A stretch of 64,000 bases of DNA from Clostridia bacterium (GTDB lineage Bacteria; Bacillota; Clostridia; Peptostreptococcales; Acidaminobacteraceae), in the NCBI GenBank assembly GCA_018399635.1, contig JAGYOH010000003.1, forward strand, positions 1-64,000, read 5' to 3'. Under the pieces are notes generated by a model. That model did no database searches. It saw only the letters and a list, made by a program, of their open reading frames with translations, and was not told the origin of the DNA. The translations under genes were made by a program, and so were the position numbers. Positions 1-64,000 of the stretch are shown one piece after another (the first letter of the stretch is position 1; each line of letters opens with the position of its first letter).

Positions 1-53
1 CCTCAATTGTATCATACATCACTGAATTAATATGTCAAATAATGTCACTTTTG

Positions 54-139
54 GTGAAAGCTATCCATCCCCACCCTATGCTCTCGCTAAAGCGAGCAAG
101 GTGGCTTAGAGGGTGGGGAATTCCGCTTGTTTGTTAAAT
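54..139 (+). mobile_element. possible IS200/IS605-type element end (hairpin remnant)
   Basis: The segment holds a 10-bp perfect stem (68-77 with 110-119, TCCCCACCCT / AGGGTGGGGA) that encloses a second small stem (CTCGCT 83-88 with AGCGAG 91-96). This layout, and the flanking wording (GAAAGCTATCC before it, TTCCGCTTG after it), resemble the structured right ends of IS200/IS605 TnpB-type elements as I remember them. No transposase or tnpB reading frame lies in the 53 bases to the left, so any such gene would be outside the window. It sits directly after the T-box terminator. It could instead be an ordinary hairpin. Confidence 0.3.
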
Positions 140-140
140 T

Positions 141-410
141 AAAAAAACCCGCCCTGAATACACTTCAAAGGACGGGTTGATACGCGGTTCCACCTTAGTT
201 GCCGTCCGGATTTCGGACAGCCTCTTGATGCCTTGTTATCGCAGGGGCGCTGCGCTGGTATTTCACGGATTCTCCGCTACTGAACCAGTGCTCGAGGAGT
301 AGTGACTCTGCCTGCCCGCTGTATTAAGAAGCTTGCAGCCTCGGCTTCTTATCTCTTGGATCAGGGGATTTCAGGAAAGAATTCTCCTCTGCTGACGCAG
401 GGTATTCATT
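141..410 (-). promoter_or_regulatory. T-box leader (tRNA-sensing riboswitch) with terminator
   Basis: Read on the minus strand, the segment contains the T-box sequence AAGGTGGAACCGCG (183-196). It is followed by a terminator hairpin, AACCCGTCC ... GGGCGGGTT plus a T-run (141-178). T-box leaders bind uncharged tRNA and let transcription proceed into aminoacyl-tRNA synthetase, amino acid synthesis or transport genes. The regulated gene must lie leftward, outside the window. A long upper stem TAAGAAGC/GCTTCTTA lies at about 324-352, followed by the triplet UAC and then A (321-323). This suggests a tyrosine specifier, but that reading is weak because I could not align the full stem I. Confidence 0.88.
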
Positions 411-416
411 TTCTAG

Positions 417-445
417 ATTTTAACAATAATCAACCCAAAAGTCAA
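417..445 (-). promoter_or_regulatory. sigma-A type promoter of the T-box leader
   Basis: On the minus strand TTGACT (440-445) is followed after 17 bp by TAAAAT (417-422). The -35 box lies just past the stop codon of the DUF445 gene. Transcription would start near 410 and run into the T-box leader. Confidence 0.7.
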
Positions 446-447
446 GC

Positions 448-1023
448 CTACATCCTGAGGATGATGAAGCCCTGGGCCAGGCCGATGACAAGCCCCAGGA
501 TTCCTCCCAGCATTTCAATATAGCGCAGTTCTCTTTTGGCGATCCTCATGACGATGGCCTCCATCTGTTCCAATTCAAAGGCCATGATCTTTTCCTCGAC
601 GATTTTTGAAATATCGACTTTGTGAATCGCCTCACTGACCACCCTTTCTCCGATGTCATTGATCAGGTCGTCCCCCCGCTCCCGGATGAATTGATCCACA
701 TACTGCCTGACGATGGCTTCCGGCACGAAAATCAGTTTTTCCGTGAGGGCCCTGGCGATTTTCTCCCCCACCCGGGCCTTGAAGGCCTCCTTGTCCATGC
801 CTTCAATGAAGTTCTCCATGATTTCTTCCACATGGATCAGTTCCTGGGCCACGGTCTCACCGACACTCCTTGCGATTTCCGCCTTCCTTTTGGGAATCAA
901 GCCCTGGATATTAAAAAATTTGGTGGGTTTCAGGGGGCGGAACAGCAATTTGATGGCAATCACATTGGTGAGATAGCCGATGGCCGCTCCCACAAATCCC
1001 AGTATCAACCATTTTTCCAGCAT
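448..1023 (-). CDS. DUF445 family membrane protein
   Basis: This 191-residue protein has a hydrophobic segment at both ends (about residues 5-28 and 172-190) and a charged, helical middle, the layout of short DUF445 (YheB-like) proteins. The N-terminal stretch with GYLTNVIAIKLLF followed by an I-P-K-R motif is typical of the family. The function of DUF445 is not established; membrane association is all that can be inferred. The ATG at 1021-1023 is preceded by GGAGAT at somewhat long spacing. It has its own promoter (1091-1119) and is separated from hslO by 161 bp. It is complete. Confidence 0.8.
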   Translation of the reverse strand: MLEKWLILGFVGAAIGYLTNVIAIKLLFRPLKPTKFFNIQGLIPKRKAEIARSVGETVAQELIHVEEIMENFIEGMDKEAFKARVGEKIARALTEKLIFVPEAIVRQYVDQFIRERGDDLINDIGERVVSEAIHKVDISKIVEEKIMAFELEQMEAIVMRIAKRELRYIEMLGGILGLVIGLAQGFIILRM

Positions 1024-1090
1024 ATCGGTTCATCTCCATATCCAGTTCAATTAGTCCGGGACTTCTGGATTCCAGTCTCAAACAAAAAAC

Positions 1091-1119
1091 ATCTTAACCC
1101 TATGACGGCCCTGTGTCAA
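1091..1119 (-). promoter_or_regulatory. sigma-A type promoter for the DUF445 gene
   Basis: On the minus strand TTGACA (1114-1119), a 17-bp spacer and TAAGAT (1091-1096) lie in the 161-bp gap between hslO and the DUF445 gene. Confidence 0.65.
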
Positions 1120-1184
1120 CCCTTGTCCCGTGTCTCCAACTGAAACGGCCTGACAGCATATTCCCGTCCGATGTCGGCCGAGAA

Positions 1185-2066
1185 CTATTTTTTCTGACTG
1201 GCTTTGATCAGATCCTTCAAATCCGCTTCATCAAAGTGATAGGCCTTCTGGCAGAAATGACAGTGGAGTTCGGCTTGTTTGTCCTCTTCGAGCATCTCCC
1301 TGAGGGCCTTCTCGCCTACGGTGATCAGGGCCTTGGAGAGCTTTTCCTTGGAGCAGTCGCAGGTCAGCTTCACCTCATAGGTCGCCTTGATGGTCACCGG
1401 CAGGCCGGGAAAAAGCTTTTGAAGCTTTTCTTCAGGAGTGGCCTCAAGTCCGATAATCCCCGAGATGCCGGGCATGACGGCGATATCCGCTTCTAAAGCG
1501 GCAATCTCCTCCTCGCTGATGTCCGGCATGGTCTGGGCGAAGAAGCCCCCGGCCGCCGCCACCTTTTTTATGGGATCCGCCAGAACCCCCAGGGCGATGA
1601 TTGAGGGCTGCTGCTCCGAGTGGGCGTAGTAGTAGGCCAGGTCCTCGGCGATTTCACCGCTGACCAGGGGGGACCGCCCGATATAGGGATCCTTGAGACC
1701 GTAATCCCGGATCACGATGACCTCCCCGTCGAGGCCCACGGCCCCGCTGACATCCAGTTTGCCCTGGGGGGTCTCTTCCAGATCCACCTTGGGATCTGAA
1801 ATCGTGACCTTGACATCGCCGCTGGGCCAGGCCACCACCACCATGGATCTGATCAAACCCTTTCCCTTGATCTGCAGGGTGAGTTTGTCCTTGTCTCCCT
1901 TGAGCATTTTTCCCATGATGCTGGCGGCGGTGAGGGTCCTTCCCAGGGCCGCCGTCGCCACGGGGGAGGTGTCATGAATCACCCTGGCCTCTTCCACCAT
2001 GTCCGTGGTGTCCGCCAGGTAAACTCTGGTATTCCGGCCGATCATGGCCATGGTAATCAGTCCCAT
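1185..2066 (-). CDS. hslO: Hsp33 redox-regulated chaperone
   Basis: The 293-residue protein matches Hsp33 over its full length. It has an N-terminal substrate-binding domain containing A-R-V-I-H-D-T-S-P-V-A, and a C-terminal zinc/redox switch with C236-x-C238 and C269-x-x-C272. Hsp33 is a cytosolic holdase activated when oxidation releases zinc from these four cysteines. All four are present, so the switch should be intact. The ATG (2064-2066) follows GAGGAGG and overlaps the end of the upstream methyltransferase by 10 bp, so the two are translationally coupled. In an anaerobe it would serve as a defence against oxygen exposure. Confidence 0.95.
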   Translation of the reverse strand: MGLITMAMIGRNTRVYLADTTDMVEEARVIHDTSPVATAALGRTLTAASIMGKMLKGDKDKLTLQIKGKGLIRSMVVVAWPSGDVKVTISDPKVDLEETPQGKLDVSGAVGLDGEVIVIRDYGLKDPYIGRSPLVSGEIAEDLAYYYAHSEQQPSIIALGVLADPIKKVAAAGGFFAQTMPDISEEEIAALEADIAVMPGISGIIGLEATPEEKLQKLFPGLPVTIKATYEVKLTCDCSKEKLSKALITVGEKALREMLEEDKQAELHCHFCQKAYHFDEADLKDLIKASQKK

Positions 2067-2815
2067 CCCTTTGCCTCCTCAACTATTTTCAATCTTGCCA
2101 AAAAGAAGACCCGCTCGGAAACATCGATGCTTTTCGCCCTTCCCCTGATCCTGACCACCTCGAAGCCCTCTTCCTCCAGGAGCCCCCCGATCACCGCCGC
2201 AGGGTATCCCCGCTGCTCGTGATACTCTTCAAAACGCCGGTAGAGGTCCTCTTTTTCCCTTTGAAAGACGGTGATGAGAAAGGCCAGGGTCTGGTCTTGC
2301 TCACGGTAGTTGTTCTCCCAGATGTAGGCATTGTCCTCTGAGTTTTCTGCAAAGGTCCTGTCTCCGATGACTTCCTTGAATTTGTACAGGGTGCTCATGT
2401 CAAAAAAAAGCCACCCGCCGGGGTTGAGATGCGCCTTGATCCTCCCCAGGGCCTGACGGATCTGGTCCTCGCCCAGCAGGTAATTGAAGCCGTCAGTGAG
2501 GGAGACCACAGCGTCAAACCGCCGACCCAGGCTGAAATCCCTCATGTCCCCTTGATAAAAATCGATCCTGTAGTTTTTCTCCAGGGCCTTGTCCTTGGCC
2601 CGGGACAGCATGTCCGGGGAAAGGTCCATGGCCCGGACACTGAAACCAGCCTCATAGAGCAGGAGGGCGCCGTTGCCGGTGCCGCAGCCCAGGTCCAGCA
2701 CCCGTTTCACCCCATGCTCCTTGAAGACGGGGACGAGTTCCCTCAAAACCGCAGGATAATCGTAGTCCGACATGTACTCGTCGTATATATGGGCCAGTCC
2801 TTCATAAATCGTCAT
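2057..2815 (-). CDS. class I SAM-dependent methyltransferase
   Basis: A 252-residue protein with the Rossmann SAM-binding motif I at residues 39-47 (VLDLGCGTG), an acidic residue ending beta-2 (M-D-L-S-P) and motif post-I typical of Methyltransf_25/YqeM-like enzymes. The substrate cannot be told from the sequence. It has a TAGGAG ribosome-binding site and lies 11 bp after the CPBP gene, overlapping hslO by 10 bp. It is therefore part of the run M20-CPBP-methyltransferase-hslO. Confidence 0.85.
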   Translation of the reverse strand: MTIYEGLAHIYDEYMSDYDYPAVLRELVPVFKEHGVKRVLDLGCGTGNGALLLYEAGFSVRAMDLSPDMLSRAKDKALEKNYRIDFYQGDMRDFSLGRRFDAVVSLTDGFNYLLGEDQIRQALGRIKAHLNPGGWLFFDMSTLYKFKEVIGDRTFAENSEDNAYIWENNYREQDQTLAFLITVFQREKEDLYRRFEEYHEQRGYPAAVIGGLLEEEGFEVVRIRGRAKSIDVSERVFFLARLKIVEEAKGWD

Positions 2816-2826
2816 AGTCTCAGCTC

Positions 2827-3711
2827 CTAAAAAAACACCAGGGCGCCGTAAACCACATAGATCCCCAGGGTCATCATGATGGGCAGAAAGTCGAACCTTC
2901 CAACGGGCTTGAGCCCTGCTTCATCTTTCTCCTCCCCCCCTTTGATGGAGCGGAGGATCCACACCACAAGGCCCAGGGCCAGGGCGGCGGTGAAGGCCAT
3001 GGACAGGATCGTCTCCAGGATTTCGCTCACGCCGAAACCCGCCGTCCCGGTCTCCTCGGGCATCATGGCCGCCATGAAGGACAGCACGTAGGCGATGCCG
3101 TTGTTGAGCATGTGTCCCAGGATGGCGGGGATGATGGAGCGGGTTTTCACGGTCAGTATCCCGAAAACGATCCCCAGATAGAGGGGGCCTAAAAAGTTCT
3201 GCAGGTTGAAATGGAAGAGGGCGAAGAGAAGCCCTGAAAAGAATACGGCCTGGTAATCCTTGAAATAATCCCGGTAGGCCTGAAGAAACACCCCTCGAAA
3301 CAGGACCTCCTCGGCGATGCCCGCCACCATGGAAATGATGAAAAACTGAAAAATCGCTCCTTGAAAACTGTTGCTCTGTGGCATCTCCGTCATGATGGCG
3401 CCGCCGCCGATCTCGAGGAAGAGCATGGCCGTCAAGTTGAGGACCAGGACCACCGGCAGACTGAGAAGAGCGATAACCCCGGTTTTGATCAAAACCGGGG
3501 CCTTCACCTCTTGAAACCAAAGGTAATCCCCCACTGCCGCTCCGCTGCTTTTGATGATCCACAGGGCCAGTCCCAGCACCAGGACCAGCTCCGTCACAAG
3601 CAGCCCCAGTTCAAAATGCCAGGTCTGCAATTGATAGCCCAGGGTGAGAAACATCACGCCGCCCAGCAGATAATAGCCGTTGAGCCTGAGCAGGCCTACC
3701 CGCCTATTCAT
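2827..3711 (-). CDS. CPBP family intramembrane metalloprotease
   Basis: A 294-residue multi-pass membrane protein with the CPBP/Abi signature: E134-E135-x3-R139, H167 in F-A-L-F-H-F, and H200-x2/3-N203/N204. These form the metal site of Rce1-like intramembrane glutamate proteases. The longer open frame upstream is not used. The ATG at 3709-3711 has AGGGGAG seven bases before it, overlaps the M20 stop by 8 bp, and begins right before the first membrane segment. Roles of bacterial members range from bacteriocin immunity to unknown, and the neighbours do not decide this. Confidence 0.88.
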   Translation of the reverse strand: MNRRVGLLRLNGYYLLGGVMFLTLGYQLQTWHFELGLLVTELVLVLGLALWIIKSSGAAVGDYLWFQEVKAPVLIKTGVIALLSLPVVLVLNLTAMLFLEIGGGAIMTEMPQSNSFQGAIFQFFIISMVAGIAEEVLFRGVFLQAYRDYFKDYQAVFFSGLLFALFHFNLQNFLGPLYLGIVFGILTVKTRSIIPAILGHMLNNGIAYVLSFMAAMMPEETGTAGFGVSEILETILSMAFTAALALGLVVWILRSIKGGEEKDEAGLKPVGRFDFLPIMMTLGIYVVYGALVFF

Positions 3712-4864
3712 CCAGGACTCCCCTGAAAGCCAGATAGCGGAGATAGCCTTCGACCCCCACCCCGAGTACGGCCTCATCAAAATCAAACCGGGCACTGTGA
3801 AGGGGCTCATGGCTTGCCTCGGCAGGCTCCCTGATCCCCAGAAAAACGAAGATTCCCGGCAGTTTCTGCGTGTAATAGGCAAAGTCCTCCGCCAGCATCA
3901 CCGGCGCCCCCAGCTCAAGGTACCTCTCCCCGAGGGCCTCCTTGAAATCTTCCACCAGGTCCCCGTGATTGAGAAGGGCCGGGTACATGTCCCTGAAGAC
4001 GAGGGATACCGTGACCTCCTCCTCCTCAAGTCCCCTGGCCAGATGGGTGATTCTCTCCTTCATCCTGGTGTAGACCCCTTCATCAAAGGCGCGGAGGGTC
4101 CCCAGCAGGGTGGCTTTTTCAGCGATGATGCTTCTGGCTTCCCCGGCTTCGAACCGGCCGACGGTGACCACTGCCGGCTCCAGGGGATCGATATGCCGGC
4201 TGACCACGCTCTGCAGGTCCCCGATCAGCCTGGCTCCCAGCAGGACCGTGTCCCTGCCCTGGTGAGGCTGGGCCCCGTGGGCGGATCTGCCGGTGATGGT
4301 GATGTCCATTTCCCCGGTTCTGGCCATCATGGGGCCCTTCCTGGTGGCAAAGTATCCCTTCTCGATATCGGGATAGAGGTGGTAGCCGAAGATTTCCGTC
4401 ACCTGGTACTTGTCGAAGATACCGGTCTCAAGAAGCGGCAGGGCGCCCCCCGGTCCCTCCTCGGCAGGCTGGAAAACCACCAGCAGACCTTTTTTGAGCA
4501 TCGGTTTTTCCAGCACGAGATAGCGGATGATGCCCAGGGCCATGGTCATGTGACCGTCGTGTCCACAGGCGTGCATCCTCCCGGGATGGGTGGAGGCATA
4601 GGCCGCTCCCGTGGCTTCAAGGGTCGGCAGACCGTCCATGTCCGCACGAAAGGCCACCGACTCCGGCCCTTCCCCTTCGAAATGAACGGCAATCCCCGTG
4701 GTCACCACGGACTCATAGGGGACCCCCCAGGTCTCAAGGAGCTTCTTGATATGGGCGGAGGTCTTCACCTCCTGGAATCCGATTTCTGGAATTTTATGCA
4801 ATTCTCGACGGATTCTGCTCAAATCCCCCAGAATATTTTCGATTTTTGATCTTTCAAAACCCAT
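3704..4864 (-). CDS. M20 family amidohydrolase, candidate N-acetyl-diaminopimelate deacetylase
   Basis: This 386-residue metallopeptidase of the M20D type has the binuclear metal motif C100-G-H102-D-G-H105, the glutamate pair E135-E136 and H162. The family includes hippurate hydrolase, amino-acid amidohydrolases and the N-acetyl-L,L-diaminopimelate deacetylase DapL. It lies divergently from asd-dapA-dapB-dapH. Since dapH encodes the N-acetyltransferase, a deacetylase is needed, which makes the DapL role attractive but not proven. The TTG 12 bases upstream overlaps the GGAGG site, so the ATG at 4862-4864, five bases after GGAGG, is the better start. Confidence 0.75.
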   Translation of the reverse strand: MGFERSKIENILGDLSRIRRELHKIPEIGFQEVKTSAHIKKLLETWGVPYESVVTTGIAVHFEGEGPESVAFRADMDGLPTLEATGAAYASTHPGRMHACGHDGHMTMALGIIRYLVLEKPMLKKGLLVVFQPAEEGPGGALPLLETGIFDKYQVTEIFGYHLYPDIEKGYFATRKGPMMARTGEMDITITGRSAHGAQPHQGRDTVLLGARLIGDLQSVVSRHIDPLEPAVVTVGRFEAGEARSIIAEKATLLGTLRAFDEGVYTRMKERITHLARGLEEEEVTVSLVFRDMYPALLNHGDLVEDFKEALGERYLELGAPVMLAEDFAYYTQKLPGIFVFLGIREPAEASHEPLHSARFDFDEAVLGVGVEGYLRYLAFRGVLDE

Positions 4865-4881
4865 AATAGCCTCCAAACCCC

Positions 4882-4909
4882 TTGATTTATTTCGATTTTA
4901 ATATACTAT
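4882..4909 (+). promoter_or_regulatory. asd: possible promoter of the asd-dap operon
   Basis: TTGATT (4882-4887), 16 bp and TACTAT (4904-4909) lie upstream of asd in the 104-bp divergent region. The match is moderate, and the site overlaps the oppositely directed promoter nearby. Confidence 0.4.
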
Positions 4910-4938
4910 ATTGTATATATAAATGCCCATGAATACAA
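4910..4938 (-). promoter_or_regulatory. possible promoter of the M20 gene operon
   Basis: On the minus strand TTGTAT (4933-4938), a 17-bp spacer and TACAAT (4910-4915) face the M20 gene. The -10 abuts that of the divergent asd promoter candidate, so the two units may be controlled together. Confidence 0.5.
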
Positions 4939-4968
4939 TTAATAAAAATACATTCGAGGTGATTTCAA

Positions 4969-5967
4969 GTGAAAAAAATCAATTTGGCAGTGGTAGGCGC
5001 CACCGGGATGGTGGGGCAGACCTTCCTGAAAGTTCTGGAGGAAAGAGATTTTCCAATCGAAAATCTTTATTTATTTTCATCCAAAAAATCAGCAGGAAAA
5101 CAGGTGACCTTCAAGGGAGAAACCTACACCGTGGAGGAACTCACTCCCGAGTCCTTTGACCGGGACATCCAGATCGCCCTGTTTTCAGCCGGCGGCAACG
5201 TCAGCGAGGAGTATTCACCCATCGCCGCCTCAAAGGGCGTCATCGTCGTGGACAATTCCAGTGCCTTCCGCATGGATCCCGAGGTGCCCCTGGTGGTTCC
5301 GGAGGTGAACCCGGAGGCCATTCACCGGCACCGGGGAATCATCGCCAACCCCAACTGCTCCACCATCCAGGCCGTGGTGGCCCTCAAGCCCCTCCACAAG
5401 CGCTACGGCATCAAGCGGATCGTCTACTCCACCTACCAGGCGGTATCGGGCTCCGGCGTCAAGGGCTACAAGGACCTGGAGGAGGGTCTCTCGGGCAATC
5501 CCTCCAATCTCGCCTATCCCCATCCCATCGCCCACAACGTACTCCCCCATATCGATGTTTTCCAGGATAACGGGTATACCAAGGAAGAAATGAAAATGAT
5601 CAATGAAACCAGAAAGATTCTTGAGGATGACACGTTGAAAATCACCGCCACCACTGTCCGGGTGCCGGTCTTCTACTCCCACAGTGAATCCGTGAACGTG
5701 GAACTCAAGAAACCCTTTGACATGGCTGACATCTTCGAACTCTACGCCTCAGCCGAGGGAATCGTCCTGGTGGACGACCCCAAAAACAACCGCTACCCCA
5801 TGCCCCTCGACGCCGCCGGAACCGATATGGTCTACGTGGGAAGACTCCGAAGGGACCATTCCCTGGACAGCGGCCTCAACCTCTGGGTGGTGGCCGACAA
5901 TATCCGCAAGGGGGCTGCCACCAACGCGGTGCAGATCGCCGAATATGTCTTAAAGCATCTACTCTAA
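4969..5967 (+). CDS. asd: aspartate-semialdehyde dehydrogenase
   Basis: The 332-residue enzyme reduces aspartyl phosphate to aspartate semialdehyde, the branch point to lysine/diaminopimelate and threonine. It has the NADP-binding G-A-T-G-M-V-G loop (residues 10-16) and the catalytic cysteine C130 in N-P-N-C-S-T. Length and motifs fit the bacterial Asd family. It starts with GTG (4969) after GAGGTG, and the next gene dapA begins 24 bp after its stop. It leads the asd-dapA-dapB-dapH operon. Confidence 0.96.
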   Translation: MKKINLAVVGATGMVGQTFLKVLEERDFPIENLYLFSSKKSAGKQVTFKGETYTVEELTPESFDRDIQIALFSAGGNVSEEYSPIAASKGVIVVDNSSAFRMDPEVPLVVPEVNPEAIHRHRGIIANPNCSTIQAVVALKPLHKRYGIKRIVYSTYQAVSGSGVKGYKDLEEGLSGNPSNLAYPHPIAHNVLPHIDVFQDNGYTKEEMKMINETRKILEDDTLKITATTVRVPVFYSHSESVNVELKKPFDMADIFELYASAEGIVLVDDPKNNRYPMPLDAAGTDMVYVGRLRRDHSLDSGLNLWVVADNIRKGAATNAVQIAEYVLKHLL

Positions 5968-5991
5968 AAATTTTTGAAAGGGGACTATTTC

Positions 5992-6873
5992 ATGGAACTT
6001 TTTACTGGCTCCGGTGTGGCCGTCGTCACGCCCTTTACTGAAGATTTGCAGGTCGACTATTCCAAATTCGAAGCACTGATCGGGTTCCATTTAAAACATC
6101 AGACCGACGCCCTCATCGTCTGCGGCACCACTGGTGAATCCCCGACCATCGACGACGATGAAAAACTCAAGCTCTTTGAACTGGCCGTGAAAACGGTGAA
6201 GGGGAGAATTCCCGTCATCGCCGGAACCGGTTCGAACGACACCAGGCACGTCATTGAATTGTCCCGAAAGGCCGAGGCTCTCGGCGTGGACGCCCTGCTC
6301 CTGGTGACCCCCTACTACAACAAATCCACCCAGGCCGGATTGATCGCCCACTTCACCGCCGTCGCCGACGCTGTCCATATCCCCATCGTGCTCTACAACG
6401 TCCCCGGCCGGACCGGTGTCAATCTCGAACCGGCCACGGTCAAGGTCCTGGCAGACCACCCCCATATCGCCGCCCTGAAGGAAGCCAGCGGCAATATCAC
6501 CCAGATCGTTGAAATGGCCAGGGTCATTCCCGAGGGTTTCATGCTCTACTCGGGAAATGACGACCACGTGGTTCCCCTGCTTTCCGTCGGCGGTCACGGG
6601 GTCATCACGGTGATCGGCAATGTCGTGCCTCAGCTGGTCCACGACATGGTCACCGCCTACCTTGCGGGTGATGTCAAGAAGGCCATGGCCCTGCAGCTCA
6701 GGCTCAAACCCCTCAACGACGCCCTGTTTCTGGAGGTCAATCCCATTCCGGTGAAGACCGCCATGAATCTCATGGGCTTCGAAGTCGGTCCCATGAGGCT
6801 GCCCCTGGTCCCCATGGACAAAACCAAGGAAGAAAAGATGGTCGAGGTCATGAAGACCTTTGGTCTCTTATAG
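5992..6873 (+). CDS. dapA: 4-hydroxy-tetrahydrodipicolinate synthase
   Basis: The 293-residue TIM-barrel enzyme condenses pyruvate with aspartate semialdehyde. The Schiff-base lysine K163 (A-L-K-E-A-S), tyrosine Y135 (L-Y-N-V-P-G-R-T) and T46-T47 (C-G-T-T-G-E-S) are in place. A TTG 18 bases upstream overlaps the ribosome-binding region. The ATG at 5992, after AAAGGGG, gives the standard N-terminus, which starts a few residues before G-S-G-V-A. Second gene of the asd-dap operon; dapB follows 9 bp after its stop. Confidence 0.96.
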   Translation: MELFTGSGVAVVTPFTEDLQVDYSKFEALIGFHLKHQTDALIVCGTTGESPTIDDDEKLKLFELAVKTVKGRIPVIAGTGSNDTRHVIELSRKAEALGVDALLLVTPYYNKSTQAGLIAHFTAVADAVHIPIVLYNVPGRTGVNLEPATVKVLADHPHIAALKEASGNITQIVEMARVIPEGFMLYSGNDDHVVPLLSVGGHGVITVIGNVVPQLVHDMVTAYLAGDVKKAMALQLRLKPLNDALFLEVNPIPVKTAMNLMGFEVGPMRLPLVPMDKTKEEKMVEVMKTFGLL

Positions 6874-6882
6874 GAGATGAAG

Positions 6883-7635
6883 ATGATCAAGGTGGCGGTT
6901 TTAGGTGCCTCAGGCACCATGGGAAGGATACTCATCGAAACCATTGAAGAAACGGAGGGCTTCACCTATGTGGCCGGAGTCCCTTCAACACCGGATACGC
7001 CCAAGGGCTACGCCGACCTGGAGTCCATCGACGTCTCCTGTGATGTCCTGGTGGATTTTTCCCATCATTCCCTCCTGGAGTCCCTGCTGGATTTCGGCCT
7101 GACCCGGTCCCTGCCCCTGGTGATTGCCACCACCGGCTATTCCGGGGCCCAGGAAAAAGCCATCGAGGAGGCCTCCGGGAAAATCCCGATTTTCAGAGCC
7201 AGGAATTTCTCCCTGGGAGTGAACCTCATGGTCAAACTGATCCAGGAGGCCCAGGCCCTGCTGAAGGATTTCGACATTGAAATCATTGAAAAACACCACA
7301 ACAAAAAACTCGACGCCCCCAGCGGCACCGCCTACCTCCTGGCCGACGCCTTGAATCCACAAAAGGAAAATACCTATTCCCACGGCCGGCTGGGGAAAAA
7401 CGCCCGGCGGGAAAAGAAGGAAATCGGCATCCACTCCCTGAGAGGCGGCACCATCGTCGGGGAGCACTCGGTGATTTTTGCCGGCCTGGATGAAATCCTG
7501 GAACTGAAGCATGAAGCCCATTCCAAAAAAGTCTTCGCCAAGGGCGCTCTCAAGGCCGCCGGATTTCTAGTCCATCAATCCCCCGGTCTTTACACCATGG
7601 AGGATTTAATCGAAGGAGGGACCTCGTTTGAATAA
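6883..7635 (+). CDS. dapB: 4-hydroxy-tetrahydrodipicolinate reductase
   Basis: The 250-residue protein has the N-terminal nucleotide-binding loop G-A-S-G-T-M-G-R (residues 8-15) and the substrate signature with [13 protein letters not shown] (138-150). It reduces the DapA product with NAD(P)H. An ATG six bases upstream lies right on the GGAG site with no spacing, so the ATG at 6883 is chosen. Third gene of the operon; its end overlaps the dapH start by 8 bp. Confidence 0.95.
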
Positions 7636-8341
7636 CAGCTATCTGCTCACCGATCCCTACGAAATCGCCAGATACATCAAGAATGCGGTGAAGACCACCC
7701 CGGTCAAGGCCTATGTCAAGGGAAACCTCTACATCCCCGGGGACAAGGTCCAGTCCTATTGCTCTGAGGAATTCTGCATCCTCATCGGAGAGGTCGGAGA
7801 CGTTGCCGCCATCCTCGAGGACAACGCCGCCAACATCGAATACTACCACCTTGAGAACGACCGGAGAAATTCCGCCATCCCCACCCTTGATCTCAAGGGG
7901 ATTGAAGCCAGGATCGAACCCGGAGCCGTCATCAGGGACCATGTGACCATCGGCAGGAACGCCGTGGTCATGATGGGGGCCGTCATCAATATCGGCGCGG
8001 AAATCGGACCGGGCACCATGATCGACATGAACGCCGTCCTGGGCGCAAGAGCCACCATCGGGGCCAACGCCCACATCGGGGCCGGCGCCGTGATAGCGGG
8101 GGTTCTCGAGCCTCCCAGCGCCGATCCGGTCATCATTGAAGACGACGTCCTCATCGGCGCCAATGCCGTCGTCCTTGAAGGAGTCCGTGTCGGCAAGGGG
8201 GCCGTGGTCGCCGCCGGCAGCGTGGTCACCACCGACGTCCCCCCGGAAACCGTCGTCGCCGGTTCCCCCGCCCGAATCATCAAGAACAAGGATGACAAGA
8301 CCAGGGACAAAACCCAACTGCTAGACGATTTGAGAGGCTGA
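7628..8341 (+). CDS. dapH: tetrahydrodipicolinate N-acetyltransferase
   Basis: The 237-residue protein has the DapH-type N-terminal domain (P-V-K-A-Y-V-K-G, then [10 protein letters not shown]) followed by a left-handed beta-helix of hexapeptide repeats (from about residue 95, for example I-G-A-N-A-H). It acetylates tetrahydrodipicolinate with acetyl-CoA, which defines the acetylase variant of the diaminopimelate pathway. The start is TTG at 7628, eight bases after GGAGG. No other start codon is available before the catalytic region. It overlaps dapB by 8 bp and is followed by a terminator. Confidence 0.95.
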
Positions 8342-8357
8342 TCCAGCCTCTTTTTTT
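8334..8357 (+). terminator. terminator of the asd-dap operon
   Basis: A 7-bp stem, GAGGCTG/CAGCCTC with a 3-base loop, is followed by seven T. It overlaps the dapH stop. dsdA follows after only 21 bp with no clear promoter, so some read-through is possible. Confidence 0.8.
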
Positions 8358-8378
8358 CTCATCAAAGGAGGAAAAACC

Positions 8379-9653
8379 ATGGACCCCCTGACACGACTGA
8401 AACACCGCCAACCCTGCTTCTGGGAAAACACCACCCTGCAAAGCGTTGAGACCGGCTTTGACGGCCTCCCCCTGGATGAAAGGGATATCCTTGAAGCCAA
8501 TGACCGTCTGCTGCGGTTCAAGCCCCTGATACGACAAATCTTTCCCGACACCCGTCCCCTTGACGGACTCATCGAATCCTCGATTCTGGACATCAGCAGA
8601 ACCGCCCGTTTGATCCGCGGCTTCCAAGACCTGCCGACTGCCGGCCGCTACCTCCTCAAGGCGGATTCCCACCTGCCCATCTCCGGCTCCATCAAGGCCA
8701 GAGGAGGCATTTACGAGGTCCTCTCCTTTGCTGAAAAAATCGCCCTGGAAGCCGGCCTCCTCACCCTGGAGGAGGATTACGCCAAGCTTCTGGAAAAGCC
8801 GGCCAGGGAGCTTTTCAGTGAATACACCCTGGCTGTGGGATCCACAGGCAATCTCGGACTCTCCATCGGCATCATGGGGGCCGCCCTCAACTTCAAGGTG
8901 ACGGTCCACATGTCCTCCGATGCCAGAGCCTGGAAGAAAGACCTGCTCCGGAAGCAGGGAGTCCAGGTCATCGAATACGACAGCGACTACTCCCTGGCCG
9001 TGAAAAAAGGCCGTGAACAGTCCCAGGAGGATCCCAGAACCCATTTCGTGGATGACGAAAACTCCCGGACCCTCTTCCTGGGATATGCCACCGCCGCCCT
9101 TCGCCTCAAGGACCAGCTCGGGGCCCTGGGCATCGCGGTCAGTCCCGCCCGTCCCCTCTTCGTCTATCTCCCCTGCGGCGTCGGCGGGGCTCCCGGCGGC
9201 ATCACCTTCGGCCTCAAAAAAATCTTCGGCGACGGGGTTTCAGTCTTTTTCGCAGAGCCGGTGGAATCCCCCGCCATGTTCCTGGGAGTCCTCACCCAGA
9301 AGCACGAGGCCATCAGCGTCGAGGACATCGGTCTGAGCAACCGCACCGAGGCCGACGGCCTCGCCGTAGGCAGACCCTCGGGCTTTGTCGGTCGCACCGT
9401 GGGTCATCTCATCAACGGCTTCTACACCCTGGAAGACCAGGCCCTCTACCCCTATTTGAAATCCCTCCACACCGCCGACGGCATTCCCATAGAGCCCTCT
9501 GCGGCCATCGGTCTGGCCGGCCCCGGCCTCTTGAAAAAAGCCGGCTACTACCAGGCCCATCACCTCTTGGAAGCCGACATCACCCACCTGGCCTGGGCAA
9601 CGGGGGGCGGCATGGTTCCCCGGGAGAATTTCGAGGCCTGGCTCAACAAATAA
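8379..9653 (+). CDS. dsdA: D-serine ammonia-lyase (D-serine dehydratase)
   Basis: A 424-residue PLP enzyme of the DsdA type. The PLP-binding lysine K106 lies in S-G-S-I-K-A-R-G-G and the phosphate-binding loop G-S-T-G-N-L-G at 154-160. It converts D-serine to pyruvate and ammonia, usable for fermentation or detoxification. The ATG follows AAAGGAGG with good spacing. It stands between two terminators, and no dsdC-type regulator or transporter is next to it. Confidence 0.93.
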   Translation: MDPLTRLKHRQPCFWENTTLQSVETGFDGLPLDERDILEANDRLLRFKPLIRQIFPDTRPLDGLIESSILDISRTARLIRGFQDLPTAGRYLLKADSHLPISGSIKARGGIYEVLSFAEKIALEAGLLTLEEDYAKLLEKPARELFSEYTLAVGSTGNLGLSIGIMGAALNFKVTVHMSSDARAWKKDLLRKQGVQVIEYDSDYSLAVKKGREQSQEDPRTHFVDDENSRTLFLGYATAALRLKDQLGALGIAVSPARPLFVYLPCGVGGAPGGITFGLKKIFGDGVSVFFAEPVESPAMFLGVLTQKHEAISVEDIGLSNRTEADGLAVGRPSGFVGRTVGHLINGFYTLEDQALYPYLKSLHTADGIPIEPSAAIGLAGPGLLKKAGYYQAHHLLEADITHLAWATGGGMVPRENFEAWLNK

Positions 9654-9663
9654 TCCACTTGAA

Positions 9664-9712
9664 AAAGTGGTCTTCAACTTGTTCTTGAAGACCACTTTGT
9701 TGTTTTTTGATG
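9664..9712. terminator. bidirectional terminator between dsdA and hydA
   Basis: A perfect 14-bp stem (9664-9677 with 9685-9698; AAAGTGGTCTTCAA and its complement) has T-runs on both sides, so it can end dsdA on the plus strand and the hydrogenase operon on the minus strand. Confidence 0.88.
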
Positions 9713-9778
9713 CCAGGGCGGCAATTTCCAAGGTCCCGGAGCCAGACCCCCGCCCCTCTCGAAAAGAGACCTGCCAGG

Positions 9779-11515
9779 TCACTGCCTGGACTTGTAGTGG
9801 GTATGGAGATATCGGTGGGCCAGGGGGGAACCCGGCTCCTTGATGAACTCTTCATAGAGGGCTTTGATCTGGGGGTTCTCATGGGATTTTCTGATGGCCA
9901 TGTCCTGGTCCACCTGATAAATCCCCTTCATGCGCGCCTCCTTGACCGTCTTGTCCGTATTGATGGGCTGACCGCCACCTCCCAGGCAGCCGCCGGGACA
10001 ACCCATGATTTCGATGAAGTGATAGGGAGAGTTTCCCGCCTTGACCTCCTCCACCAGTTTCCTGGCGTTTGCAAGGCCGTTGGCCACGGCCACCTTGACC
10101 TCAAGATCCCCGATGAAGAGGCTCGATGCCTTGATGCCTGCCATGCCCCTGACTTCATAGAGATTGATTTGAGGCATTTCCTCCTTGGTCAGCACCTCGT
10201 AGACGGTCCTCAGGGCGGCCTCCATCACTCCGCCGCTGGCGGCGAAAATCGCGGCGGCTCCCGAGGTGATTCCGAAGGGGGAGTCAAAGTCATCGCCGTC
10301 GAGACCCCGGAAGTCGATTCCCGCCTCCTTGATGAGCCTGGCCAGCTCCCGGGTGGTGAGGACGGCGTCCACATCGGAGACGCCGTCGTAGCTCATCTCC
10401 TCCCGCCCGGCCTCGAATTTTTTCGCCGTGCAGGGCATGATGGATACCGTGAAGATTTTTGACGGGGGCAGACCGGTCTTCTGCGCATAATAAGACTTCG
10501 ACAGGGCCCCGAACATCTGCTGGGGTGATTTGCAGCTGGAAACATGGGCCATCACCTCGGGAAAGAACCCCTCCATGTAGTTGATCCATCCCGGTGAGCA
10601 GGAGGTGATCATGGGCAGAGTTCCCTGGTTCTCCAGGCGATGGATGAGCTCGTAACCCTCTTCAATGATGGTGAGGTCCGCGGTGAAATCCGTGTCATAG
10701 ACCTTGTCGAAGCCGATCCTTCTCAGGGCCGCCACGATTTTTTCAGTCACCGGCGTCCCCGGCTCGTAGCCGAATTCTTCCCCCAGGGTCACCCTGACTG
10801 CAGGGGCCACCTGGACGATGACATGGCGGTCTTCCCGGTCAAGGGCCTCCCAGACGCGATCAATCTGGGTCTTTTCATAAATCGCTCCCACGGGACAGAC
10901 GGCGATACACTGGCCGCAGTAGGTACACAGGGTTTCATCGAGGGTTTTCCCGTAGGCCGGCTGCACCATGTAGTCCGTGGACCTGAAAGCACTGGATAGA
11001 ATCCCCGCATCCTGGACCTCCCGGCAGACCTCCACACAGCGGTTGCATTTGATGCACTTGGCGTAATCCCTGACAATGGAGGGATTGAAAAGGTCCTTGG
11101 GCCTGGAATCGACGGCCCGGTCTCCGGGTGGAATGATTTCCAGGTCGCCCCTGGAGATGGCGAACCGCTCACAGAGATCCTGTAGCTCGCAATTGCCGTT
11201 GCGGATGCATTTGAGACAATCCTGGTCGTGGTTGGCCAGAATCAGTTCAAGGACCCCTCTCTGGGTCTCTCTCACCAGCTTCGAGGTGGTGAGCACCGTC
11301 ATGCCCTCCCTGACCTGGGTCGAACAGGCCGTATCCAGCTGGTCCGCTCCTGTCTGGACCAGGCAGATGCGACAATTGGCCTTGACCTTCTGGTCCGGAT
11401 GATGGCACAGGGTGGGTATGTCGATATTGATCCGCCTGGCGGCCTCGAGAATCGAGGTGCCCTTGGGCACCGCCACTGGGATATGGTCGATGGTGAGATT
11501 GACAAGATCCATCAT
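9779..11515 (-). CDS. hydA: [FeFe]-hydrogenase catalytic subunit, NAD(P)-linked type
   Basis: A 578-residue group A hydrogenase. In order it has an N-terminal [2Fe-2S] ferredoxin domain (C37, C48, C51, C64), a His-ligated cluster (H96, C100, C103, C109) and two [4Fe-4S] sites (C154-C157-C160-C164 and C197-C200-C203-C207). The H-cluster domain carries C306, C362, C506 and C510, and a small-subunit-like tail closes the protein. The first H-cluster motif reads T-S-C-S-P-G-W rather than T-S-C-C-P. The ATG (11513-11515) overlaps the hydB stop as ATGATG after GAGGAGG. It forms a complex with HydB and HydC. Confidence 0.95.
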   Translation of the reverse strand: MMDLVNLTIDHIPVAVPKGTSILEAARRINIDIPTLCHHPDQKVKANCRICLVQTGADQLDTACSTQVREGMTVLTTSKLVRETQRGVLELILANHDQDCLKCIRNGNCELQDLCERFAISRGDLEIIPPGDRAVDSRPKDLFNPSIVRDYAKCIKCNRCVEVCREVQDAGILSSAFRSTDYMVQPAYGKTLDETLCTYCGQCIAVCPVGAIYEKTQIDRVWEALDREDRHVIVQVAPAVRVTLGEEFGYEPGTPVTEKIVAALRRIGFDKVYDTDFTADLTIIEEGYELIHRLENQGTLPMITSCSPGWINYMEGFFPEVMAHVSSCKSPQQMFGALSKSYYAQKTGLPPSKIFTVSIMPCTAKKFEAGREEMSYDGVSDVDAVLTTRELARLIKEAGIDFRGLDGDDFDSPFGITSGAAAIFAASGGVMEAALRTVYEVLTKEEMPQINLYEVRGMAGIKASSLFIGDLEVKVAVANGLANARKLVEEVKAGNSPYHFIEIMGCPGGCLGGGGQPINTDKTVKEARMKGIYQVDQDMAIRKSHENPQIKALYEEFIKEPGSPLAHRYLHTHYKSRQ

Positions 11516-12762
11516 TGTCCCCTCCTCATAAAAATTTCCTCCGGGCAGTATTTGATGGCACTGAGCAGGGCCGTCGGCGCCGTTTTCCCAAGTCCGCAGA
11601 AGGAAGCGTACTTCATGGTATGGGCGATGCGCTGGATGTTTTCCGGATCCGAGGGGAGTGCCGTCCCTTCCCGCATCCGCTTGAGAATGTTCATCAGCTG
11701 CCGGTTGCCCTCCCTGCAGGGAGTGCATTTGCCACAGCTTTCATGCTTGAAAAAGGCGGCGACGGCATCGAGAAAGTCCAGGATATCCGTGTCCTCATCC
11801 ACCACCAGGACGGCTCCCGATCCGATGGAAAGCCCCTCGGCGTCGAAATCCTCATAGGTCAGGGGCATTTTCAGACAGGCCCGGGGCAGCAGGGGTCCGG
11901 AAATCCCACCGACCTGGACGAATTTGATGCCCTTGTCCCCCGCCACGCCGTGACCCAGTTCTGTGATGATTTCCTCCAGGGTCAGGCCGAAGGGAACCTC
12001 ATAGGTCCCGGGATTGTTCACATTGCCGCACAGGCTGATGAGCTTGGTGCCGGGGCTCTTTTGAGTCCCGTAGCCGGTAAAGACCCCCTGCGGGTGTTTG
12101 ACAATGGCGGTGATGGCGCTGAAGGTTTCCACATTGGAGACCAGGGTGGGCTTCAGATACAGACCCTGGGCCTTGGTATAGGGGGGTTTGTTCCGGGGAC
12201 GTCCCGGTCTGCCCTCCATGGATTCGATCAGGGAGGTGCCCTCGCCGCAGATATAGGCTCCGGCTCCAGAAAAGATGGTCATGTCGAAGTCCAGGGCGGT
12301 CCCAAGGATACCCTGACCCAGCAGGCCCTCTCTTCTCATGGCGGCCATGGCCCCTTGCAAAAGCTCCAGCAGGTGGGCATACTCCTCTCTCAGATAAAGG
12401 ATGCCGTGGGTGGCGCCGACGGCGTAGGCCGTGATGACCATGCCCTCCAGGACACCGAAGGGATCCTGTTCCAGCAGATCCCGGTCCTTGAAGGTCCCGG
12501 GCTCCCCCTCATCCGCATTGCAGATCAGATACTTGATGTCATCCTGATAAGCCTTCGACTGTCTCATCTTTTTCCCCGTGGGATAGGCCGCCCCGCCCCG
12601 GCCCCTCAGGCCCGAATCCTCGATCCTTTCAATGAGATCCTCTTCGGACAGGGCCAGGGCTTTTTTCAGGGCGGTGAAGCCGCCGAAATGCTTGTATCCC
12701 GCCAGGTCCGGGGGGATGTAGTGATGGAAGTTTTCCGTAATCAAGGCCACATTCTTTTTCAT
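11512..12762 (-). CDS. hydB: hydrogenase flavoprotein subunit, short NuoF-like
   Basis: A 416-residue NuoF-type subunit with the FMN/NAD(H)-binding G-R-G-G-A-A-Y-P-T-G loop (54-63) and one [4Fe-4S] site (C343, C346, C349, C389). It lacks the N-terminal thioredoxin-like domain and the C-terminal two-cluster ferredoxin module found in HndC and HydB of electron-bifurcating enzymes. This suggests NAD(H)-dependent, possibly ferredoxin-independent function, as reported for the similar Hyd1ABC of Syntrophomonas (from memory). The ATG at 12762 follows the hydC stop by 4 bp. Confidence 0.9.
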   Translation of the reverse strand: MKKNVALITENFHHYIPPDLAGYKHFGGFTALKKALALSEEDLIERIEDSGLRGRGGAAYPTGKKMRQSKAYQDDIKYLICNADEGEPGTFKDRDLLEQDPFGVLEGMVITAYAVGATHGILYLREEYAHLLELLQGAMAAMRREGLLGQGILGTALDFDMTIFSGAGAYICGEGTSLIESMEGRPGRPRNKPPYTKAQGLYLKPTLVSNVETFSAITAIVKHPQGVFTGYGTQKSPGTKLISLCGNVNNPGTYEVPFGLTLEEIITELGHGVAGDKGIKFVQVGGISGPLLPRACLKMPLTYEDFDAEGLSIGSGAVLVVDEDTDILDFLDAVAAFFKHESCGKCTPCREGNRQLMNILKRMREGTALPSDPENIQRIAHTMKYASFCGLGKTAPTALLSAIKYCPEEIFMRRGQ

Positions 12763-12766
12763 ATGA

Positions 12767-13237
12767 TCATCTCCTGTACGCTTCAAGAATGGCTTCAAGC
12801 TTGTCCCGGTCCAGATTCCCGTAGACCTTGTCGTCGATGCGAAGGGCCGGGGCCACATCACAAGCGCCGAAGCAGGGGGAATACTCCAAGAAGAACTTGC
12901 CGTCCCGGCTGGCCTCCCCCACCCGGATACCCAGGGTGTGCTCCAGGATATCCACGAGTTCCCTGTGATGGTTCACCCGGCAGACGGTGCTGTCACAAAT
13001 CTTGATGACATGCTCCGCCCGGGGTGTCTCACTGAACTCGCCGTAAAAGGAAACGACTTCATAGACCTCGCTTTCCCTGAGGCCCATGATCCGGGCCACC
13101 AGCTGACTCGCCTCCTGGGGAATATACTGCCTTGGATTCATCCTCTGAACCGCTTTCAAGACCGGAATCAAGGCCCCCTGGTTTTTGCCGTGGGTCCCGA
13201 TGATCTCAATGATCCTGTCACGCATTGCCGCCTCCAT
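12767..13237 (-). CDS. hydC: hydrogenase [2Fe-2S] subunit, NuoE-like
   Basis: The 156-residue protein has the thioredoxin-like [2Fe-2S] fold of NuoE/HndA, with C81-x4-C86 and C122-x3-C126. It passes electrons between the flavin subunit and the hydrogenase core. The ATG at 13237 has AAGGGGG eight bases upstream; an in-frame ATG at 13225 is the alternative. It is first in the operon hydC-hydB-hydA. There is no separate HndB-type ferredoxin gene. Confidence 0.93.
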   Translation of the reverse strand: MEAAMRDRIIEIIGTHGKNQGALIPVLKAVQRMNPRQYIPQEASQLVARIMGLRESEVYEVVSFYGEFSETPRAEHVIKICDSTVCRVNHHRELVDILEHTLGIRVGEASRDGKFFLEYSPCFGACDVAPALRIDDKVYGNLDRDKLEAILEAYRR

Positions 13238-13271
13238 AAAATGACCCCCTTCACAATTGGTTAACATAATA

Positions 13272-13300
13272 ATTATACAACGATATTGGCAAAATATTAA
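13272..13300 (-). promoter_or_regulatory. promoter of the hydrogenase operon, with a possible Rex-like site
   Basis: On the minus strand TTAATA (13295-13300), a 17-bp spacer and TATAAT (13272-13277) precede hydC. A loosely palindromic TTG(N14)CAA stretch overlaps the -35 region. It recalls sites for the NADH sensor Rex, but the match is poor. Confidence 0.55.
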
Positions 13301-13359
13301 CACAATTTTGAAAATTCTTTTCATTTTTCCAGAATCCCCGACAACCCGGCTTTCCAATC

Positions 13360-13386
13360 AAAAACCCCCCGGCAGAACCGGGGGGG
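13360..13386 (-). terminator. terminator of arsC
   Basis: An 8-bp stem CCCCCCGG/CCGGGGGG (13365-13372, 13378-13385) is followed on the minus strand by five T. Confidence 0.8.
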
Positions 13387-13403
13387 AGGTGAGATGACGC
13401 CTG

Positions 13404-13844
13404 CTATCTTGATTGATTCATGGTCTCGATCAGGTCCAGAACCGCCGCCTTGATCTCATCCCTGATCTCAAGAGTGGCTTTGAGTTTTTCTTCATGGGTG
13501 CCGGTCAAAGCCGATGGATCTCTAAAACTCCAGTTGATCATCCTGGCCAGGCCGGGGAAAATCGGACATCTCTGGGCCGCCTCCTGGTCGCAGACGGTGA
13601 TCACGTATTGATACAGCCGGCCTTCCTTGTAAAAGTCAAAGACGCTTTTGGTCTGGTTGCCACTGATATCATAACCGTCGAGGCCCATGGCCTCCACCAC
13701 GATGGGGTTCAAAACCCCAGCCTCGAGGCCGGCGCTTTCAGCCACAAAACCCTGGTCCATGCCGAAATCATTCAAATAGGCCTCCGCCATCTGGCTTCTA
13801 GCCGAGTTATGGACGCACACGAACAGTACTCTGATGGTCTCCAA
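13404..13844 (-). CDS. arsC: ArsC-type arsenate reductase / low-molecular-weight phosphatase family
   Basis: The 146-residue protein has the P-loop C10-V-H-N-S-A-R16-S of the low-molecular-weight phosphatase fold, plus two further cysteines, C85 and C93, in the stretch where thioredoxin-coupled ArsC proteins carry their relay cysteines. Arsenate reductase is thus the likeliest call, although some relatives are protein-tyrosine phosphatases. No arsR, arsB or acr3 is beside it; it stands alone between terminators. Confidence 0.8.
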
Positions 13845-13972
13845 TACACCACTTCCTCTCCTTGAATTTTCGTCCTCTGAACATTGTACAAGGAATTTTC
13901 AAGGGAAAAAAGCATCCACAGGTTAAATTCTGGTTATTTAGGGGGCGTCGTCTTGTTTTCAGAACCTCCTCG

Positions 13973-14010
13973 AAAAAACAGCCCCTCCTGAATCGGCCAG
14001 GGGGAGGGGC
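13973..14010 (-). terminator. terminator of hpt
   Basis: A stem GCCCCTCC/GGAGGGGC (13981-13988, 14003-14010) is followed on the minus strand by TGTTTTTT. It ends the QueG-like to hpt transcription unit. Confidence 0.8.
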
Positions 14011-14017
14011 CGGGGCT

Positions 14018-14566
14018 TCAACTGTTTTCAGATTTTTTTTCCACAAAGGCGAAAACATGGTCCATGTTGCGGTAGTAATCCCCGAAATTGAGGCCGTAGC
14101 CCACGATAAAGACATCGGGAATCTCGAAGCCCACGTAGTCGGCTTCAAAGGCCACCCTTCTCCTGGAGGGTTTGTCCAGCAGGGTGCAGGTCCTGAGGCT
14201 CTTGGGATTGCGGGATTTGAGCAGGGAATGCACCCGCATCATGGTGTTTCCAGAATCAATGATATCATCCACCAGGAGCACGTCGTAGTCCGCCACGTCG
14301 AGTTCGACATCCTGGATGATCCTGACTTCCCCCGAGCTTTCTTCGGAATGACCATAGCTCGAGGTGATCATGAATTCGATCACCAGGGGCAGTTTGATTT
14401 CCCGGATCAGATCCGCCGTAAAGACGAAGCTGCCCTTGAGCAGGGAAATCACCATCAGCCTTTTGTCCCGGTAATCCTCGGAAATCCGTCTTCCCATTTC
14501 CTCGACCTTCTTTTGAATCTCCCCGCGTGTGAAAAGGACCTCCTGGTCCATCTTGCTTACATCCAT
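14018..14566 (-). CDS. hpt: hypoxanthine phosphoribosyltransferase
   Basis: The 182-residue purine salvage enzyme has the PRPP motif V-D-D-I-I-D-S-G-N-T at 99-108, the S-L-L-K-G-S-F loop near residue 41 and the usual length. It converts hypoxanthine/guanine and PRPP to IMP/GMP. The ATG follows GGGAGG at seven bases. It lies 41 bp after a 43-aa membrane peptide gene and may be co-transcribed with it. Confidence 0.94.
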   Translation of the reverse strand: MDVSKMDQEVLFTRGEIQKKVEEMGRRISEDYRDKRLMVISLLKGSFVFTADLIREIKLPLVIEFMITSSYGHSEESSGEVRIIQDVELDVADYDVLLVDDIIDSGNTMMRVHSLLKSRNPKSLRTCTLLDKPSRRRVAFEADYVGFEIPDVFIVGYGLNFGDYYRNMDHVFAFVEKKSENS

Positions 14567-14607
14567 GGGTAACCTCCCGTCATTGATTTAGAGTTTCCAT
14601 CACAAAA

Positions 14608-14739
14608 TCACAGTCTGCCCTTGAGTGATTTGAGTGTCCTGTCGATTTCCACCAGCAGTCGGATGATCCGATTGAGACTGTACTGCATGGAGGTCAGAAT
14701 CACCAGAAGAATTGCGGCGGCTATGAGATTGTAATCCAT
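14608..14739 (-). CDS. 43-residue single-pass membrane peptide, unknown
   Basis: A short frame starts with ATG directly after the TAA of the deacetylase gene (TAAATG) and has AAGGAAG upstream. It encodes an N-terminal hydrophobic segment (NLIAAAILLVILTSM) followed by an amphipathic, positively charged helix ending in R-T-L-K-S-L-K-G-R-L. I do not recognise a family. Tight coupling to the polysaccharide deacetylase suggests a membrane accessory peptide; a chance frame cannot be excluded. Confidence 0.55.
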   Translation of the reverse strand: MDYNLIAAAILLVILTSMQYSLNRIIRLLVEIDRTLKSLKGRL

Positions 14740-15744
14740 TTATTCCACTTCCTTGATGACCTGGATCCGCTTGTCCCCGATCAGATCCGGTCTGAGTTTT
14801 TCGAGATCCCCCTGCCTCAGGGTGATGGCACCGGGATCCCCATCGCTGGTGAAGACCTTGTGGGGATGATCAATCAGGTCCTGAAGCCAGTACTCGAACT
14901 GAAAATCCTCCTGACCGTTCTGGACCCGGTTGATCCTCAGGGGATCGAAATCAGTTGAAAAGACAGAAACCTCCGGTTTCCAGCCCACCTTGAGACTCGG
15001 GTAGGCCAGGGTCTCCATGACAGAAAAATCCCCGGGGTAGATGCCGTAGGGCAGGGCGAGGATATCCCTGAGGGTGATGCCGTAGGTCTCCTCGTAATAG
15101 GTCTTGTTGCGGTGGACCGCCTCCAGGATTCCCTCCTTCGAAAGGGTGTCGAAGGCGAGGTGGCGGTAGGTATGGTTCCCCAGTATCAGTCCGTGTTCCT
15201 CTATAAAACCGAATTTTTCTTCAAGGAAGTCCTCCTGACCGAAGGGTACCCCGGCGTTGAGAAAAAAGGCCGCCTCGAAGCCGAAGTCAGGATGGGACTG
15301 GTAGAAATCATAGAGAATTCCCACGGCACTCATGGGATCGATGGTGCCATCGGCCAGGAGGTTGAACTGGGTGATATCGCCGTCGTCAAAGGTCAGGACG
15401 AAGGGGTGCTTCCCCTCGGCGATGCGGACTTCACCCCGGAGGTATTCCTCGAGGTTCATCATCACAAAATCGTTCTCATGAAGCTTTTCAAGATTTTTCC
15501 TGAAATCCTCCCCGGAAATGTCGTAGGCATTGTCGCTCTCCTTGATCCGGTGGTAGAGAAAAACCGGCACCAGTCCCATCTCGTTGCCGGCGGGTTCCTC
15601 GATCTCGACTTCCTTGGGCGGCAGGACCGGCGACTCGATCCCGCCGTAGGTCAGCTGGTACTCCTGGAAACCGACCAGGTCCGGTCCCTGATAGGGGGTC
15701 ATCATCATGACCAGGGCAAAATAGACCGCCGTCATTGTTTTCAT
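14740..15744 (-). CDS. polysaccharide deacetylase family protein
   Basis: The 334-residue protein starts with a hydrophobic N-terminus (about residues 4-16), probably a signal peptide or anchor, so it acts outside the membrane. It then carries a NodB-type deacetylase domain with the metal motif T-F-D120-D121-G-D and H191-x3-H195. Such enzymes remove acetyl groups from peptidoglycan or surface polysaccharide. GGAGG is 12 bases before the ATG, a long spacing. It lies 6 bp after the QueG-like gene and directly abuts the 43-aa membrane peptide gene. Confidence 0.88.
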   Translation of the reverse strand: MKTMTAVYFALVMMMTPYQGPDLVGFQEYQLTYGGIESPVLPPKEVEIEEPAGNEMGLVPVFLYHRIKESDNAYDISGEDFRKNLEKLHENDFVMMNLEEYLRGEVRIAEGKHPFVLTFDDGDITQFNLLADGTIDPMSAVGILYDFYQSHPDFGFEAAFFLNAGVPFGQEDFLEEKFGFIEEHGLILGNHTYRHLAFDTLSKEGILEAVHRNKTYYEETYGITLRDILALPYGIYPGDFSVMETLAYPSLKVGWKPEVSVFSTDFDPLRINRVQNGQEDFQFEYWLQDLIDHPHKVFTSDGDPGAITLRQGDLEKLRPDLIGDKRIQVIKEVE

Positions 15745-15750
15745 CTTTTC

Positions 15751-16425
15751 TCAAGTCCTCCCAAAAGGACAGACTGCCAGGCAGATGCCGCAGACAGCTC
15801 CCCGTCCAATATGCTGATAGTGATGTTTCATGTGTTCGGAACAGGCCCTGGCATCCACCAGCAGGTCCCCCGGCCCTCCGGCCTGCCAGTCGGCACCACT
15901 GAGAGCCAGGGCGGGACAGGCATCGACACAGAGACTGCAATTCTGACATTGTGACTCAGTGACGGGCTTGGCCGCCACCAAGGGGGCGTCGGTGAGTACC
16001 GTGCCCAGACGCAGTCTCGGACCAAAGGTGGGATGGATGAGGGAATTGTTTTTTCCGATCCATCCCAGCCCTCCCAGGGTGGCCGCCATCCGGTGGGAGA
16101 AGAGGCCCTGATAAGGGTCGCCTTCCCTGTGATTGATGCTTTGACTCGCCGCGACGGGCAGGGCCTGGTAGCCCTGTCTTTGCAGAAGGATGGTGATTTT
16201 CAGGCTGATTTCGTCGATGAGGCGGTTGACGGTCCGGTAGTGGTGAAAGTATTCCGGGGTGGGCCCCAGCCGGATGCCCTCCATAATGGCGTCGCTGAGC
16301 CGGATCCCGAAGGAGATGCTCCTCGACAGGGTCCCGTAGCCGGCAGGTTCATGACCCCTGATATCGCCGATTCCCACGATTTCTCCCCCGTTGTCTCTGA
16401 TCAAGTCCCTGATTCTTCTTTCCAA
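15751..16425 (-). CDS. short QueG-like iron-sulfur protein
   Basis: The 224-residue protein resembles the C-terminal half of epoxyqueuosine reductase QueG. It has G-G-L-G-W-I-G-K-N-N, then a cluster motif C-Q-N-C-S-L-C-V-D-A-C-P and a second set C-G-I-C-L-A-V-C-P. Full QueG is about 380 residues, so this belongs to the shorter QueG-like group whose substrate is uncertain; tRNA modification is not assured. The start is TTG (16425) seven bases after AAGGA, with no ATG before the next upstream stop. Confidence 0.75.
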   Translation of the reverse strand: MERRIRDLIRDNGGEIVGIGDIRGHEPAGYGTLSRSISFGIRLSDAIMEGIRLGPTPEYFHHYRTVNRLIDEISLKITILLQRQGYQALPVAASQSINHREGDPYQGLFSHRMAATLGGLGWIGKNNSLIHPTFGPRLRLGTVLTDAPLVAAKPVTESQCQNCSLCVDACPALALSGADWQAGGPGDLLVDARACSEHMKHHYQHIGRGAVCGICLAVCPFGRT

Positions 16426-16466
16426 TGTCCTGTCCTTCCCTCCCCACTCAAGAGGTTTTTTCCCAC

Positions 16467-16495
16467 TTCACAACTGACATATGATATACTTTAAT
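16467..16495 (+). promoter_or_regulatory. promoter of the DUF4364 gene
   Basis: TTCACA (16467-16472), a 17-bp spacer and TTTAAT (16490-16495) each match the consensus at five of six positions and lie 33 bp before the ATG. Confidence 0.6.
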
Positions 16496-16528
16496 TTGAT
16501 TACAGTATACCATATATGAGGTGTGTTT

Positions 16529-17038
16529 ATGGCAAACAATCTGCCCGAGAGCGAGACCACCGGGCGTCTTTGCATCCTGCTCATCCTGGAGCTTTACGGG
16601 GCGCCCCTGGAAAAAAACCTTTTACTGGATTTCATCCACCACAAGAATATCATCAAGACCGACGACCTGTCCCGGCTCCTGGAAGACCTGGAGGCCTCCC
16701 ATATGCTCAAGCAAGTGACCGACAGCTTCTCCCTCACTGAAACCGGGCGGGTTTCCCTGGCCTTTTTCAAGGACCGCATTCCCCTGGATCTGCAATATAC
16801 CCTGGAGGACCTCGTGGGGAGGATCAAACCCAAAATCGGACAGGAAGCCCTCACCTCCTGGTCCCGGAGCCCCGGGGGAGACTACGAGGTCACCCTGACT
16901 CTGATTGAAAACGACCAGGTCATCCTCAGTCTCACCCTGAACGTCCCGTCCTTGGAGCATGCCCAGAACATGATGAGGCGATGGAAGGAGCACTCGGAAT
17001 ACCTCTACGGAGATATCCTGGGCCTGCTGACAAAATAA
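16529..17038 (+). CDS. DUF4364 family protein, winged-helix-like
   Basis: The 169-residue protein matches the Clostridia-typical DUF4364 layout. An N-terminal helical region resembles a winged helix (residues about 10-75, with L-L-E-D-L-E then L-T-E-T-G), followed by an alpha/beta domain. It may bind DNA, but no target is known. The ATG at 16529 is seven bases after GAGG; a GTG six bases earlier is too close. Monocistronic, with its own promoter and terminator. Confidence 0.8.
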   Translation: MANNLPESETTGRLCILLILELYGAPLEKNLLLDFIHHKNIIKTDDLSRLLEDLEASHMLKQVTDSFSLTETGRVSLAFFKDRIPLDLQYTLEDLVGRIKPKIGQEALTSWSRSPGGDYEVTLTLIENDQVILSLTLNVPSLEHAQNMMRRWKEHSEYLYGDILGLLTK

Positions 17039-17039
17039 T

Positions 17040-17076
17040 CCCCCAGCGTGATGCAAGGCTGAGGGATTTTTTTTTT
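17040..17076. terminator. terminator between DUF4364 gene and rnfB
   Basis: A stem CCCCCAGC/GCTGAGGG (17040-17047, 17058-17065, one G-U pair) is followed by nine T on the plus strand. It may also slow transcription coming from rnfB. Confidence 0.82.
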
Positions 17077-17902
17077 AGGCGTTGACCACGAGTTTTTCTG
17101 TTTCACGGTCGAAGCTGATGGCCTTGGTGGGGCATTTTTCGAAGCAGATCCCGCAATTGGTACACTTGTCGTAATCGATCCGGGCGATGTTGTTCACCAC
17201 GTGAATGGCATCCTCGGGGCAGTTTTTCTCACAGATCTTGCAGGCGATACAGGCATTCGAACAGTTCTTTTTGACGTGGCCGCCGATTTCCGTATTGATA
17301 CAGTCCACAAAGACCTCTTGTTTGTAGGGCACCATTTCAATCAGGTTCTTCGGACAGGCCGTGACACAGAGGCCGCAGGCCGTACACTTGTCGGGTTCCA
17401 CCTTGGCGACCCCGGACTCGGTGATATGGATGGCGTCGAAATTACAGACCGCCACACAGTCTCCCCCGCCCAGACAGCCGAAAACACAGGCCTTGGAACC
17501 GCCGCCGCCGATGGCGTTTTCCGCCTTGCAGCTGTCGATGCCGTCGTACTCAAAGCGGTTGAGGCAGTTCTCACCACCCTGGCACAGCACCCTGGCCACC
17601 TGCTTGTCACCGGAGGCGGCTTCAACCCCCATGATGACGCTGAGTTTGCCGAGGGTTTCCTGGCCCCCTACCGGACAGCCGTTGATGGGCGCCGCTCCGG
17701 AAACGATGGCATTGGCAAAGGCGTCGCAGCCGGGAAAACCGCAGGCGCCGCAGTTGGCACCCGGAAGTGCCTCCCGGACGCTGACGGCCCTAGGATCCAC
17801 CTCGACTGCAAATTTTTGTGAAGCGAAGGCCAGTCCGGCTCCGAAAAGAAGTCCCATGCCACCCAGGCTGACCGTCGCTAGAATGATACTATTCATTTCC
17901 AT
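17075..17902 (-). CDS. rnfB: Rnf complex subunit B
   Basis: The 275-residue electron-input subunit has an N-terminal membrane anchor and the conserved cluster motif C51-x2-C54-x4-C59 ... C76. Several ferredoxin motifs follow (C-T-A-C-G-L-C, C-I-A-C-K-I-C, C-T-N-C-G-I-C). RnfB accepts electrons from reduced ferredoxin. The ATG at 17902 is eight bases after AGGAG. Last gene of rnfC-D-G-E-A-B, the usual Clostridia order. Confidence 0.96.
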   Translation of the reverse strand: MEMNSIILATVSLGGMGLLFGAGLAFASQKFAVEVDPRAVSVREALPGANCGACGFPGCDAFANAIVSGAAPINGCPVGGQETLGKLSVIMGVEAASGDKQVARVLCQGGENCLNRFEYDGIDSCKAENAIGGGGSKACVFGCLGGGDCVAVCNFDAIHITESGVAKVEPDKCTACGLCVTACPKNLIEMVPYKQEVFVDCINTEIGGHVKKNCSNACIACKICEKNCPEDAIHVVNNIARIDYDKCTNCGICFEKCPTKAISFDRETEKLVVNA

Positions 17903-17916
17903 TTGATTTCACTCCT

Positions 17917-18498
17917 TTAAACCAGACCTGTGAATCCCAAGAAGGCAATGGACATCAAACTGGCCGTGATCAAAGCGATGGGGAAGCCCTTGAAGGGTGC
18001 CGGAACATCCGCGATCTCCAGTTTTTCTCTTATGCCGGCAAAAAGGACGATGGCCAAAGAGAAGCCGATGGCAGCCGACGCCGAATGGGCGATGGTCTGC
18101 AGCAGATTGAATTCGTACTGAATGTTGAGCAGGGCCAGACCCAGGACCGCGCAGTTGGTGGTGATGAGGGGCAGGAAAACCCCCAGCGCCTGATAAAGGG
18201 TCGGCGAGGTTTTCTGCAGAACGATCTCCACAAATTGCACCAGGGAGGCGATGACCAGAATGAAGGCCACGATTTTTAGAAATTCCAGACCCAGGGGCAC
18301 CAGGATGAAGTACTGCACCACATAGGTGATGATTCCCGCAAGGGTCATGACGAAGGTTACCGCCATTCCCATGCCGAAGGCCGTTTCCACCTGCTTAGAA
18401 ACGCCGAGGAAAGGACAGATACCCAGGAACCTGGATAGAACGAAGTTGTTGACCAGTATCGCACTGACAATGATTACGAAAATACTTGCATTTTCCAT
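17917..18498 (-). CDS. rnfA: Rnf complex subunit A
   Basis: A 193-residue integral membrane protein of the RnfA/NqrE family. It shows about six membrane segments and the conserved [13 protein letters not shown] near the N-terminus, with T-N-C-A-V-L-G in the second half. The two cysteine-containing loops are those that hold an intramembrane iron-sulfur cluster in Rnf/Nqr. It follows rnfE by 10 bp. Confidence 0.96.
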
Positions 18499-18508
18499 AC
18501 CTTACCTC

Positions 18509-19102
18509 CTAAGCAGCAGATTTTTGCTTGATTACGTTGTTGATCGCCAATAAGATTCCCAGGGCCAGGAAGGCGCCCGGGGGAAGAATCATGATCAGAG
18601 CCGGCTTGTAGGCCGCGCCCAGCAGGGAAATGCCGAAGATGCTCCCGGCGCCCAGCAGCTCTCTGACGGATCCCAGAATCAGCAGGGCGATGGTGAATCC
18701 AAGACCCATCCCGAGACCGTCCAGAAATGAACTGAAGATGCCGTTCTTGAAGGCAAAGGTCTCCGCCCTCGCCAGAATGATGCAGTTCACCACGATGAGG
18801 GGGATGAAGAGTCCCAGGGCATTGTAAAGATCCACGAAATACCCTTCCAGAACCATGCCGATGATGGTGACGAAGGTCGCGATGACCACGATGAAGGCCG
18901 GAATCCGGACCTTGTCCGGAATCACCTTTCTCAGCATCGAAATCACGACATTGGAAGAGGCCAGAACCGCCGTAGTGGCCAGCCCCATGCCCAGGCCGTT
19001 GATGGCCGAAGTCGTGACGGCGAGGGTCGGACACATTCCCAGCAGCTGTACGAAAATCGGGTTGTCTTTGTATAAACCTTTCGTAAATATCTTAATATCC
19101 AT
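18509..19102 (-). CDS. rnfE: Rnf complex subunit E
   Basis: A 197-residue membrane protein homologous to NqrD and paralogous to RnfA, with N-P-I-F-V-Q-L-L-G-M-C-P and V-V-N-C-I-I-L-A-R-A-E. With RnfA it forms the central membrane pair that passes electrons across and couples to ion pumping. It begins 12 bp after rnfG. Confidence 0.96.
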   Translation of the reverse strand: MDIKIFTKGLYKDNPIFVQLLGMCPTLAVTTSAINGLGMGLATTAVLASSNVVISMLRKVIPDKVRIPAFIVVIATFVTIIGMVLEGYFVDLYNALGLFIPLIVVNCIILARAETFAFKNGIFSSFLDGLGMGLGFTIALLILGSVRELLGAGSIFGISLLGAAYKPALIMILPPGAFLALGILLAINNVIKQKSAA

Positions 19103-19114
19103 TAGTTCACCCCA

Positions 19115-19687
19115 CTACTTCTCTAATACTGTCAAAACATCACTGATGTAGTTGACGCCGTCCGTAACCGCCTGGGAAGAAATGGTCGCCCCTGCGATGG
19201 CCTGGATTTCGTTATCTCCCGGCGAGACCTTGTTGACCCCGACTTTCTTGTTGAGGTCCAGCCCCTCGAACTGGGTGTAGAAATCCGGCAGGGTGATATT
19301 GGCTCCAAGACCCGGTGTTTCTTCATGGGTCCCAACCCGGAGTCCCGTGATCTCTCCTTCTAGATTGAATCCTGTCACGACATCAATGCTGCCGCCGAAG
19401 CCGCCGGGTCGGGTCTTGATCACATAACCCTTGACTTCTCCGGCTGCCATGGCCTGGTACACGTCGGCAATGGCGGGATTGATGGACTTGATTTCATTCA
19501 GAACTTCCTCCGGGGCCGCTTCAAAGGTCTCCGCCTCTGGGAAAACCTCCATCCGGGCCGTCTGGTCCTTGATCAGACGCTGCTGGAGGATCTGGTCGAT
19601 GGTCAGTTCATAGGTCATGGCCAGAAGCGCTGCCGCAACACTGCCGATGATCAGAAGAATGACTCCTAGTTTCGCGATTTCTTTCAT
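19115..19687 (-). CDS. rnfG: Rnf complex subunit G (covalent flavin)
   Basis: The 190-residue protein has one N-terminal membrane segment (about 6-25) and an external FMN-binding domain. The covalent FMN threonine is expected at T168 in A-G-A-T-I-S-S. It relays electrons on the outer face of the membrane. Its start overlaps the rnfD end by 4 bp. Confidence 0.95.
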   Translation of the reverse strand: MKEIAKLGVILLIIGSVAAALLAMTYELTIDQILQQRLIKDQTARMEVFPEAETFEAAPEEVLNEIKSINPAIADVYQAMAAGEVKGYVIKTRPGGFGGSIDVVTGFNLEGEITGLRVGTHEETPGLGANITLPDFYTQFEGLDLNKKVGVNKVSPGDNEIQAIAGATISSQAVTDGVNYISDVLTVLEK

Positions 19688-20628
19688 TTTTTAGCACCTC
19701 CAAATACTCTTGGAGCTGTGTAGCGCTCGATGATGGGGGTGGCCACGTTCATCAGAAGGATACTGAACTGTACCCCCTCCGGATAACCGCCGTAAACCCT
19801 GATCAGGGCGGTCAGCAGACCGGCGCCGATGGCGAATACCACCTGGCCCCTGGCCGTCATGGGGCTTGAGGAGTAGTCCGTAGCCATGTAGATCGCTCCC
19901 AGCATCAAACCGCCGACGAATAGCGAATAGAACGAGGTATAGACTTCAAACCCGTTGAATAAAAAGGTCAGGACAAAGACCGTACCCACATAGAACACGG
20001 GAATGCGATAGCTGATGACACCCCGGTAGACCAGATACAAGCCACCCAGAATCAGCAGCAGGGCCGAGGTTTCACCCATGCTGCCGCCGATGTTGCCGAT
20101 CATGGCATCCATGAGTGAGGGGAGGGCTTCCGACGCCCCTTCCTTCATCATCCCCAGGGGAGTCGCCGTACTGACGGCGTCCGGTCCCGGCGCGATCCAA
20201 CCCGTCATTTCAATGGGCCAGGAAACCACCAGGAAGGCCCTGGCGGCCAGGGCGGGGTTCATGAAATTGGACCCGATGCCGCCGAACATCTGTTTGACTA
20301 CGACGATGGCGAAAATCGCACCGATCACCGGAATCCACCAGGGGGCGCTCGCCGGCAGGTTCATGGCCAGGAGCAGACCGGTGACCACCGCGCTGTAGTC
20401 CGAGATGGTGACTTCCTTCTTGCGTATCTTTTGAACGGCGGCTTCCGCTAAAACCGCTGTCAATATTGAAATAACCGTTATGATTGCAGCATTCATTCCG
20501 AAGTAGTAAATGCCCGCCAGGGTCGCGGGGACCAGGGCAATCACCACATCCCTCATAATTGAACTGACCGTAGCCTGAGATCTAATATGAGGTGATGAGG
20601 ATACTCTCAACAACTTTTCCATCTTCAA
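19684..20628 (-). CDS. rnfD: Rnf complex subunit D (covalent flavin)
   Basis: A 314-residue multi-pass membrane protein of the RnfD/NqrB family. The phosphoester-bound FMN threonine is expected at T156 in S-T-A-T-P-L-G, as conserved in this family. It takes part in ion translocation. It begins 8 bp after rnfC and overlaps rnfG by 4 bp. Confidence 0.96.
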   Translation of the reverse strand: MKMEKLLRVSSSPHIRSQATVSSIMRDVVIALVPATLAGIYYFGMNAAIITVISILTAVLAEAAVQKIRKKEVTISDYSAVVTGLLLAMNLPASAPWWIPVIGAIFAIVVVKQMFGGIGSNFMNPALAARAFLVVSWPIEMTGWIAPGPDAVSTATPLGMMKEGASEALPSLMDAMIGNIGGSMGETSALLLILGGLYLVYRGVISYRIPVFYVGTVFVLTFLFNGFEVYTSFYSLFVGGLMLGAIYMATDYSSSPMTARGQVVFAIGAGLLTALIRVYGGYPEGVQFSILLMNVATPIIERYTAPRVFGGAKK

Positions 20629-20636
20629 CCCTCCAA

Positions 20637-21959
20637 TTATTTAGAATTTCTCTTGTTGGCGAGGATTTCTCGCTTGGCGATACGAATCGATTCAACCAAA
20701 GGTCTGTTGGCCGGACAGACGAAGGAGCAGGAACCGCACTCGATACAGTCCAGGGCCTTGTACTTCTCCGCCATTTCCAGATTGTCAATCAGGGCGTAGG
20801 CGCTTATGTAGGAAGGCTGCAGGAAGGAAGGACACGCTTCTACACAACGACCGCAGCGAATACATGGCGTGGTCTGGGGCAGATTGGCTTCTTTTTCATT
20901 GAGGATCAGAATGCCCGAGGTGGTTTTCGTCGAGGGCATCTGGTCCGTATGGGTGGCAAAACCCATCATGGGGCCTCCAAGAATCAGCTTGCCCACATCG
21001 TCGGCGTAGCCGCCGGCCTGGTCGATGATTTCGCTGATCATGGTACCGTTCTTGATTCTGAGATTCCTGGGTTCCTTGACCCCCGTGCCCGTCACGGTGC
21101 AGATGCGGTCAACCAGGGGCATCCCGGTCTGGATGGCGTTGGCGATGGCTGCCGCCGTGGCCACGTTGTTCACCACCGCTCCGGCCTCCATGGGCAGGCC
21201 GCCCGAGGGAACCTCTCTGGCGGTGACGGCATAAATGAGCTGTTTCTCAGCTCCTTGAGGATACTTGGTCTTGAGTCCCACGACCTTGATGCCTGAAAAA
21301 TCCCTGGCGGCCGCCGTCATGACCTTGATGGCTTCGGGCTTGTTGTCCTCGATGCCGATGTAGCCCTCCTTGAGGTCGAAAATCTTCATCAGGGCTCTGA
21401 GACCGAAAATCACCATCTCCGGCGACTCCAGCATCAAGCGGTAGTCATTGGTCAGATAAGGCTCGCACTCGGCACCGTTGAGAATCACATAATCGATCTT
21501 CTTGTCCGGTGGCGGAGAAACCTTGACATGGGTGGGGAATCCGGCACCACCCATCCCGACGATGCCTGCTTCTTTGATGATGTCCACAATTTCCTTGGCA
21601 CTCAGGTCTTCGAGCGCGCCCTTCGGCTGTACGCTTTCGTGCACGGCATTGAGCATATCGTTTTCGATGGATACGGTCAACGCGCTGCCGCCTAGAATCG
21701 CATGGTTTTTCACAGCCTTCACCGTACCCGATACGCTCGAGTGAATCGGCACTGAGACAAAACCCCCTGCTTCACCAATCTTTTGACCAACCTTCACATA
21801 ATCTCCCACTTTGACCTCGGGAGTGGCCGGCGCACCAATATGCTGACGAAGAGGTATGTGAACCATTTGAGGTTCACGAGCGATTTCGATAGGCTTGTCT
21901 TCAGTGTACTTCTTGGAATGTGGAGGATGAATACCACCCTTGAAAGACAGTAAACCCAT
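20637..21959 (-). CDS. rnfC: Rnf complex subunit C
   Basis: The 440-residue cytosolic subunit exchanges electrons with NAD. It has the F-K-G-G-I-H-P-P N-terminus, the NuoF-like G-M-G-G-A-G-F-P-T-H loop and two cluster motifs (C-I-R-C-G-R-C and C-I-E-C-G-S-C). The ATG at 21959, behind AGGGGTG, gives the standard N-terminus; an upstream extension reading into the leader is not supported. First gene of the operon, with a consensus-like promoter at 22031-22058. Confidence 0.96.
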   Translation of the reverse strand: MGLLSFKGGIHPPHSKKYTEDKPIEIAREPQMVHIPLRQHIGAPATPEVKVGDYVKVGQKIGEAGGFVSVPIHSSVSGTVKAVKNHAILGGSALTVSIENDMLNAVHESVQPKGALEDLSAKEIVDIIKEAGIVGMGGAGFPTHVKVSPPPDKKIDYVILNGAECEPYLTNDYRLMLESPEMVIFGLRALMKIFDLKEGYIGIEDNKPEAIKVMTAAARDFSGIKVVGLKTKYPQGAEKQLIYAVTAREVPSGGLPMEAGAVVNNVATAAAIANAIQTGMPLVDRICTVTGTGVKEPRNLRIKNGTMISEIIDQAGGYADDVGKLILGGPMMGFATHTDQMPSTKTTSGILILNEKEANLPQTTPCIRCGRCVEACPSFLQPSYISAYALIDNLEMAEKYKALDCIECGSCSFVCPANRPLVESIRIAKREILANKRNSK

Positions 21960-22030
21960 TAGAACTTCACCCCTTAATAATAATATTATACAGTATACAC
22001 GACACAACAAAAAACTACACTACATTTAAT

Positions 22031-22058
22031 ATTGTACTATAATCAGTTTTTCTGTCAA
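22031..22058 (-). promoter_or_regulatory. promoter of the rnf operon
   Basis: On the minus strand TTGACA (22053-22058), a 16-bp spacer and TACAAT (22031-22036) are followed by a leader of about 65 bases to rnfC. A second TATAAT (near 21985-21990) lacks a good -35. Confidence 0.65.
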
Positions 22059-22093
22059 TCACAATCGCCGGTCAAGGCCCTATATGATTAGCA

Positions 22094-22888
22094 TTATCGA
22101 TACAGGAGGACCACCCTGGCCATCACCTGGTTGTAGCCTCTGAGAAAGGCTTCGGGGCTTTGTTCCGTCGCAGTGACCAGGTCGCGGGTGTCCTGGTAGA
22201 TCGTCCTCAACTTCGAACCCAGGTCCCCCTTCAGGGCCTCCTGCGCCAGGAGGGGATCGATACCGTCGACAATCTGCCCGGCCAGCCGGGTCACCGCCTC
22301 CCCAGCCAGAAGAGCGGCATAGTAATCATCCATGGCCTTCATCACAGAAAAATACGTGATGAGGTCCCCGGAGACCGCCCCGGCCTCTGTCGCATCCAGG
22401 TCAGTCACGGAAACTTTTTTTTCCGGAAGGTCACCGGTGGTCTTGAAGGCATCGGAGACCGACTCCCTGGCCTTTTCCTGGATCGCCGCGATTTTCCCGT
22501 CATCCTTGAAGACCCCGTAGACCACCTTGTAAAGGCCGTCCTTTTCAAAAACCAGGGCCTCCAGATTTCTTTCCTCAATGAAGGCCCGGGCCCCGGCTTC
22601 AGTGCTCAGACTCGCCAGCTGGATCATGGTGAAGCTCTGGCCGGGCAAGGTCAGAAAAGCCTCCTCTGAAGGACTTTGCGGGGAAGAGGGCTCAGAACCG
22701 GGAGCAGCCGGCGGCGGCGTTTCAGGGTTCCCGGCTTCACCTGCGGGGGGCTCCTCCACCCCGGTCTCGACCCGGGCCGGAGCCTCCTTCATCCGAAGCA
22801 CGACATACTTGGTCCCGAAATAACCCACCAGGGGGGTGATCAAGAGGATCCCCACCACGATCAAAAGGGAAAACGAAGATTTTTTCAT
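22094..22888 (-). CDS. membrane-anchored SPOR-like domain protein
   Basis: The 264-residue protein has an N-terminal membrane segment (about residues 7-28), a Pro/Glu-rich linker (about 42-75) and a region starting F-T-M-I-Q-L-A-S-L-S. The latter resembles a SPOR domain (aromatic residue, Q-L, then A-x-A-F-I-E-E). SPOR domains bind denuded peptidoglycan. The ATG at 22888 is seven bases after GGAGG, better than the upstream start. It lies just downstream of the tRNA terminator. Confidence 0.7.
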   Translation of the reverse strand: MKKSSFSLLIVVGILLITPLVGYFGTKYVVLRMKEAPARVETGVEEPPAGEAGNPETPPPAAPGSEPSSPQSPSEEAFLTLPGQSFTMIQLASLSTEAGARAFIEERNLEALVFEKDGLYKVVYGVFKDDGKIAAIQEKARESVSDAFKTTGDLPEKKVSVTDLDATEAGAVSGDLITYFSVMKAMDDYYAALLAGEAVTRLAGQIVDGIDPLLAQEALKGDLGSKLRTIYQDTRDLVTATEQSPEAFLRGYNQVMARVVLLYR

Positions 22889-22913
22889 GAACATTCCTCC
22901 AAATCCTGTCATT

Positions 22914-22953
22914 GAAAAGAAAAAAGTCTCTAATTATCAAATAATTAGAGACT
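22914..22953 (-). terminator. terminator of tRNA-Leu(GAG)
   Basis: A perfect 13-bp stem (22925-22937 with 22941-22953, AGTCTCTAATTAT) with a 3-base loop is followed on the minus strand by an almost pure T-run. Confidence 0.88.
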
Positions 22954-22955
22954 CG

Positions 22956-23043
22956 TGGTGCGAGAGGCGGGATTCGAACCCGCACAGCCAGTATGACCGC
23001 TACCCCCTCAAGGTAGTGCGTCTGCCAGTTCCGCCACTCTCGC
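22956..23043 (-). tRNA. tRNA-Leu, anticodon GAG
   Basis: An 88-nt tRNA with encoded CCA. The acceptor pair is GCGAGAG/CTCTCGC, the D-arm is of class II type, the anticodon stem is CTACC/GGTAG with loop TTGAGGG (anticodon GAG), there is a long variable arm, and the T-arm reads GGGTTCGAATCCC. It decodes CUC/CUU. A consensus promoter lies inside the end of coaE. Confidence 0.95.
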
Positions 23044-23052
23044 GTGACAAAA

Positions 23053-23676
23053 TCAATTATAATTTGATGATCCTGCCTTGTCAAGCCCTAATCTCAATAA
23101 TGCTCTGTCAATTTTTTCATGGAGCTGGTCCAGGGTCCCGAGGTTCTCGATGATCACCTGGGATCCGGCCTTTTTTTCTCCGGGATCCATCTGGGCGTCG
23201 ATGCGTTTTCGAGCCTGGCTCAGGGTGAGCCCGTCCCTTTGTTTCAAACGCTCGATCTGGACCTTTTCCGGCGCCGTCACCAGCCATATTTCATCCATCC
23301 GCCGGGCGTATCCCGTCTCAAAAAGGAGGGCGCCGTCGACGAAAATGATTTTTTCCCGGCTGCGGGCGATGGCTTCGTCAATGGCTGCGAGAATCAGGGG
23401 ATGGAGAATCCCGTTGAGGCTCTCAAGGGCCCCGGGATCGTTGAAGACGATTTCACCGAGCCCCTTGCGGTCCAGAGAACCGTCCTCGAGGAGAACCCCT
23501 TCACCGAAGCGCGCCACCACCGCTTCAAGCCCCCTTGAGCCCACCGCCACCACCTCCCTGGCCACCCGGTCGGCATCAATCACCTTGTAGCCTTGTCCTT
23601 TCAAATAGCGGGACACCTCGGACTTGCCCGTGGCGATGTTGCCGGTGATGCCGATGACCCTCCTACTTGGTTTCAT
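23053..23676 (-). CDS. coaE: dephospho-CoA kinase
   Basis: The 207-residue P-loop kinase catalyses the last step of coenzyme A synthesis. The Walker A loop G-N-I-A-T-G-K-S is at 12-19, then D-A-D-R-V-A-R and the C-terminal R-L-K-Q-R-D. The ATG at 23676 (GGAG nine bases before) or a GTG at 23691 could start it; both overlap polA, by 14 or 29 bp. The ATG gives the family's usual short N-terminus. It is translationally coupled to polA, a common Firmicute neighbour pair. Confidence 0.94.
   Translation of the reverse strand: MKPSRRVIGITGNIATGKSEVSRYLKGQGYKVIDADRVAREVVAVGSRGLEAVVARFGEGVLLEDGSLDRKGLGEIVFNDPGALESLNGILHPLILAAIDEAIARSREKIIFVDGALLFETGYARRMDEIWLVTAPEKVQIERLKQRDGLTLSQARKRIDAQMDPGEKKAGSQVIIENLGTLDQLHEKIDRALLRLGLDKAGSSNYN
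23056..23084 (-). promoter_or_regulatory. consensus promoter for tRNA-Leu(GAG), inside coaE
   Basis: On the minus strand a full TTGACA (23079-23084), a 17-bp spacer and a full TATAAT (23056-23061) lie within the last codons of coaE and 12 bp upstream of the tRNA. It is the strongest promoter match in the window. Confidence 0.82.
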
Positions 23677-26296
23677 ACCAGTTCTCTCCACTTCTCACCT
23701 CCACCTCCAGAGGCACCGAAAGCGCCATGGCATTTTCCATGGCCTCCTTCAGAAGGGTCTTCACCCGCTCCACCTCCTCAAGAGGGGCGTCGATGATGAG
23801 TTCATCATGGACCTGCAGGATCAGCTTGGCCTCGAGACCCTCCGCCTTGAGGCGGTCGTAGACCCGGATCATGGCCACCTTGATGATATCCGCGGCGCTG
23901 CCCTGGATCGGGGTGTTCATGGCGGTCCGTTCCGCAAAACTGCGCCTGGTGAAATTCGAGGCGTTGATGTCCGGAATTCCCCTTTTTCTGCCCAGGATGG
24001 TGGCCACCTCCCCGGTCCTGCGGCAGTCCTCGATGAGATTGTCCAGATAGGCCTTGACCCGGTGGTATTTGTCAAAGTACTGGTCGATATAGGCCTTGGC
24101 CTTCTTTCGGGGAATATTGAGATTTTCACTGAGTCCGTAGTCGCTGATGCCGTAGACGATGCCGAAATTGACCCCCTTGGCCTCCCCCCTTTCCTTCTGG
24201 GTCACCTCATGGATGGGGATGTCGAAGACCTGGGAGGCCGTGAGGGTATGGATGTCGATGCCCTCCTGATAGGCCCGCATCAACTGGGGGTCCTGGGAAA
24301 GATGGGCCAGGATCCTGAGTTCGATCTGGGAATAATCCGCCCCCACCAGCCGGTGGTCCTTGCTTGAAGCGACAAAGACCTTCCTCAGTTCCCGTCCCAG
24401 ATCCAGCCGGATGGGGATGTTCTGCAGATTGGGCTCCGTGGAACTGAGCCTCCCGGTGACGGCGATGGTCTGGTTGAAACTGGTGTGGATCCTCATGGTT
24501 TTTTGGTCCGCCACGGCCCTGAGTCCGTCGATATAGGTGTTTTTAAGCTTGGTGTAGGAACGGTATTCAATGATCAGGGGAACAATGGGATGGTCTTGCA
24601 TCAACTTGATGAGGACGTCGTGGGAGGTGGAATGACCGGTCTTGGTCTTTTTCCCTGTCCTGAGCCCCAGTTTGTTGAAGAGGATTTCTCCGAGCTGCTT
24701 GGGTGAGTTGATATTGAAGGATTCCATGGCGTAGCCGTAGATCAGGATTTCCAGCTCTTTGATTCTCCGGGTCACCAGCTCGTCCATGGTGTCGAGGACC
24801 TTGAAATCCACCTTGATGCCCTGGTACTCCATCTCCCCCAGGACTTCGATCAGGGGGATCTCCACCGTCTCATAAAGGGGTTTGAGACCCGCCTCCAGAA
24901 TCCTGGCCGCCAGGTTCTCCCGGGTGCTTTGAGTCAGGAACAGGAGATTTCCCAGATATTCCCTGACGGTCTCCTCCGGCAGATCCCTGATCAGGTCCTT
25001 GCCCTTCCGGGTCAGGGTCTCCAGGGACTTCATCTCATAATTCATCAACTGCAGTCCGAGTTTTTCGACGTCCGTGCTGGTCCGGTCAGGATAGAGGAGA
25101 TAATGGCTGATCAAGAGATCCTCTGTGATGCCCTGCAGGCGGATGCCCATGACCCTGAGCAGCAGATAATCCTCCTTGAGCATGAATCCCTGCTTCCTGA
25201 TGGCGGCATCCTCGAAGAGGGCCTTGAAGGCGGCGATGTCCCGGCTGATGTAGACCCTCTCCCCCAGGGCGATGCCCAGCCACTGCAGATCAAAGGACAG
25301 AGGACCCGGCTTGTCGCCGAGAATCTTGAAGGTCATGGTCTTGTGCGCCATGATCTGATCCTTCAGGGCCTCGGGATCAAAGTCCGTCACCACCTCCAGC
25401 CGCTTTCCGCCCTCCTCCCTGGCGGGACTGTCCGCAAGACCGAAATCCTTCAAAAGGGAGGTCATCTCGAGACGCCCCAGGATTGCCAGAGCCTTGTCCG
25501 GCTTGAAGCCCTTGAAGGCGTAGTCGCTGACGGAGAATTCCGCCGGGATGTCGGTGACGATGCGGGCGAGTCTTCTGCTGATCAGGGCCTTGTCCTCCTC
25601 GGCGATCAGCAGTTCCCTGACCCGCTTTGAATCCACCTCATCGATGTGCCGGTAGATGCCCTCCACGGACCCGTAGCTGGCGATGAGCTTCTGGGCCGTC
25701 TTCTGGCCCACCCCCTTCACCCCCGGGATATTGTCGGAGCTGTCACCCGCCAGGGCCTTGAAATCCACCACCTGGTCAGGATAAACCCCCAGATCCTCAA
25801 AAACCATTTCCCGGTCGTAGAGCTGGATATCGCTGATCCCCTTTTTCGTCAGGGCCACCGAGACCTTGCCGTCCACCAGCTGAAGGGTGTCCTTGTCCCC
25901 GGAGATGATGATGCTTTCAATCCCCATCCCCGTCGCTCTCACCGCCATGGTGCCCAGCAGGTCATCCGCCTCGAAGCCGGCCAGTTCCACGCGACTGATG
26001 CCCAGGGCGTCGAGGAGTTCCTTCAACAGGGGCATCTGCATCCGGAGTTCCTCCGGCATTCCCTTGCGGGTCCCCTTGTATTCCTTGTATACGTCATGTC
26101 GAAAGGTGGGGGCCTTGACGTCGAAGGCCACCACCACATAGTCAGGGCTGAAGTCGCGAATCGCCTTGATGAGCATTTTTGAAAACCCCAGAATCCCGTT
26201 GGTGTAGATTCCCTCGGAATTGGTCAGCCGGGGCAGGGCGAAAAAGGCGCGATTCACCAGACTGTTGCCATCGATCATGATCATTTTTTCTTTCAT
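23663..26296 (-). CDS. polA: DNA polymerase I
   Basis: An 877-residue family A polymerase. Residues 1 to about 290 form the 5'-3' nuclease (I-D-G-N-S-L at the start, V-A-F-D-V-K-A). The middle part occupies the 3'-5' exonuclease position but lacks the catalytic D-x-E; M-T-F-K-I-L stands there, so proofreading is probably lost, as in Bacillus PolA. Residues from about 480 form the polymerase, with D-Y-S-Q-I-E-L-R and V-H-D-E. The ATG follows AAGGAG at eight bases. A TAAAAT close upstream may serve as a -10. Confidence 0.97.
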   Translation of the reverse strand: MKEKMIMIDGNSLVNRAFFALPRLTNSEGIYTNGILGFSKMLIKAIRDFSPDYVVVAFDVKAPTFRHDVYKEYKGTRKGMPEELRMQMPLLKELLDALGISRVELAGFEADDLLGTMAVRATGMGIESIIISGDKDTLQLVDGKVSVALTKKGISDIQLYDREMVFEDLGVYPDQVVDFKALAGDSSDNIPGVKGVGQKTAQKLIASYGSVEGIYRHIDEVDSKRVRELLIAEEDKALISRRLARIVTDIPAEFSVSDYAFKGFKPDKALAILGRLEMTSLLKDFGLADSPAREEGGKRLEVVTDFDPEALKDQIMAHKTMTFKILGDKPGPLSFDLQWLGIALGERVYISRDIAAFKALFEDAAIRKQGFMLKEDYLLLRVMGIRLQGITEDLLISHYLLYPDRTSTDVEKLGLQLMNYEMKSLETLTRKGKDLIRDLPEETVREYLGNLLFLTQSTRENLAARILEAGLKPLYETVEIPLIEVLGEMEYQGIKVDFKVLDTMDELVTRRIKELEILIYGYAMESFNINSPKQLGEILFNKLGLRTGKKTKTGHSTSHDVLIKLMQDHPIVPLIIEYRSYTKLKNTYIDGLRAVADQKTMRIHTSFNQTIAVTGRLSSTEPNLQNIPIRLDLGRELRKVFVASSKDHRLVGADYSQIELRILAHLSQDPQLMRAYQEGIDIHTLTASQVFDIPIHEVTQKERGEAKGVNFGIVYGISDYGLSENLNIPRKKAKAYIDQYFDKYHRVKAYLDNLIEDCRRTGEVATILGRKRGIPDINASNFTRRSFAERTAMNTPIQGSAADIIKVAMIRVYDRLKAEGLEAKLILQVHDELIIDAPLEEVERVKTLLKEAMENAMALSVPLEVEVRSGENWYETK

Positions 26297-26325
26297 CAGT
26301 TCAGCTCCTTTGCCCCCATTTTACC

Positions 26326-26354
26326 AAAAAAAAGAGGCCTTGAGAGGCCTCTTT
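26326..26354 (-). terminator. terminator of the sigma/anti-sigma/SIMPL operon
   Basis: A stem AAAGAGGCC/GGCCTCTTT (26331-26339, 26346-26354) is followed on the minus strand by a run of T, directly after the SIMPL gene. Confidence 0.85.
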
Positions 26355-26357
26355 CGA

Positions 26358-27071
26358 TTAATATTCGTAAATTACCTGGACCGTCGCCCTGATTTCGAGT
26401 TCCCCGGTTTCAATGGGGGATGCCGCAGCGGCCTCCCTGGCGTAGCCGTAGTCATACATCACCGGACTCTGGCTGGTGCTTTCTGCAATGGACACGATGC
26501 CCTTCAGGGGCCTGCCGGTGGCCAGGGCCAGTCCCTCGGCCTTTTCACCGGCATCCTCCAGGGCCAGGGCCAGGGCCTCTTTGTAAAGCCCGGCGTCATC
26601 CGAAAGGGTGAACTGGATGGAGTTGATCTGGTTGGCCCCGAGGGCCACGGCGGTGTCAATGGCCCTGCCCACGTCCTCGATGGCTCTCACGGTGATTTTC
26701 AAGGTGTTGTTGACGATGTAGAATTCCGCCTCACTCCCCGTGTTGTAGTCATAGCCCCGGTACATGTTGTAGTATTCGGTCTTGATGTCTTTGCCTTCAA
26801 TGCCCAGGTCCTTCATGGCCCCCGTCACTTCGGCCATGATGACATTGTTCTTTTCCTGGGCCTGGGCGGCGTTGGGATCCCGGGTCTCAAGGCCGATATT
26901 GATCACCGCGATGTCCGGCTGGACCTTGATTTCTCCGCTTCCCTGGACACTGAGGGTGTTGGGGACTCCCGCTCCGGGGTCCGCCATCCGGTTCAGGGTC
27001 ATGACGTTCATGATCAGGGCGATGGCGATGACCAGGGCCAGTCCCAGGGTGATGATCTTTTCCGACTTCAT
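26358..27071 (-). CDS. SIMPL (DUF541) domain protein, membrane-anchored
   Basis: The 237-residue protein has an N-terminal hydrophobic segment (about 7-25) that anchors or exports it, then a SIMPL/DUF541 domain recognisable from the N-terminal L-S-V-Q-G-S-G-E-I-K-V-Q-P-D-I-A. Family members form periplasmic or surface assemblies; the function is poorly known. It is third in the operon after an ECF sigma factor and its anti-sigma factor, 6 bp from the latter, which suggests an envelope-stress role. Confidence 0.88.
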   Translation of the reverse strand: MKSEKIITLGLALVIAIALIMNVMTLNRMADPGAGVPNTLSVQGSGEIKVQPDIAVINIGLETRDPNAAQAQEKNNVIMAEVTGAMKDLGIEGKDIKTEYYNMYRGYDYNTGSEAEFYIVNNTLKITVRAIEDVGRAIDTAVALGANQINSIQFTLSDDAGLYKEALALALEDAGEKAEGLALATGRPLKGIVSIAESTSQSPVMYDYGYAREAAAASPIETGELEIRATVQVIYEY

Positions 27072-27077
27072 ATTGAT

Positions 27078-28277
27078 TTACCTCCGCATTCTGCGATTGA
27101 TTTTTTTGAGAATCCAAAGCCCCATGACTCCGGTCAGGCCGACCAGAACCAGGATGGGCAGATAACTCACCACATAGACGATGGCATCCTGGGTGAATCG
27201 GATGATGCGATTGATGTTTCTGATGAAACCCTCCCTGATTTCCTCGGACAGACTGCGGTCCGTGGAGGCAATGGCACCTGAGTCCTCCACCTCTCTCATT
27301 GAAATATAGAGTGTGGACAGGTCCACCCGGGAGTCGATGTTCTTGAGATTTCTCGTCAGGGCATCGATTTCACTGCGCACCCGGTAAAGCTCGTTTTCAA
27401 CACTGAGGATGTCGTCGATGTCCTCGGCCTTTGCCATCAGCTCTCTGAGCCGATCTTCCCTCACCTTGAGGTTTTCCACCTGGGCATCCACATCATAATA
27501 GTATTCCGTCTGGTCCTGGGTGCTGGTATTGACGCTCTTGACCTCGCTATGGTCCTCCACGAAGGCGATCATGGCCTCCAGGTCATCAGCGGGAATCCTG
27601 GCGGTGATCTGGGCGTTCCTCATCCGGGCGTTATCCTGGATCTTCTCGTAATAGCTGAAGTAGTAATCCCCGATGCTGCCCTGTTCCACGAAGCCGCCGT
27701 AGAAGACCACCTGCTGGCTGAACAGCCGGTAGACGGCTTCTATGTCAGAGGTCTCCACCTCCATGGACACGTTGCGGATGATTTTCCTCGGAGCTTCAGG
27801 GGTCCCTCTTTCCTCGGGATAGCCCGCCTCCTCCATGGTCATGTCGCTTTCAAAGGCCCCCTTGGCGGCCGCGCCCGGTTCCTCTTCCGGCATTTCAGCC
27901 TGCGGGGCGAAATCCATGGCCATTTCATTGCTTTGACCCGCCAGTCTGAGGGGACTGATCCCCTGGATTCCGGTGATGATGATCCCCAGGAGAAATACGG
28001 CGGCGATGCCCGCAATCCATTGGTAGTTTTTCTTGAAGAAGCCTTTGCGGGGCTCTGAGGCCCTCCTGAGTTCTCCCATCAGGGCCTCATGAAATCCTTG
28101 AGGAAGCTCCGGGGGGTTCAGGGTTGCCAGCGCCTCTTTGATCTGCTTCGATGTGTCAAACTCTTTTTGACAGGCTTCGCATTGTTTCAGATGCTCAAGA
28201 ATTTCTTTCCTGACATCATCTTCCAGATTATCATCGATCAAGTCGTTCAAATGTAGTCTTGCTTGTTTACAATCCAC
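27078..28277 (-). CDS. anti-sigma factor: zinc-finger plus DUF4349
   Basis: The 399-residue protein has an N-terminal zf-HC2 anti-sigma domain (H29-x3-C33-x2-C36), a membrane segment near 87-105, and an external DUF4349 domain with a long coiled coil (V-E-N-L-K-V-R-E-D-R-L-R-E-L). A second membrane segment lies near the C-terminus (about 365-390). It presumably holds the ECF sigma factor at the membrane and senses envelope state through DUF4349. It starts with GTG eight bases after GGAGG and 12 bp after the sigma gene. Confidence 0.88.
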   Translation of the reverse strand: MDCKQARLHLNDLIDDNLEDDVRKEILEHLKQCEACQKEFDTSKQIKEALATLNPPELPQGFHEALMGELRRASEPRKGFFKKNYQWIAGIAAVFLLGIIITGIQGISPLRLAGQSNEMAMDFAPQAEMPEEEPGAAAKGAFESDMTMEEAGYPEERGTPEAPRKIIRNVSMEVETSDIEAVYRLFSQQVVFYGGFVEQGSIGDYYFSYYEKIQDNARMRNAQITARIPADDLEAMIAFVEDHSEVKSVNTSTQDQTEYYYDVDAQVENLKVREDRLRELMAKAEDIDDILSVENELYRVRSEIDALTRNLKNIDSRVDLSTLYISMREVEDSGAIASTDRSLSEEIREGFIRNINRIIRFTQDAIVYVVSYLPILVLVGLTGVMGLWILKKINRRMRR

Positions 28278-28289
28278 CCTTCACACCTC

Positions 28290-28862
28290 CTATCGGATCA
28301 AACTAAGGGCATCCGGATATGCTTTGACAATTTCTTCCTTGAGCATCTGCCTGCCCCGGCTCAACCGGCTTCTCACCGTCCCCACGGGAATCTCGAGAAA
28401 AGCGGCAATTTCCTCGTAGGAATAGTCCTGGATGTCCTTGAGTCGAATCACCTCCGCATTTTCCGGGTTGATTCTCTCGAGGGTCCTGTGGACCATGGTT
28501 TTCAAGTCCTCGGTCTCAAGGGTTTCCTCAGGGGTCTGGTGCTCGTCCCTCAGGCCTTCGAAGTGGTTGTCCTCTAAAGAGACCTCCTTCATTCTTTTCG
28601 TCTTTTTCAGGGCATCCTTGCAGGTGTTGATCACGATGCGGTAGATCCAGGTGCTCAGGGACGCCTCGAACTTGAACTTGCCCAGGTTCTTGTAGACCTT
28701 GATCAGGGCCTCCTGGGTCACCTCCGCCGCCATTTCGTAATCTCCCAGATAACTCATGGCCATGGCGAAGGCCGGTTGCTCATAGGCCTTGATCAGTTTT
28801 TCAAAACTCCTTACATCTCCGTCGACGGATTTCCTTATCAGATATATATCTTGGTCAGACAT
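28290..28862 (-). CDS. ECF-type RNA polymerase sigma factor
   Basis: The 190-residue protein has the two-domain ECF layout. Region 2 contains E-K-L-I-K-A-Y-E and A-E-V-T-Q-E-A-L-I-K, and region 4 contains Y-S-Y-E-E-I-A-A-F-L-E-I-P-V-G-T-V-R-S-R-L-S-R-G. It directs transcription of envelope-stress genes and probably its own operon. The ATG follows GAGGAG at seven bases. The cognate anti-sigma gene is directly downstream. Confidence 0.93.
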   Translation of the reverse strand: MSDQDIYLIRKSVDGDVRSFEKLIKAYEQPAFAMAMSYLGDYEMAAEVTQEALIKVYKNLGKFKFEASLSTWIYRIVINTCKDALKKTKRMKEVSLEDNHFEGLRDEHQTPEETLETEDLKTMVHRTLERINPENAEVIRLKDIQDYSYEEIAAFLEIPVGTVRSRLSRGRQMLKEEIVKAYPDALSLIR

Positions 28863-28896
28863 CGAAACACTCCTCTCAAATGCCCTTCAGTTATTA

Positions 28897-28921
28897 GACG
28901 CGGCATATTGTTTTTAGTTCC
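28897..28921 (-). promoter_or_regulatory. ECF sigma-dependent promoter (probable autoregulation)
   Basis: On the minus strand GGAAC (28917-28921), 16 bp and CGTC (28897-28900) match the -35/-10 pattern of ECF sigma promoters. They lie 34 bp upstream of the sigma gene, the normal arrangement for an autoregulated ECF operon. Confidence 0.7.
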
Positions 28922-28986
28922 CGCATCCTTTTTCATTATACCCTTTTTTTGGGGGCTTGAGCATCCGGCTCACCAGCCGGGACCCA

Positions 28987-29013
28987 TCAAAAAAGGACCC
29001 TGAAAAGGGCCCT
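28987..29013 (-). terminator. terminator of the YdjM-like gene
   Basis: A stem AGGGCCC/GGGTCCT (one G-U pair) is followed on the minus strand by six T, between the YdjM-like gene and the sigma promoter. Confidence 0.72.
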
Positions 29014-29026
29014 GGTGTTTTGGGGA

Positions 29027-29971
29027 CTATCCCGCCCTTTCGTTGAGGGCGATTCTCCGTTGGAGACTGTAGGGCATGAAGTAGGAAGCCATGACCCTGC
29101 GATGCTGGTCGAGTTCCACGAGGCCGTGGTGCATGAATTCCCCCCGCAGGAAGTACCTCAGATCCACTACCTTCAGCTCGCATCCCGTGTCCTTGGGAAC
29201 CTCCACCACGTGGAAATTGGGAGAAAAATCCGAGAAATACTTGCCGAGGCTGGTGCCGAGGACCAGCTTCCTGGCCTCCTGGTTCTTTTTGAATTTTTTA
29301 CGGATCACGAAGCTGCCCTTCAGAAGATTGTACTGTCCCACCAGGTTGTGGGACCTGGTGTTGATGATGAAATCCCATTTGTGAAAGGCCATAAGGGCCG
29401 GCATGACGCAGATTTTTGTGACGCTGTAGCCGTTGGAGAAAACCGTCTCGAGGCTCTTTTCCACCCGGCGGCGCATCAGGTATCGACCAATGATATAAAG
29501 GCCCACCAGCAGCAGGGCCCCCGAGTAGGTGTAGAGATTGTGGCTCCTGTAAAAAATGAGAAACAGGGCCACGACACTGACCAGGGGATCATAGAGCATC
29601 AGGATGGACAGCTTGCGTTTTTTGGTGAAGAGCATGGCCCCGTAGGAATTGAGGATGTCGAAAAAGGTGTGGGACAGGGCCCCCAAAAAGGTGAAACCCA
29701 ACACTTTCAAGAAATTGAAATCCGGAAACATCAGGGACAAGGCACCGGTAATCATAAAAGAAAACAACACCAAAAAAGGCACCGAATGAGACCTGCCGCG
29801 ATGGTGCCTCAAATAAACCTTGTCATCGTAAAAAATTCTTGTCACAGCATCCAGATCGGGGGACATTGCGCCCAGGGCCGCACCGACAGAAACAGGATTC
29901 AAAAGGCTGACGGGATCTCCAGAAAAGGCCGATATCCCCAGCCCGATGATACCATGGGTAATTGGATCCAT
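29027..29971 (-). CDS. YdjM-like membrane-bound metal-dependent hydrolase (DUF457)
   Basis: The 314-residue protein has about four membrane segments and the family's conserved polar residues: H6 in D-P-I-T-H-G, D39/D41 in S-P-D-L-D, and H-H-R-G-R-S-H at 56-62. These suggest a membrane-embedded metal site; the substrate is unknown. About 130 soluble residues extend from residue 180. The ATG at 29971 is six bases after AGAGGTG; the upstream frame is not needed. Confidence 0.85.
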   Translation of the reverse strand: MDPITHGIIGLGISAFSGDPVSLLNPVSVGAALGAMSPDLDAVTRIFYDDKVYLRHHRGRSHSVPFLVLFSFMITGALSLMFPDFNFLKVLGFTFLGALSHTFFDILNSYGAMLFTKKRKLSILMLYDPLVSVVALFLIFYRSHNLYTYSGALLLVGLYIIGRYLMRRRVEKSLETVFSNGYSVTKICVMPALMAFHKWDFIINTRSHNLVGQYNLLKGSFVIRKKFKKNQEARKLVLGTSLGKYFSDFSPNFHVVEVPKDTGCELKVVDLRYFLRGEFMHHGLVELDQHRRVMASYFMPYSLQRRIALNERAG

Positions 29972-30064
29972 TGACTCACCTCTTGATAAATATGTCAACC
30001 ACATTCACATCATACCACAGGAATCAAGAATATCAAAACATACTTGTCGTTTTTTTACTCCCCG

Positions 30065-30325
30065 TCAGACCGGTCTGGCGCGCCGGCCAGACCCCTGCGG
30101 TAGATTCTTGTATGCTTTCTTGAGGATCGCCATTCCCGTGACAAAGGATATGAGGGCGATGGCGGCGGAAAGGATTCCGGCGGTCGCCACCGGGCCTTCG
30201 ATGGTTTTTCCGGGAGGATTGCGCCGCCCGGTCGTTTCAGGCAGATGATTCCCCAGGGCCGGATGGACGAATCCCTGCAGGATGATGCCACACAGGCTAT
30301 AGGCCGCCCCGGGGAGACTCCTCAA
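30065..30325 (-). CDS. small hypothetical membrane protein
   Basis: An open frame of 86 codons on the minus strand starts with TTG (30325) after GGGGGTGA. It encodes two hydrophobic stretches (about residues 6-24 and 46-69), the second ending M-A-I-L-K-K-A-Y-K-N. I do not recognise a family. It fills most of the 447-bp gap between the YdjM-like and OsmC genes and has the same strand as YdjM. It may be a real two-segment membrane protein or a chance frame. Confidence 0.35.
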   Translation of the reverse strand: MRSLPGAAYSLCGIILQGFVHPALGNHLPETTGRRNPPGKTIEGPVATAGILSAAIALISFVTGMAILKKAYKNLPQGSGRRARPV

Positions 30326-30358
30326 AAGTCACCCCCAGGGTGAATCCCCCCGAATGAT

Positions 30359-30387
30359 TTGCATATTCCTGTGGGATTGTGTAAAAT
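30359..30387 (+). promoter_or_regulatory. promoter of the OsmC family gene
   Basis: TTGCAT (30359-30364), a 17-bp spacer and TAAAAT (30382-30387) lie 31 bp before the ATG. Confidence 0.7.
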
Positions 30388-30418
30388 AAAATGACTTACA
30401 GAATATTGGAGGTTGATT

Positions 30419-30841
30419 ATGAAAATCGATTACGAAACCAGATATATGGACGGCATGGCCTTTGAAATGACCCTGGACGGCCATCACAAGCTGATCATGG
30501 ACGCCGATGACAAAGTGGGGGGCCTTGATCGAGGACCCCGGCCCAAGCAGCTGCTGATCAGCGCCCTGACGGGGTGCACCGGCATGGACGTGGTCTCCAT
30601 TTTACAGAAAATGAAGGTGGCCTTCGACAGCTTCACCATCGAGGCACAGACCGAGCTGACGGAGGAACATCCCAAGACTTATTCCAGAATCCACCTGGTC
30701 TACGCCTTCACCGGAAAGGACCTCGAAGCCTCCCTGGCCAAGATTGAAAAAGCGGTGAACCTGTCCCAGGATCGCTACTGCGGGGTCAGCGCCCTTCTCG
30801 ACCAGGTGGTGGACATCACCTATGAAATCAAACTGAACTGA
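30419..30841 (+). CDS. OsmC family peroxiredoxin-like protein
   Basis: The 140-residue protein has the two catalytic cysteines of the OsmC/Ohr family, C53 in A-L-T-G-C-T-G-M-D-V and C121 in D-R-Y-C-G-V-S. Related proteins reduce organic peroxides with a dithiol; this subgroup (YhfA-like) is less studied. The ATG at 30419 is six bases after GGAGG; a TTG six bases earlier is too close. Monocistronic with a clear promoter and terminator. Confidence 0.88.
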   Translation: MKIDYETRYMDGMAFEMTLDGHHKLIMDADDKVGGLDRGPRPKQLLISALTGCTGMDVVSILQKMKVAFDSFTIEAQTELTEEHPKTYSRIHLVYAFTGKDLEASLAKIEKAVNLSQDRYCGVSALLDQVVDITYEIKLN

Positions 30842-30869
30842 AAAAAGAGTCCTAGGACTCTTTTTTTTT
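30841..30869. terminator. bidirectional terminator after the OsmC gene
   Basis: A palindrome AAAAAGAGTCC/GGACTCTTTTT with flanking A- and T-runs ends both the OsmC gene (plus) and the DUF5317 gene (minus). Confidence 0.85.
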
Positions 30870-31403
30870 CATATGGGGCACGATGAGCATTCCGGTCCCG
30901 ATGCCGATGAGCAGGTCCCCGAAGCTGATGGTCTTGGGAAAGGGATAGGGGGGCGGGATATGCACGATGTCCCCGAGGGATTTCAAAAGATCATCCGCCG
31001 CCATCACCTTGTGGCCGAAGACCATCCCCTGGCTGAGGGCTTCCTTGGCCTCCTCGAAGCCCATGGCCAGAGGCACCTCCACCTCCACCGGCATGAAGCC
31101 GGCATTGAAGATGATCACCAGGAAATTGAGCAGGGTTCCCAGGGCCAGGACCCGGACACCTTCAAAATGCCAGTTGGCAAGGATGAAGGCGAGGAGGAAA
31201 AGGTAGACCGACAGGTGGAGCCACAGGGTGGTGCCCGCCACCGGAATGACCCCCTGCTTTTGAAGAACCCCCCCCAGGACCTCGATTCCCAGGGCCATGA
31301 AAAGAATCCAGGGAACCCTCAGATCCAGGGAAACCAGATGCTTCACTCGTCCCCTGACCAGCAACCCGATGATCAGGCTGATGACGATCGACTCAATCAG
31401 CAT
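30852..31403 (-). CDS. DUF5317 family membrane protein
   Basis: The 183-residue protein has four or five membrane segments and the DUF5317 features: N-A-G-F-M-P-V-E near residue 100, then L-L-K-S-L-G-D-I-V-H-I-P-P-P and I-S-F-G-D-L-L-I-G-I-G. Its function is unknown. In other Clostridia such proteins often sit beside HD-GYP proteins (from memory). Here its start overlaps the HD-GYP gene by 11 bp, so the two are coupled and may work together. Confidence 0.8.
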   Translation of the reverse strand: MLIESIVISLIIGLLVRGRVKHLVSLDLRVPWILFMALGIEVLGGVLQKQGVIPVAGTTLWLHLSVYLFLLAFILANWHFEGVRVLALGTLLNFLVIIFNAGFMPVEVEVPLAMGFEEAKEALSQGMVFGHKVMAADDLLKSLGDIVHIPPPYPFPKTISFGDLLIGIGTGMLIVPHMKKKES

Positions 31404-32661
31404 GGATTTTCACCTGCCCTCTGGCCTCCCGGATCCGCACAAAGGCCGCCACCACCTGGGGGTGGAACTGACTGGCACTTTCACCCGCCAGAATCTCAAA
31501 GGCCTTTTCTTCGCTGAAGCCCTTGCGGTAGGCCCGATCCGTGGTCATGGCGTCAAAGGAGTCCGCCACGGCGATGATGCCGGATTCGACGAGGATTTCG
31601 TCCCCGGCCAGGCCCAGGGGATATCCCGTGCCGTCGTAATGCTCATGGTGCTGGGCGATGAAGCGGCTGGCATCCTTGAGAAAATCGACGTCCTCGATGA
31701 TTCTGGCCCCCATGAGGGGATGGTCCTTGATGAGGCGGTATTCAGCCTCGGTGAGCCCCGAGGGCTTGAGGAGAATATTGTCGCTGATGCCGATTTTTCC
31801 CACATCATGCAGGAGGGCCGCCGTATAGAGATTCTCGATCCGGTTTTCCGGAAGTTTCATCTCTCTGGCGATCATCATGGCGTAATCCGCCACCCGGGTG
31901 GAGTGGTTCCTGGTATATTCATCCTTGGCATCCACCGCCTTGGTCAGGGCGGTGATGGTTTCCAGGTAGACCCGCTTCATTTCCAGATAGAGGGTATAGG
32001 AATATCTTGCCAGGATCAGAGGACCGAAAAACAGCAGCAGGCCGAACCAGCCGTAACTGGTATAAAAAAGAAGCATCATGATCCCCAGGGGTGACAGGGT
32101 CACAAAGCTCTTCAAGGCCCATAGATTCTTCATGATGAAGTCCGTCAGCTTGATCTGGTTGATGAGGCTGAAGAGGACCATGAAGAGGGAGGTGTTGATC
32201 AGATAATACACGATGATGGTGAGGAGCAGGGCGATGATGCCGTAGCCGGAGAGCCTCACCTGGTCCATGCCGTTGACGGCATGGAAGAAATCGCCGCTGA
32301 CATAGGCCGTCAGGTAGTAGCTGGAAGCGTTGAAAAGCCTTTTGTGGAAGGCCCCGTTGAACAGGTGGCTGACGCCTTCTTCCGTTCTGTAGATTGAGAA
32401 CAGGAATCCCAGAAAAAGCAGCGCGGCGGATTGTTCCGGGGTAAACACCACGATGGTGGTGAAGGCGATGGAGAATCCCAGGGAAATATTGCTGAAATTC
32501 GAGTCCTTTATGGAAAAAAACTCCGAAAGCATGATGAGCACCAGGAAAAAAAGAATCTCTGTGAAATCCAGATCCTGAAACAATTGCGGAAAGTTGTAAA
32601 TGAATAAGAAAAGACTGATGGCTACAACGGAAGAGATATACAGCTTCACATATTTATCCAT
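31393..32661 (-). CDS. membrane HD-GYP domain phosphodiesterase
   Basis: The 422-residue protein has an N-terminal membrane sensor of about six to eight segments (residues 8-222). An HD-GYP domain follows, with H253 (H-S-T-R-V-A), H285-D286 (L-L-H-D-V-G-K-I-G-I) and H-H-E-H-Y-D-G-T-G-Y-P at 338-348. The domain hydrolyses cyclic di-GMP or related dinucleotides. All metal ligands look present. The ATG is five bases after TAGGAG. The leader upstream is the unusual inverted-repeat segment 32684-32898. Confidence 0.92.
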   Translation of the reverse strand: MDKYVKLYISSVVAISLFLFIYNFPQLFQDLDFTEILFFLVLIMLSEFFSIKDSNFSNISLGFSIAFTTIVVFTPEQSAALLFLGFLFSIYRTEEGVSHLFNGAFHKRLFNASSYYLTAYVSGDFFHAVNGMDQVRLSGYGIIALLLTIIVYYLINTSLFMVLFSLINQIKLTDFIMKNLWALKSFVTLSPLGIMMLLFYTSYGWFGLLLFFGPLILARYSYTLYLEMKRVYLETITALTKAVDAKDEYTRNHSTRVADYAMMIAREMKLPENRIENLYTAALLHDVGKIGISDNILLKPSGLTEAEYRLIKDHPLMGARIIEDVDFLKDASRFIAQHHEHYDGTGYPLGLAGDEILVESGIIAVADSFDAMTTDRAYRKGFSEEKAFEILAGESASQFHPQVVAAFVRIREARGQVKIHAD

Positions 32662-32683
32662 AAAAACTCCTAATATAATAAAA

Positions 32684-32898
32684 GATCAACACCAGCAATA
32701 AACCTAAACTACTCTAGAATAAGTACCTATCTCCAAGTCCACTGAGATCCGCTTGCCAGTACCAAAGAAAGTAATGACATCATTAAAACGAATAATCTTT
32801 TCACAATTATGCCCTCCTCTATTTGAGGCTCTGCTTTTTCGCTAATCAAACAGGCATAATCGCTTCGCTAAAAAAAATCAATTCTACTGGTGTTGATC
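32684..32898 (-). repeat. 215-bp segment bounded by a perfect 12-bp inverted repeat
   Basis: GATCAACACCAG at 32684-32695 and its exact complement at 32887-32898 enclose 191 bp between the DUF-like gene ending at 32907 and the HD-GYP gene. Inside, on the minus strand, ATTATGCC (32855-32862) can pair with GGCATAAT (32806-32813), which covers part of a GAGGAGG ribosome-binding site. A 25-codon frame follows. It may be a structured leader RNA of the HD-GYP gene or a miniature mobile element; no target duplication is visible. Confidence 0.75.
32727..32804 (-). CDS. 25-residue hydrophobic peptide
   Basis: A GTG start eight bases after GAGGAGG opens a frame of 25 codons. It has a charged start (M-K-R), a hydrophobic core (LFVLMMSLLSLVLA) and a short polar tail ending S-Q-W-T-W-R. 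It looks like a tiny secreted or membrane peptide: a leader peptide, a signalling peptide or a type I toxin are options. Its ribosome-binding site sits at the base of a hairpin. It lies in the inverted-repeat segment upstream of the HD-GYP gene. No family recognised. Confidence 0.5.
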   Translation of the reverse strand: MKRLFVLMMSLLSLVLASGSQWTWR

Positions 32899-32906
32899 CT
32901 TCATGG

Positions 32907-33533
32907 CTAAAGTTGACTCAACCGCCGGTTGACGGCACTCAGGGCCGCTCTCACCAGGGCGTACTCCCGGTCGTCCCGGATCACCGAGGAACCTGATAAA
33001 ATCCTTTCTCTATCAAACAGGGTGGACAGCATGACCAGCCAGACCGAATAGTTGGGGCGGTGAATCTCCTCCACCCCCTCGAAGAATATCCGATCCTCGA
33101 AATTGTAGAGCTGTTCCAGGGCCTTGATGGTCGCCTCTATGATGGCCGCAAGATTTCTAGAAGCGATGTTGTACTCCTCGCAGATCCCTGTGACCGCAGT
33201 GTCCTTGAGCTTCAAGGTCACCTCATAGATGGTCTTTTTGGCGTCGATCCGCTTGCTGATGCCTTCGATGGACACCCGGTTCTGGGGACTCAAAAAATCA
33301 TCCCCCTCGATCTGGGCGATGCTGATGACACGGTGATCGATGTCCATGTTCATTCCAGCCAGGAGGGTTGACTGGATGTCTCGTGAGATCTGCTTGGGGT
33401 TTTTGCTCAAATCCGTCAACAGGTGAAATTCTTTGATGACCTTGTCTTCCATGACGACCTTCGATGAAAAAATTCCAGGAATCTTTTTAACCAAAGATTC
33501 AATCTCCTGACTGGTGACCCTTTCCTTTTCCAA
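32907..33533 (-). CDS. conserved protein of unknown function
   Basis: The 208-residue soluble protein has an N-terminal region (about 1-75) with I-P-G-I-F-S-S-K-V-V, then S-K-N-P-K-Q-I-S-R-D-I-Q-S-T-L. A second region (about 80-208) ends V-R-A-A-L-S-A-V-N-R-R-L. I recall similar two-part proteins in other Gram-positive bacteria but no assigned function. The start is TTG at 33533, five bases after GAGGGGA. The gene has its own promoter, and its stop lies 8 bp from the inverted-repeat segment. Confidence 0.6.
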   Translation of the reverse strand: MEKERVTSQEIESLVKKIPGIFSSKVVMEDKVIKEFHLLTDLSKNPKQISRDIQSTLLAGMNMDIDHRVISIAQIEGDDFLSPQNRVSIEGISKRIDAKKTIYEVTLKLKDTAVTGICEEYNIASRNLAAIIEATIKALEQLYNFEDRIFFEGVEEIHRPNYSVWLVMLSTLFDRERILSGSSVIRDDREYALVRAALSAVNRRLSQL

Positions 33534-33578
33534 AGCAATCCCCTCGATTCATAATGTCCTTGTCTACCTTCATTAACA

Positions 33579-33607
33579 ATTATATATTTTTTTACAAGTT
33601 CTGTAAA
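33579..33607 (-). promoter_or_regulatory. promoter of the gene at 32907-33533
   Basis: On the minus strand TTTACA (33602-33607), a 17-bp spacer and TATAAT (33579-33584). Confidence 0.7.
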
Positions 33608-33610
33608 TGA

Positions 33611-34531
33611 CTATTCTGGCTTAAATGCTCTTTTCATTTTTTTATATGTCCATTCAAGCATATTATTGTCTATCTGCAGGATGATCACAGAAAAGAGTAC
33701 CAGGAGCATCCCCACGAGCTGGGAAGGCAGGAGAATCTCCTTGAAGACAAAAATGCCGATCAATGCCCCCACCACCGGTTCAACCGTCGCCGTGATGGAG
33801 GCCAGACTCGATTCCATGGTTTTAAGACCCGTGGCATAAAAAATATAGGCCAGGGCCGTGGGAATCAGTCCCAGCAAAAAAACCTCCCGGTAAAAGCCCC
33901 AGGACATGGGCCCCAGAGCCAGGGTGGTGGTGACGATCACCGGCAGCAGAATCACCGTTGCAATCACGAAGGTATACACCGACAGGGTCAGGGGAGGGTA
34001 TTTCTTCAGAATCACCTTGCCGAGAATACTGAAAAGGCCGTAGCCCAGACCTGACCCCAGGCCCGTGAGAAGACCCAGGGTGGTGATCTGCGCGGACCCG
34101 TCCCCGAAAAAACCCGTGACCAGGGTGAGACCCGCAAAGGTGGTCAAGAGGGCGATGATCTTCTGCGGGGTCAGCCATTCCTTGAAAAAGATCCGGGACA
34201 GCAGGGTGACGAAGGTGGGGGCCGTGTAGAGCAGGGTCACCGCCACGGATAGTGAAATCTCCTGGATCGTCGAAAAAAAACAATAACTGAAAAAAACGAC
34301 ACTGACCAGGCTGATGGCAAAGAAAATCGGCAGGTCCCTGAGTTGGATCTTCAGAATGCCGGGATTCTTCAAGGCGACGTAGCCGAGCAGGATGATCGCC
34401 GCACTGACAGACCGGTAGCCCACGATCTGCAGGGTGGTCAGCCCCAGGCTGTAGAGTTCGATGACGAAGAGTCCCATCATTCCCCAGGAAATCCCGGCGA
34501 GGAGGACGAAAAAGGTTCCTTTTCTGTTCAT
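33611..34531 (-). CDS. DMT family (EamA) transporter
   Basis: The 306-residue protein has ten predicted membrane segments in two EamA repeats, the layout of drug/metabolite transporters. The N-terminal G-I-S-W-G and the second-half A-S-I-T-A-T-V-E-P-V-V-G-A-L-I-G-I motif are typical. The substrate is unknown. An ATG 12 bases upstream overlaps GGAGG, so the ATG at 34531 is chosen. Divergent from the permease pair. Confidence 0.88.
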   Translation of the reverse strand: MNRKGTFFVLLAGISWGMMGLFVIELYSLGLTTLQIVGYRSVSAAIILLGYVALKNPGILKIQLRDLPIFFAISLVSVVFFSYCFFSTIQEISLSVAVTLLYTAPTFVTLLSRIFFKEWLTPQKIIALLTTFAGLTLVTGFFGDGSAQITTLGLLTGLGSGLGYGLFSILGKVILKKYPPLTLSVYTFVIATVILLPVIVTTTLALGPMSWGFYREVFLLGLIPTALAYIFYATGLKTMESSLASITATVEPVVGALIGIFVFKEILLPSQLVGMLLVLFSVIILQIDNNMLEWTYKKMKRAFKPE

Positions 34532-34612
34532 AAAGGCCTCCATGACTTTGAAATGGACTGCACTTCTTGATTATATCAATTTATCGCCCCCCTGTTGGAA
34601 AAAAACGAAGTT

Positions 34613-34641
34613 TTTCAAATCCACCACGGATGGGTTATAAT
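34613..34641 (+). promoter_or_regulatory. promoter of the permease pair
   Basis: TTTCAA (34613-34618), a 17-bp spacer and TATAAT (34636-34641) lie 31 bp upstream of the first permease gene. Confidence 0.65.
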
Positions 34642-34672
34642 AAGCGCAGATACTCTATATGATTCGAGGTGC

Positions 34673-35164
34673 ATGCTATTGGAATGGCTTTACGGCTTCA
34701 CTCTCTTCGCCCTCCTGCTTTCCCTTTTCAAAAGCCGGGAGAAAACCTATCGGAGTCTCAGGGTCGCCCTAGAAAAACTCCTGGCCATCCTCCCCTCCTT
34801 CACCCTCATGCTCATCGTGGTGTCCCTGTCTCTTTATCTCATTTCCGATGAAATCGTCGTCAGGTATCTGGGGGGAGACCGTATCCTGCAAAGCGGTCTT
34901 CTGGGGTCCCTTCTGGGATCCATCACCATCATGCCGGGCTTCGTGGCCTTTCCCCTGAGCGCCCTGCTGGTGGAAAAAGGAGTCAGCTACACCGCCATCG
35001 CCGCCTTCACCACCACCCTCATGCTGGTGGGACTCATGACCCTGCCCGTGGAGGCGGAGTATTTCGGATGGAAACTCTCCCTGACACGCAACCTCGTCAG
35101 TTTCTTCATCTGTCTTTCAATCGCCCTGATCATGGGATTCTTTTACGGGGAGTTGGTTCTGTGA
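34673..35164 (+). CDS. predicted permease, half-size, first of pair
   Basis: A 163-residue membrane protein with about four to five segments and a central I-M-P-G-F-V-A-F-P-L-S-A-L-L-V-E-K-G motif. It resembles one half of DUF318/ArsP-type permeases. The start is unsure: the ATG at 34673 has GAGG only three bases before it, while a TTG at 34679 has better spacing. Its stop overlaps the GTG of the next gene. Cargo unknown. Confidence 0.7.
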   Translation: MLLEWLYGFTLFALLLSLFKSREKTYRSLRVALEKLLAILPSFTLMLIVVSLSLYLISDEIVVRYLGGDRILQSGLLGSLLGSITIMPGFVAFPLSALLVEKGVSYTAIAAFTTTLMLVGLMTLPVEAEYFGWKLSLTRNLVSFFICLSIALIMGFFYGELVL

Positions 35165-35667
35165 AGACAAAAAAACGGGTCTATTACACCCTCATCGGCC
35201 TCTACGGGGTTTTTCTGGTCTATTCCTGGCAATTCGATTTCACCCTCGGAAAAATCATCGGGCGCAATTTTTTCGATTTTCTCTTCAGCATGATCACCAT
35301 TCTGCCCGTATCCTTCATTCTGATCGGCCTCTTCGAGGTCTGGATCAACCGGGAAACCGTGGAGAAACACTTCGGTCACGCCTCGGGCTACCGGGGTTAT
35401 CTCTGGGCCATCATCCTTTCGGGCACCACCGTGGGAGGGGCCTACGTCGCCTTCCCCGTGGGCCACGCCCTCTACCAAAAGGGGGCCAGGCTGAGCATCG
35501 TCCTCACCTATATCGGGTCGGCCGCCCTGACCCGGATTCCCATGACCATCTTCGAGGCCACCTTCCTGGGGCCTAAATTCGCCCTCCTGCGCCTCGGCGT
35601 TTCCCTGCCCCTGGTGGTGCTTGCCGCCATGGTCCTGGGCCGCCTCTTCGACCACAAGAAAAGCTGA
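35161..35667 (+). CDS. predicted permease, half-size, second of pair
   Basis: The 168-residue membrane protein has about four segments and the motif S-G-T-T-V-G-G-A-Y-V-A-F-P-V-G-H-A-L-Y-Q-K-G, matching the first partner's P-G-F-V-A-F-P block. The two genes thus look like separate halves of one permease. It starts with GTG (35161) overlapping the preceding TGA, eight bases after GGGGAG. Confidence 0.7.
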   Translation: MKTKKRVYYTLIGLYGVFLVYSWQFDFTLGKIIGRNFFDFLFSMITILPVSFILIGLFEVWINRETVEKHFGHASGYRGYLWAIILSGTTVGGAYVAFPVGHALYQKGARLSIVLTYIGSAALTRIPMTIFEATFLGPKFALLRLGVSLPLVVLAAMVLGRLFDHKKS

Positions 35668-35686
35668 CTTTCCGGTCAGCTTTTTT
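35660..35686 (+). terminator. terminator of the permease pair
   Basis: A stem AAAGCTGAC/GTCAGCTTT with a short loop is followed by a T-run. Confidence 0.85.
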
Positions 35687-35696
35687 GATTTCCGAG

Positions 35697-36626
35697 CTAG
35701 GATTTTTTTCTCCTGAAAAGTCTCACGATTCCCCGAAGAATCTTGAACAGCAGCAACAGGGGCATCAAGAGGGCCAGGCCGACGGCCCAGTAGACCCAGT
35801 CGCCGAACTGATGGGCCAGGAGGCCCAGCATCTCAAGGCCGAAGTCGAGATATTCCCTGAAAGGTTCGAGGAAGCCCCCCAAACCCTTGAAGGTGCCCAG
35901 AGCCCCGTCGAGAAGGGAGGAATTCTCCTCCAGAGATACTCCGGATTTTTGATAGAGGCCTTCAAGGTCCGTCTCTCCCCGGAGCAGGGTCATCAGATCT
36001 TCGGTTTTGAAGGTGACCTCCAGGGCCCGGGCCTCCCGGTGGTGATCGATGCTGAATGAAAGGGTTTCCACCCAGGGGGCGTGGAACAAGACCCGGTAGG
36101 CCATGTTGGGCAGGTCCATCATCAGGTCCTCTTCACTTTGACCTGAATATTTCAAACAAACCTTAACCGTTTCCTCACTGAGGGCCACCTGGTAGACCAG
36201 GGCATCGAAGACCGCCAGATCATGGCCTATGGCCGACTCCAGACTCAGGGCCGACCCTCCTTCAATCCTCTCGTCAAAGGCCTCCGAGGAAATTTCCCCC
36301 CGGGCGCAGGCGGCGATATCCTCACCTGAAGCCTTGAAGGCATACACCCCTTCCCCCTGGTGATACACTTCAAGAGTCACCAGGGGGACCGGACCCAGAT
36401 CATGGGCCAGCAGAAGAATCTCCCGGACCGAATCGATCACCTTGAAGTCAGGATCCTCGATGCGGATCAAAAGACCTTCCTCCTCCAGGGCCACATAGGA
36501 CTGGTCAAAACCCATGGTCTCAAGGGTCTCGAAGATCTGTCTCTCCCCCGGGTCGAGGGCCATGGTGACGCTGAACTGACTCGCCAGCAGCAGCATCAAC
36601 AGGAAAATCCAAAGGATTCTTTTCAT
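35697..36626 (-). CDS. exported protein with C-terminal membrane anchor, unknown
   Basis: The 309-residue protein has a signal peptide (about 1-23), an external domain of about 230 residues rich in acidic residues, and a C-terminal membrane segment (about 276-298) followed by R-R-K-K. I recognise no family. It is last of a minus-strand run of four genes (GGDEF, two exported proteins, this one) and starts directly after the stop of its neighbour. Confidence 0.7.
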   Translation of the reverse strand: MKRILWIFLLMLLLASQFSVTMALDPGERQIFETLETMGFDQSYVALEEEGLLIRIEDPDFKVIDSVREILLLAHDLGPVPLVTLEVYHQGEGVYAFKASGEDIAACARGEISSEAFDERIEGGSALSLESAIGHDLAVFDALVYQVALSEETVKVCLKYSGQSEEDLMMDLPNMAYRVLFHAPWVETLSFSIDHHREARALEVTFKTEDLMTLLRGETDLEGLYQKSGVSLEENSSLLDGALGTFKGLGGFLEPFREYLDFGLEMLGLLAHQFGDWVYWAVGLALLMPLLLLFKILRGIVRLFRRKKS

Positions 36627-38348
36627 TTATTCCACCCCCTCGAGGTCTTGGTTGAGGGCCATGAGTTCGAGGTATTTGTCAAACCGGGCCTGGTTGTCCA
36701 CGTACTCCGTCTTTGAGCCCGTGGCCACCTGATTCTGCCTGCCCCCCTGTCTCATGGCAAAGAACCGGCTGAAGCCGGGCTTCGCATTCTCCACAGCCTC
36801 GAAGGCGGCCTCCTGGTTGTCGTTGTATATGAAATCATACCGGGCATTTTTGATGGCTTCCTCCCGGGGTTTTCCGGATTCGATCTGCCCCCTGATCCGG
36901 TCCTTTACGGACTGGTACTCGGTGAAGACCGCCTCCTTGTAATGGGCCACCTTGGAACCCGTCAGCTTGTTGATGACATAGGCAAAGGGTTTGACCAGAA
37001 TATTGGAAGAAGCCTTGTCCTGGATGTACTTCAGGGCCGGGTGGGTCTTGTCACTGCTGAAGGTCTTGTAGAGCTGCTCTCTGACCTCGTCGTCGGTCTT
37101 GGGCCGCCTGTCCTCAAGGCCCCTGAGATTGTCATCGAGGGCCTCCTCCACAAAGCCGGTGAAATCCTCCAGGCCGGTCTTTTCCATGACCTTTCCCACC
37201 GCTTTTTTGGCGGGTTCCCGCACCAGGCGGTAGGTGCTTTTCAACCGGTCCATGAAGTTGCCGCTGTCGGTGTCCGGGGATTCAAGCGTCTTCTTCTCCC
37301 CGGCCACCAGCAGACTCTTGACGGTCCCCTCCTCCGCCATTTCAAGGGCCGGATCCGCCTGGGCCCTTTCCGCCAGGATTTGAGTCACCGCTTCCTCTCT
37401 CTTCCTGGCCGCTTCACCCAGGTCCGCTGGATCGAAGGCGGTATTCACCACCCCGTCATCCGCCGGTTCCCCGGGGCTTTCAAAAAGAGTCATGCCCTCT
37501 TCCCGGCGATGGAGGTCCTCCTGGGAGAGGTCGGAGGAATCCTCCCTCACCCGGATGGTCATGGCGTCGAATTCATCCGGATTGTCCCTTGAAAAGACCC
37601 GGACGAGGGCCTCTCCAGGGCCCACCGCCCGGACGACCCCCGCCTGGGAAACCAGCACCACGCCGGGATCGGAGGTAGTGAAGGTCACGGCCTTGTTGCC
37701 GGCCTCCCTCGGGAAGAGGGTGGCCTTCAAGGTCTCCCGGTCTCCCAGGGTGAGCTCTTTTTCAGTGACGTCGAAGAGGATGTCCGTGACCCCCACCACC
37801 GCTTCCTCGACCTCCGCCACGTCGGCCTCCTCACCGGAATCTCCGGACTTGAAAAAATCGGTGACACGGTCCAGATTCAGACCCTTCGAGACCTCGAAGG
37901 TCCCCCTGGCCTCGACTTTTCCCGTCTTCAGAATAGTCCCGGTGAAGCTCCCCGAAACCTCCGATTCCCCTGCCGTGGCCTCCAGGGTGTAAACCACCCC
38001 GAGCTCATCGGAATAGCCCAGATAGGAGTCATGAAAGGTCGCTTTCATCCGTGAATCCTCATAGGTCACGGACCGGCTTTGCATGTACTCCTCTTCACCG
38101 AAAAACAGACTGAGACTCCCGTCCTCCAGCACCGTGAGCTGCATGGGATATTTTTCAAAATCCTCCGGCCCGGTTTCATAGCTGACGGGATAATTCAGTT
38201 CTTTCAAGGCGTCGTTGACGTTTTCAATGTAGATTTCCTGGAATTGAAAGGTCCCGGTGTACTTCCCAGGGTCAAGGCCCTCGGCAAAGACAAAACCCCG
38301 TAGCAGGAACACGACCAAGGCAATCGCCAGTATAAGCCTTCTTTCCAT
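36627..38348 (-). CDS. exported protein with BIG2 (Ig-like) domain
   Basis: The 573-residue protein has a signal peptide (about 1-22) and an N-terminal beta-rich domain. A bacterial Ig-like group 2 domain lies at about 185-270 (E-L-T-L-G-D-R-E-T-L-K-A-T, then A-V-T-F-T-T-S-D-P, then G-V-V-R-A-V-G-P-G-E-A). A charged helical region follows. BIG2 domains occur in surface proteins. The ATG at 38348, ten bases after GGAGG, is preferred over one that overlaps the site. No C-terminal anchor is seen. Confidence 0.72.
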   Translation of the reverse strand: MERRLILAIALVVFLLRGFVFAEGLDPGKYTGTFQFQEIYIENVNDALKELNYPVSYETGPEDFEKYPMQLTVLEDGSLSLFFGEEEYMQSRSVTYEDSRMKATFHDSYLGYSDELGVVYTLEATAGESEVSGSFTGTILKTGKVEARGTFEVSKGLNLDRVTDFFKSGDSGEEADVAEVEEAVVGVTDILFDVTEKELTLGDRETLKATLFPREAGNKAVTFTTSDPGVVLVSQAGVVRAVGPGEALVRVFSRDNPDEFDAMTIRVREDSSDLSQEDLHRREEGMTLFESPGEPADDGVVNTAFDPADLGEAARKREEAVTQILAERAQADPALEMAEEGTVKSLLVAGEKKTLESPDTDSGNFMDRLKSTYRLVREPAKKAVGKVMEKTGLEDFTGFVEEALDDNLRGLEDRRPKTDDEVREQLYKTFSSDKTHPALKYIQDKASSNILVKPFAYVINKLTGSKVAHYKEAVFTEYQSVKDRIRGQIESGKPREEAIKNARYDFIYNDNQEAAFEAVENAKPGFSRFFAMRQGGRQNQVATGSKTEYVDNQARFDKYLELMALNQDLEGVE

Positions 38349-38422
38349 CGCATCTGCACCTCCAGTCATTTGAGCAAGCCCTTATTCTGCCGGCTCCTCC
38401 TCATAAAACCGATGATTGGAAC

Positions 38423-39862
38423 TCATTGTTCGCCTCGCCGTCTTTTCTTGATTCCGTAGACCACCCCGATGAAAAGGACCAGGCCGCCCAGGACCAGGAC
38501 CGGCAGGGTGAAATAGCCGAAATGCCCTGCAAACCTGCCCGCCCCCTGATCGAAGAGGGTCAGGCTTTCCTTTTCATAAAGGGTGAAATAGAGGTCCTTT
38601 TCCGGCAGGACTTCGAAGCGGGCCCCATAGCGGTAGTCCCCTTCCGCCTCGAAGGGCAGGGAACTGTCGATCATGTAGGGAAGGTCCTCGGAGGTCAGCA
38701 CCTCGATGGACAGATTTTCAAAGGATCGCCAGTAGCCGGCGGGATTGAGGAGGTAGGTCACGGTATACTTGGGTGAAAGACTTTCCCGGTGGTCCATGGT
38801 CGCCCGGGCCTGATAGGCCACCCCCACCTCCTGGGTGGCCAGGGGTTCGAGGGTGACCTCGTAGAGGAGCAGCATCATGCGGTCGAGCTCTAGATCATAG
38901 GAAAAATCCATGTCGGAGCTGTAGCCCCCCTGGGTAGAAAAATTCTCCATGAGCCGTTTGCCCAGCACCTCGATGATCCGGTCCCCGGGAACCACCGATT
39001 CCTGGATCAACAAGTTCTCAAGAATCCCCCCGAGATGGTGGGAAACCCCTTCGACGGACTCGGCGACGGTATAGGTGAAGGCCCCGGTGGGGACCTCCAG
39101 GGCCCCGTCGGCAAAGGCCTTGACCTCAAAGTCCACGGGCTCTCCCAGGACAAAGACCTTCAAGGTCTCCTCCTGCCGGCTCCAGGAGGCGATCCTGACC
39201 TGGTCGTCCCGTCTCTCGTAACGATTGAATCCCGTGGTCAGCACCTGGGTGGCGGCCTCTGAGAAGGTGAAATCCAGGACAAAATTGACGGGGTCCTCCC
39301 CGGCGGGGGCCACCTTGAAGGTGTACACCCTCCCCTGGGCCTCAAGCAGCGCCTTCGTCGCGGGATCGGGACCCCTGCTGACGGTTTGCAGCACATTCTC
39401 GAAGAGAATCCTGTCCGATTCAAAGTCCTCCAGGGAATCCACCCGGGAAACCGCCCCGCCCGGAAGAATTTCAAAATCGATCTTGTGACCCGCCTGGGTG
39501 ATGGTCACCGCCCCAGGTCCGAAATCCCTGATGGAACCGATCAGGGGAAAGGCCATCTTCACCCTCTGGACCTCGGTCAGGGGGTTGAAGAAATCATAGT
39601 CGGCCCTGACCTCCCCCCTCAGGTCATAGGCATTGCCCTGGGCCCGGGAGAAGTCAAAGACCAGGCGCTCCCCCTTGACTTCAAGAGAGGCTTCTTCATC
39701 CACCACCAGCAGTTGATGGGAGGGATAGGCCTCCCAGAAGGCCGGCCCGGCATTGCCGTAGGCCGGGGGAGCCATGGCAATGACCGTCAGGAGGGTGAGG
39801 ACCAGGCCCGTGAGTCTGAATTCACTCCTTCTTCTTGGCGTACTTGAAAATCCCTTCTTCAT
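38423..39862 (-). CDS. exported protein with large ectodomain and C-terminal anchor, unknown
   Basis: The 479-residue protein has an arginine-rich start, a signal peptide (about 16-36) followed by N-A-G-P-A-F-W-E, a beta-rich external domain, and a C-terminal membrane segment (about 447-470) ending K-K-R-R-R-G. The family is not recognised. The ATG lies inside the end of the GGDEF gene (41-bp overlap in another frame), which implies tight coupling; the ribosome-binding site is not ideally placed, so the exact start is uncertain. Confidence 0.68.
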   Translation of the reverse strand: MKKGFSSTPRRRSEFRLTGLVLTLLTVIAMAPPAYGNAGPAFWEAYPSHQLLVVDEEASLEVKGERLVFDFSRAQGNAYDLRGEVRADYDFFNPLTEVQRVKMAFPLIGSIRDFGPGAVTITQAGHKIDFEILPGGAVSRVDSLEDFESDRILFENVLQTVSRGPDPATKALLEAQGRVYTFKVAPAGEDPVNFVLDFTFSEAATQVLTTGFNRYERRDDQVRIASWSRQEETLKVFVLGEPVDFEVKAFADGALEVPTGAFTYTVAESVEGVSHHLGGILENLLIQESVVPGDRIIEVLGKRLMENFSTQGGYSSDMDFSYDLELDRMMLLLYEVTLEPLATQEVGVAYQARATMDHRESLSPKYTVTYLLNPAGYWRSFENLSIEVLTSEDLPYMIDSSLPFEAEGDYRYGARFEVLPEKDLYFTLYEKESLTLFDQGAGRFAGHFGYFTLPVLVLGGLVLFIGVVYGIKKRRRGEQ

Positions 39863-41525
39863 GGTCCTTCATGGCCTCCTTGATGGCGCTTTTGTCGAGA
39901 TACATCAGCCGGTCCACATGGTTGAAGAATTCGCTGAAATCCCTGTACTTCCTGGAATCGAAGACCTCACTGCCCAGGGCGATATCCAGGTGGTAGCGCA
40001 GCAGGTCCCGGTTCTTCGACAAGTGGTCCCTGAGCCGCTTCACCCTTTCAAGGTATCTTTTGTCATCCACGGGATCGAAGATGCCGGCAAATTCATCCCC
40101 GCCGATGCGATAGACCTCCCCGATGTCGCCGAAGGCCTCGAGGATGATCCGGTGACTCTGGATGATGGCGCTGTCACCGGCACTGTGACCGTAATGGTCG
40201 TTGATGAACTTCAGATTGTTGATATCGAAGATCACCATTCTGAAACTCTTTTCCCGGCCCTGGCGGGTGACCTCCGCAAGGGCCTTTTCAAAGGCACTGC
40301 GGTTGTTGCCCCCGGTGAGGATGTCCCGATAAGCCATGTTCTTGAAGATTCTGGCCTCCTGTTCCTGGAGGATGAGATCCTTCACATAACGGTAGGAATT
40401 CCGGGCGATGAGGACAATGAAAAGGATGACCCCGATGCGGCTGTAGGTGGAGATGTGGTCAAATCCCTGCGAAAAATAGACCAGGATCTCTATGAAAACA
40501 AAAATCATGAAACCGGTGATGGTCCACAGGGCTTTTCTGGCGGTCTGATTCTGATCCTTGCTGATTTCCGCCAACAGATAATAATAGGTGGCGAAGGCCG
40601 CCAGCAGAATCAGCAGACTGGTGTTTGTAACGGTGGCGAAAAAAGTGGCGGTCCCCGAGAGTTGCAGCCAGAGGTTGAGGAAAAAATTGATGGCAAAGAC
40701 CCCGGCGATCCAGTTCATTCGCCTCTGGTAGCGGTCAAGCACGGCATCCCTCAAAAAAAGAAGGAAGGAGATGGGCATCAGGGCGATCAGCACGTAACTG
40801 ATTCCCCCGATGATGAACCGGTTGCCGGTAAAAAGTTGCATGAGCCGGCTCTCGGAAAGGAGCCACAGACTGATCTGGAGGGTGAGCATTCCCAAGTGGA
40901 AAAAACGGTGGTCGCCGGATTCTCTGGTCAAGGCGAAAACCATCAGTTCGGCAAGACCCAGTATCATGAGGAGGGCGGACAAAAGCAGTCCGATGCGGTT
41001 GGCGTCGATGAGGTCCATCAGCAGGGCCTCTCCACCGGCCAGGTGGACGGGGTTGATCACCCCGCTGAAGGCCTTCTCCGGGGAGGCCAGTTCGATGGCA
41101 AGCTCCTTTCCTTCAAGCTCCAGGGGCAGGGACACGAAGTGCCAGAGACTGGCATTGGGCTGGACCCATCCCTGGTCCTCCGGCTTTTCGTGATCATAGA
41201 GAATCCTTCCCTCCAGGGATACCCTCAAGGACTGCATGGAGGCCCTGATACGGAGGGTCATGGGCTCGGGGTAGTTTTCCGTGAAAATCCGACTGGCCCT
41301 CAGGACCTCATCCGGCGCCAGGTCGAAATCAGCGGGAAGACTGACATCCCGGTAAATCTCTTCGCCGACCCGGACCTCCCACCCCTCCTCCAGGGAGTCA
41401 AGGGGCCCGTCGCCGATTTTCAGATTCTCCTTAGGCGCATTCACGATGAAAAAGGCCAGAATGGCCAGGATGGCCAGGGTTGACCCGATGACTCTCCTTC
41501 TCTTCACTGGCGGCTTTATTGTCAA
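39822..41525 (-). CDS. membrane sensor with GGDEF domain
   Basis: The 567-residue protein has an N-terminal membrane segment and an external beta domain (about 35-165) resembling the sensory part of 7TM-DISM proteins. Seven or eight membrane segments follow (about 175-375), then a GGDEF domain with G-G-D-E-F at 475-479. The RxxD inhibitory site is absent. It probably makes cyclic di-GMP in response to an external cue. It starts with TTG six bases after GGAGG. First of the exported-protein operon. Confidence 0.88.
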   Translation of the reverse strand: MTIKPPVKRRRVIGSTLAILAILAFFIVNAPKENLKIGDGPLDSLEEGWEVRVGEEIYRDVSLPADFDLAPDEVLRASRIFTENYPEPMTLRIRASMQSLRVSLEGRILYDHEKPEDQGWVQPNASLWHFVSLPLELEGKELAIELASPEKAFSGVINPVHLAGGEALLMDLIDANRIGLLLSALLMILGLAELMVFALTRESGDHRFFHLGMLTLQISLWLLSESRLMQLFTGNRFIIGGISYVLIALMPISFLLFLRDAVLDRYQRRMNWIAGVFAINFFLNLWLQLSGTATFFATVTNTSLLILLAAFATYYYLLAEISKDQNQTARKALWTITGFMIFVFIEILVYFSQGFDHISTYSRIGVILFIVLIARNSYRYVKDLILQEQEARIFKNMAYRDILTGGNNRSAFEKALAEVTRQGREKSFRMVIFDINNLKFINDHYGHSAGDSAIIQSHRIILEAFGDIGEVYRIGGDEFAGIFDPVDDKRYLERVKRLRDHLSKNRDLLRYHLDIALGSEVFDSRKYRDFSEFFNHVDRLMYLDKSAIKEAMKDHEEGIFKYAKKKE

Positions 41526-41559
41526 GTTTTTCCTCCTTCAAGAACCCTGATTTTATTTC

Positions 41560-41588
41560 AGTATCCCATAATAACCCCGTTTTCGCAA
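41560..41588 (-). promoter_or_regulatory. possible promoter of the GGDEF/exported-protein operon
   Basis: On the minus strand TTGCGA (41583-41588), a 17-bp spacer and GATACT (41560-41565). The rest of the 291-bp gap to the MEDS gene shows an AT-rich stretch at about 41710-41755 but no other convincing site. Confidence 0.45.
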
Positions 41589-41816
41589 CATCGACCCTGG
41601 ACCCGGTCAATTCCCGGAACTACTTCTTGAGGCACCATTGACCCCGCCCGGGGAGGAATTTCACAGCCTCAGCGATGGCAGTCCTTCTGTGAAAAAGGTC
41701 TGGAACGCAACATTAGTATTATTTATCCATTATTGATGGTATATTATTAAGTACAATGATGTCGATCGGTCAGAACCGTCCGTCTGATAATTTTCCCATT
41801 GAAGGAGGAGGACCTC

Positions 41817-43115
41817 TTGCCCAGTACAGACAATCCCCGGCACAACTTGTACATCAAGCCCGGCGACCACCTGGTGATCCTTTATGAAGAGGAAGAGGAG
41901 GCGACGGACTATCTCGTGACCTTCATCCATGCCGCCCTGAAGAAAAACGAGCGGTGTCTATATATTGCCGGCGCTGAAAACGCCGATGCCGTGCTGTCGA
42001 AAATCCTCCTCTTGAAAACGGAAGGCTTCCTTCAAGGCGATCTGGTGGTTCTGAGCCAGGAGGAGAGCTACGCCATCAACGGCGAGTTCAACCCGGACCG
42101 GATGATCACCCTCCTCATGGACCAGTGCGACCAGGCCCTGGCGGATGGCTACACTGGGCTTAGTGTGACGGGAGACATCAGTCCGGTCCTTGCGTATGAC
42201 CGGGGCAGGGACCTCATCATCGAATATGAACTGAAACTCAACGACCGTCTCTTCAACGCCTATCCGGTGACCGGACTCTGCCGCTACAACATCCACAAAT
42301 TTTCCTATGAAATGATCAGCGATGTGATCCGACTCCACCCCCTGATCATCTGGAAGAACACTCTGCATGAAAACCCCTTCTACCTGCCGCCGGAGGGCTT
42401 CAACCCCCTCGACGGGTCCAGGCACCAGGTGGCAACCTGGCTGAGGAACATTCAGGACTTCACCCGGGAAAAGAGCCGTTTCAGAAATTCCATGGAGCAG
42501 AAGAACCGGGAAGTCAAAGCCCTTCATGACAATATGACCGACAGCATCCTCAAGGCCTTGAGCGGACTGCTGACGGTTCACGATCCCTACACCACCGACC
42601 ACAGTGAAAACGTCGCCCTGCTGGCCAGGGAATTCGCCGTCTTCCTGGAGCTTCCCGAGGAAACCGTGGGCCATATCTACTATGCGGGACTGGTCCACGA
42701 TATCGGAAAGACCCTGGTTCCCAAAAGAATCCTCAATAAAAGCGGTCCCCTGACGGCGGAGGAATTCGACCTCATCAAAAAACATCCCCTGCACGGGGCG
42801 GCCACCCTGGAAAACATCCAGGGGCTTGAAGGCATCGCCCTCGGTGTGAAACACCATCATGAGCGATGGGATGGCAGGGGCTATCCCGACGGACTCGCAG
42901 GAGAGGCCATCCCCTTCATCTCGAGAATCCTCGCCCTGGCCGACACCTTCGACGCCATGACCAATGACAGGACCTACCGCAGGGCCTTCAGCCGGTTGGC
43001 CGCCATTGAGGAGATTCTGGCCTGTGCCGGCAGCCAGTTCGAAGCCTCCCTGGCCGCCTCCTTCGTAAGCTATCTTGAACAGGAGGACCTGCTGGTCCTT
43101 GAGAATATCAATTGA
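41817..43115 (+). CDS. MEDS domain plus HD-GYP protein
   Basis: The 432-residue protein has an N-terminal MEDS (DcmR-like sensory) domain, residues about 11-180, with P-G-D-H-L-V-I-L-Y and R-C-L-Y-I-A. A linker and an HD-GYP domain follow, with H262, H294-D295 and H-H-H-E-R-W-D-G-R-G-Y-P at 346-357. It is soluble and probably degrades cyclic di-GMP. The TTG at 41817, five bases after GGAGGAGG, is preferred; a TTG at 41799 lies on the binding site itself. Confidence 0.87.
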   Translation: MPSTDNPRHNLYIKPGDHLVILYEEEEEATDYLVTFIHAALKKNERCLYIAGAENADAVLSKILLLKTEGFLQGDLVVLSQEESYAINGEFNPDRMITLLMDQCDQALADGYTGLSVTGDISPVLAYDRGRDLIIEYELKLNDRLFNAYPVTGLCRYNIHKFSYEMISDVIRLHPLIIWKNTLHENPFYLPPEGFNPLDGSRHQVATWLRNIQDFTREKSRFRNSMEQKNREVKALHDNMTDSILKALSGLLTVHDPYTTDHSENVALLAREFAVFLELPEETVGHIYYAGLVHDIGKTLVPKRILNKSGPLTAEEFDLIKKHPLHGAATLENIQGLEGIALGVKHHHERWDGRGYPDGLAGEAIPFISRILALADTFDAMTNDRTYRRAFSRLAAIEEILACAGSQFEASLAASFVSYLEQEDLLVLENIN

Positions 43116-43128
43116 ATCAAACACAGCG

Positions 43129-43156
43129 AAGGCCCTGATTTTTCAGGGCCTTTATT
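43129..43156. terminator. bidirectional terminator after the MEDS/HD-GYP gene
   Basis: A 10-bp stem AAGGCCCTGA/TCAGGGCCTT lies between two converging genes, with short T-rich flanks. Confidence 0.75.
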
Positions 43157-43922
43157 CTTGTATCCGAAGTGATGTCTTGATGACATCCTCCTTCAAACAG
43201 GCGATGCCCCCGGCCTGGGATATTTTTTTGAAGATCGCCTCCCGGTGACTTTTTAGCCACCGGGATCCGGCAAGAACCGTCACTCCGGTTCCTCTGAAAG
43301 CCTCGGGGTACAGGGGAGTCGAAGCCCCGATGAGGATGATTTCACGTGCCCTGACGGACATGGCCAGGAGTGATGCCAGGGTGCCGCCACCGACGGTGGT
43401 TCCGGTGAGAAACACCACGTCACAGGTGGGAAGCAGCTTTGCCTGAAGCGCCGTGGGAGTCACCTCCCCCGAATCCCCCCCGGCCATGATTCCTTCATCG
43501 AAGATGATCATTTCCTTGACCCTCGGCCGGATAAGTTTCTCTACAGGGCGGATGTACCCCACCATCCCCACCACGTCCCCCTTTGAAAAGGCGACGCCAA
43601 AGGGCCTTTCAGGGGTCTGCCCGTCATGGAAGGTCTGGGCCTCCGAGGCCGCAATCAACACCCCGAGACCGATGGCTCTTTTCAAGCGGTCTTCCCCGGT
43701 AACGGCCCACCTGGCGATATCGGGGGCCCTTTTTCCCTCGAGCCAGCCTGCATGGGGGAAAATCGAGGAGCCCCGGCCAGGTTCCTCCCTCGGGACATAG
43801 GTGACTCCGATGGCCCCGTTGTCGAGGGCGACGGCCAGGAGGGAGCTGCCCACCACCACCTTGGCAATGGTGCGGTGCTTGAGGCAGGGCGCGGCCGCGG
43901 CGAAAATCCTCTCTTCAATCAT
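43152..43922 (-). CDS. DUF364 family protein
   Basis: The 256-residue protein fits the DUF364/DUF4213 pair: an N-terminal domain ending in a conserved A-I-G-V-T-Y, and a C-terminal Rossmann-like domain with G-M-V-G-Y, then D-V-V-F-L-T-G-T-T and I-L-I-G-A-S-T-P-L-Y-P. Relatives lie near metal or molybdopterin genes in other genomes, and a metal-handling role has been guessed; nothing here decides it. It overlaps the PAS-GGDEF gene by 8 bp. Confidence 0.8.
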   Translation of the reverse strand: MIEERIFAAAAPCLKHRTIAKVVVGSSLLAVALDNGAIGVTYVPREEPGRGSSIFPHAGWLEGKRAPDIARWAVTGEDRLKRAIGLGVLIAASEAQTFHDGQTPERPFGVAFSKGDVVGMVGYIRPVEKLIRPRVKEMIIFDEGIMAGGDSGEVTPTALQAKLLPTCDVVFLTGTTVGGGTLASLLAMSVRAREIILIGASTPLYPEAFRGTGVTVLAGSRWLKSHREAIFKKISQAGGIACLKEDVIKTSLRIQE

Positions 43923-45267
43923 GACGGTCTCCAGGATGGCTCGACCCCTTCCTCCGGTGCTTGTCCCGGTACATATCCCGGTCCGCCCTGGCCCGGGCCA
44001 CCCCGATGCACTCTTCGACGGCGGTTTTCACCCCATAGCCGATGGCAACCTCCACGGGGCCATAGGGTCCCGGGGAAGTCATCGCCGCCTTGAGGATCCT
44101 CTTTTTGATTTTCGAAGCCTGGGTCCTGGGAGTCCTGGGCAACAGGATTTCAAACTCATCGCCACCCACCCTGGCCACGATATCCTCCTCGCGGCAGACC
44201 GACTTCAAGATGCTCCCCACCAACTGGATGATCTGATCACCGACTTGGTGTCCGTAGCGGTCATTGGCCGACTTGAGTCCGTTGATGTCGATCATCATGA
44301 CGGCCAGGGGAAGATTTCGCTTCACGTCCAGGCGCCGGAGGCCCTCTTCGAGATACCGGCGGTTGTGGATTCCGGTGAGAGGGTCCCGGTAGCTGAACTC
44401 CTCGAACCGTCGGTATCGTTGCCGGTGGGCGGAGTCGTCCCTGAAAGTGACCAAGACGGAAAATTCCCCGGTGCCGGGTCTTTGAAACCGGGTCAGGGTG
44501 CCCTCGATGGGCAGGGCCTCTCCTGAATCATGGCGACACAAGTCCAGACCCCGCATCTCGAATCGATTCTGACGGGCAAGGATGTCGAAGAGGTCTCCAG
44601 TGAGATTGTCCCGGGTCTTGGGATGAATGATCTTGAAAATCTCCCTGATATCCCCGCCCATGGCCCTCCCTTTCTCCCAACCGGTCATGGTGAGGGCTGC
44701 GGGATTGCAAAGGAGTATTCTTCCCCTGCGGTCGGTGATCATGATCCCATCCCGCGTGTGGCTGATGAGCAGATCGATCTCCCCGGCACTGATGAAATCC
44801 CCGGCAAGCCCTTCGAGGGTGCCGCCGGAGGTGACCCCGGATCCGGCAAGTGGATTTTTCTCAAGGCTTTTCGCCTTCCCTTCGAATCCCAAGACCGCCC
44901 TCGGATCCACCTGATTGAAAATGACCTCCAGGCAGTCCTTCTCATTGGAGTACATCTGACCGCTGACCCATCCACCCAGACTCAGGAAAGGTTCAAGAAA
45001 AGACACCGGTCCACCACCCAGGGCCACCCTGACCCCCAGGTCGAACCACTTGAAGGATTCTGCAGCAATCTCAGGGAAGACTTCCATGAGACCCCGCCCC
45101 GCGAGGGAACGGCGGTCCATGCCCACGAGCTTTTCATAACTCCGGTTGATGCTGACGATTTCCAGGTCCTCGGGCTCATGAGAGCCATTATAGCGGATGC
45201 GGTGCTTCGCATAGGCCAGGGGGATGCTTTCGAATACCGAATCACGGTTTCCTTCATGACGGTTCAT
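43915..45267 (-). CDS. PAS-GGDEF diguanylate cyclase
   Basis: The 450-residue soluble protein has two PAS-like regions (about 10-130 and 160-285) and a GGDEF domain with G-G-D-E-F at 368-372. A product-inhibition site R359-E-E-D362 stands exactly five residues before it. It should therefore be an active, feedback-controlled cyclic di-GMP synthase. It is coupled by overlap to the DUF364 gene. Confidence 0.9.
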   Translation of the reverse strand: MNRHEGNRDSVFESIPLAYAKHRIRYNGSHEPEDLEIVSINRSYEKLVGMDRRSLAGRGLMEVFPEIAAESFKWFDLGVRVALGGGPVSFLEPFLSLGGWVSGQMYSNEKDCLEVIFNQVDPRAVLGFEGKAKSLEKNPLAGSGVTSGGTLEGLAGDFISAGEIDLLISHTRDGIMITDRRGRILLCNPAALTMTGWEKGRAMGGDIREIFKIIHPKTRDNLTGDLFDILARQNRFEMRGLDLCRHDSGEALPIEGTLTRFQRPGTGEFSVLVTFRDDSAHRQRYRRFEEFSYRDPLTGIHNRRYLEEGLRRLDVKRNLPLAVMMIDINGLKSANDRYGHQVGDQIIQLVGSILKSVCREEDIVARVGGDEFEILLPRTPRTQASKIKKRILKAAMTSPGPYGPVEVAIGYGVKTAVEECIGVARARADRDMYRDKHRRKGSSHPGDRHD

Positions 45268-45319
45268 GGATGACCCGACCCCCTTCTTTCAAAATATCAT
45301 TTTGACTGGTGATATCTTT

Positions 45320-45349
45320 AATATACCATTTTTTACATAATTTTTACAA
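45320..45349 (-). promoter_or_regulatory. possible promoter of the PAS-GGDEF gene
   Basis: On the minus strand TTGTAA (45344-45349), an 18-bp spacer and TATATT (45320-45325). Confidence 0.45.
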
Positions 45350-45399
45350 TTATGCTTTTTCTTCATTTGCTTATATTGTCCGGCCACCGGACCCGCCTA

Positions 45400-45475
45400 T
45401 TGACAGCCCCCCGCTTATTTCTTAAACTAACCTTGGGACTGACCACTATACTGTCGAAATGTCCCGGTATAGTGG
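45400..45475 (+). promoter_or_regulatory. promoter and inverted repeat before the decayed regulator
   Basis: TTGACA (45400-45405), a 17-bp spacer and TAAACT (45423-45428) form a promoter. Downstream, CCACTATAC (45443-45451) and GTATAGTGG (45467-45475) form a perfect 9-bp inverted repeat with a 15-base centre. It could be an operator for the regulator or an RNA hairpin. Confidence 0.55.
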
Positions 45476-46047
45476 CTGACAGAGGGTGAGCGTCTGATCA
45501 ATGCCTTCGCAGGTGAAAATATCCGCAGAATCAGGAATTCAAGGCACCTGACCGTCGGGAAGCTTTCTGAACTCAAAGGAGTCAGCAGAAGCCTCCTGGG
45601 TCAGATCGAACGGGGAGAGGCCAATCCCTCCATGGCCACCATCTGGAAGACCGCCAACGGTTTTATAATCCCCTTTTCGAAGCTGAGGGAAATGCCGGAC
45701 GAAAAGGCAGGGGTGGTGGACAAGGCCCAGCTCATCAGCATCCGGAGCGACGACGGGGGTCATGAGTGCACCCCCCTTTTTTCCTTTGATGCCAGGCAGA
45801 GCTTCGAAATGTACGCCATCACCCAGAAGCCCGGCTTCACGGCCCAGGGAGAACCCCACCCCAGGGGCACCATGGCGTAGCTCACCGTCTTCGAGGGGGA
45901 GCTTGTCAGCACCGCGGGGGAGGAAACCTTCCGGGTGAAAAAGATCAGGTTATCAAGTTCCTGGCCGACCTTCCCCACAGCGACGACAACCGGGGGAATG
46001 AAACCGCCCGGTATGTCGACATGGTCTGTCATTCCCAGAACACTTAA
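45476..46047 (+). pseudogene. decayed XRE-family regulator with cupin domain
   Basis: The reading frame begins G-E-N-I-R-R-I-R-N with a helix-turn-helix (L-S-E-L-K-G-V-S-R-S-L-L-G-Q-I-E-R-G-E). It then runs into a cupin region, the layout of XRE-cupin regulators. Three lesions are visible. There is no usual start codon between the upstream TAG and the HTH. An in-frame TAG stands at 45878-45880 before L-T-V-F-E-G-E-L. A frameshift near 45940-45955 is followed in another frame by V-I-K-F-L-A-D-L-P-H-S and A-R-Y-V-D-M-V. The ends of the family are intact, so loss is recent. Confidence 0.85.
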
Positions 46048-46066
46048 TCTTGAATGGAGGTAGAAA

Positions 46067-46633
46067 ATGTTATCACGAGAAGAAGCCTATGCCCTGCTGA
46101 CCAAGTACAACGAATCCCCTTCCCTGGTGACCCACGCCATGTCGGTGGAGGCGGTGATGCGGTACTTTGCCAAACAGTTGGGCGAGGACCCGGAATTCTG
46201 GGGAGTCGTCGGACTCCTCCACGATCTGGATTATGAGAAATATCCCGACCAGCACTGTCACAAGAGCAAGGAGATTCTGGAGGAGGAAGGGGTGGAGGAG
46301 GCCATCATTCACGCCGTCATTTCCCACGGATGGAACATCTGCATCGATGTGGCACCGGTCCATCTCATGGAGAAGGTCCTGTATGCCACGGATGAACTCA
46401 CCGGCCTCATCACCGCCGCCGTCTACATGCGGCCCAACAAGAGCATCATGGATCTCGAAGTGAAATCCATCAAAAAGAAATTCAAATCCAAAAGCTTCGC
46501 CGCCGGCGTGGACCGTGACATCATTCTCAAGGGCTGCGAAATGATCGATATGGACCTCGACCAGGTCATCGCCTGGTCCATCGAGGGCATGCGGGAAGTC
46601 GCCGGGGAAATCGGGCTCAAGGGAACCGCTTGA
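46067..46633 (+). CDS. HD domain phosphohydrolase-like protein
   Basis: The 188-residue protein has an HD domain: H23 in V-T-H-A-M-S-V-E, H52-D53 in L-L-H-D-L-D-Y-E and D128-region ligands, followed by a conserved K-S-F-A-A-G-V-D-R-D. This stand-alone family is frequent in Clostridia and its substrate is unknown. The ATG follows GGAGG at six bases. It lies just after the decayed regulator, which may once have controlled it. Confidence 0.82.
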   Translation: MLSREEAYALLTKYNESPSLVTHAMSVEAVMRYFAKQLGEDPEFWGVVGLLHDLDYEKYPDQHCHKSKEILEEEGVEEAIIHAVISHGWNICIDVAPVHLMEKVLYATDELTGLITAAVYMRPNKSIMDLEVKSIKKKFKSKSFAAGVDRDIILKGCEMIDMDLDQVIAWSIEGMREVAGEIGLKGTA

Positions 46634-46716
46634 AGGGATCGGCCATCATCTGAGCAATTATAATCCCAGTCTTTTTCGAGTTCAAAATTCAGGTCATTGA
46701 AGGAGATCGATGTGCA

Positions 46717-47745
46717 ATGAAAGCTTTGGTCAAGAAGTATGCGAAGGAAGGGCTCTGGCTGGAGGATGTTCCCGAGCCCCAGGTCGGCAAGAACGATGTG
46801 CTGATCAAAATCAAAAAAACCGCCATCTGCGGTACCGACGTCCACATTTACAATTGGGATGACTGGTCACAGAAGACCATCCCCGTTCCCATGACCATCG
46901 GCCATGAATTCGTGGGGGAAGTGGTGGCCATCGGTGACAATGTCGAGGATGTCGCCATCGGCGAAATCGTCTCCGGCGAGGGCCATGTGGTCTGCGGCCA
47001 TTGCCGCAATTGCCGGGCCGGCAGAAGGCATCTGTGCATGAACACCAGCGGCGTCGGCGTCAACCGGACCGGAGCCTTTGCCCAGTACCTCGCCCTTCCG
47101 GTGACCAATGTCTGGCATGCCGACCCCGAAATCCCCCTCGACGTGCTCAGCTGCTTCGATCCCATGGGCAACGCCGTCCATACCGCCCTGAGCTTCGATG
47201 TCCTCGGAGAAGACGTCCTCATCACCGGAGCCGGACCCATCGGCATCATGGCCGTGGCCGTGGCCAGGCATGCCGGGGCCCGTCATATCGTCATCACCGA
47301 TATCAACGACTACCGCCTGGACCTGGCCAGGAAAATGGGAGCCAGCCGGGCCATCAACATCACCGAAACCACGGTTGAATCCGTGATGAAGGAACTCGGC
47401 ATGAAGGAGGGCTTTGATGTCGGCATGGAAATGTCCGGCAACCCCGCCGCCTTTGCCGACATGGTCAAGAACATGTGCCATGGCGGCAAAATCGCCGTCC
47501 TGGGCATCCAGAAACCCGAAACCGTCATCGATTGGGACACCGTGGTCTTCAATGGTCTCACCATCAAGGGGATCTACGGTCGCGAGATGTATGAAACCTG
47601 GTACAAAATGACCGCCATGATTCAAACCGGCCTGGATATTTCACCGGTGATCACCCACCATTTCCACTACACCCGGTTCCAGGAAGCCTTTGATGTGATG
47701 CGTTCCGGCAACTCCGGCAAGGTCATCCTGGATTGGGAGGATTAA
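46717..47745 (+). CDS. tdh: L-threonine 3-dehydrogenase
   Basis: The 342-residue zinc alcohol dehydrogenase family enzyme has catalytic zinc ligands C38, H63 and E64, and T40/H43 next to the site. The structural zinc cluster reads C-G-H-C-R-N-C-x7-C, and the NAD loop is G-A-G-P-I-G. It oxidises threonine to 2-amino-3-ketobutyrate. The usual partner kbl is not adjacent. The ribosome-binding site is GAAGGAG at 11 bases, a long spacing. Confidence 0.94.
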
Positions 47746-47757
47746 GCCGACCGAAGC

Positions 47758-47789
47758 AAAAAGCTGACCCCTTGGGGATCAGCTTTTTT
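47758..47789. terminator. terminator between tdh and the aldo/keto reductase gene
   Basis: A stem AAAGCTGA/TCAGCTTT extended by CCCC/GGGG is followed by six T on the plus strand. It overlaps the end of the converging reductase gene. Confidence 0.85.
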
Positions 47790-48825
47790 CAGTTTGGACA
47801 GGTTTTTCGTGGTAGCGCTGATAAAAGGCTTCGTAGCCCGCCAGCTGCCGCTTCAAGAGGTCAGGCACATCCAGTCCGTAGGGGCAGTGGGCGCTGCAAT
47901 GGCCGCAGTCGGTGCAATGGTTGATCCGGTCCATCTTGTCATGGAATTCCGCCGTCATGTATCTCGGCACCACGGATCGATTCAGAAAATGGGTGATCCT
48001 CGCGGCCATGTTGATTTCAATCCCCGCAGGACAGGGCAGACAGTAGCCGCAGCCCCTGCAGAAGTCTCCCTGCAGGACCTCCCGGTCCTTCTTGATGATT
48101 TCCAGAAGGGCCGCTGAAAGCCCGGGTGGATTTTTTTCCAGGGCCATGAATTCCTCGAGTTCTTCCACACGCTGGATGCCCCAGATGGGCACGACATTGT
48201 CATACTGTCTCAAAAAAGCAAAGGCGGCGGTGGCGTTGGTCAGCAGTCCCCCCGCCATGCCCTTCATGGCGATGAGTCCCACCCCCCTCTCCCGGCACGC
48301 CTCGATCAGCGCCAGATCCTCCTGGGTGGAAAGGTAGTTCAGGGGGAACTGCACGGTGTCATAGAGACCTGAGCAGCAGGCTTCGAGGGCCTTGTCCCGG
48401 CTGTGGCTGGTGATGCCGATAGAGCGGATCAGACCGGATTTTTTCGCCTCCAGCGCCCCGGCGTAGGTCCCGTCAGGATCCGACGGGTCCGGCAACACCT
48501 TGGGATTGTGCAGCTGCAGCAGGTCCAGGTAGTCGGTTTTCAACAGCCCCAGACTGGTCTTCAGGTGGTCGAGCAGTCCGGCCTTGTCCCCGGCATGACT
48601 CTTCGAGGCGAGAATGATGTCCCTTCTCACCCCGGCCAGGGCCCGTCCGAGCTTCTCCTCGCTGTCGGAGTACATCCTGGCGGTGTCGAAGAAATTGATG
48701 CCTTCCGAAAAGGCCCTTCTCAGAAGTTTTTCCGATTCCGCCATGCTCAGTCTTTGAATGGGCAGGGCACCGAAGGCGGTTCGACTGACTGACCATCCGG
48801 TCCTGCCAAGGATGATTTTCTGCAA
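47779..48825 (-). CDS. aldo/keto reductase with C-terminal iron-sulfur domain
   Basis: The 348-residue protein has an N-terminal aldo/keto reductase barrel (F-D-T-A-R-M-Y near residue 46, A-S-K-S-H, L-L-Q-L-H). Two cluster motifs follow (C-R-G-C-G-Y-C-L-P-C-P and C-T-D-C-G-H-C-S-A-H-C-P), the arrangement of the ferredoxin-linked AKR subgroup. The substrate is unknown. It starts with TTG six bases after GGAGGG. It lies 16 bp after the alcohol dehydrogenase gene. Confidence 0.87.
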   Translation of the reverse strand: MQKIILGRTGWSVSRTAFGALPIQRLSMAESEKLLRRAFSEGINFFDTARMYSDSEEKLGRALAGVRRDIILASKSHAGDKAGLLDHLKTSLGLLKTDYLDLLQLHNPKVLPDPSDPDGTYAGALEAKKSGLIRSIGITSHSRDKALEACCSGLYDTVQFPLNYLSTQEDLALIEACRERGVGLIAMKGMAGGLLTNATAAFAFLRQYDNVVPIWGIQRVEELEEFMALEKNPPGLSAALLEIIKKDREVLQGDFCRGCGYCLPCPAGIEINMAARITHFLNRSVVPRYMTAEFHDKMDRINHCTDCGHCSAHCPYGLDVPDLLKRQLAGYEAFYQRYHEKPVQTEKS

Positions 48826-48841
48826 ATGAGACCCTCCCTTT

Positions 48842-49981
48842 CTACGCCTTGTGGATGGCTGTGAACAAGGCTGTGTAATCCGCCGCCGTCATCGGTCTGG
48901 GATTGCTGGCATTGGACCCGTTCTTGAAGGAGAGTTCTCCCAGGCGCTCAAAATCCTTCGGGTCGATGCCGAGGGATTTGAAATCAGGAAGACCGATATC
49001 TCTTGAAATCTCCTCGATTCTCTCAATCCCCGCCAGGGCGGCCAGGCCCTCGTCCTTTTCATCGATTCCCAGGGCTCTGGCCACCCGGGCATATTTTTTC
49101 TCGGCATAGGACAGATTCAGTCGCATCACGTGGGGCAGAATGATGGAGTTGCAGACCCCGTGGGGTTTGTCATAGAGGCTGCCCAGAGCCTCCGCCATAC
49201 AGTGCACCGAAGCCACGTCGGCATGGCTGAAGGAAAGGCCGGCCAGCAGGGAACCCATCATCATCCCGTCCCGGGCCTCCATGTCCCCGCCGTCGTGAAC
49301 CGCTCTCTGAAGGTATCTGCCGATGTATTCAATGGCGTAGAGTCCCAGGGCCTCGGCGATGGGCTCCGTACAGGTGGCCGTATACCCCTCTATGCCGTGG
49401 GTCAGGGCATCCAGCCCCGTGGCCGCGGTGATGTGGGGGGGCAGGGTATCCGTCAAGGCCGGGTCCACCAGGGCCACCGCCGCTGCGATTGATGGACTTT
49501 TCACCGTGAATTTGAATTTCTCCTTTGTATCGGTGATCACTGAAGAAAAGGTGATCTCACTGCCTGTCCCCGCCGTGGTGGGGATGGTGATGAGGGGAAG
49601 ACAATCCGCCGGAATGGGTCTGCCGGCATATTCCCTGATCCCTCCTCCCTGCCTGGCCACCACGGCGATGCCCTTGGCCGCATCCATGGGACTGCCGCCG
49701 CCCAGGGCCACCAGGGCCTCCACCGATGCCTCCCGGGCCAGCAAGGCCCCGGCCTGGATGTTGTAATCCTTGGGATTCGCCTCCACTTCACTGAAAACAA
49801 CCACCTCGACGCCGTCCCCCAGGGACTCGAGAACCGGTTCAAGGATTCCCGCCTGCAGGATTCCCGGGTCGGTGACCACCATGATCTTGTGGATCTTCAT
49901 GGTCTCAAGGACCATTTTTAACTCCTTGACCACCCCTCGACCAAAACGGATTCTCGAGGGCAGCACAAAGTCGAAATTCAT
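48842..49981 (-). CDS. iron-containing alcohol dehydrogenase
   Basis: The 379-residue group III alcohol dehydrogenase has G-G-G-S-P-M-D and T-T-A-G-T-G-S-E for NAD(P) binding. The metal ligands lie in D-A-L-T-H-G-I-E, H-A-D-V-A-S-V-H and K-P-H-G-V-C-N. It reduces aldehydes or oxidises alcohols; the exact substrate is open. It is transcribed with the aldo/keto reductase from a promoter at 50004-50032. Confidence 0.93.
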   Translation of the reverse strand: MNFDFVLPSRIRFGRGVVKELKMVLETMKIHKIMVVTDPGILQAGILEPVLESLGDGVEVVVFSEVEANPKDYNIQAGALLAREASVEALVALGGGSPMDAAKGIAVVARQGGGIREYAGRPIPADCLPLITIPTTAGTGSEITFSSVITDTKEKFKFTVKSPSIAAAVALVDPALTDTLPPHITAATGLDALTHGIEGYTATCTEPIAEALGLYAIEYIGRYLQRAVHDGGDMEARDGMMMGSLLAGLSFSHADVASVHCMAEALGSLYDKPHGVCNSIILPHVMRLNLSYAEKKYARVARALGIDEKDEGLAALAGIERIEEISRDIGLPDFKSLGIDPKDFERLGELSFKNGSNASNPRPMTAADYTALFTAIHKA

Positions 49982-50003
49982 CGAAAAACCTCCTTTTGTC
50001 TTG

Positions 50004-50032
50004 ATTATACCCCAGAGTCACGGGGCTTTCAT
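50004..50032 (-). promoter_or_regulatory. promoter of the alcohol dehydrogenase operon
   Basis: On the minus strand a weak -35 ATGAAA (50027-50032), a 17-bp spacer and a perfect TATAAT (50004-50009). The remaining part of the 239-bp gap (50033-50220) holds a small hairpin, CCCTGC/GCAGGG at 50167-50184, and no recognisable riboswitch. Confidence 0.5.
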
Positions 50033-50220
50033 AGCCTTCATTTTCAGTGGCAGGTCCCTGGGCGGCCCTTTGAAGGCAAAAACACCCCCGCCTGTGGTCA
50101 GGGCGATTTTGTGGGTATCTAATGAATGAAGTGACCACGGACAAGGGATCTTCTGCCTGAAACCGACCCTGCCATGACGCAGGGAGGCCCGGTGAAAATC
50201 CTTGAAGGAGGTGTCTTTTC

Positions 50221-51114
50221 ATGCAAACCGACAAGCGACTGACAAGAGCCTATGAAAAGGCCCGGGTCCTGCCCTTTGACAAGGACTCGAAATTCATATT
50301 TTTCAGTGACTGCCACCGGGGGGACGCCAGTCTTTCCGATGAGTTTTCCCGCAATCAGAATCTCTTCATCCACGCCCTGGACTACTACTACCATCGGGGG
50401 TTCACCTATATCGAAGTCGGAGACGGGGACGAACTCTGGGAGCATCACCGGTTCAGACATATCAAAAAAGCCCACTACGATGTTTTCAAGAGGATCAAGC
50501 GCTTCTTCGATGATGACCGGCTCTACATCCTCTACGGCAATCACAACATCTATCTCAAGAACCCCGACTATGTCAAAAAGCACTACTTCCACTATTACGA
50601 TGACTGCAACGAGGAGACCTATGAGTTTCTCGAGGGACTCGAGCCTCTAGAGGCGCTGGTGCTGAAAAGTCAGGAGTCCGGTCAGGAATTCTTCGTGGTC
50701 CACGGCCACCAGGGAGATCTGGTCAACGACCAGCTCTGGTTCTTCTCCATGCTTTCCCTGAAATACTTCTGGCGGTTTCTCCACGCCTTCGGCATCAGAA
50801 ACCCGGCAAGTCCCGTCAAGAACGCCCACAAGCGCCACAAGATCGAGCGCAACTATTCGAAGTGGATCCAGAAGCACCGCCACGGCCTCATCTGCGGCCA
50901 CACCCACCGGGTCAAATACCCGAGGACCCGGGACCTGCCCTACTTCAACACCGGCAGCTGCATCTACCCCGCCCGGATCACCGGCCTTGAAATGATCAAC
51001 GCCACCCTGCAGATGGTCCAGTGGCGGATTATGGTCACCAGCACGGGTGTGCTTCAGGTGAAGCGTGAAATCATCCGGGGACCGGAGCCTGTGGAAAAAT
51101 TCGATATTCGGTAA
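50221..51114 (+). CDS. calcineurin-like metallophosphoesterase
   Basis: The 297-residue protein has the full metallophosphoesterase motif set: F-F-S-D-C-H-R-G-D, E-V-G-D-G-D-E, G-N-H-N, V-H-G-H-Q-G-D and C-G-H-T-H-R. The first motif has cysteine where many relatives carry another residue (S-D-C-H is also seen in UDP-diacylglucosamine hydrolase-like enzymes). The substrate is unknown. The ATG follows GAAGGAGG. Confidence 0.85.
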   Translation: MQTDKRLTRAYEKARVLPFDKDSKFIFFSDCHRGDASLSDEFSRNQNLFIHALDYYYHRGFTYIEVGDGDELWEHHRFRHIKKAHYDVFKRIKRFFDDDRLYILYGNHNIYLKNPDYVKKHYFHYYDDCNEETYEFLEGLEPLEALVLKSQESGQEFFVVHGHQGDLVNDQLWFFSMLSLKYFWRFLHAFGIRNPASPVKNAHKRHKIERNYSKWIQKHRHGLICGHTHRVKYPRTRDLPYFNTGSCIYPARITGLEMINATLQMVQWRIMVTSTGVLQVKREIIRGPEPVEKFDIR

Positions 51115-51116
51115 AT

Positions 51117-51152
51117 AAAAGAATCCCGGATCGATTGATCCGGGATTCTTTT
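51117..51152. terminator. terminator between the phosphoesterase gene and tRNA-Leu(CAA)
   Basis: A perfect 16-bp stem AAAAGAATCCCGGATC with a 4-base loop. Its own ends give T-runs in both directions. Confidence 0.9.
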
Positions 51153-51156
51153 GCTT

Positions 51157-51243
51157 TGGTGCCGAAGGGGGGACTCGAACCCCCACGCTCCGAAGAGCTT
51201 CGGATTTTGAGTCCGACGCGTCTGCCAGTTCCACCACTTCGGC
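51157..51243 (-). tRNA. tRNA-Leu, anticodon CAA
   Basis: An 87-nt tRNA with encoded CCA. The acceptor is GCCGAAG/CTTCGGC, the anticodon stem CGGA/TCCG carries loop CTCAAAA (anticodon CAA), there is a long variable arm GCTCTTCGGAGC, and the T-arm reads GGGGGTTCGAGTCCCCC. It decodes UUG. Promoter and terminator are directly adjacent. Confidence 0.95.
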
Positions 51244-51255
51244 TAGAACAAAACT

Positions 51256-51284
51256 ATAATATCATATCGAAAAATGGAATACAA
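51256..51284 (-). promoter_or_regulatory. promoter of tRNA-Leu(CAA)
   Basis: On the minus strand TTGTAT (51279-51284), a 17-bp spacer and TATTAT (51256-51261) lie 12 bp before the tRNA. Confidence 0.6.
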
Positions 51285-51308
51285 GAAAAAACACCCTAGG
51301 AATCCCAG

Positions 51309-51512
51309 CTATTCATCGTACCCGATATCGCAGGGATTGTCATACCGTTTGACCTCGCCGGTCTCGTACTTGACGATGTAATACACCTTCTTTTCCTGGG
51401 TCTCTTCGTCGACCTCCACGTACTCGAGAATATCCTCCACGCCGTCAAGACCGATGACAAATTCACAGACATTGCCGCTGCTTTCCTCAAATGATACCGA
51501 TTGGATACGCAT
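51309..51512 (-). CDS. 67-residue hypothetical acidic protein
   Basis: A complete small protein with ATG six bases after GGAGG. It is acidic and beta-rich, starting M-R-I-Q-S-V-S-F-E-E and ending R-Y-D-N-P-C-D-I-G-Y-D-E. It has two cysteines and no membrane segment. Family not recognised. It lies 30 bp after the HtrA-type protease gene on the same strand and is probably co-transcribed with it. Confidence 0.65.
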   Translation of the reverse strand: MRIQSVSFEESSGNVCEFVIGLDGVEDILEYVEVDEETQEKKVYYIVKYETGEVKRYDNPCDIGYDE

Positions 51513-51542
51513 TGGATCCCTCCCCCTCTTCTGATTGGATTG

Positions 51543-52655
51543 CTAATATTCACCCAGTTTCAAACGGTAGACGACTTCCTCCCGATCTTCATTGATGGCT
51601 TTGATCTCAAGGGTGTCTCCCACCTGGTACTGGTTTTTGATTTCAATGAGCTCTTCGATGGTTTTCACCAATCGGCCCTCCAGGGCGATGATGACATCCC
51701 CCACCACCAAGCCCGCCTCTGAAGCGGGACCCGCGGGATCGATTTGAGTGATGATGACTCCGAGGGGCAGGTCGTAAATCTCCGAAAGCTCCTCGTCGAT
51801 GGTTCTGCCGGAGATGCCGATGTAGGGTCGCTGCACAGCGCCGTGATCGATGAGGTCCTCCATGATGGGCAGGGCTTCGTTGATGGGAATGGCGAAGCCG
51901 ATTCCCTCGACGCTGGTATCCGAAATCTTAGCGGTATTGATACCGATCACCTGACCCCTGCCATTGACCAGGGCCCCTCCGGAATTGCCGGGATTGATGG
52001 CGGCATCAGTCTGGATCAGACTCGTGCTGTTGCTGGACCGCATCAGGTCGCGGTCCAGGGCGCTGACCACTCCCACGGTCACCGTGTTGTTGTAGCCCAG
52101 GGGGTTGCCGATGGCGATGGCGATCTCACCCACCTGCAATTGGTCGGAATCTCCGAAGACCGCCGGCTTGATCTTCTCGGAAAGTTCCTGGGAGATTTCC
52201 CCGGCGTCGATTCGGATCACGGCGATATCGGTCTGGGCATCCGCGCCGACCACCTGGGCGGGATACAGTTTGTCCTGGCCCAGGTCCACCCCGATTTCCC
52301 TGGCGCCGTCAATCACATGCTGATTCGTCACCACGAAGATTCCCTGTTGGTTGTTGTCAAAAATGATTCCTGAACCGAGTCCCTCGGATTCGTAGATCAT
52401 ATTGAAAAGGTTCCGGCTCTCGATGATGGTGGTGATGGCCACCACTTGATGGCCCACCGCCTCGGCTATGGCTTGTACGCCGCCCTCTGCGGCCGGCCCG
52501 GTTTCAGCGATCTCCCGGGTGTCCTGAAGGATGGTCACCCTGTCCTCCTCGAAATGGTTTTCCAGCAACCAGTAAGTGCCACCGACTCCGGCGCCTCCCA
52601 CGAGAGAAAATACAATCAAAAATACCAGGATTCTAAAAAATGTCAACTTCACCAT
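51543..52655 (-). CDS. htrA: HtrA/DegP-type membrane-anchored serine protease
   Basis: The 370-residue protein has an N-terminal membrane anchor (about 6-28) and a trypsin-like domain with H in T-N-Q-H-V-I-D, D in T-D-I-A-V-I and S in N-P-G-N-S-G-G. One C-terminal PDZ domain follows (about 285-365). It degrades or refolds damaged exported proteins on the outer face. The ATG at 52655, five bases after AGGGAG, is better than the GTG six bases earlier. The promoter lies at 52682-52710. Confidence 0.94.
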   Translation of the reverse strand: MVKLTFFRILVFLIVFSLVGGAGVGGTYWLLENHFEEDRVTILQDTREIAETGPAAEGGVQAIAEAVGHQVVAITTIIESRNLFNMIYESEGLGSGIIFDNNQQGIFVVTNQHVIDGAREIGVDLGQDKLYPAQVVGADAQTDIAVIRIDAGEISQELSEKIKPAVFGDSDQLQVGEIAIAIGNPLGYNNTVTVGVVSALDRDLMRSSNSTSLIQTDAAINPGNSGGALVNGRGQVIGINTAKISDTSVEGIGFAIPINEALPIMEDLIDHGAVQRPYIGISGRTIDEELSEIYDLPLGVIITQIDPAGPASEAGLVVGDVIIALEGRLVKTIEELIEIKNQYQVGDTLEIKAINEDREEVVYRLKLGEY

Positions 52656-52681
52656 ACTCACTCCCTTTGTAAATTTTTTGA

Positions 52682-52710
52682 ATTATCACCGGTCGATTGG
52701 GTATAACCAA
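52682..52710 (-). promoter_or_regulatory. htrA: promoter of the HtrA gene
   Basis: On the minus strand TTGGTT (52705-52710), a 17-bp spacer and GATAAT (52682-52687). An oppositely directed candidate, TTGAAT (52678-52683), 18 bp and TATAAC (52702-52707), overlaps it and could serve the gene at 52725. Confidence 0.5.
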
Positions 52711-52724
52711 AGTGGTGATGAAAA

Positions 52725-53093
52725 TTGGCTCATAATGAAATATATTATACCCTGGAAATCAATTCTGATAACATCGTGGTGGTAAAATTTGTGGATCGAT
52801 TCATTATCTCCAAGTCCCACCTCATTGCCATCCTGGAAATCGTCAAAAATCGTTTTTTTGAGTATCCCTTGATTCTGGATATCAGAAATATCGACGGGAT
52901 TGAATTCGAAGCCATCGAAATGAACAAGATCGAGATTTTCAAAAACTTTCCCAGCCGGGTGGCCATTCTTTACGAAAGAAATTCCATCAGTCAGAAGTAC
53001 GCGGAGCTGATCGACAGCATCAATGATTCCTGCAACCGGATCAGCAAGTTCGAAGGTTTTCAAGAGGCCTTCAACTGGACGAAAACTTCCTAG
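52725..53093 (+). CDS. hypothetical protein, possibly STAS-like
   Basis: The 122-residue soluble protein starts with TTG after a weak GGTGATG site. It alternates beta and helix (V-V-V-K-F-V-D-R-F-I-I-S-K, then P-L-I-L-D-I-R-N-I-D-G-I), reminiscent of STAS-type folds, but no family signature is certain. It lies 8 bp upstream of the LysR gene and is probably co-transcribed. Confidence 0.55.
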   Translation: MAHNEIYYTLEINSDNIVVVKFVDRFIISKSHLIAILEIVKNRFFEYPLILDIRNIDGIEFEAIEMNKIEIFKNFPSRVAILYERNSISQKYAELIDSINDSCNRISKFEGFQEAFNWTKTS

Positions 53094-53101
53094 GAGGTCC
53101 T

Positions 53102-53989
53102 ATGGATTTCAAGCAGTTAGAGAGCTTCATCGCGATTGCCAAGTACAAGAGCTTTTCTAGGGCGGCCGAAAGTCTCTTTCTTACCCAGCCCACCCTGAGC
53201 AATCACATCATATCCCTGGAAAAGGAACTCGGGACCCTCCTTTTCAATCGCATGAACAAAAAGGTCTCCTTGACGGATGTCGGAGAGCTTTTTTTTCAGC
53301 ACGCCCTGGATATCATCAACAGCCGGGACCGGGCCCTCTTCTCCCTGAACCAGTTCAAGGGAGAGATCGCCGGAACCCTGGAGATTTCCTCCAGCACCGT
53401 GCCCCAGCATTATTTTCTCGGAGACCTGATCCAGGAGTTTGCAAAGAAATATCCCAACGTCCGCTACAAGATTCTGCGGCACGACTCCCATCAGGTTCTG
53501 GATAAAATCAGTCGGGGGGAGGTGGACTTCGGCATTGTGGGTCAGCAGCTGCCCATCCATAATGTCCGCTATCACGAGATCATGGGGGATGAAATCCAGC
53601 TCCTCGCCCACAAGGATTTTCCAAAGGACACCCTCGCCATCGATGAGCTCAAGGGGGTGCCGCTGATTCTCAGAGAAAAAGGTTCCGCCACCCGGCAGGT
53701 GCTGCTTCTGGCCCTGGCCGACCACGGCATCGCCCTCGAGGACCTGGCCATCAAGGCGGAGATTGAAAACACCGCCACGATCAAGCAGTTTGTTTCAAAG
53801 GGCATCGGGCTTTCCTTCATCTCCAACCAGGAAATCCTCAGTGACGGCTCCTGCGAGAATCTGAAGGTGATCCCCATCGAAAATTTCAGAATCACCCGCA
53901 GCTTCTACTTCGCCTACAATGAAAAAATCGCCTTTTCACCCCTGTGTGAGGCCTTCAAGAACTTCATCTTCGACAAGAACCAGAAATGA
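53102..53989 (+). CDS. LysR family regulator, selenium-metabolism-associated type
   Basis: The 295-residue protein has an N-terminal winged helix (Q-L-E-S-F-I-A-I-A, F-S-R-A-A-E-S-L-F-L-T-Q-P-T-L-S-N-H-I) and a substrate-binding domain with I-S-S-S-T-V-P-Q-H-Y-F-L. The wording matches the LysR subgroup found near selenium metabolism genes in Clostridia, as I recall it. No sel or selenoprotein gene lies in the window, so the target is open. The ATG follows AGGAGG. Confidence 0.85.
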   Translation: MDFKQLESFIAIAKYKSFSRAAESLFLTQPTLSNHIISLEKELGTLLFNRMNKKVSLTDVGELFFQHALDIINSRDRALFSLNQFKGEIAGTLEISSSTVPQHYFLGDLIQEFAKKYPNVRYKILRHDSHQVLDKISRGEVDFGIVGQQLPIHNVRYHEIMGDEIQLLAHKDFPKDTLAIDELKGVPLILREKGSATRQVLLLALADHGIALEDLAIKAEIENTATIKQFVSKGIGLSFISNQEILSDGSCENLKVIPIENFRITRSFYFAYNEKIAFSPLCEAFKNFIFDKNQK

Positions 53990-54007
53990 TGTCTTTATGA
54001 GAAAAAA

Positions 54008-54037
54008 GGAGAATCCCGGCGGATTCTCTTTTTTTTT
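54008..54037 (+). terminator. terminator of the LysR gene
   Basis: A stem GAGAATCC/GGATTCTC with a CGGC loop is followed by nine T. It adjoins the end of the converging aminopeptidase gene. Confidence 0.87.
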
Positions 54038-55428
54038 CAGTACATGAAGCCTTTGTAGCCCTTGTAGGCCATGTACAGATCCACCTTGCTCAAAAGCTCA
54101 TAGGGGGCGTGCATGCTGAGGAGGGGTATCCCGCAGTCCACGACCTCCGCCCCGAGATTGGCCAGAATATAGGCGATGGTGCCACCGCCCCCCTGGTCCA
54201 CCTTGCCCAGTTCTCCCGTCTGCCAGACCACCTGATGGTCGTCGAAAATCCTGCCCACCTCCGCCAGAAACTCCGCATTGGCATCGTTGCAGCCGCTTTT
54301 TCCCCTTGAGCCCGTGTATTTTGTCACCTGCAGGCCGTAACCCAGAAATCCGGTGTTGCTTTTGTCATAGACCGACTTGAAACTCGGATCGAAGGCGGCG
54401 TTGACATCCGCCGACAAGACCTTGCTGGCCATGAAGGCGCGCCTCAGATAAAGATCGGAATAGTCAGCCTCCTGGAGATTGATCAACTCCGCCACCAGAT
54501 TCTCGAAAACCTTGGATTCCGAGCCGGTGTTGCCGTTGGAGCCCACTTCTTCCTTGTCCATGAAAAGACCCACGGCGGTGAACTCCGGCTTGTCCACCTC
54601 AAAGAGACCCTTGACCCCCGCAAAGGAACAGACCCGGTCATCATGCCCGTAGCCCAGAATCATGGAGCGGTCGAAGCCCACATCCCTCGCCTTGCCCGCC
54701 GGCACGATTTCGAGTTCCGCAAAGAGAAAATCCTTCTCTGAAAAGCCGTAGTTTTCCTTGAGGATCTTCAGGACGGCCTCCTTGACGGGATGCTTGTCCT
54801 CCCCCTCGAGGGGAATATTGCCTGCGATGATGTTCAGATCCTCGCCTTCAATCACCTCGGAGGCCTTTTTCTGCATCTGGTCCTTGGCCAGATGAGGCAG
54901 CAGGTCGCTGATGTAGAAGACCGGATCCTCCTCCCTTTCCCCGATGCTGATCTGAATCCGGCCGCCATCCTTTTTCATGACGACCCCGTGAAGGGCCAGG
55001 GCCGTTGACGCCCACTGGTACTTTTTGACGCCGCCGTAATAATGGGTCTTCATCAGGGCCAGATCCGCATCCTCGTAGAGGGGGACCGGCTTGAGGTCCA
55101 GGCGCGGGGAATCGATATGGGCGCCGACGATCCGCATCCCCTTTGAAAGGGGGGCGGTGCCCATGACCATGAGGATGACGGACTTGTCCTTGTTGACGGC
55201 ACAGACCTTCGATCCGGCCGCCAGGGGGACCTTTCCCGAAAGATAGTCCTCAACAGGAACAAACCCCTCCTCCTGAGCCATTGCGGCAATCAGGGCCGCG
55301 GCCTCCCTCTCGGTCTTGGCCTTGTCGATGAAATTCTTGTATGCCTCTCCCATGGCGAAGACCCTGCTTTTTTCCTCATCCCCAAGAGAAAGCCAGGCAT
55401 TCTTTTTTTCAAAACTCAAGTCACTCAT
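54037..55428 (-). CDS. M18 family aminopeptidase
   Basis: The 463-residue metalloaminopeptidase has the M18 ligands in G-A-H-I-D-S-P-R, G-H-D-D-R, D-K-E-E-V-G-S and the C-terminal S-M-H-A-P-Y-E. It removes N-terminal residues from peptides in the cytosol, consistent with amino-acid fermentation. Length is normal for the family. A promoter lies at 55464-55492. Confidence 0.94.
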   Translation of the reverse strand: MSDLSFEKKNAWLSLGDEEKSRVFAMGEAYKNFIDKAKTEREAAALIAAMAQEEGFVPVEDYLSGKVPLAAGSKVCAVNKDKSVILMVMGTAPLSKGMRIVGAHIDSPRLDLKPVPLYEDADLALMKTHYYGGVKKYQWASTALALHGVVMKKDGGRIQISIGEREEDPVFYISDLLPHLAKDQMQKKASEVIEGEDLNIIAGNIPLEGEDKHPVKEAVLKILKENYGFSEKDFLFAELEIVPAGKARDVGFDRSMILGYGHDDRVCSFAGVKGLFEVDKPEFTAVGLFMDKEEVGSNGNTGSESKVFENLVAELINLQEADYSDLYLRRAFMASKVLSADVNAAFDPSFKSVYDKSNTGFLGYGLQVTKYTGSRGKSGCNDANAEFLAEVGRIFDDHQVVWQTGELGKVDQGGGGTIAYILANLGAEVVDCGIPLLSMHAPYELLSKVDLYMAYKGYKGFMY

Positions 55429-55463
55429 CTGAATCCTCCATAAAAATTATTTTATATAGTGTA

Positions 55464-55492
55464 AAGATATCCTTTTCTCCAAAAAAAGTCAA
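55464..55492 (-). promoter_or_regulatory. promoter of the M18 aminopeptidase gene
   Basis: On the minus strand TTGACT (55487-55492), a 17-bp spacer and TATCTT (55464-55469). It directly follows the terminator of the DUF896 gene. Confidence 0.5.
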
Positions 55493-55514
55493 CAAAAAGG
55501 CAGGTCACCCTGCC
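55493..55514 (-). terminator. terminator of the hutH-DUF896 unit
   Basis: On the minus strand a stem GGCAGG/CCTGCC with a 4-base loop is followed by five T. Confidence 0.78.
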
Positions 55515-55690
55515 TAATCAATGTACTCGATATCCATGTTGTCCAATTGCTGCCTGAACCGCTTTCTGAAGTGCCCCAGGTATTCCTCTCTGAGCCGCTC
55601 CTGTTCCTTTTTCTCGTCTTCAGTGAGACCCTCCGACTTGGCCTTGGCGGCGTAAAAGTTGATTTTTTCAATCAGTTCGCTGGTAATCAT
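55514..55690 (-). CDS. DUF896 family protein (YnzC-like)
   Basis: A 58-residue protein with ATG seven bases after AGGAGG. It shows the DUF896 pattern: I-E-K-I-N-F-Y-A-A-K-A-K, then G-L-T-E-D-E-K-K-E-Q, then L-R-E-E-Y-L, R-K-R-F-R and Q-Q-L-D-N. Family members are small helical hairpin proteins; YnzC of Bacillus is LexA-controlled, otherwise the function is unclear. It lies 8 bp after hutH. Confidence 0.92.
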   Translation of the reverse strand: MITSELIEKINFYAAKAKSEGLTEDEKKEQERLREEYLGHFRKRFRQQLDNMDIEYID

Positions 55691-55698
55691 AGGACCTC

Positions 55699-57231
55699 CT
55701 ACTTCAGGTCGACCTCCTGACTCACCGCTTCGAAGATCTCGTGAGATTTGATCAGGTCAACCACCTTGTTGATATCATAGTACATCACCCGGTCTTCTTC
55801 AAGGGTTTTCACCTGTTTTCTGATCAATTCATAGGCGGTCCTGGTGCCGACTCCGAGCCCCTCCTGATGGCCGGCCAGATCGATGGCCTGGCAGGCGGTG
55901 AGCATCTCAAGACCGATGACCTTGAGGGAGTTGCCCAGAATATCCCGGGCCTTGCGGGCCGCTATGGTTCCCATGCTCACATGATCCTCCTGATTGGCCG
56001 AGGAAGGAATGGAGTCGACGCTGGCGGGATGCGCCAGGATCTTGTTCTCTGAAACCAGGGCCGCCGCCGTGTACTGGACGATCATGAATCCGGAATTGAG
56101 TCCGCCATGGGGGGTCAGGAAGGCCGGCAGTTCACTCAGAGCCGGATTGACCAGGCGCTCCAGCCGCCGCTCCGCCGCATTGGCCAGCTCGGCCAGGGCG
56201 ATGCCCAGATAATCGAAGGCCAGGGCCATGGGCTGACCGTGGAAATTGCCGCCGGAAATGGCGTAATCGTCCTCGGGGAAGATGATGGGATTGTCGGTGA
56301 CGGCGTTGATCTCGATTTCAACCTTTTCCTTGATATGGGTAAGGGCGTCCTTGGTGGCCCCGTGGATCTGGGGCACGCATCTCAGGGAATAGGCGTCCTG
56401 GACCCGGATATCCCCCTGTCGGGTGGTGTTCTTCGAACCCTTGAGGATTTCAAGAAGATTGCCGGCTCCCGCCATCTGGCCGGGATGGGGTCTCAGGGCA
56501 TGGACCCTGGGGTCGAAGGCGTCGGTGATGCCGCTCAGGGCCTCCATGGTAAGGGCCGCGGAAACGTCACTCAGCTTGCTGAGCATGAGGCCGTCGATGA
56601 GGGCCAGGGCGCCTACCGCCGTGAGGACCTGGGTGCCGTTGATGAGGGCGAGACCTTCCTTTGAAACCAGAACCACCGGTTCCAGCCCGGCCTTTTCAAG
56701 AGCGGCCCCGGAATCCATGATTTCCTCCTGATACTTGGCCTCTCCGAGACCGATCAGGGTGAGCACCATATGGGCCAGGGGGGCCAGGTCACCACTGGCA
56801 CCAAGAGAACCCTGTTCCGGTATTCTGGGCAGCACCCTTTCATTGATCATGGCCACGAGGCTTTCCAGGGTGTCGAGACGGATCCCGGAATTGCCCTTGG
56901 CCAGGGCGTTGGCTCTGAGCAGCATGATGGTGAGCACCACCTCGTCCTCGAAGAAGTCCCCCACGCCGCAGGCATGGCTCATGATCAGATTCTTCTGCAG
57001 GTCCTTGGTTTCCTCATGATCGATGTTGATGTCGGAAAACTTGCCGAAACCCGTGGTGATGCCGTAAATGGTCCGGTCCTCACTCACATACTGGTCCACC
57101 TTCTGCCGGCAGAATACCACTTTTTGTTTCGCTTCATCACTGATGGCAACCTTATAACCCTTGCGGGCCACCTTGACGATGTCGTCAAGGGTCAAGGAAC
57201 CGCCATCAATTATCACTTTTTGCAATTGCAT
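55699..57231 (-). CDS. hutH: histidine ammonia-lyase
   Basis: The 510-residue enzyme deaminates histidine to urocanate. The A145-S146-G147 triad inside G-S-L-G-A-S-G-D-L-A-P-L forms the MIO cofactor, and Y-G-I-T-T-G-F-G lies at 56-63. Length is as usual for the family. No hutU, hutI or hutG lies nearby, so the rest of the pathway is elsewhere or absent. The ATG has AGGGGG unusually close; the TTG two codons later would be better spaced. Confidence 0.94.
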   Translation of the reverse strand: MQLQKVIIDGGSLTLDDIVKVARKGYKVAISDEAKQKVVFCRQKVDQYVSEDRTIYGITTGFGKFSDINIDHEETKDLQKNLIMSHACGVGDFFEDEVVLTIMLLRANALAKGNSGIRLDTLESLVAMINERVLPRIPEQGSLGASGDLAPLAHMVLTLIGLGEAKYQEEIMDSGAALEKAGLEPVVLVSKEGLALINGTQVLTAVGALALIDGLMLSKLSDVSAALTMEALSGITDAFDPRVHALRPHPGQMAGAGNLLEILKGSKNTTRQGDIRVQDAYSLRCVPQIHGATKDALTHIKEKVEIEINAVTDNPIIFPEDDYAISGGNFHGQPMALAFDYLGIALAELANAAERRLERLVNPALSELPAFLTPHGGLNSGFMIVQYTAAALVSENKILAHPASVDSIPSSANQEDHVSMGTIAARKARDILGNSLKVIGLEMLTACQAIDLAGHQEGLGVGTRTAYELIRKQVKTLEEDRVMYYDINKVVDLIKSHEIFEAVSQEVDLK

Positions 57232-57257
57232 AACCCCCTATTCAATACTCTGCATCA

Positions 57258-57287
57258 ATTATATCACTCCCCTTTTTTTTTACCAAA
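57258..57287 (-). promoter_or_regulatory. hutH: promoter of hutH
   Basis: On the minus strand TTGGTA (57282-57287), an 18-bp spacer containing a run of A, and TATAAT (57258-57263). Confidence 0.6.
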
Positions 57288-57420
57288 CTATTTGATGCAA
57301 TCCACAACAATCAGCAATGACGGGGGTATCCATGAATCAGGGAAATTCCTTCGCCGGACCACAAACGGAATCCGTCCCTGAGAGGCCGCCCTCAAATCAC
57401 GGCTTGAACTTAAAAAAATG

Positions 57421-57450
57421 TTGAAATTAGAACGTACTTAGTGATATAGT
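57421..57450 (+). promoter_or_regulatory. promoter of the M23 peptidase-bactofilin operon
   Basis: TTGAAA (57421-57426), an 18-bp spacer and TATAGT (57445-57450) lie 44 bp before the ATG. Confidence 0.6.
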
Positions 57451-57494
57451 AATCGTAAGGAATGAAAATGATTGCCAATTGGGGGGGAATGTGC

Positions 57495-58502
57495 ATGAAG
57501 CTGTTAAAAGTACTGGATAAACTGCGGTCCAACAAGTTCTCCATCATGATCATCCCCGACGCCAACAACAAGGTGATTCATTTCAACATCAGCAAGCTTT
57601 TCGTTTACACCTTTGTCATCGTTTTTCTCCTCGCCAACGGTTATTTCGTCACCAAGAACCTCTACTTGGAGGCCCTGAACGATTATCTGTGCACCACCAA
57701 CGCATCCCTTGAGGATGAGATTACATACCGCGACGACAAGATTGAAAAACTCTACGCCGTTTCAAATGAAAAAGAGGATGAAATGGATGAACTCAAAAAG
57801 TCCCTGAATTCCTCAGCCCTTTACTTTGAAGCCAAACTCGACGAACTCCATGATCTCGAGGGGGAAGTCAATCTGCTCCTTTCCATGATCAATGACCGGG
57901 GGGATACCGCACTGAGCATCCCCATCAGCCGCAGCATCGACCAGACCACCCTCCTCGCCATCAATGAGGAGAAGATCCAGCAGCCCTCCGTCATTGACGA
58001 AATCAAGAACATCACCACCGATGATGAAATCTCCGAGATGATCGCCGAGCAGATCCACAAGTACCGGGATCTCATCGACGAGGTCTCTTCCCAGTTCGAT
58101 TTCCTTGAAGCCTATCCCGACTATTCCCCCGTCAAGGGGTACGTCACCTCCAACTACGGCTATCGAAGGGATCCCTTCACCGGCCTCACCTCCTTCCACA
58201 GAGGACTCGATATTGCGGCTTCAAAGGGAACCGAAATCCGGGCCTCGGGTTCCGGTGTGGTCACCTATGTGGGTTACAAGGGCAACTACGGCTACATGAT
58301 TCTGATCTCCCACGGTTACGGATACGAAACCGTTTATGCACATAACAGCAAGAACCTGGTCACCGTCGGTCAGCAAGTAACAAAGGGAGATGTCATCGCG
58401 TTATTGGGTTCGACCGGCCGCAGTACGGGGCCCCATGTCCACTTCGAGGTGCAGCTTGACGGAAAACAGATCAACCCAAGAAAAACTCTAGCAGACTATT
58501 AG
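57495..58502 (+). CDS. M23 family endopeptidase, membrane-anchored
   Basis: The 335-residue protein has a short cytosolic start, a membrane segment (about 33-52), an external coiled coil (about 60-130) and a LytM/M23 domain with H235-x3-D239, H283 and H314-V-H316. It cleaves peptidoglycan cross-bridges. The ATG at 57495 follows GGGGGGA at suitable spacing; earlier ATGs lie on or before that site. The bactofilin gene follows by 12 bp, a well-known partnership in cell-shape control. Confidence 0.92.
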   Translation: MKLLKVLDKLRSNKFSIMIIPDANNKVIHFNISKLFVYTFVIVFLLANGYFVTKNLYLEALNDYLCTTNASLEDEITYRDDKIEKLYAVSNEKEDEMDELKKSLNSSALYFEAKLDELHDLEGEVNLLLSMINDRGDTALSIPISRSIDQTTLLAINEEKIQQPSVIDEIKNITTDDEISEMIAEQIHKYRDLIDEVSSQFDFLEAYPDYSPVKGYVTSNYGYRRDPFTGLTSFHRGLDIAASKGTEIRASGSGVVTYVGYKGNYGYMILISHGYGYETVYAHNSKNLVTVGQQVTKGDVIALLGSTGRSTGPHVHFEVQLDGKQINPRKTLADY

Positions 58503-58514
58503 GAGGGATTAGCT

Positions 58515-58943
58515 ATGTTCACCAACGAAACCAGCCCCAAGAAATTCAGTGCTGATACCTATGACGTCATCATAGGAAAAAGCACGAAACTCACAGGCAA
58601 TATCCACAGTGGTGGTGCCGTCAGAATTGAAGGGGAAATCACCGGAGATATAGAGGCCAAGGGCAATGTCATCGTCGGCAACGACGCCGTGGTCACCGGC
58701 AATATCAAATGCAGGTTCATTGAAATTTCAGGCAGTGTCAAGGGCAACATCTCCTGCCAGGGCAACCTGAAGGTCTACTCTCAGGGTTCCCTCCTCGGCG
58801 ATGTTTCCGTCGTCTCCAAATCACCCGAGGACAGCGGCACGATCCTCGATATCGAAGAGGGTGGGGATTTCCAGGGAAATGCTGAAATTCTCCTGGAAGA
58901 AAAACGGGAAGCCGCCAGCTTCGAACCCAAGAAGAAAATCTAG
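58515..58943 (+). CDS. bactofilin (polymer-forming cytoskeletal protein)
   Basis: The 142-residue protein has the bactofilin core of short beta-helix repeats: I-I-G-K-S-T-K-L-T-G-N-I, G-G-A-V-R-I-E-G-E-I-T-G-D-I, then N-V-I-V-G-N-D-A-V-V-T-G-N-I. Disordered tails flank the core. It polymerises without nucleotide and positions wall enzymes. The ATG follows TAGGAGG. A terminator ends the two-gene unit. Confidence 0.94.
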   Translation: MFTNETSPKKFSADTYDVIIGKSTKLTGNIHSGGAVRIEGEITGDIEAKGNVIVGNDAVVTGNIKCRFIEISGSVKGNISCQGNLKVYSQGSLLGDVSVVSKSPEDSGTILDIEEGGDFQGNAEILLEEKREAASFEPKKKI

Positions 58944-58950
58944 TTGAAAA

Positions 58951-58978
58951 AGAGAGAGATTTGATCTCTCTTTTTTTT
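58951..58978 (+). terminator. terminator of the bactofilin operon
   Basis: A stem AGAGAGAT/ATCTCTCT with a 3-base loop is followed by seven T. Confidence 0.87.
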
Positions 58979-58999
58979 ACCTCGCAAGCGGAGGGCACT

Positions 59000-59731
59000 A
59001 TGAGACATGTACTGGCCAACTTGAGAAAAACCGTACAGGAACATCAGCTGATCCGGCCCCATGACCGGGTGGCGGTGGGGATTTCAGGGGGAAAGGATTC
59101 CATGCTCCTCCTCCTGGCACTGAAAAAATTCCAGGGATTCAGTCCCATTCCCTTCGAACTGGGGGCTTTTTTCGTCGACCTCGGATTCAAGGACTACCCC
59201 TTCGAGGTGATGGCGGATTACCTCAAGGCCCTGGACCTTCCCCTCACCCGGGTTGAAACCCGGATCTCCCAGATCGTCTTTGATGCCAGGGAGGAGAAAA
59301 ACCCCTGCGCCCTCTGCGCCAACATGCGTCGGGGAGCCCTTCACAAGGCCGTCAAGGCCCAGGGCTATGACGTTCTGGCCCTGGGTCATCATGAAAACGA
59401 CGCCGTGGAGACCCTGATGATGAACATGATCTACACCGGACGGATCAATACCTTCAAGATGAAAACCTACCTGTCTCGACAAGACCTGTGGGTCATCCGT
59501 CCCCTGATCCATCTGGAGGAGGCCAGGATCAAAGAGGCGGTTCTAAAGGAAAGCATCCCCGTCATCACGAACCCCTGTCCCATGGACAAGGCCACCAAGC
59601 GCCTGGCCATGAAGCAGCTGCTGGTCCAGATCTATCAGGCATACCCCCAGGCCAGAAAGAATTTCGTCACCGCCATCAACAACCCCGACCAGGTGCAGCT
59701 GGTCATTGAAAAAAAGGTCGCTCAGGATTGA
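59000..59731 (+). CDS. PP-loop ATPase, TtcA/TilS-like tRNA-modifying family
   Basis: The 243-residue protein has the PP-loop S-G-G-K-D-S at 29-34, a cysteine pair C103-x2-C106 (C-A-L-C) and the conserved G-H-H-E-N-D-A-V-E-T. A further cysteine lies in N-P-C-P. This matches the TtcA-type tRNA thiolation group, where the cysteines hold an iron-sulfur cluster; the exact tRNA position is not clear. The ATG at 59000 is five bases after GGAGG. Confidence 0.85.
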   Translation: MRHVLANLRKTVQEHQLIRPHDRVAVGISGGKDSMLLLLALKKFQGFSPIPFELGAFFVDLGFKDYPFEVMADYLKALDLPLTRVETRISQIVFDAREEKNPCALCANMRRGALHKAVKAQGYDVLALGHHENDAVETLMMNMIYTGRINTFKMKTYLSRQDLWVIRPLIHLEEARIKEAVLKESIPVITNPCPMDKATKRLAMKQLLVQIYQAYPQARKNFVTAINNPDQVQLVIEKKVAQD

Positions 59732-59742
59732 GCGGCCTTTTC
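59711..59742. terminator. terminator between the TtcA-like and flavodoxin-fold genes
   Basis: A stem AAGGTCGCTCA/TGAGCGGCCTT (one G-U pair) with a 4-base loop; flanking A- and T-runs let it act on both strands. Confidence 0.83.
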
Positions 59743-60784
59743 ATTTCCAGTGGATCTCCCGGTTGAGGTGGTCTCCATAAGCCCTTGCCTTTTCTGTGAA
59801 ATCCGTCCATTGAAGTATCTCCCCCGCCTCGTTGGCGATGCCGTGGAGGCTGAAATCGGGGGGCAGCCGGTAGCCCTTGTTGATGTTCAAGGCCCCGATG
59901 AGCTGCTTGAGGACGGAATCAGAACCGCTGTTGCCGGAAACCGCAATGGCGAAAATGTTCTTGTCCATGAGGGGGTGTCTTTTGAAAAGCACCCCCAGCC
60001 GGTTGATCACCGCCATGAGCTTGGCACTGATGGCGTCGTTGTAATTGGGCAGAAGCCACAGGATGCCGTCGGCTTCCTCGATGGCGGGGAGGATTTCCTG
60101 GACCATGACCCCTCCGTAGAAGCAGCTGTTGTTCTCGGCATAGTAGCTGCAGGTCTTGAAGGAGCAGCCCCGGCAATCAAGGACCGTGCCGTCCTCCACA
60201 TGGATCACCTTGTATTCGAAATCAAAGGACCTGGCCACCTCCTTGAAGAAAAGATGGGTGTTGGACCGGTCCACGTCCCCGTTGGCATGAAGGACCAGGA
60301 GCCTGGGGCGGGCAATGTAACTGGCTTGGGTCGTCAAAAGTCTCCCCAGCAGGTCCCTGCTTCTCTCGAGGAGGGTCTCCTCCAGGCCCACGCCCAGCTT
60401 GAGGGACCATTTTCTCAGGTTCTCCAGCCCGCCCAGGGCCTCCACCAGGGGGGCTCCGAAAAAGGTCCCTCCCATGGCATTCACCTCAAAGACGATGTCC
60501 TTGGCGGCTTCCTTGGTGTAGAGGCTCCCCCGGGAAAAGACCATGAGACCGCAATGGGCCCCCCTGAAGGCCTGGGGATCCCTTTTCTTCAAGTCCGACA
60601 AGAGGGACAGGACCGCGAAGTCCTTGCCGATGTTGTTGAGATTCAGGACGAAAAGCACCCTGGCCTGGTGGTAGTAGCCCCCACCTGACCCCCTGACCAG
60701 GGGGAATTCCCTGGTCAAGGCCGCTTCCAGAACCTCGTAATAAGGGGCCGGGTCGTCACCCCTGATCAACAGGATTTTTTTCAT
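59741..60784 (-). CDS. flavodoxin-fold / NADPH-dependent FMN reductase-like protein with cysteine cluster
   Basis: The 347-residue protein has an N-terminal alpha/beta part (about 1-150). A flavodoxin-like FMN reductase part follows (about 155-347) with a cysteine-rich loop C-R-G-C-S-F-K-T-C near residue 205, then W-L-L-P-N-Y-N-D and S-G-N-S-G-S-D. The cysteines could hold an iron-sulfur cluster, as in iron-sulfur flavoproteins. Its start overlaps the dehydrogenase-like gene by 29 bp. Third gene of the right-edge operon. Confidence 0.7.
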   Translation of the reverse strand: MKKILLIRGDDPAPYYEVLEAALTREFPLVRGSGGGYYHQARVLFVLNLNNIGKDFAVLSLLSDLKKRDPQAFRGAHCGLMVFSRGSLYTKEAAKDIVFEVNAMGGTFFGAPLVEALGGLENLRKWSLKLGVGLEETLLERSRDLLGRLLTTQASYIARPRLLVLHANGDVDRSNTHLFFKEVARSFDFEYKVIHVEDGTVLDCRGCSFKTCSYYAENNSCFYGGVMVQEILPAIEEADGILWLLPNYNDAISAKLMAVINRLGVLFKRHPLMDKNIFAIAVSGNSGSDSVLKQLIGALNINKGYRLPPDFSLHGIANEAGEILQWTDFTEKARAYGDHLNREIHWK

Positions 60785-61829
60785 AATAACTCACCATATC
60801 CTCATAGGACTTCCGGAGTCTCTTCATCAACTCCCCGGGAATCCTTTCAACGTTGAACTCAAAGCCGTCAGGGGTCAACCGCCCCTTGGCGCCGAAATAA
60901 TAGCCGCCCAGATACTGGGAGGAATAAGTGGGCTGGCCCCTCAGATAAGAGAGAATGGACAGGGCTCCCGAGGAAAAGGCGGGGGCGATGAAGGGCTTGA
61001 ACCCCAGGGCCCTGATCTGGAGATTGGCCCGGGTGGTGAGCCGGGTCAGTTCCAGGGACAGGGCTTCATCGTAGGCCGTCAGACTGTTGGCCACCACGAG
61101 CTCCGAGCCGTGGGGGCCGTAGATCCTCCCTGAAAGGGTGAAGTCATCCACGCCCAGGGACTCTGCAAAGACCCTGGCCCGGGCGAACATCACCCCTTGT
61201 CCGAAGCCCACGATCTGGGAGGGGAGCAACCGGGTCCCTCCCCTCTCAAGGGCGACCTTGCACAGCAGGTCCACCGGGTCGGACACCACCAGGAGCAGTC
61301 CCCGGAAATCCCTGCTGACCGCCTGGTCCACGTAATGAGAAAGAATCCTGGCATTCTTGAGGTATTGCACCTTTCTGACATCCACCTCTTCCTGACCCAC
61401 GGGAGGCACCCCGGCGCTGGCGGTGAAGATCACCACCTCCGCCTCGAAGATTTCAGACTCCCCGATGGGTCGGACCGTGACATCGAGGGAAAAGTTTTCC
61501 TGGTAGATCTGGTTCATTTCCAGGGTGTAGCGCTCCGACACCGCCGGATCGGGATTGTAGAGGCCGATCTCGGTGAGAGTCCCCTCCCCGAAGAGCTTGA
61601 GGCCGAGAAGAAGATTGGCGCCGACGTCCCCGAGTCCGATCAGGGCGACCCGGTAGGACCTGGTCAGAAAATTCTCAAGCCGGTCTTCATACCGCCGGTT
61701 GACCCTTTGCACCGGTTCCGAAGGCGTCTCTTTCAAGTCGAGGTAGTCGAGGGATTCCTCCTCCGTCAGCATCACGGTGTTGTTGACCTTGAGGAGGTCC
61801 CTGCCCTCCTCACTGTAGATTCTTTTCAT
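60756..61829 (-). CDS. divergent lactate/malate dehydrogenase homologue
   Basis: The 357-residue protein has an N-terminal extension of about 65 residues, then an LDH/MDH fold: G-L-G-D-V-G for NAD, S-D-P-V-D-L in place of N-P-V-D, and the catalytic histidine in G-P-H-G-S-E. The mobile loop reads G-V-P-P-V-G-Q without the usual arginine, and the G-x-x-L-D-x-x-R motif is altered to G-Q-G-V-M-F-A-R. A changed substrate is likely. The ATG at 61829, eight bases after AAGGGA, follows the upstream stop by 4 bp. Confidence 0.72.
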   Translation of the reverse strand: MKRIYSEEGRDLLKVNNTVMLTEEESLDYLDLKETPSEPVQRVNRRYEDRLENFLTRSYRVALIGLGDVGANLLLGLKLFGEGTLTEIGLYNPDPAVSERYTLEMNQIYQENFSLDVTVRPIGESEIFEAEVVIFTASAGVPPVGQEEVDVRKVQYLKNARILSHYVDQAVSRDFRGLLLVVSDPVDLLCKVALERGGTRLLPSQIVGFGQGVMFARARVFAESLGVDDFTLSGRIYGPHGSELVVANSLTAYDEALSLELTRLTTRANLQIRALGFKPFIAPAFSSGALSILSYLRGQPTYSSQYLGGYYFGAKGRLTPDGFEFNVERIPGELMKRLRKSYEDMVSYYEKNPVDQG

Positions 61830-61833
61830 CTGA

Positions 61834-64000
61834 TCAGTCCCTTGCACAGATATCCTTGAGTCTTTCAAGGTGTTCCACGTCGTATTCCAGATACACGCTC
61901 GGCTTCACGGAAAGATCAAGCTTTTGCATTTCCCCCCGATCCGGATACCTGGGGTAGACCATCACCTCCGGCAGCTTGGCCATGGTCAGGGACCGCTCGT
62001 GAAGTTTCTGGTATTCGTCCTCGAGAACCCTGAGGATCTTGATGGCATTGTGGATGCTGATCCTGGAAAGCTCGTAGATCGCCGACTTTTTCGCCCCCTT
62101 GATGTAACTGGCGGAGGCATAGGGCAGGATCAGGTTGATGGAGGGAATGATGAAGGATTCCAGACTCTGCCCCCGGTAGAGGGTATCCCCGCCGAGGAAG
62201 GGATACATCTTGCTCTCGTTGAACCAGACATTCAGCCGGGGAATGAAGTAGGCGGAATCCACCGCCTGGTTCTGAACCTCCATCAGGGTTTTCCCTCTGC
62301 CCGACATGATGCCCACGTACATTTTCTTGATCTTGACCTCCTGGGCCTTGAAGATGGGCTCCAGGGCCTTGATCCGATAACCCTTGTTGAGAAGGTCGTC
62401 CACGAGAATGATGGGGCGGTTGAAGGATTTGATCATTTTCACCTGATTGTTGAGATCCAGGTAGTAGGGATAGGCTTCGATTTCATGCTCCCGGATATTG
62501 GGATGCATGAATTTTTCCGTATGCATGGACTTGGTCACCGTATTGGGCAGGATCCGCTTTTTCAGGATCTCACCGAAGGGGACGCACATGGCCTCTCCCA
62601 GTTGTCTCGGTTCCAGGGGCTCGGGAGGCATGTGGTTCTCCTCGGCGATTTTCTTGATGAGGTGCTCGTAGATCATGGTGCGGTCGAAACTGATGACCAG
62701 ATGGCCGGGATAAAGCTCCGTCAGGGCCAGGAGGAGCTTCTTCCTGGTTTTCTCGATGACCCTGGTCACCTGGGGATTGTGGTTGAAGGGCTCCTTGATC
62801 ATGGACTGCACATCGAGATTCAGGGTGCAGGGGGAGCTCATGTTGACATGGAAAATGCAGTTGCCGTCCTCCGAACAGGTTTTGATGAAGCCCTGCAGAC
62901 TGAGGACCTCCTCCACTTCAACGTGGGGGGTGGATAGAATATAGTCCCGGTAGATGGCGTAGGTGTAGTCCTTGGACAGGGCGTAGGCCAGAGTCTCCGT
63001 GAGGAGGACCTGGGCCACATTGTTCATGGCCCCGTGGTCCACGGGATAAATCCCGTCGAGGAGGAGGAGTCTGCCTACGGAATTGTCACGGATCTCCTCC
63101 GCCAGAACCGGATCCATGAACTCGGAATAGATCTTGCTGGCCCTGAGCCAGTGGAAGAAGGAGAATCCCAGAATCCCCGCATGGGTGCCCCGTTTTTTCA
63201 GCACCAGGACCCTGACCATCCGCTTGCGGATATAGGCCTCGATCCTCTGGAAATCCACGGGATTGAACTGGGGAAGATGCTTGAGAAGCTCATACAGGTC
63301 GTCCTTGGAGATGTCATCCACGATATTGACGTCTATGGACTTGGTGCTCATGATTTCCTTGTACTGGGGTTCTCTCAGATACAGGCCCTTTTCGTAGATG
63401 TACTTCTGGGCCAGGGGATCGATGAGCTCCGAAATGTCCCGGTTTTCATCGATATAGGTCCTGATCTGGGTGGAACTGATCATCTGCAGCTTCTCCGGCA
63501 GGGTCAGGTAGGTCACCTCCATGTCATAGGCCGCCACCTGCTTCTGCAGGGCTTCGAACTCCACCCCCATCTCGTTGCTTTCATCCCTGGTGAAGACGAT
63601 ATGCCTGAGGGAGTGGATGCTGTGGGTTTCCCGGGGCTTCTGGTAGGCCGTGGCGTTCATGATGACATCGCTGCCCACCACCAGACTGACCTGGGCGTCC
63701 CCGAAGTACCCCTTGAGGTTTTCGATATCCGCATAGTTGGCGATGTTGATCTGCAGGTCCCGGGGGAAGACATAGAGGTTGAACTCGTCGGCGAGGCTCA
63801 TCTTGATGATGGCCCGGCGGATCAGGTTGGGCTGGGTCCTTTTGGACCAGGAAAACTCATCCACGGCGAGATAGACCTCGTAGCCCAGATCCCGGATCCT
63901 GGTGGCGATTTCCTTGTGGGACAGACTGAAGGGGTCGAAGGCCCCGGGAAAGTAGGCGATCTTTTGTTTTCGGGGCAAGGTGATTCTGCCGTACTGGAAA
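61834..64000 (-). CDS. large multidomain protein: nucleotidyltransferase, GNAT-like and phosphoribosyltransferase-like parts (5' end outside window)
   Basis: The frame stays open to the right edge, so the start is missing. A TTG at 63978 has no ribosome-binding site. Counting from there: a NadD-like cytidylyltransferase-family domain (G-A-F-D-P-F-S-L-S-H at 12-21; I-S-S-T-Q-I-R at 167-173); a GNAT-like region (about 215-375, with R-L-L-L-L-D-G-I-Y); and a type I phosphoribosyltransferase-like region (I-L-V-D-D-L-L-N-K-G-Y-R at 524-535). I know no described protein with this order. First visible gene of the operon. Confidence 0.75.
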   Translation of the reverse strand, partial: FQYGRITLPRKQKIAYFPGAFDPFSLSHKEIATRIRDLGYEVYLAVDEFSWSKRTQPNLIRRAIIKMSLADEFNLYVFPRDLQINIANYADIENLKGYFGDAQVSLVVGSDVIMNATAYQKPRETHSIHSLRHIVFTRDESNEMGVEFEALQKQVAAYDMEVTYLTLPEKLQMISSTQIRTYIDENRDISELIDPLAQKYIYEKGLYLREPQYKEIMSTKSIDVNIVDDISKDDLYELLKHLPQFNPVDFQRIEAYIRKRMVRVLVLKKRGTHAGILGFSFFHWLRASKIYSEFMDPVLAEEIRDNSVGRLLLLDGIYPVDHGAMNNVAQVLLTETLAYALSKDYTYAIYRDYILSTPHVEVEEVLSLQGFIKTCSEDGNCIFHVNMSSPCTLNLDVQSMIKEPFNHNPQVTRVIEKTRKKLLLALTELYPGHLVISFDRTMIYEHLIKKIAEENHMPPEPLEPRQLGEAMCVPFGEILKKRILPNTVTKSMHTEKFMHPNIREHEIEAYPYYLDLNNQVKMIKSFNRPIILVDDLLNKGYRIKALEPIFKAQEVKIKKMYVGIMSGRGKTLMEVQNQAVDSAYFIPRLNVWFNESKMYPFLGGDTLYRGQSLESFIIPSINLILPYASASYIKGAKKSAIYELSRISIHNAIKILRVLEDEYQKLHERSLTMAKLPEVMVYPRYPDRGEMQKLDLSVKPSVYLEYDVEHLERLKDICARD

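Follow-up and report, generated by a model that had tools for sequence, protein, structure and literature searches.

A short segment between two genes of a Clostridia bacterium probably belongs to a peptide signalling system: in our best reading of the sequence comparisons, a structured RNA domain encloses the gene of a pheromone precursor, whose product would be sensed by a membrane c-di-GMP phosphodiesterase encoded next to it. Bacterial cells would then be exchanging a signal of a new kind, one that controls c-di-GMP.

The segment lies within a window of 64,000 nucleotides, by which we mean the whole stretch of DNA that was analysed. On the transcribed (-) strand, the gene of a 208-aa protein is followed by the segment and then by a gene of the HD-GYP family (Table 1). 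This agrees with a preliminary description of the same DNA, which had placed the segment between two same-strand genes and had recognised inside it the open reading frame (ORF) of 25 residues that translates as VKRLFVLMMSLLSLVLASGSQWTWR. Elsewhere in the window (27078-28862), a gene for an ECF-type sigma factor is followed by one for a zf-HC2/DUF4349 protein, an apparent sigma/anti-sigma pair.

Table 1. Features of the segment and its neighbouring genes, in window coordinates.
Feature	Position	Strand	Remarks
Upstream 208-aa protein gene	32907..33533	(-)	without assigned function
P1 5' arm	32887..32898	(-)	fold extends to about 32885-32904
Conserved AGCGNAGCG element	32861..32869	(-)	
P2 5' strand	32854..32860	(-)	covariation and window fold
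P3 5' strand	32850..32853	(-)	covariation; absent from minimum-energy fold of window copy
Second conserved element UAGCGNA	32838..32844	(-)	in P3 loop
P3 3' strand	32831..32834	(-)	covariation; absent from minimum-energy fold of window copy
Shine-Dalgarno GGAGGG of peptide gene	32812..32817	(-)	overlaps P2
P2 3' strand	32806..32812	(-)	between Shine-Dalgarno and start codon of peptide gene; covariation and window fold
25-codon peptide gene	32727..32804	(-)	GTG start; candidate pheromone precursor, MKRLFVLMMSLLSLVLASGSQWTWR
P1 3' arm	32684..32695	(-)	fold extends to about 32678-32697; 22 nt before HD-GYP start codon
U-rich stretch	32670..32683	(-)	terminator-like, directly past P1 3' arm
HD-GYP protein gene	31393..32661	(-)	c-di-GMP phosphodiesterase family; proposed receptor
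DUF5317 protein gene	30852..31403	(-)	hydrophobic, apparently membrane; downstream partner

The perfect 12-bp inverted repeat noted at the ends of the segment is indeed present, its arms being exact complements, and the only exact copies of GATCAACACCAG in the window are those at 32684-32695 (+) and, as the complement, at 32887-32898. Such ends are also what a miniature inverted-repeat mobile element would carry, which had been named as the rival view. A search for further copies, proposed at the time as a check, found only one full match to the segment in its own genome, an assembly of 36 contigs that is 95.55% complete, the six other matches being of 14-31 bases and due to chance. A single copy argues against a mobile element, and so do the constant place of the segment within the operon, flanked throughout the phylum by the same genes, and arms that change together. 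Taken together, these observations refute a mobile origin.

An RNA domain closed by stem P1

The two arms had been suggested to close a large RNA domain in the transcript, ending about 22 bases before the HD-GYP start codon. RNA folding of 32662-32906 (-) bears this out: the predicted structure contains P1, extended to about 20 bp, together with P2 and without P3, at -72 kcal/mol (z -4.4), and 0/200 shuffled sequences folded as well.

Stem P1 was assessed without an alignment, by setting the complementarity of the arms within each locus against that of arms from different loci (106 loci, with L103, L123 and L141 dropped). The median score was 33 for a locus's own arms and 19 for mismatched ones, a control that is generous because many loci share GGCCGAC-like cores. 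Own arms beat all 30 mismatched controls in 59/106 loci and at least 28 of the 30 in 94/106; a clear P1 was present in 104 of the 106, among which 98 distinct arm pairs occur. The domain spans a median of 209.5 nt in these 104 loci, and the 3' arm begins a median of 9.5 nt past the peptide stop codon and ends a median of 22 nt before the HD-GYP start. Past the last G or C of the arm, T makes up 0.60 of the following 8 nt versus 0.35 over the whole gap (104 loci), and TTTT occurs past the 3' arm in 51/104. The arms also share a core more often than pairing alone requires (GGCCGAC in 20/104, GACCGAC in 10/104), which is perhaps a protein site.

For the interior of the domain, a covariance model of the RNA core (R1) was built on alignment A2, which comprises 10 of the 16 sequences. 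Over 98 loci it gave 67 matches at E<=1; three of these (L133, L146 and L176) look misplaced and were kept in the counts. Across the 67 matches, 93.5% of the cells of P2 and P3 were paired versus 77.4% when shuffled and 18-60% when slid, 11 of the 12 pairs had changed on both sides, and the covariation score was 0.392 versus 0.170 shuffled (0/500), figures that lean towards the model since the alignment was fitted to it. An unconstrained RNAalifold consensus of the same alignment recovered P3 and did not recover P2. Stem P2 corresponds to the pairing of ATTATGCC with GGCATAAT seen earlier in the window alone, and it lies over the initiation region of the peptide. Covariation in aligned copies had been put forward as the observation that would support an RNA, and the pairing of P1, P2 and P3 is conserved; on the strength of these pairing and covariation results, a conserved structured RNA domain closed by P1 is almost certainly real. 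A further element of the preliminary description, in which the 5' arm forms a short alternative hairpin ahead of eight T, is present in the window; L009, the closest relative, lacks TTGAT, the 3' half of this hairpin, and we have therefore dropped it. The short pattern AGCGNAGN or AGCCGAG (the AGCGNAG motif) is missing in 5/106 loci.

None of the Rfam covariance models matched the segment above its gathering score, and at E<=5 over 10 loci only two chance matches appeared, both to snoRNA families and below their gathering scores. An order-wide search with R1 (E<=0.01) gave matches in 29/297 genomes, one in each except G003, whose two matches both lie at contig ends. All inspected matches lie in the 208-aa/HD-GYP operon, apart from one (L052) that was judged false for having neither peptide nor P1. 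The conserved fold, the lack of an Rfam match and the two highly conserved elements, AGCGNAGCG and UAGCGNA, would also suit a novel riboswitch that responds to a metabolite and governs the operon, the peptide being incidental to it. This is very unlikely, given the single copy per genome, its constant association with this operon wherever real matches were inspected, and the conservation of the peptide at the protein level.

The operon in other genomes

Homologues of the 208-aa gene were found in 17/61 near-relative genomes and in 151/398 genomes of the phylum, the source genome included in both counts. Where loci were read by eye (among them 29 phylum loci, of which L067, L075 and L078 were not parsed), the gene is nearly always followed by a leader with a AGCGNAGCG-like element, a strong Shine-Dalgarno sequence, a short ORF and, if the contig is long enough, an HD-GYP gene. 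A larger sample comprised 143 fetched regions, 117 from the phylum listing, 13 from near relatives and 13 from the order-wide RNA search, and leaves aside most of the weakest phylum rows and a few others (e.g. G635, G321). Of these regions and the window, 144 in all, 143 yielded the 208-aa gene; an HD-GYP gene follows it in 103 loci and does not in 40.

Removal of L189, which is the same locus as L127, and addition of seven loci from a denser sample (eight fetched, one cut off) led to a set of 109 loci. A peptide ORF of 19-30 residues, taken as the best-scoring candidate of each locus and corrected by hand in L180, could be placed in every one of these 109, each of which has an HD-GYP gene downstream. 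A strict, fixed definition of the peptide was passed by 100/109 HD-GYP loci versus 1/38 loci without HD-GYP, these controls being the ones with over 450 nt of downstream sequence; the single passing control, L096, ends at a contig edge. A DUF5317 gene follows the HD-GYP gene in 89/103 HD-GYP loci, a count in which one locus appears twice (L127/L189), versus 0/40 loci without HD-GYP. In 11 of the 103 it was not seen in the stretch examined, and in 3 more the contig ends; L127 is among the 11 only through its short stretch, as the same locus under L189 has DUF5317. The two genes are mostly adjacent or overlapping; the distance between them reaches about 1.3 kb in some loci. One uninterrupted ORF of about 600 codons holds both HD-GYP and DUF5317 in L108; this natural fusion or lost stop codon hints at a direct cooperation of the two proteins.

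Variation was also seen around the 208-aa gene. Two tandem copies lie upstream of the peptide in L127, and the family occurs without peptide and HD-GYP in L126, L129, L132, L143 and others, as well as in L107 and L163. Downstream of the gene in such loci comes an ORF of about 900 aa or a short ORF of SpoVS-like appearance.

The N-terminal half of the HD-GYP protein is hydrophobic and apparently membrane-embedded. The residues H253, H285, D286, K289, H314, H338, H339, G346-Y347-P348 and D367 are invariant in 41 sequences; the window protein carries the HD...GYP catalytic residues and is a predicted phosphodiesterase. Pfam MASE9 (PF20972) was detected in the N-terminal half of 30/41 HD-GYP homologues, the window's own copy falling below threshold. 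For the 208-aa protein, weak LeuA_dimer-like matches were obtained in 13/41 homologues. The idea that DUF5317 is an LspA-type protease, which came from two conserved Asp motifs, was rejected after an hhalign comparison with PF01252 (2% probability over 21 columns). A search for solved-structure relatives of DUF5317 and of the 208-aa protein gave none that was convincing (best E 2 and no match, respectively), and structure models from two-sequence alignments, with pLDDT of about 40, were unusable.

MASE9 itself offered another route to related receptors. It was found in 30/119 phylum genomes, the source genome not being among them at that threshold, and in 2/14 named controls, Thermotoga maritima and Thermus composti; a passage of PMC6022435 mentions peptide quorum sensing for T. 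maritima. Thirty loci were fetched and 13 inspected, of which L274 was already in the set and L282 starts at a contig edge. In four loci of HD-GYP type (L281, L286, L287 and L293) a peptide ORF lies upstream; the L293 peptide lacks an aromatic end. In L292, which has a MASE9-HD-GYP gene, no peptide was seen upstream. Nothing peptide-like was observed in the six MASE9 loci that lack a recognised HD-GYP motif, two of which contain other short ORFs. By eye, a diverged 208-aa-like gene lies upstream in L281, L286 and L293. Peptide and HD-GYP receptor stand in another gene context in L287, without the AGCGNAGCG element, so that the two seem able to travel without the leader element.

Peptide end and receptor sensor half

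Most of the 109 peptides have, as judged by eye, a positively charged, hydrophobic, signal-peptide-like N-terminal part. Lys or Arg occurs within residues 2-6 in 103/109, the pattern [AVILSTG]xA[GA][GA] follows the hydrophobic part in 92/109, and the last six residues contain Trp in 82/109 and an aromatic residue in 105/109. The hydrophobic part is conserved and the C-terminus is short, variable and usually aromatic. Some members have no typical signal peptide, namely those of only 19-21 aa and those of an amphipathic type such as MTILTAILEVLTKAVGHITWL. This second type of peptide accompanies the same RNA in L210, L211, L213 and L224-L226; no DUF5317 was found within the stretch examined in L210, L211, L213 and L226.

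Codon changes were counted in 19 of 20 hand-picked pairs of close relatives, one pair of unequal length being dropped. Synonymous and nonsynonymous changes stand at 40:12 in the N-terminal part, up to the AGGA-like stretch, versus 9:21 after it (Fisher p 5e-5, which is optimistic because pairs share members). The end of the peptide changes faster than its remainder.

Comparison within one genus (9 genomes, 8 loci long enough) places this divergence beside that of the neighbouring proteins. The 208-aa proteins are 91-100% identical, apart from the outlier L244 at 68-70%, the catalytic halves of the HD-GYP proteins 92-99% and the DUF5317 proteins 78-98%. Sensor halves are 55-80% identical between loci with different peptide ends and 94-96% between loci that share the end NLQWN (L113/L241, 94%) or NLTWG (L110/L243). 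A telling pair is L110 and L242 (NLTWG/NYTWG), with 100% identity in the 208-aa protein, 99% in the catalytic half, 97% in DUF5317 and 68% in the sensor half. An exception is L112/L242: both end in NYTWG, and at 76% identity their sensors resemble each other no more than those of L112 and the NLTWG carriers do (77-78%). Within these eight sequences, by eye, there is a hint that one part of the sensor follows -TWG versus QWN/SWQ and another follows Leu versus Tyr/Phe at the first variable position.

The pattern recurs in a second family, where sensors are 84% identical between two YRLG loci, 77% between two FRFGG loci although their 208-aa proteins are only 84% identical, and 54-67% between loci with different ends, apart from the exceptional pair L117/L119 (NFKFG/NFKLG) at 77%. 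A further exception is L158/L172, with different peptides and sensors that are 85% identical. Over 105 of the 109 loci (L103, L108, L123 and L141 dropped), similarity of the peptide end, an ad hoc measure that counts identical residues after the AGGA-like anchor, correlated with sensor similarity when catalytic half and 208-aa protein were controlled (partial Mantel r 0.203, 0/999 permutations), versus r 0.052 for the catalytic half controlled likewise. Among 53 close pairs, defined by catalytic halves at least 85% identical and being few and not independent, mean sensor identity was 0.88 for the same end (7 pairs) versus 0.65 for different ends (46 pairs); label permutation within clusters reached the residual sensor difference in 1/5000. 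With exceptions, the C-terminus of the peptide and the HD-GYP sensor half thus diversify together, beyond what the flanking genes show.

Co-variation of this kind speaks for a ligand and not just a leader, and the peptide is quite likely the ligand of the adjacent receptor. It also alters the earlier view of the segment as a regulatory leader, of which the structured RNA with an inner stem at the peptide's initiation region stands. In a pure leader-peptide scheme, stalling or terminating ribosomes would refold the RNA and so control the HD-GYP gene, the product itself being inert. P2 covers the initiation region of the ORF, and the P1 3' arm lies close to both the peptide stop and the HD-GYP start with a U-rich stretch next to it, all of which would suit such a scheme. 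Arrest peptides, however, are typically conserved at their C-terminus, which here is variable, rich in nonsynonymous changes and in step with the receptor; moreover, the AGCGNAGCG leader element is absent from L287, where both peptide and receptor occur. Conserved short ORFs do accompany other structured RNAs, as sections of PMC8632094 describe for the odc1 and uORFC motifs, and we nevertheless consider an inert leader peptide rather improbable.

The main rival to a released pheromone is a membrane-resident micro-subunit: a peptide that is never released and sits in the membrane as a tiny part of the HD-GYP protein, N-terminus in and C-terminus out, tuning its own cell. The hydrophobic N-terminal part could span the membrane in many members, the neighbourhood with the HD-GYP gene is strict, and a fixed subunit contact would also produce co-variation with the sensor half. 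A subunit offers, however, no obvious reason for the rapid divergence of the C-terminal 4-5 residues with their excess of amino-acid changes, nor for sensors at 55-80% identity beside flanking proteins that are mostly above 85%, and members of 19-21 aa would hardly span a membrane. We regard it as unlikely, if less so than the inert leader, and lean on balance towards a pheromone that is released and whose dosage is set by the RNA.

Proposed signalling route and known systems

Secretion of the peptide, its binding to the sensor and regulation by the RNA are all predicted steps of the pheromone reading. The peptide would be exported and cut near the ..LA/GGA.. junction, which would release a pheromone of about 5-8 residues; this would bind the neighbouring HD-GYP protein at its membrane-embedded sensor half and change the c-di-GMP phosphodiesterase activity of that protein. 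Local density or kinship would thereby set c-di-GMP, and rapid divergence of ligand and receptor would define pherotypes. DUF5317 might help in export, cutting or reception. From the anatomy of the RNA, we infer that dosage may be regulated by P2, which would shut the ribosome-binding site of the peptide, and by P1, which with the trailing U-rich stretch would end or attenuate the transcript. A ribosome ending on the peptide ORF could open P1, and many short peptide mRNAs would be made per receptor mRNA, so that the RNA would set the dosage.

The arrangement recalls Agr and ComQXPA, in which the gene of a precursor peptide lies beside that of a membrane receptor, and in which the end of the peptide and the sensor region diversify together, as they do here. 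A census of ComQXPA has been published (PMC4008528). Unlike in those systems, the proposed receptor is an HD-GYP protein and not a histidine kinase, the peptide gene lies inside a closed RNA domain, and the regular neighbours are the 208-aa protein, HD-GYP and DUF5317, with no AgrB, ComQ or response regulator seen among them. In Clostridium thermocellum, the AgrD-type pentapeptide is a cyclic lactone with a conserved proline, which sets it apart when the descriptions are compared, and sections of the same paper report no cognate receptor for it (PMC5322536). Cell-cell signals that act directly on c-di-GMP enzymes are represented, in the part of PMC8846402 considered here, by BDSF-RpfR and AI-2-dCACHE; those signals are a fatty acid and AI-2, whereas the candidate described here is a gene-encoded peptide (PMC8846402). 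In odc1 the ribosome-binding site likewise lies within the structure, and odc1 and uORFC involve other genes and peptides, a distinction that draws on their description in sections of PMC8632094 and, for sequence, on the Rfam comparison. A further difference is that the entire ORF here lies within P1, with a peptide C-terminus that changes along with the neighbouring protein.

A search of the open-licence literature found no published description of the peptide/HD-GYP locus and no mention of MASE9 or DUF5317, and the sections considered of two papers on new bacterial RNA motifs (PMC11109978, PMC8632094) do not describe an RNA-enclosed peptide locus.

Altogether, the peptide/HD-GYP system is present in many genera, and we see about an even chance that it represents a widespread and so far undescribed quorum-sensing family of Bacillota, in which a linear peptide from an RNA-caged gene is read directly by a c-di-GMP phosphodiesterase embedded in the membrane, MASE9-type HD-GYP sensors are peptide receptors, and pherotypes exist. 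If the proposed reading is true, it would provide a ligand for an orphan membrane sensor domain and would couple signalling by ribosomally made peptides to the turnover of c-di-GMP in a direct way, with no kinase in between. It would also suggest functions for DUF5317 and for the family of the 208-aa protein, and would add a structured RNA family that encloses the gene of a signal peptide.
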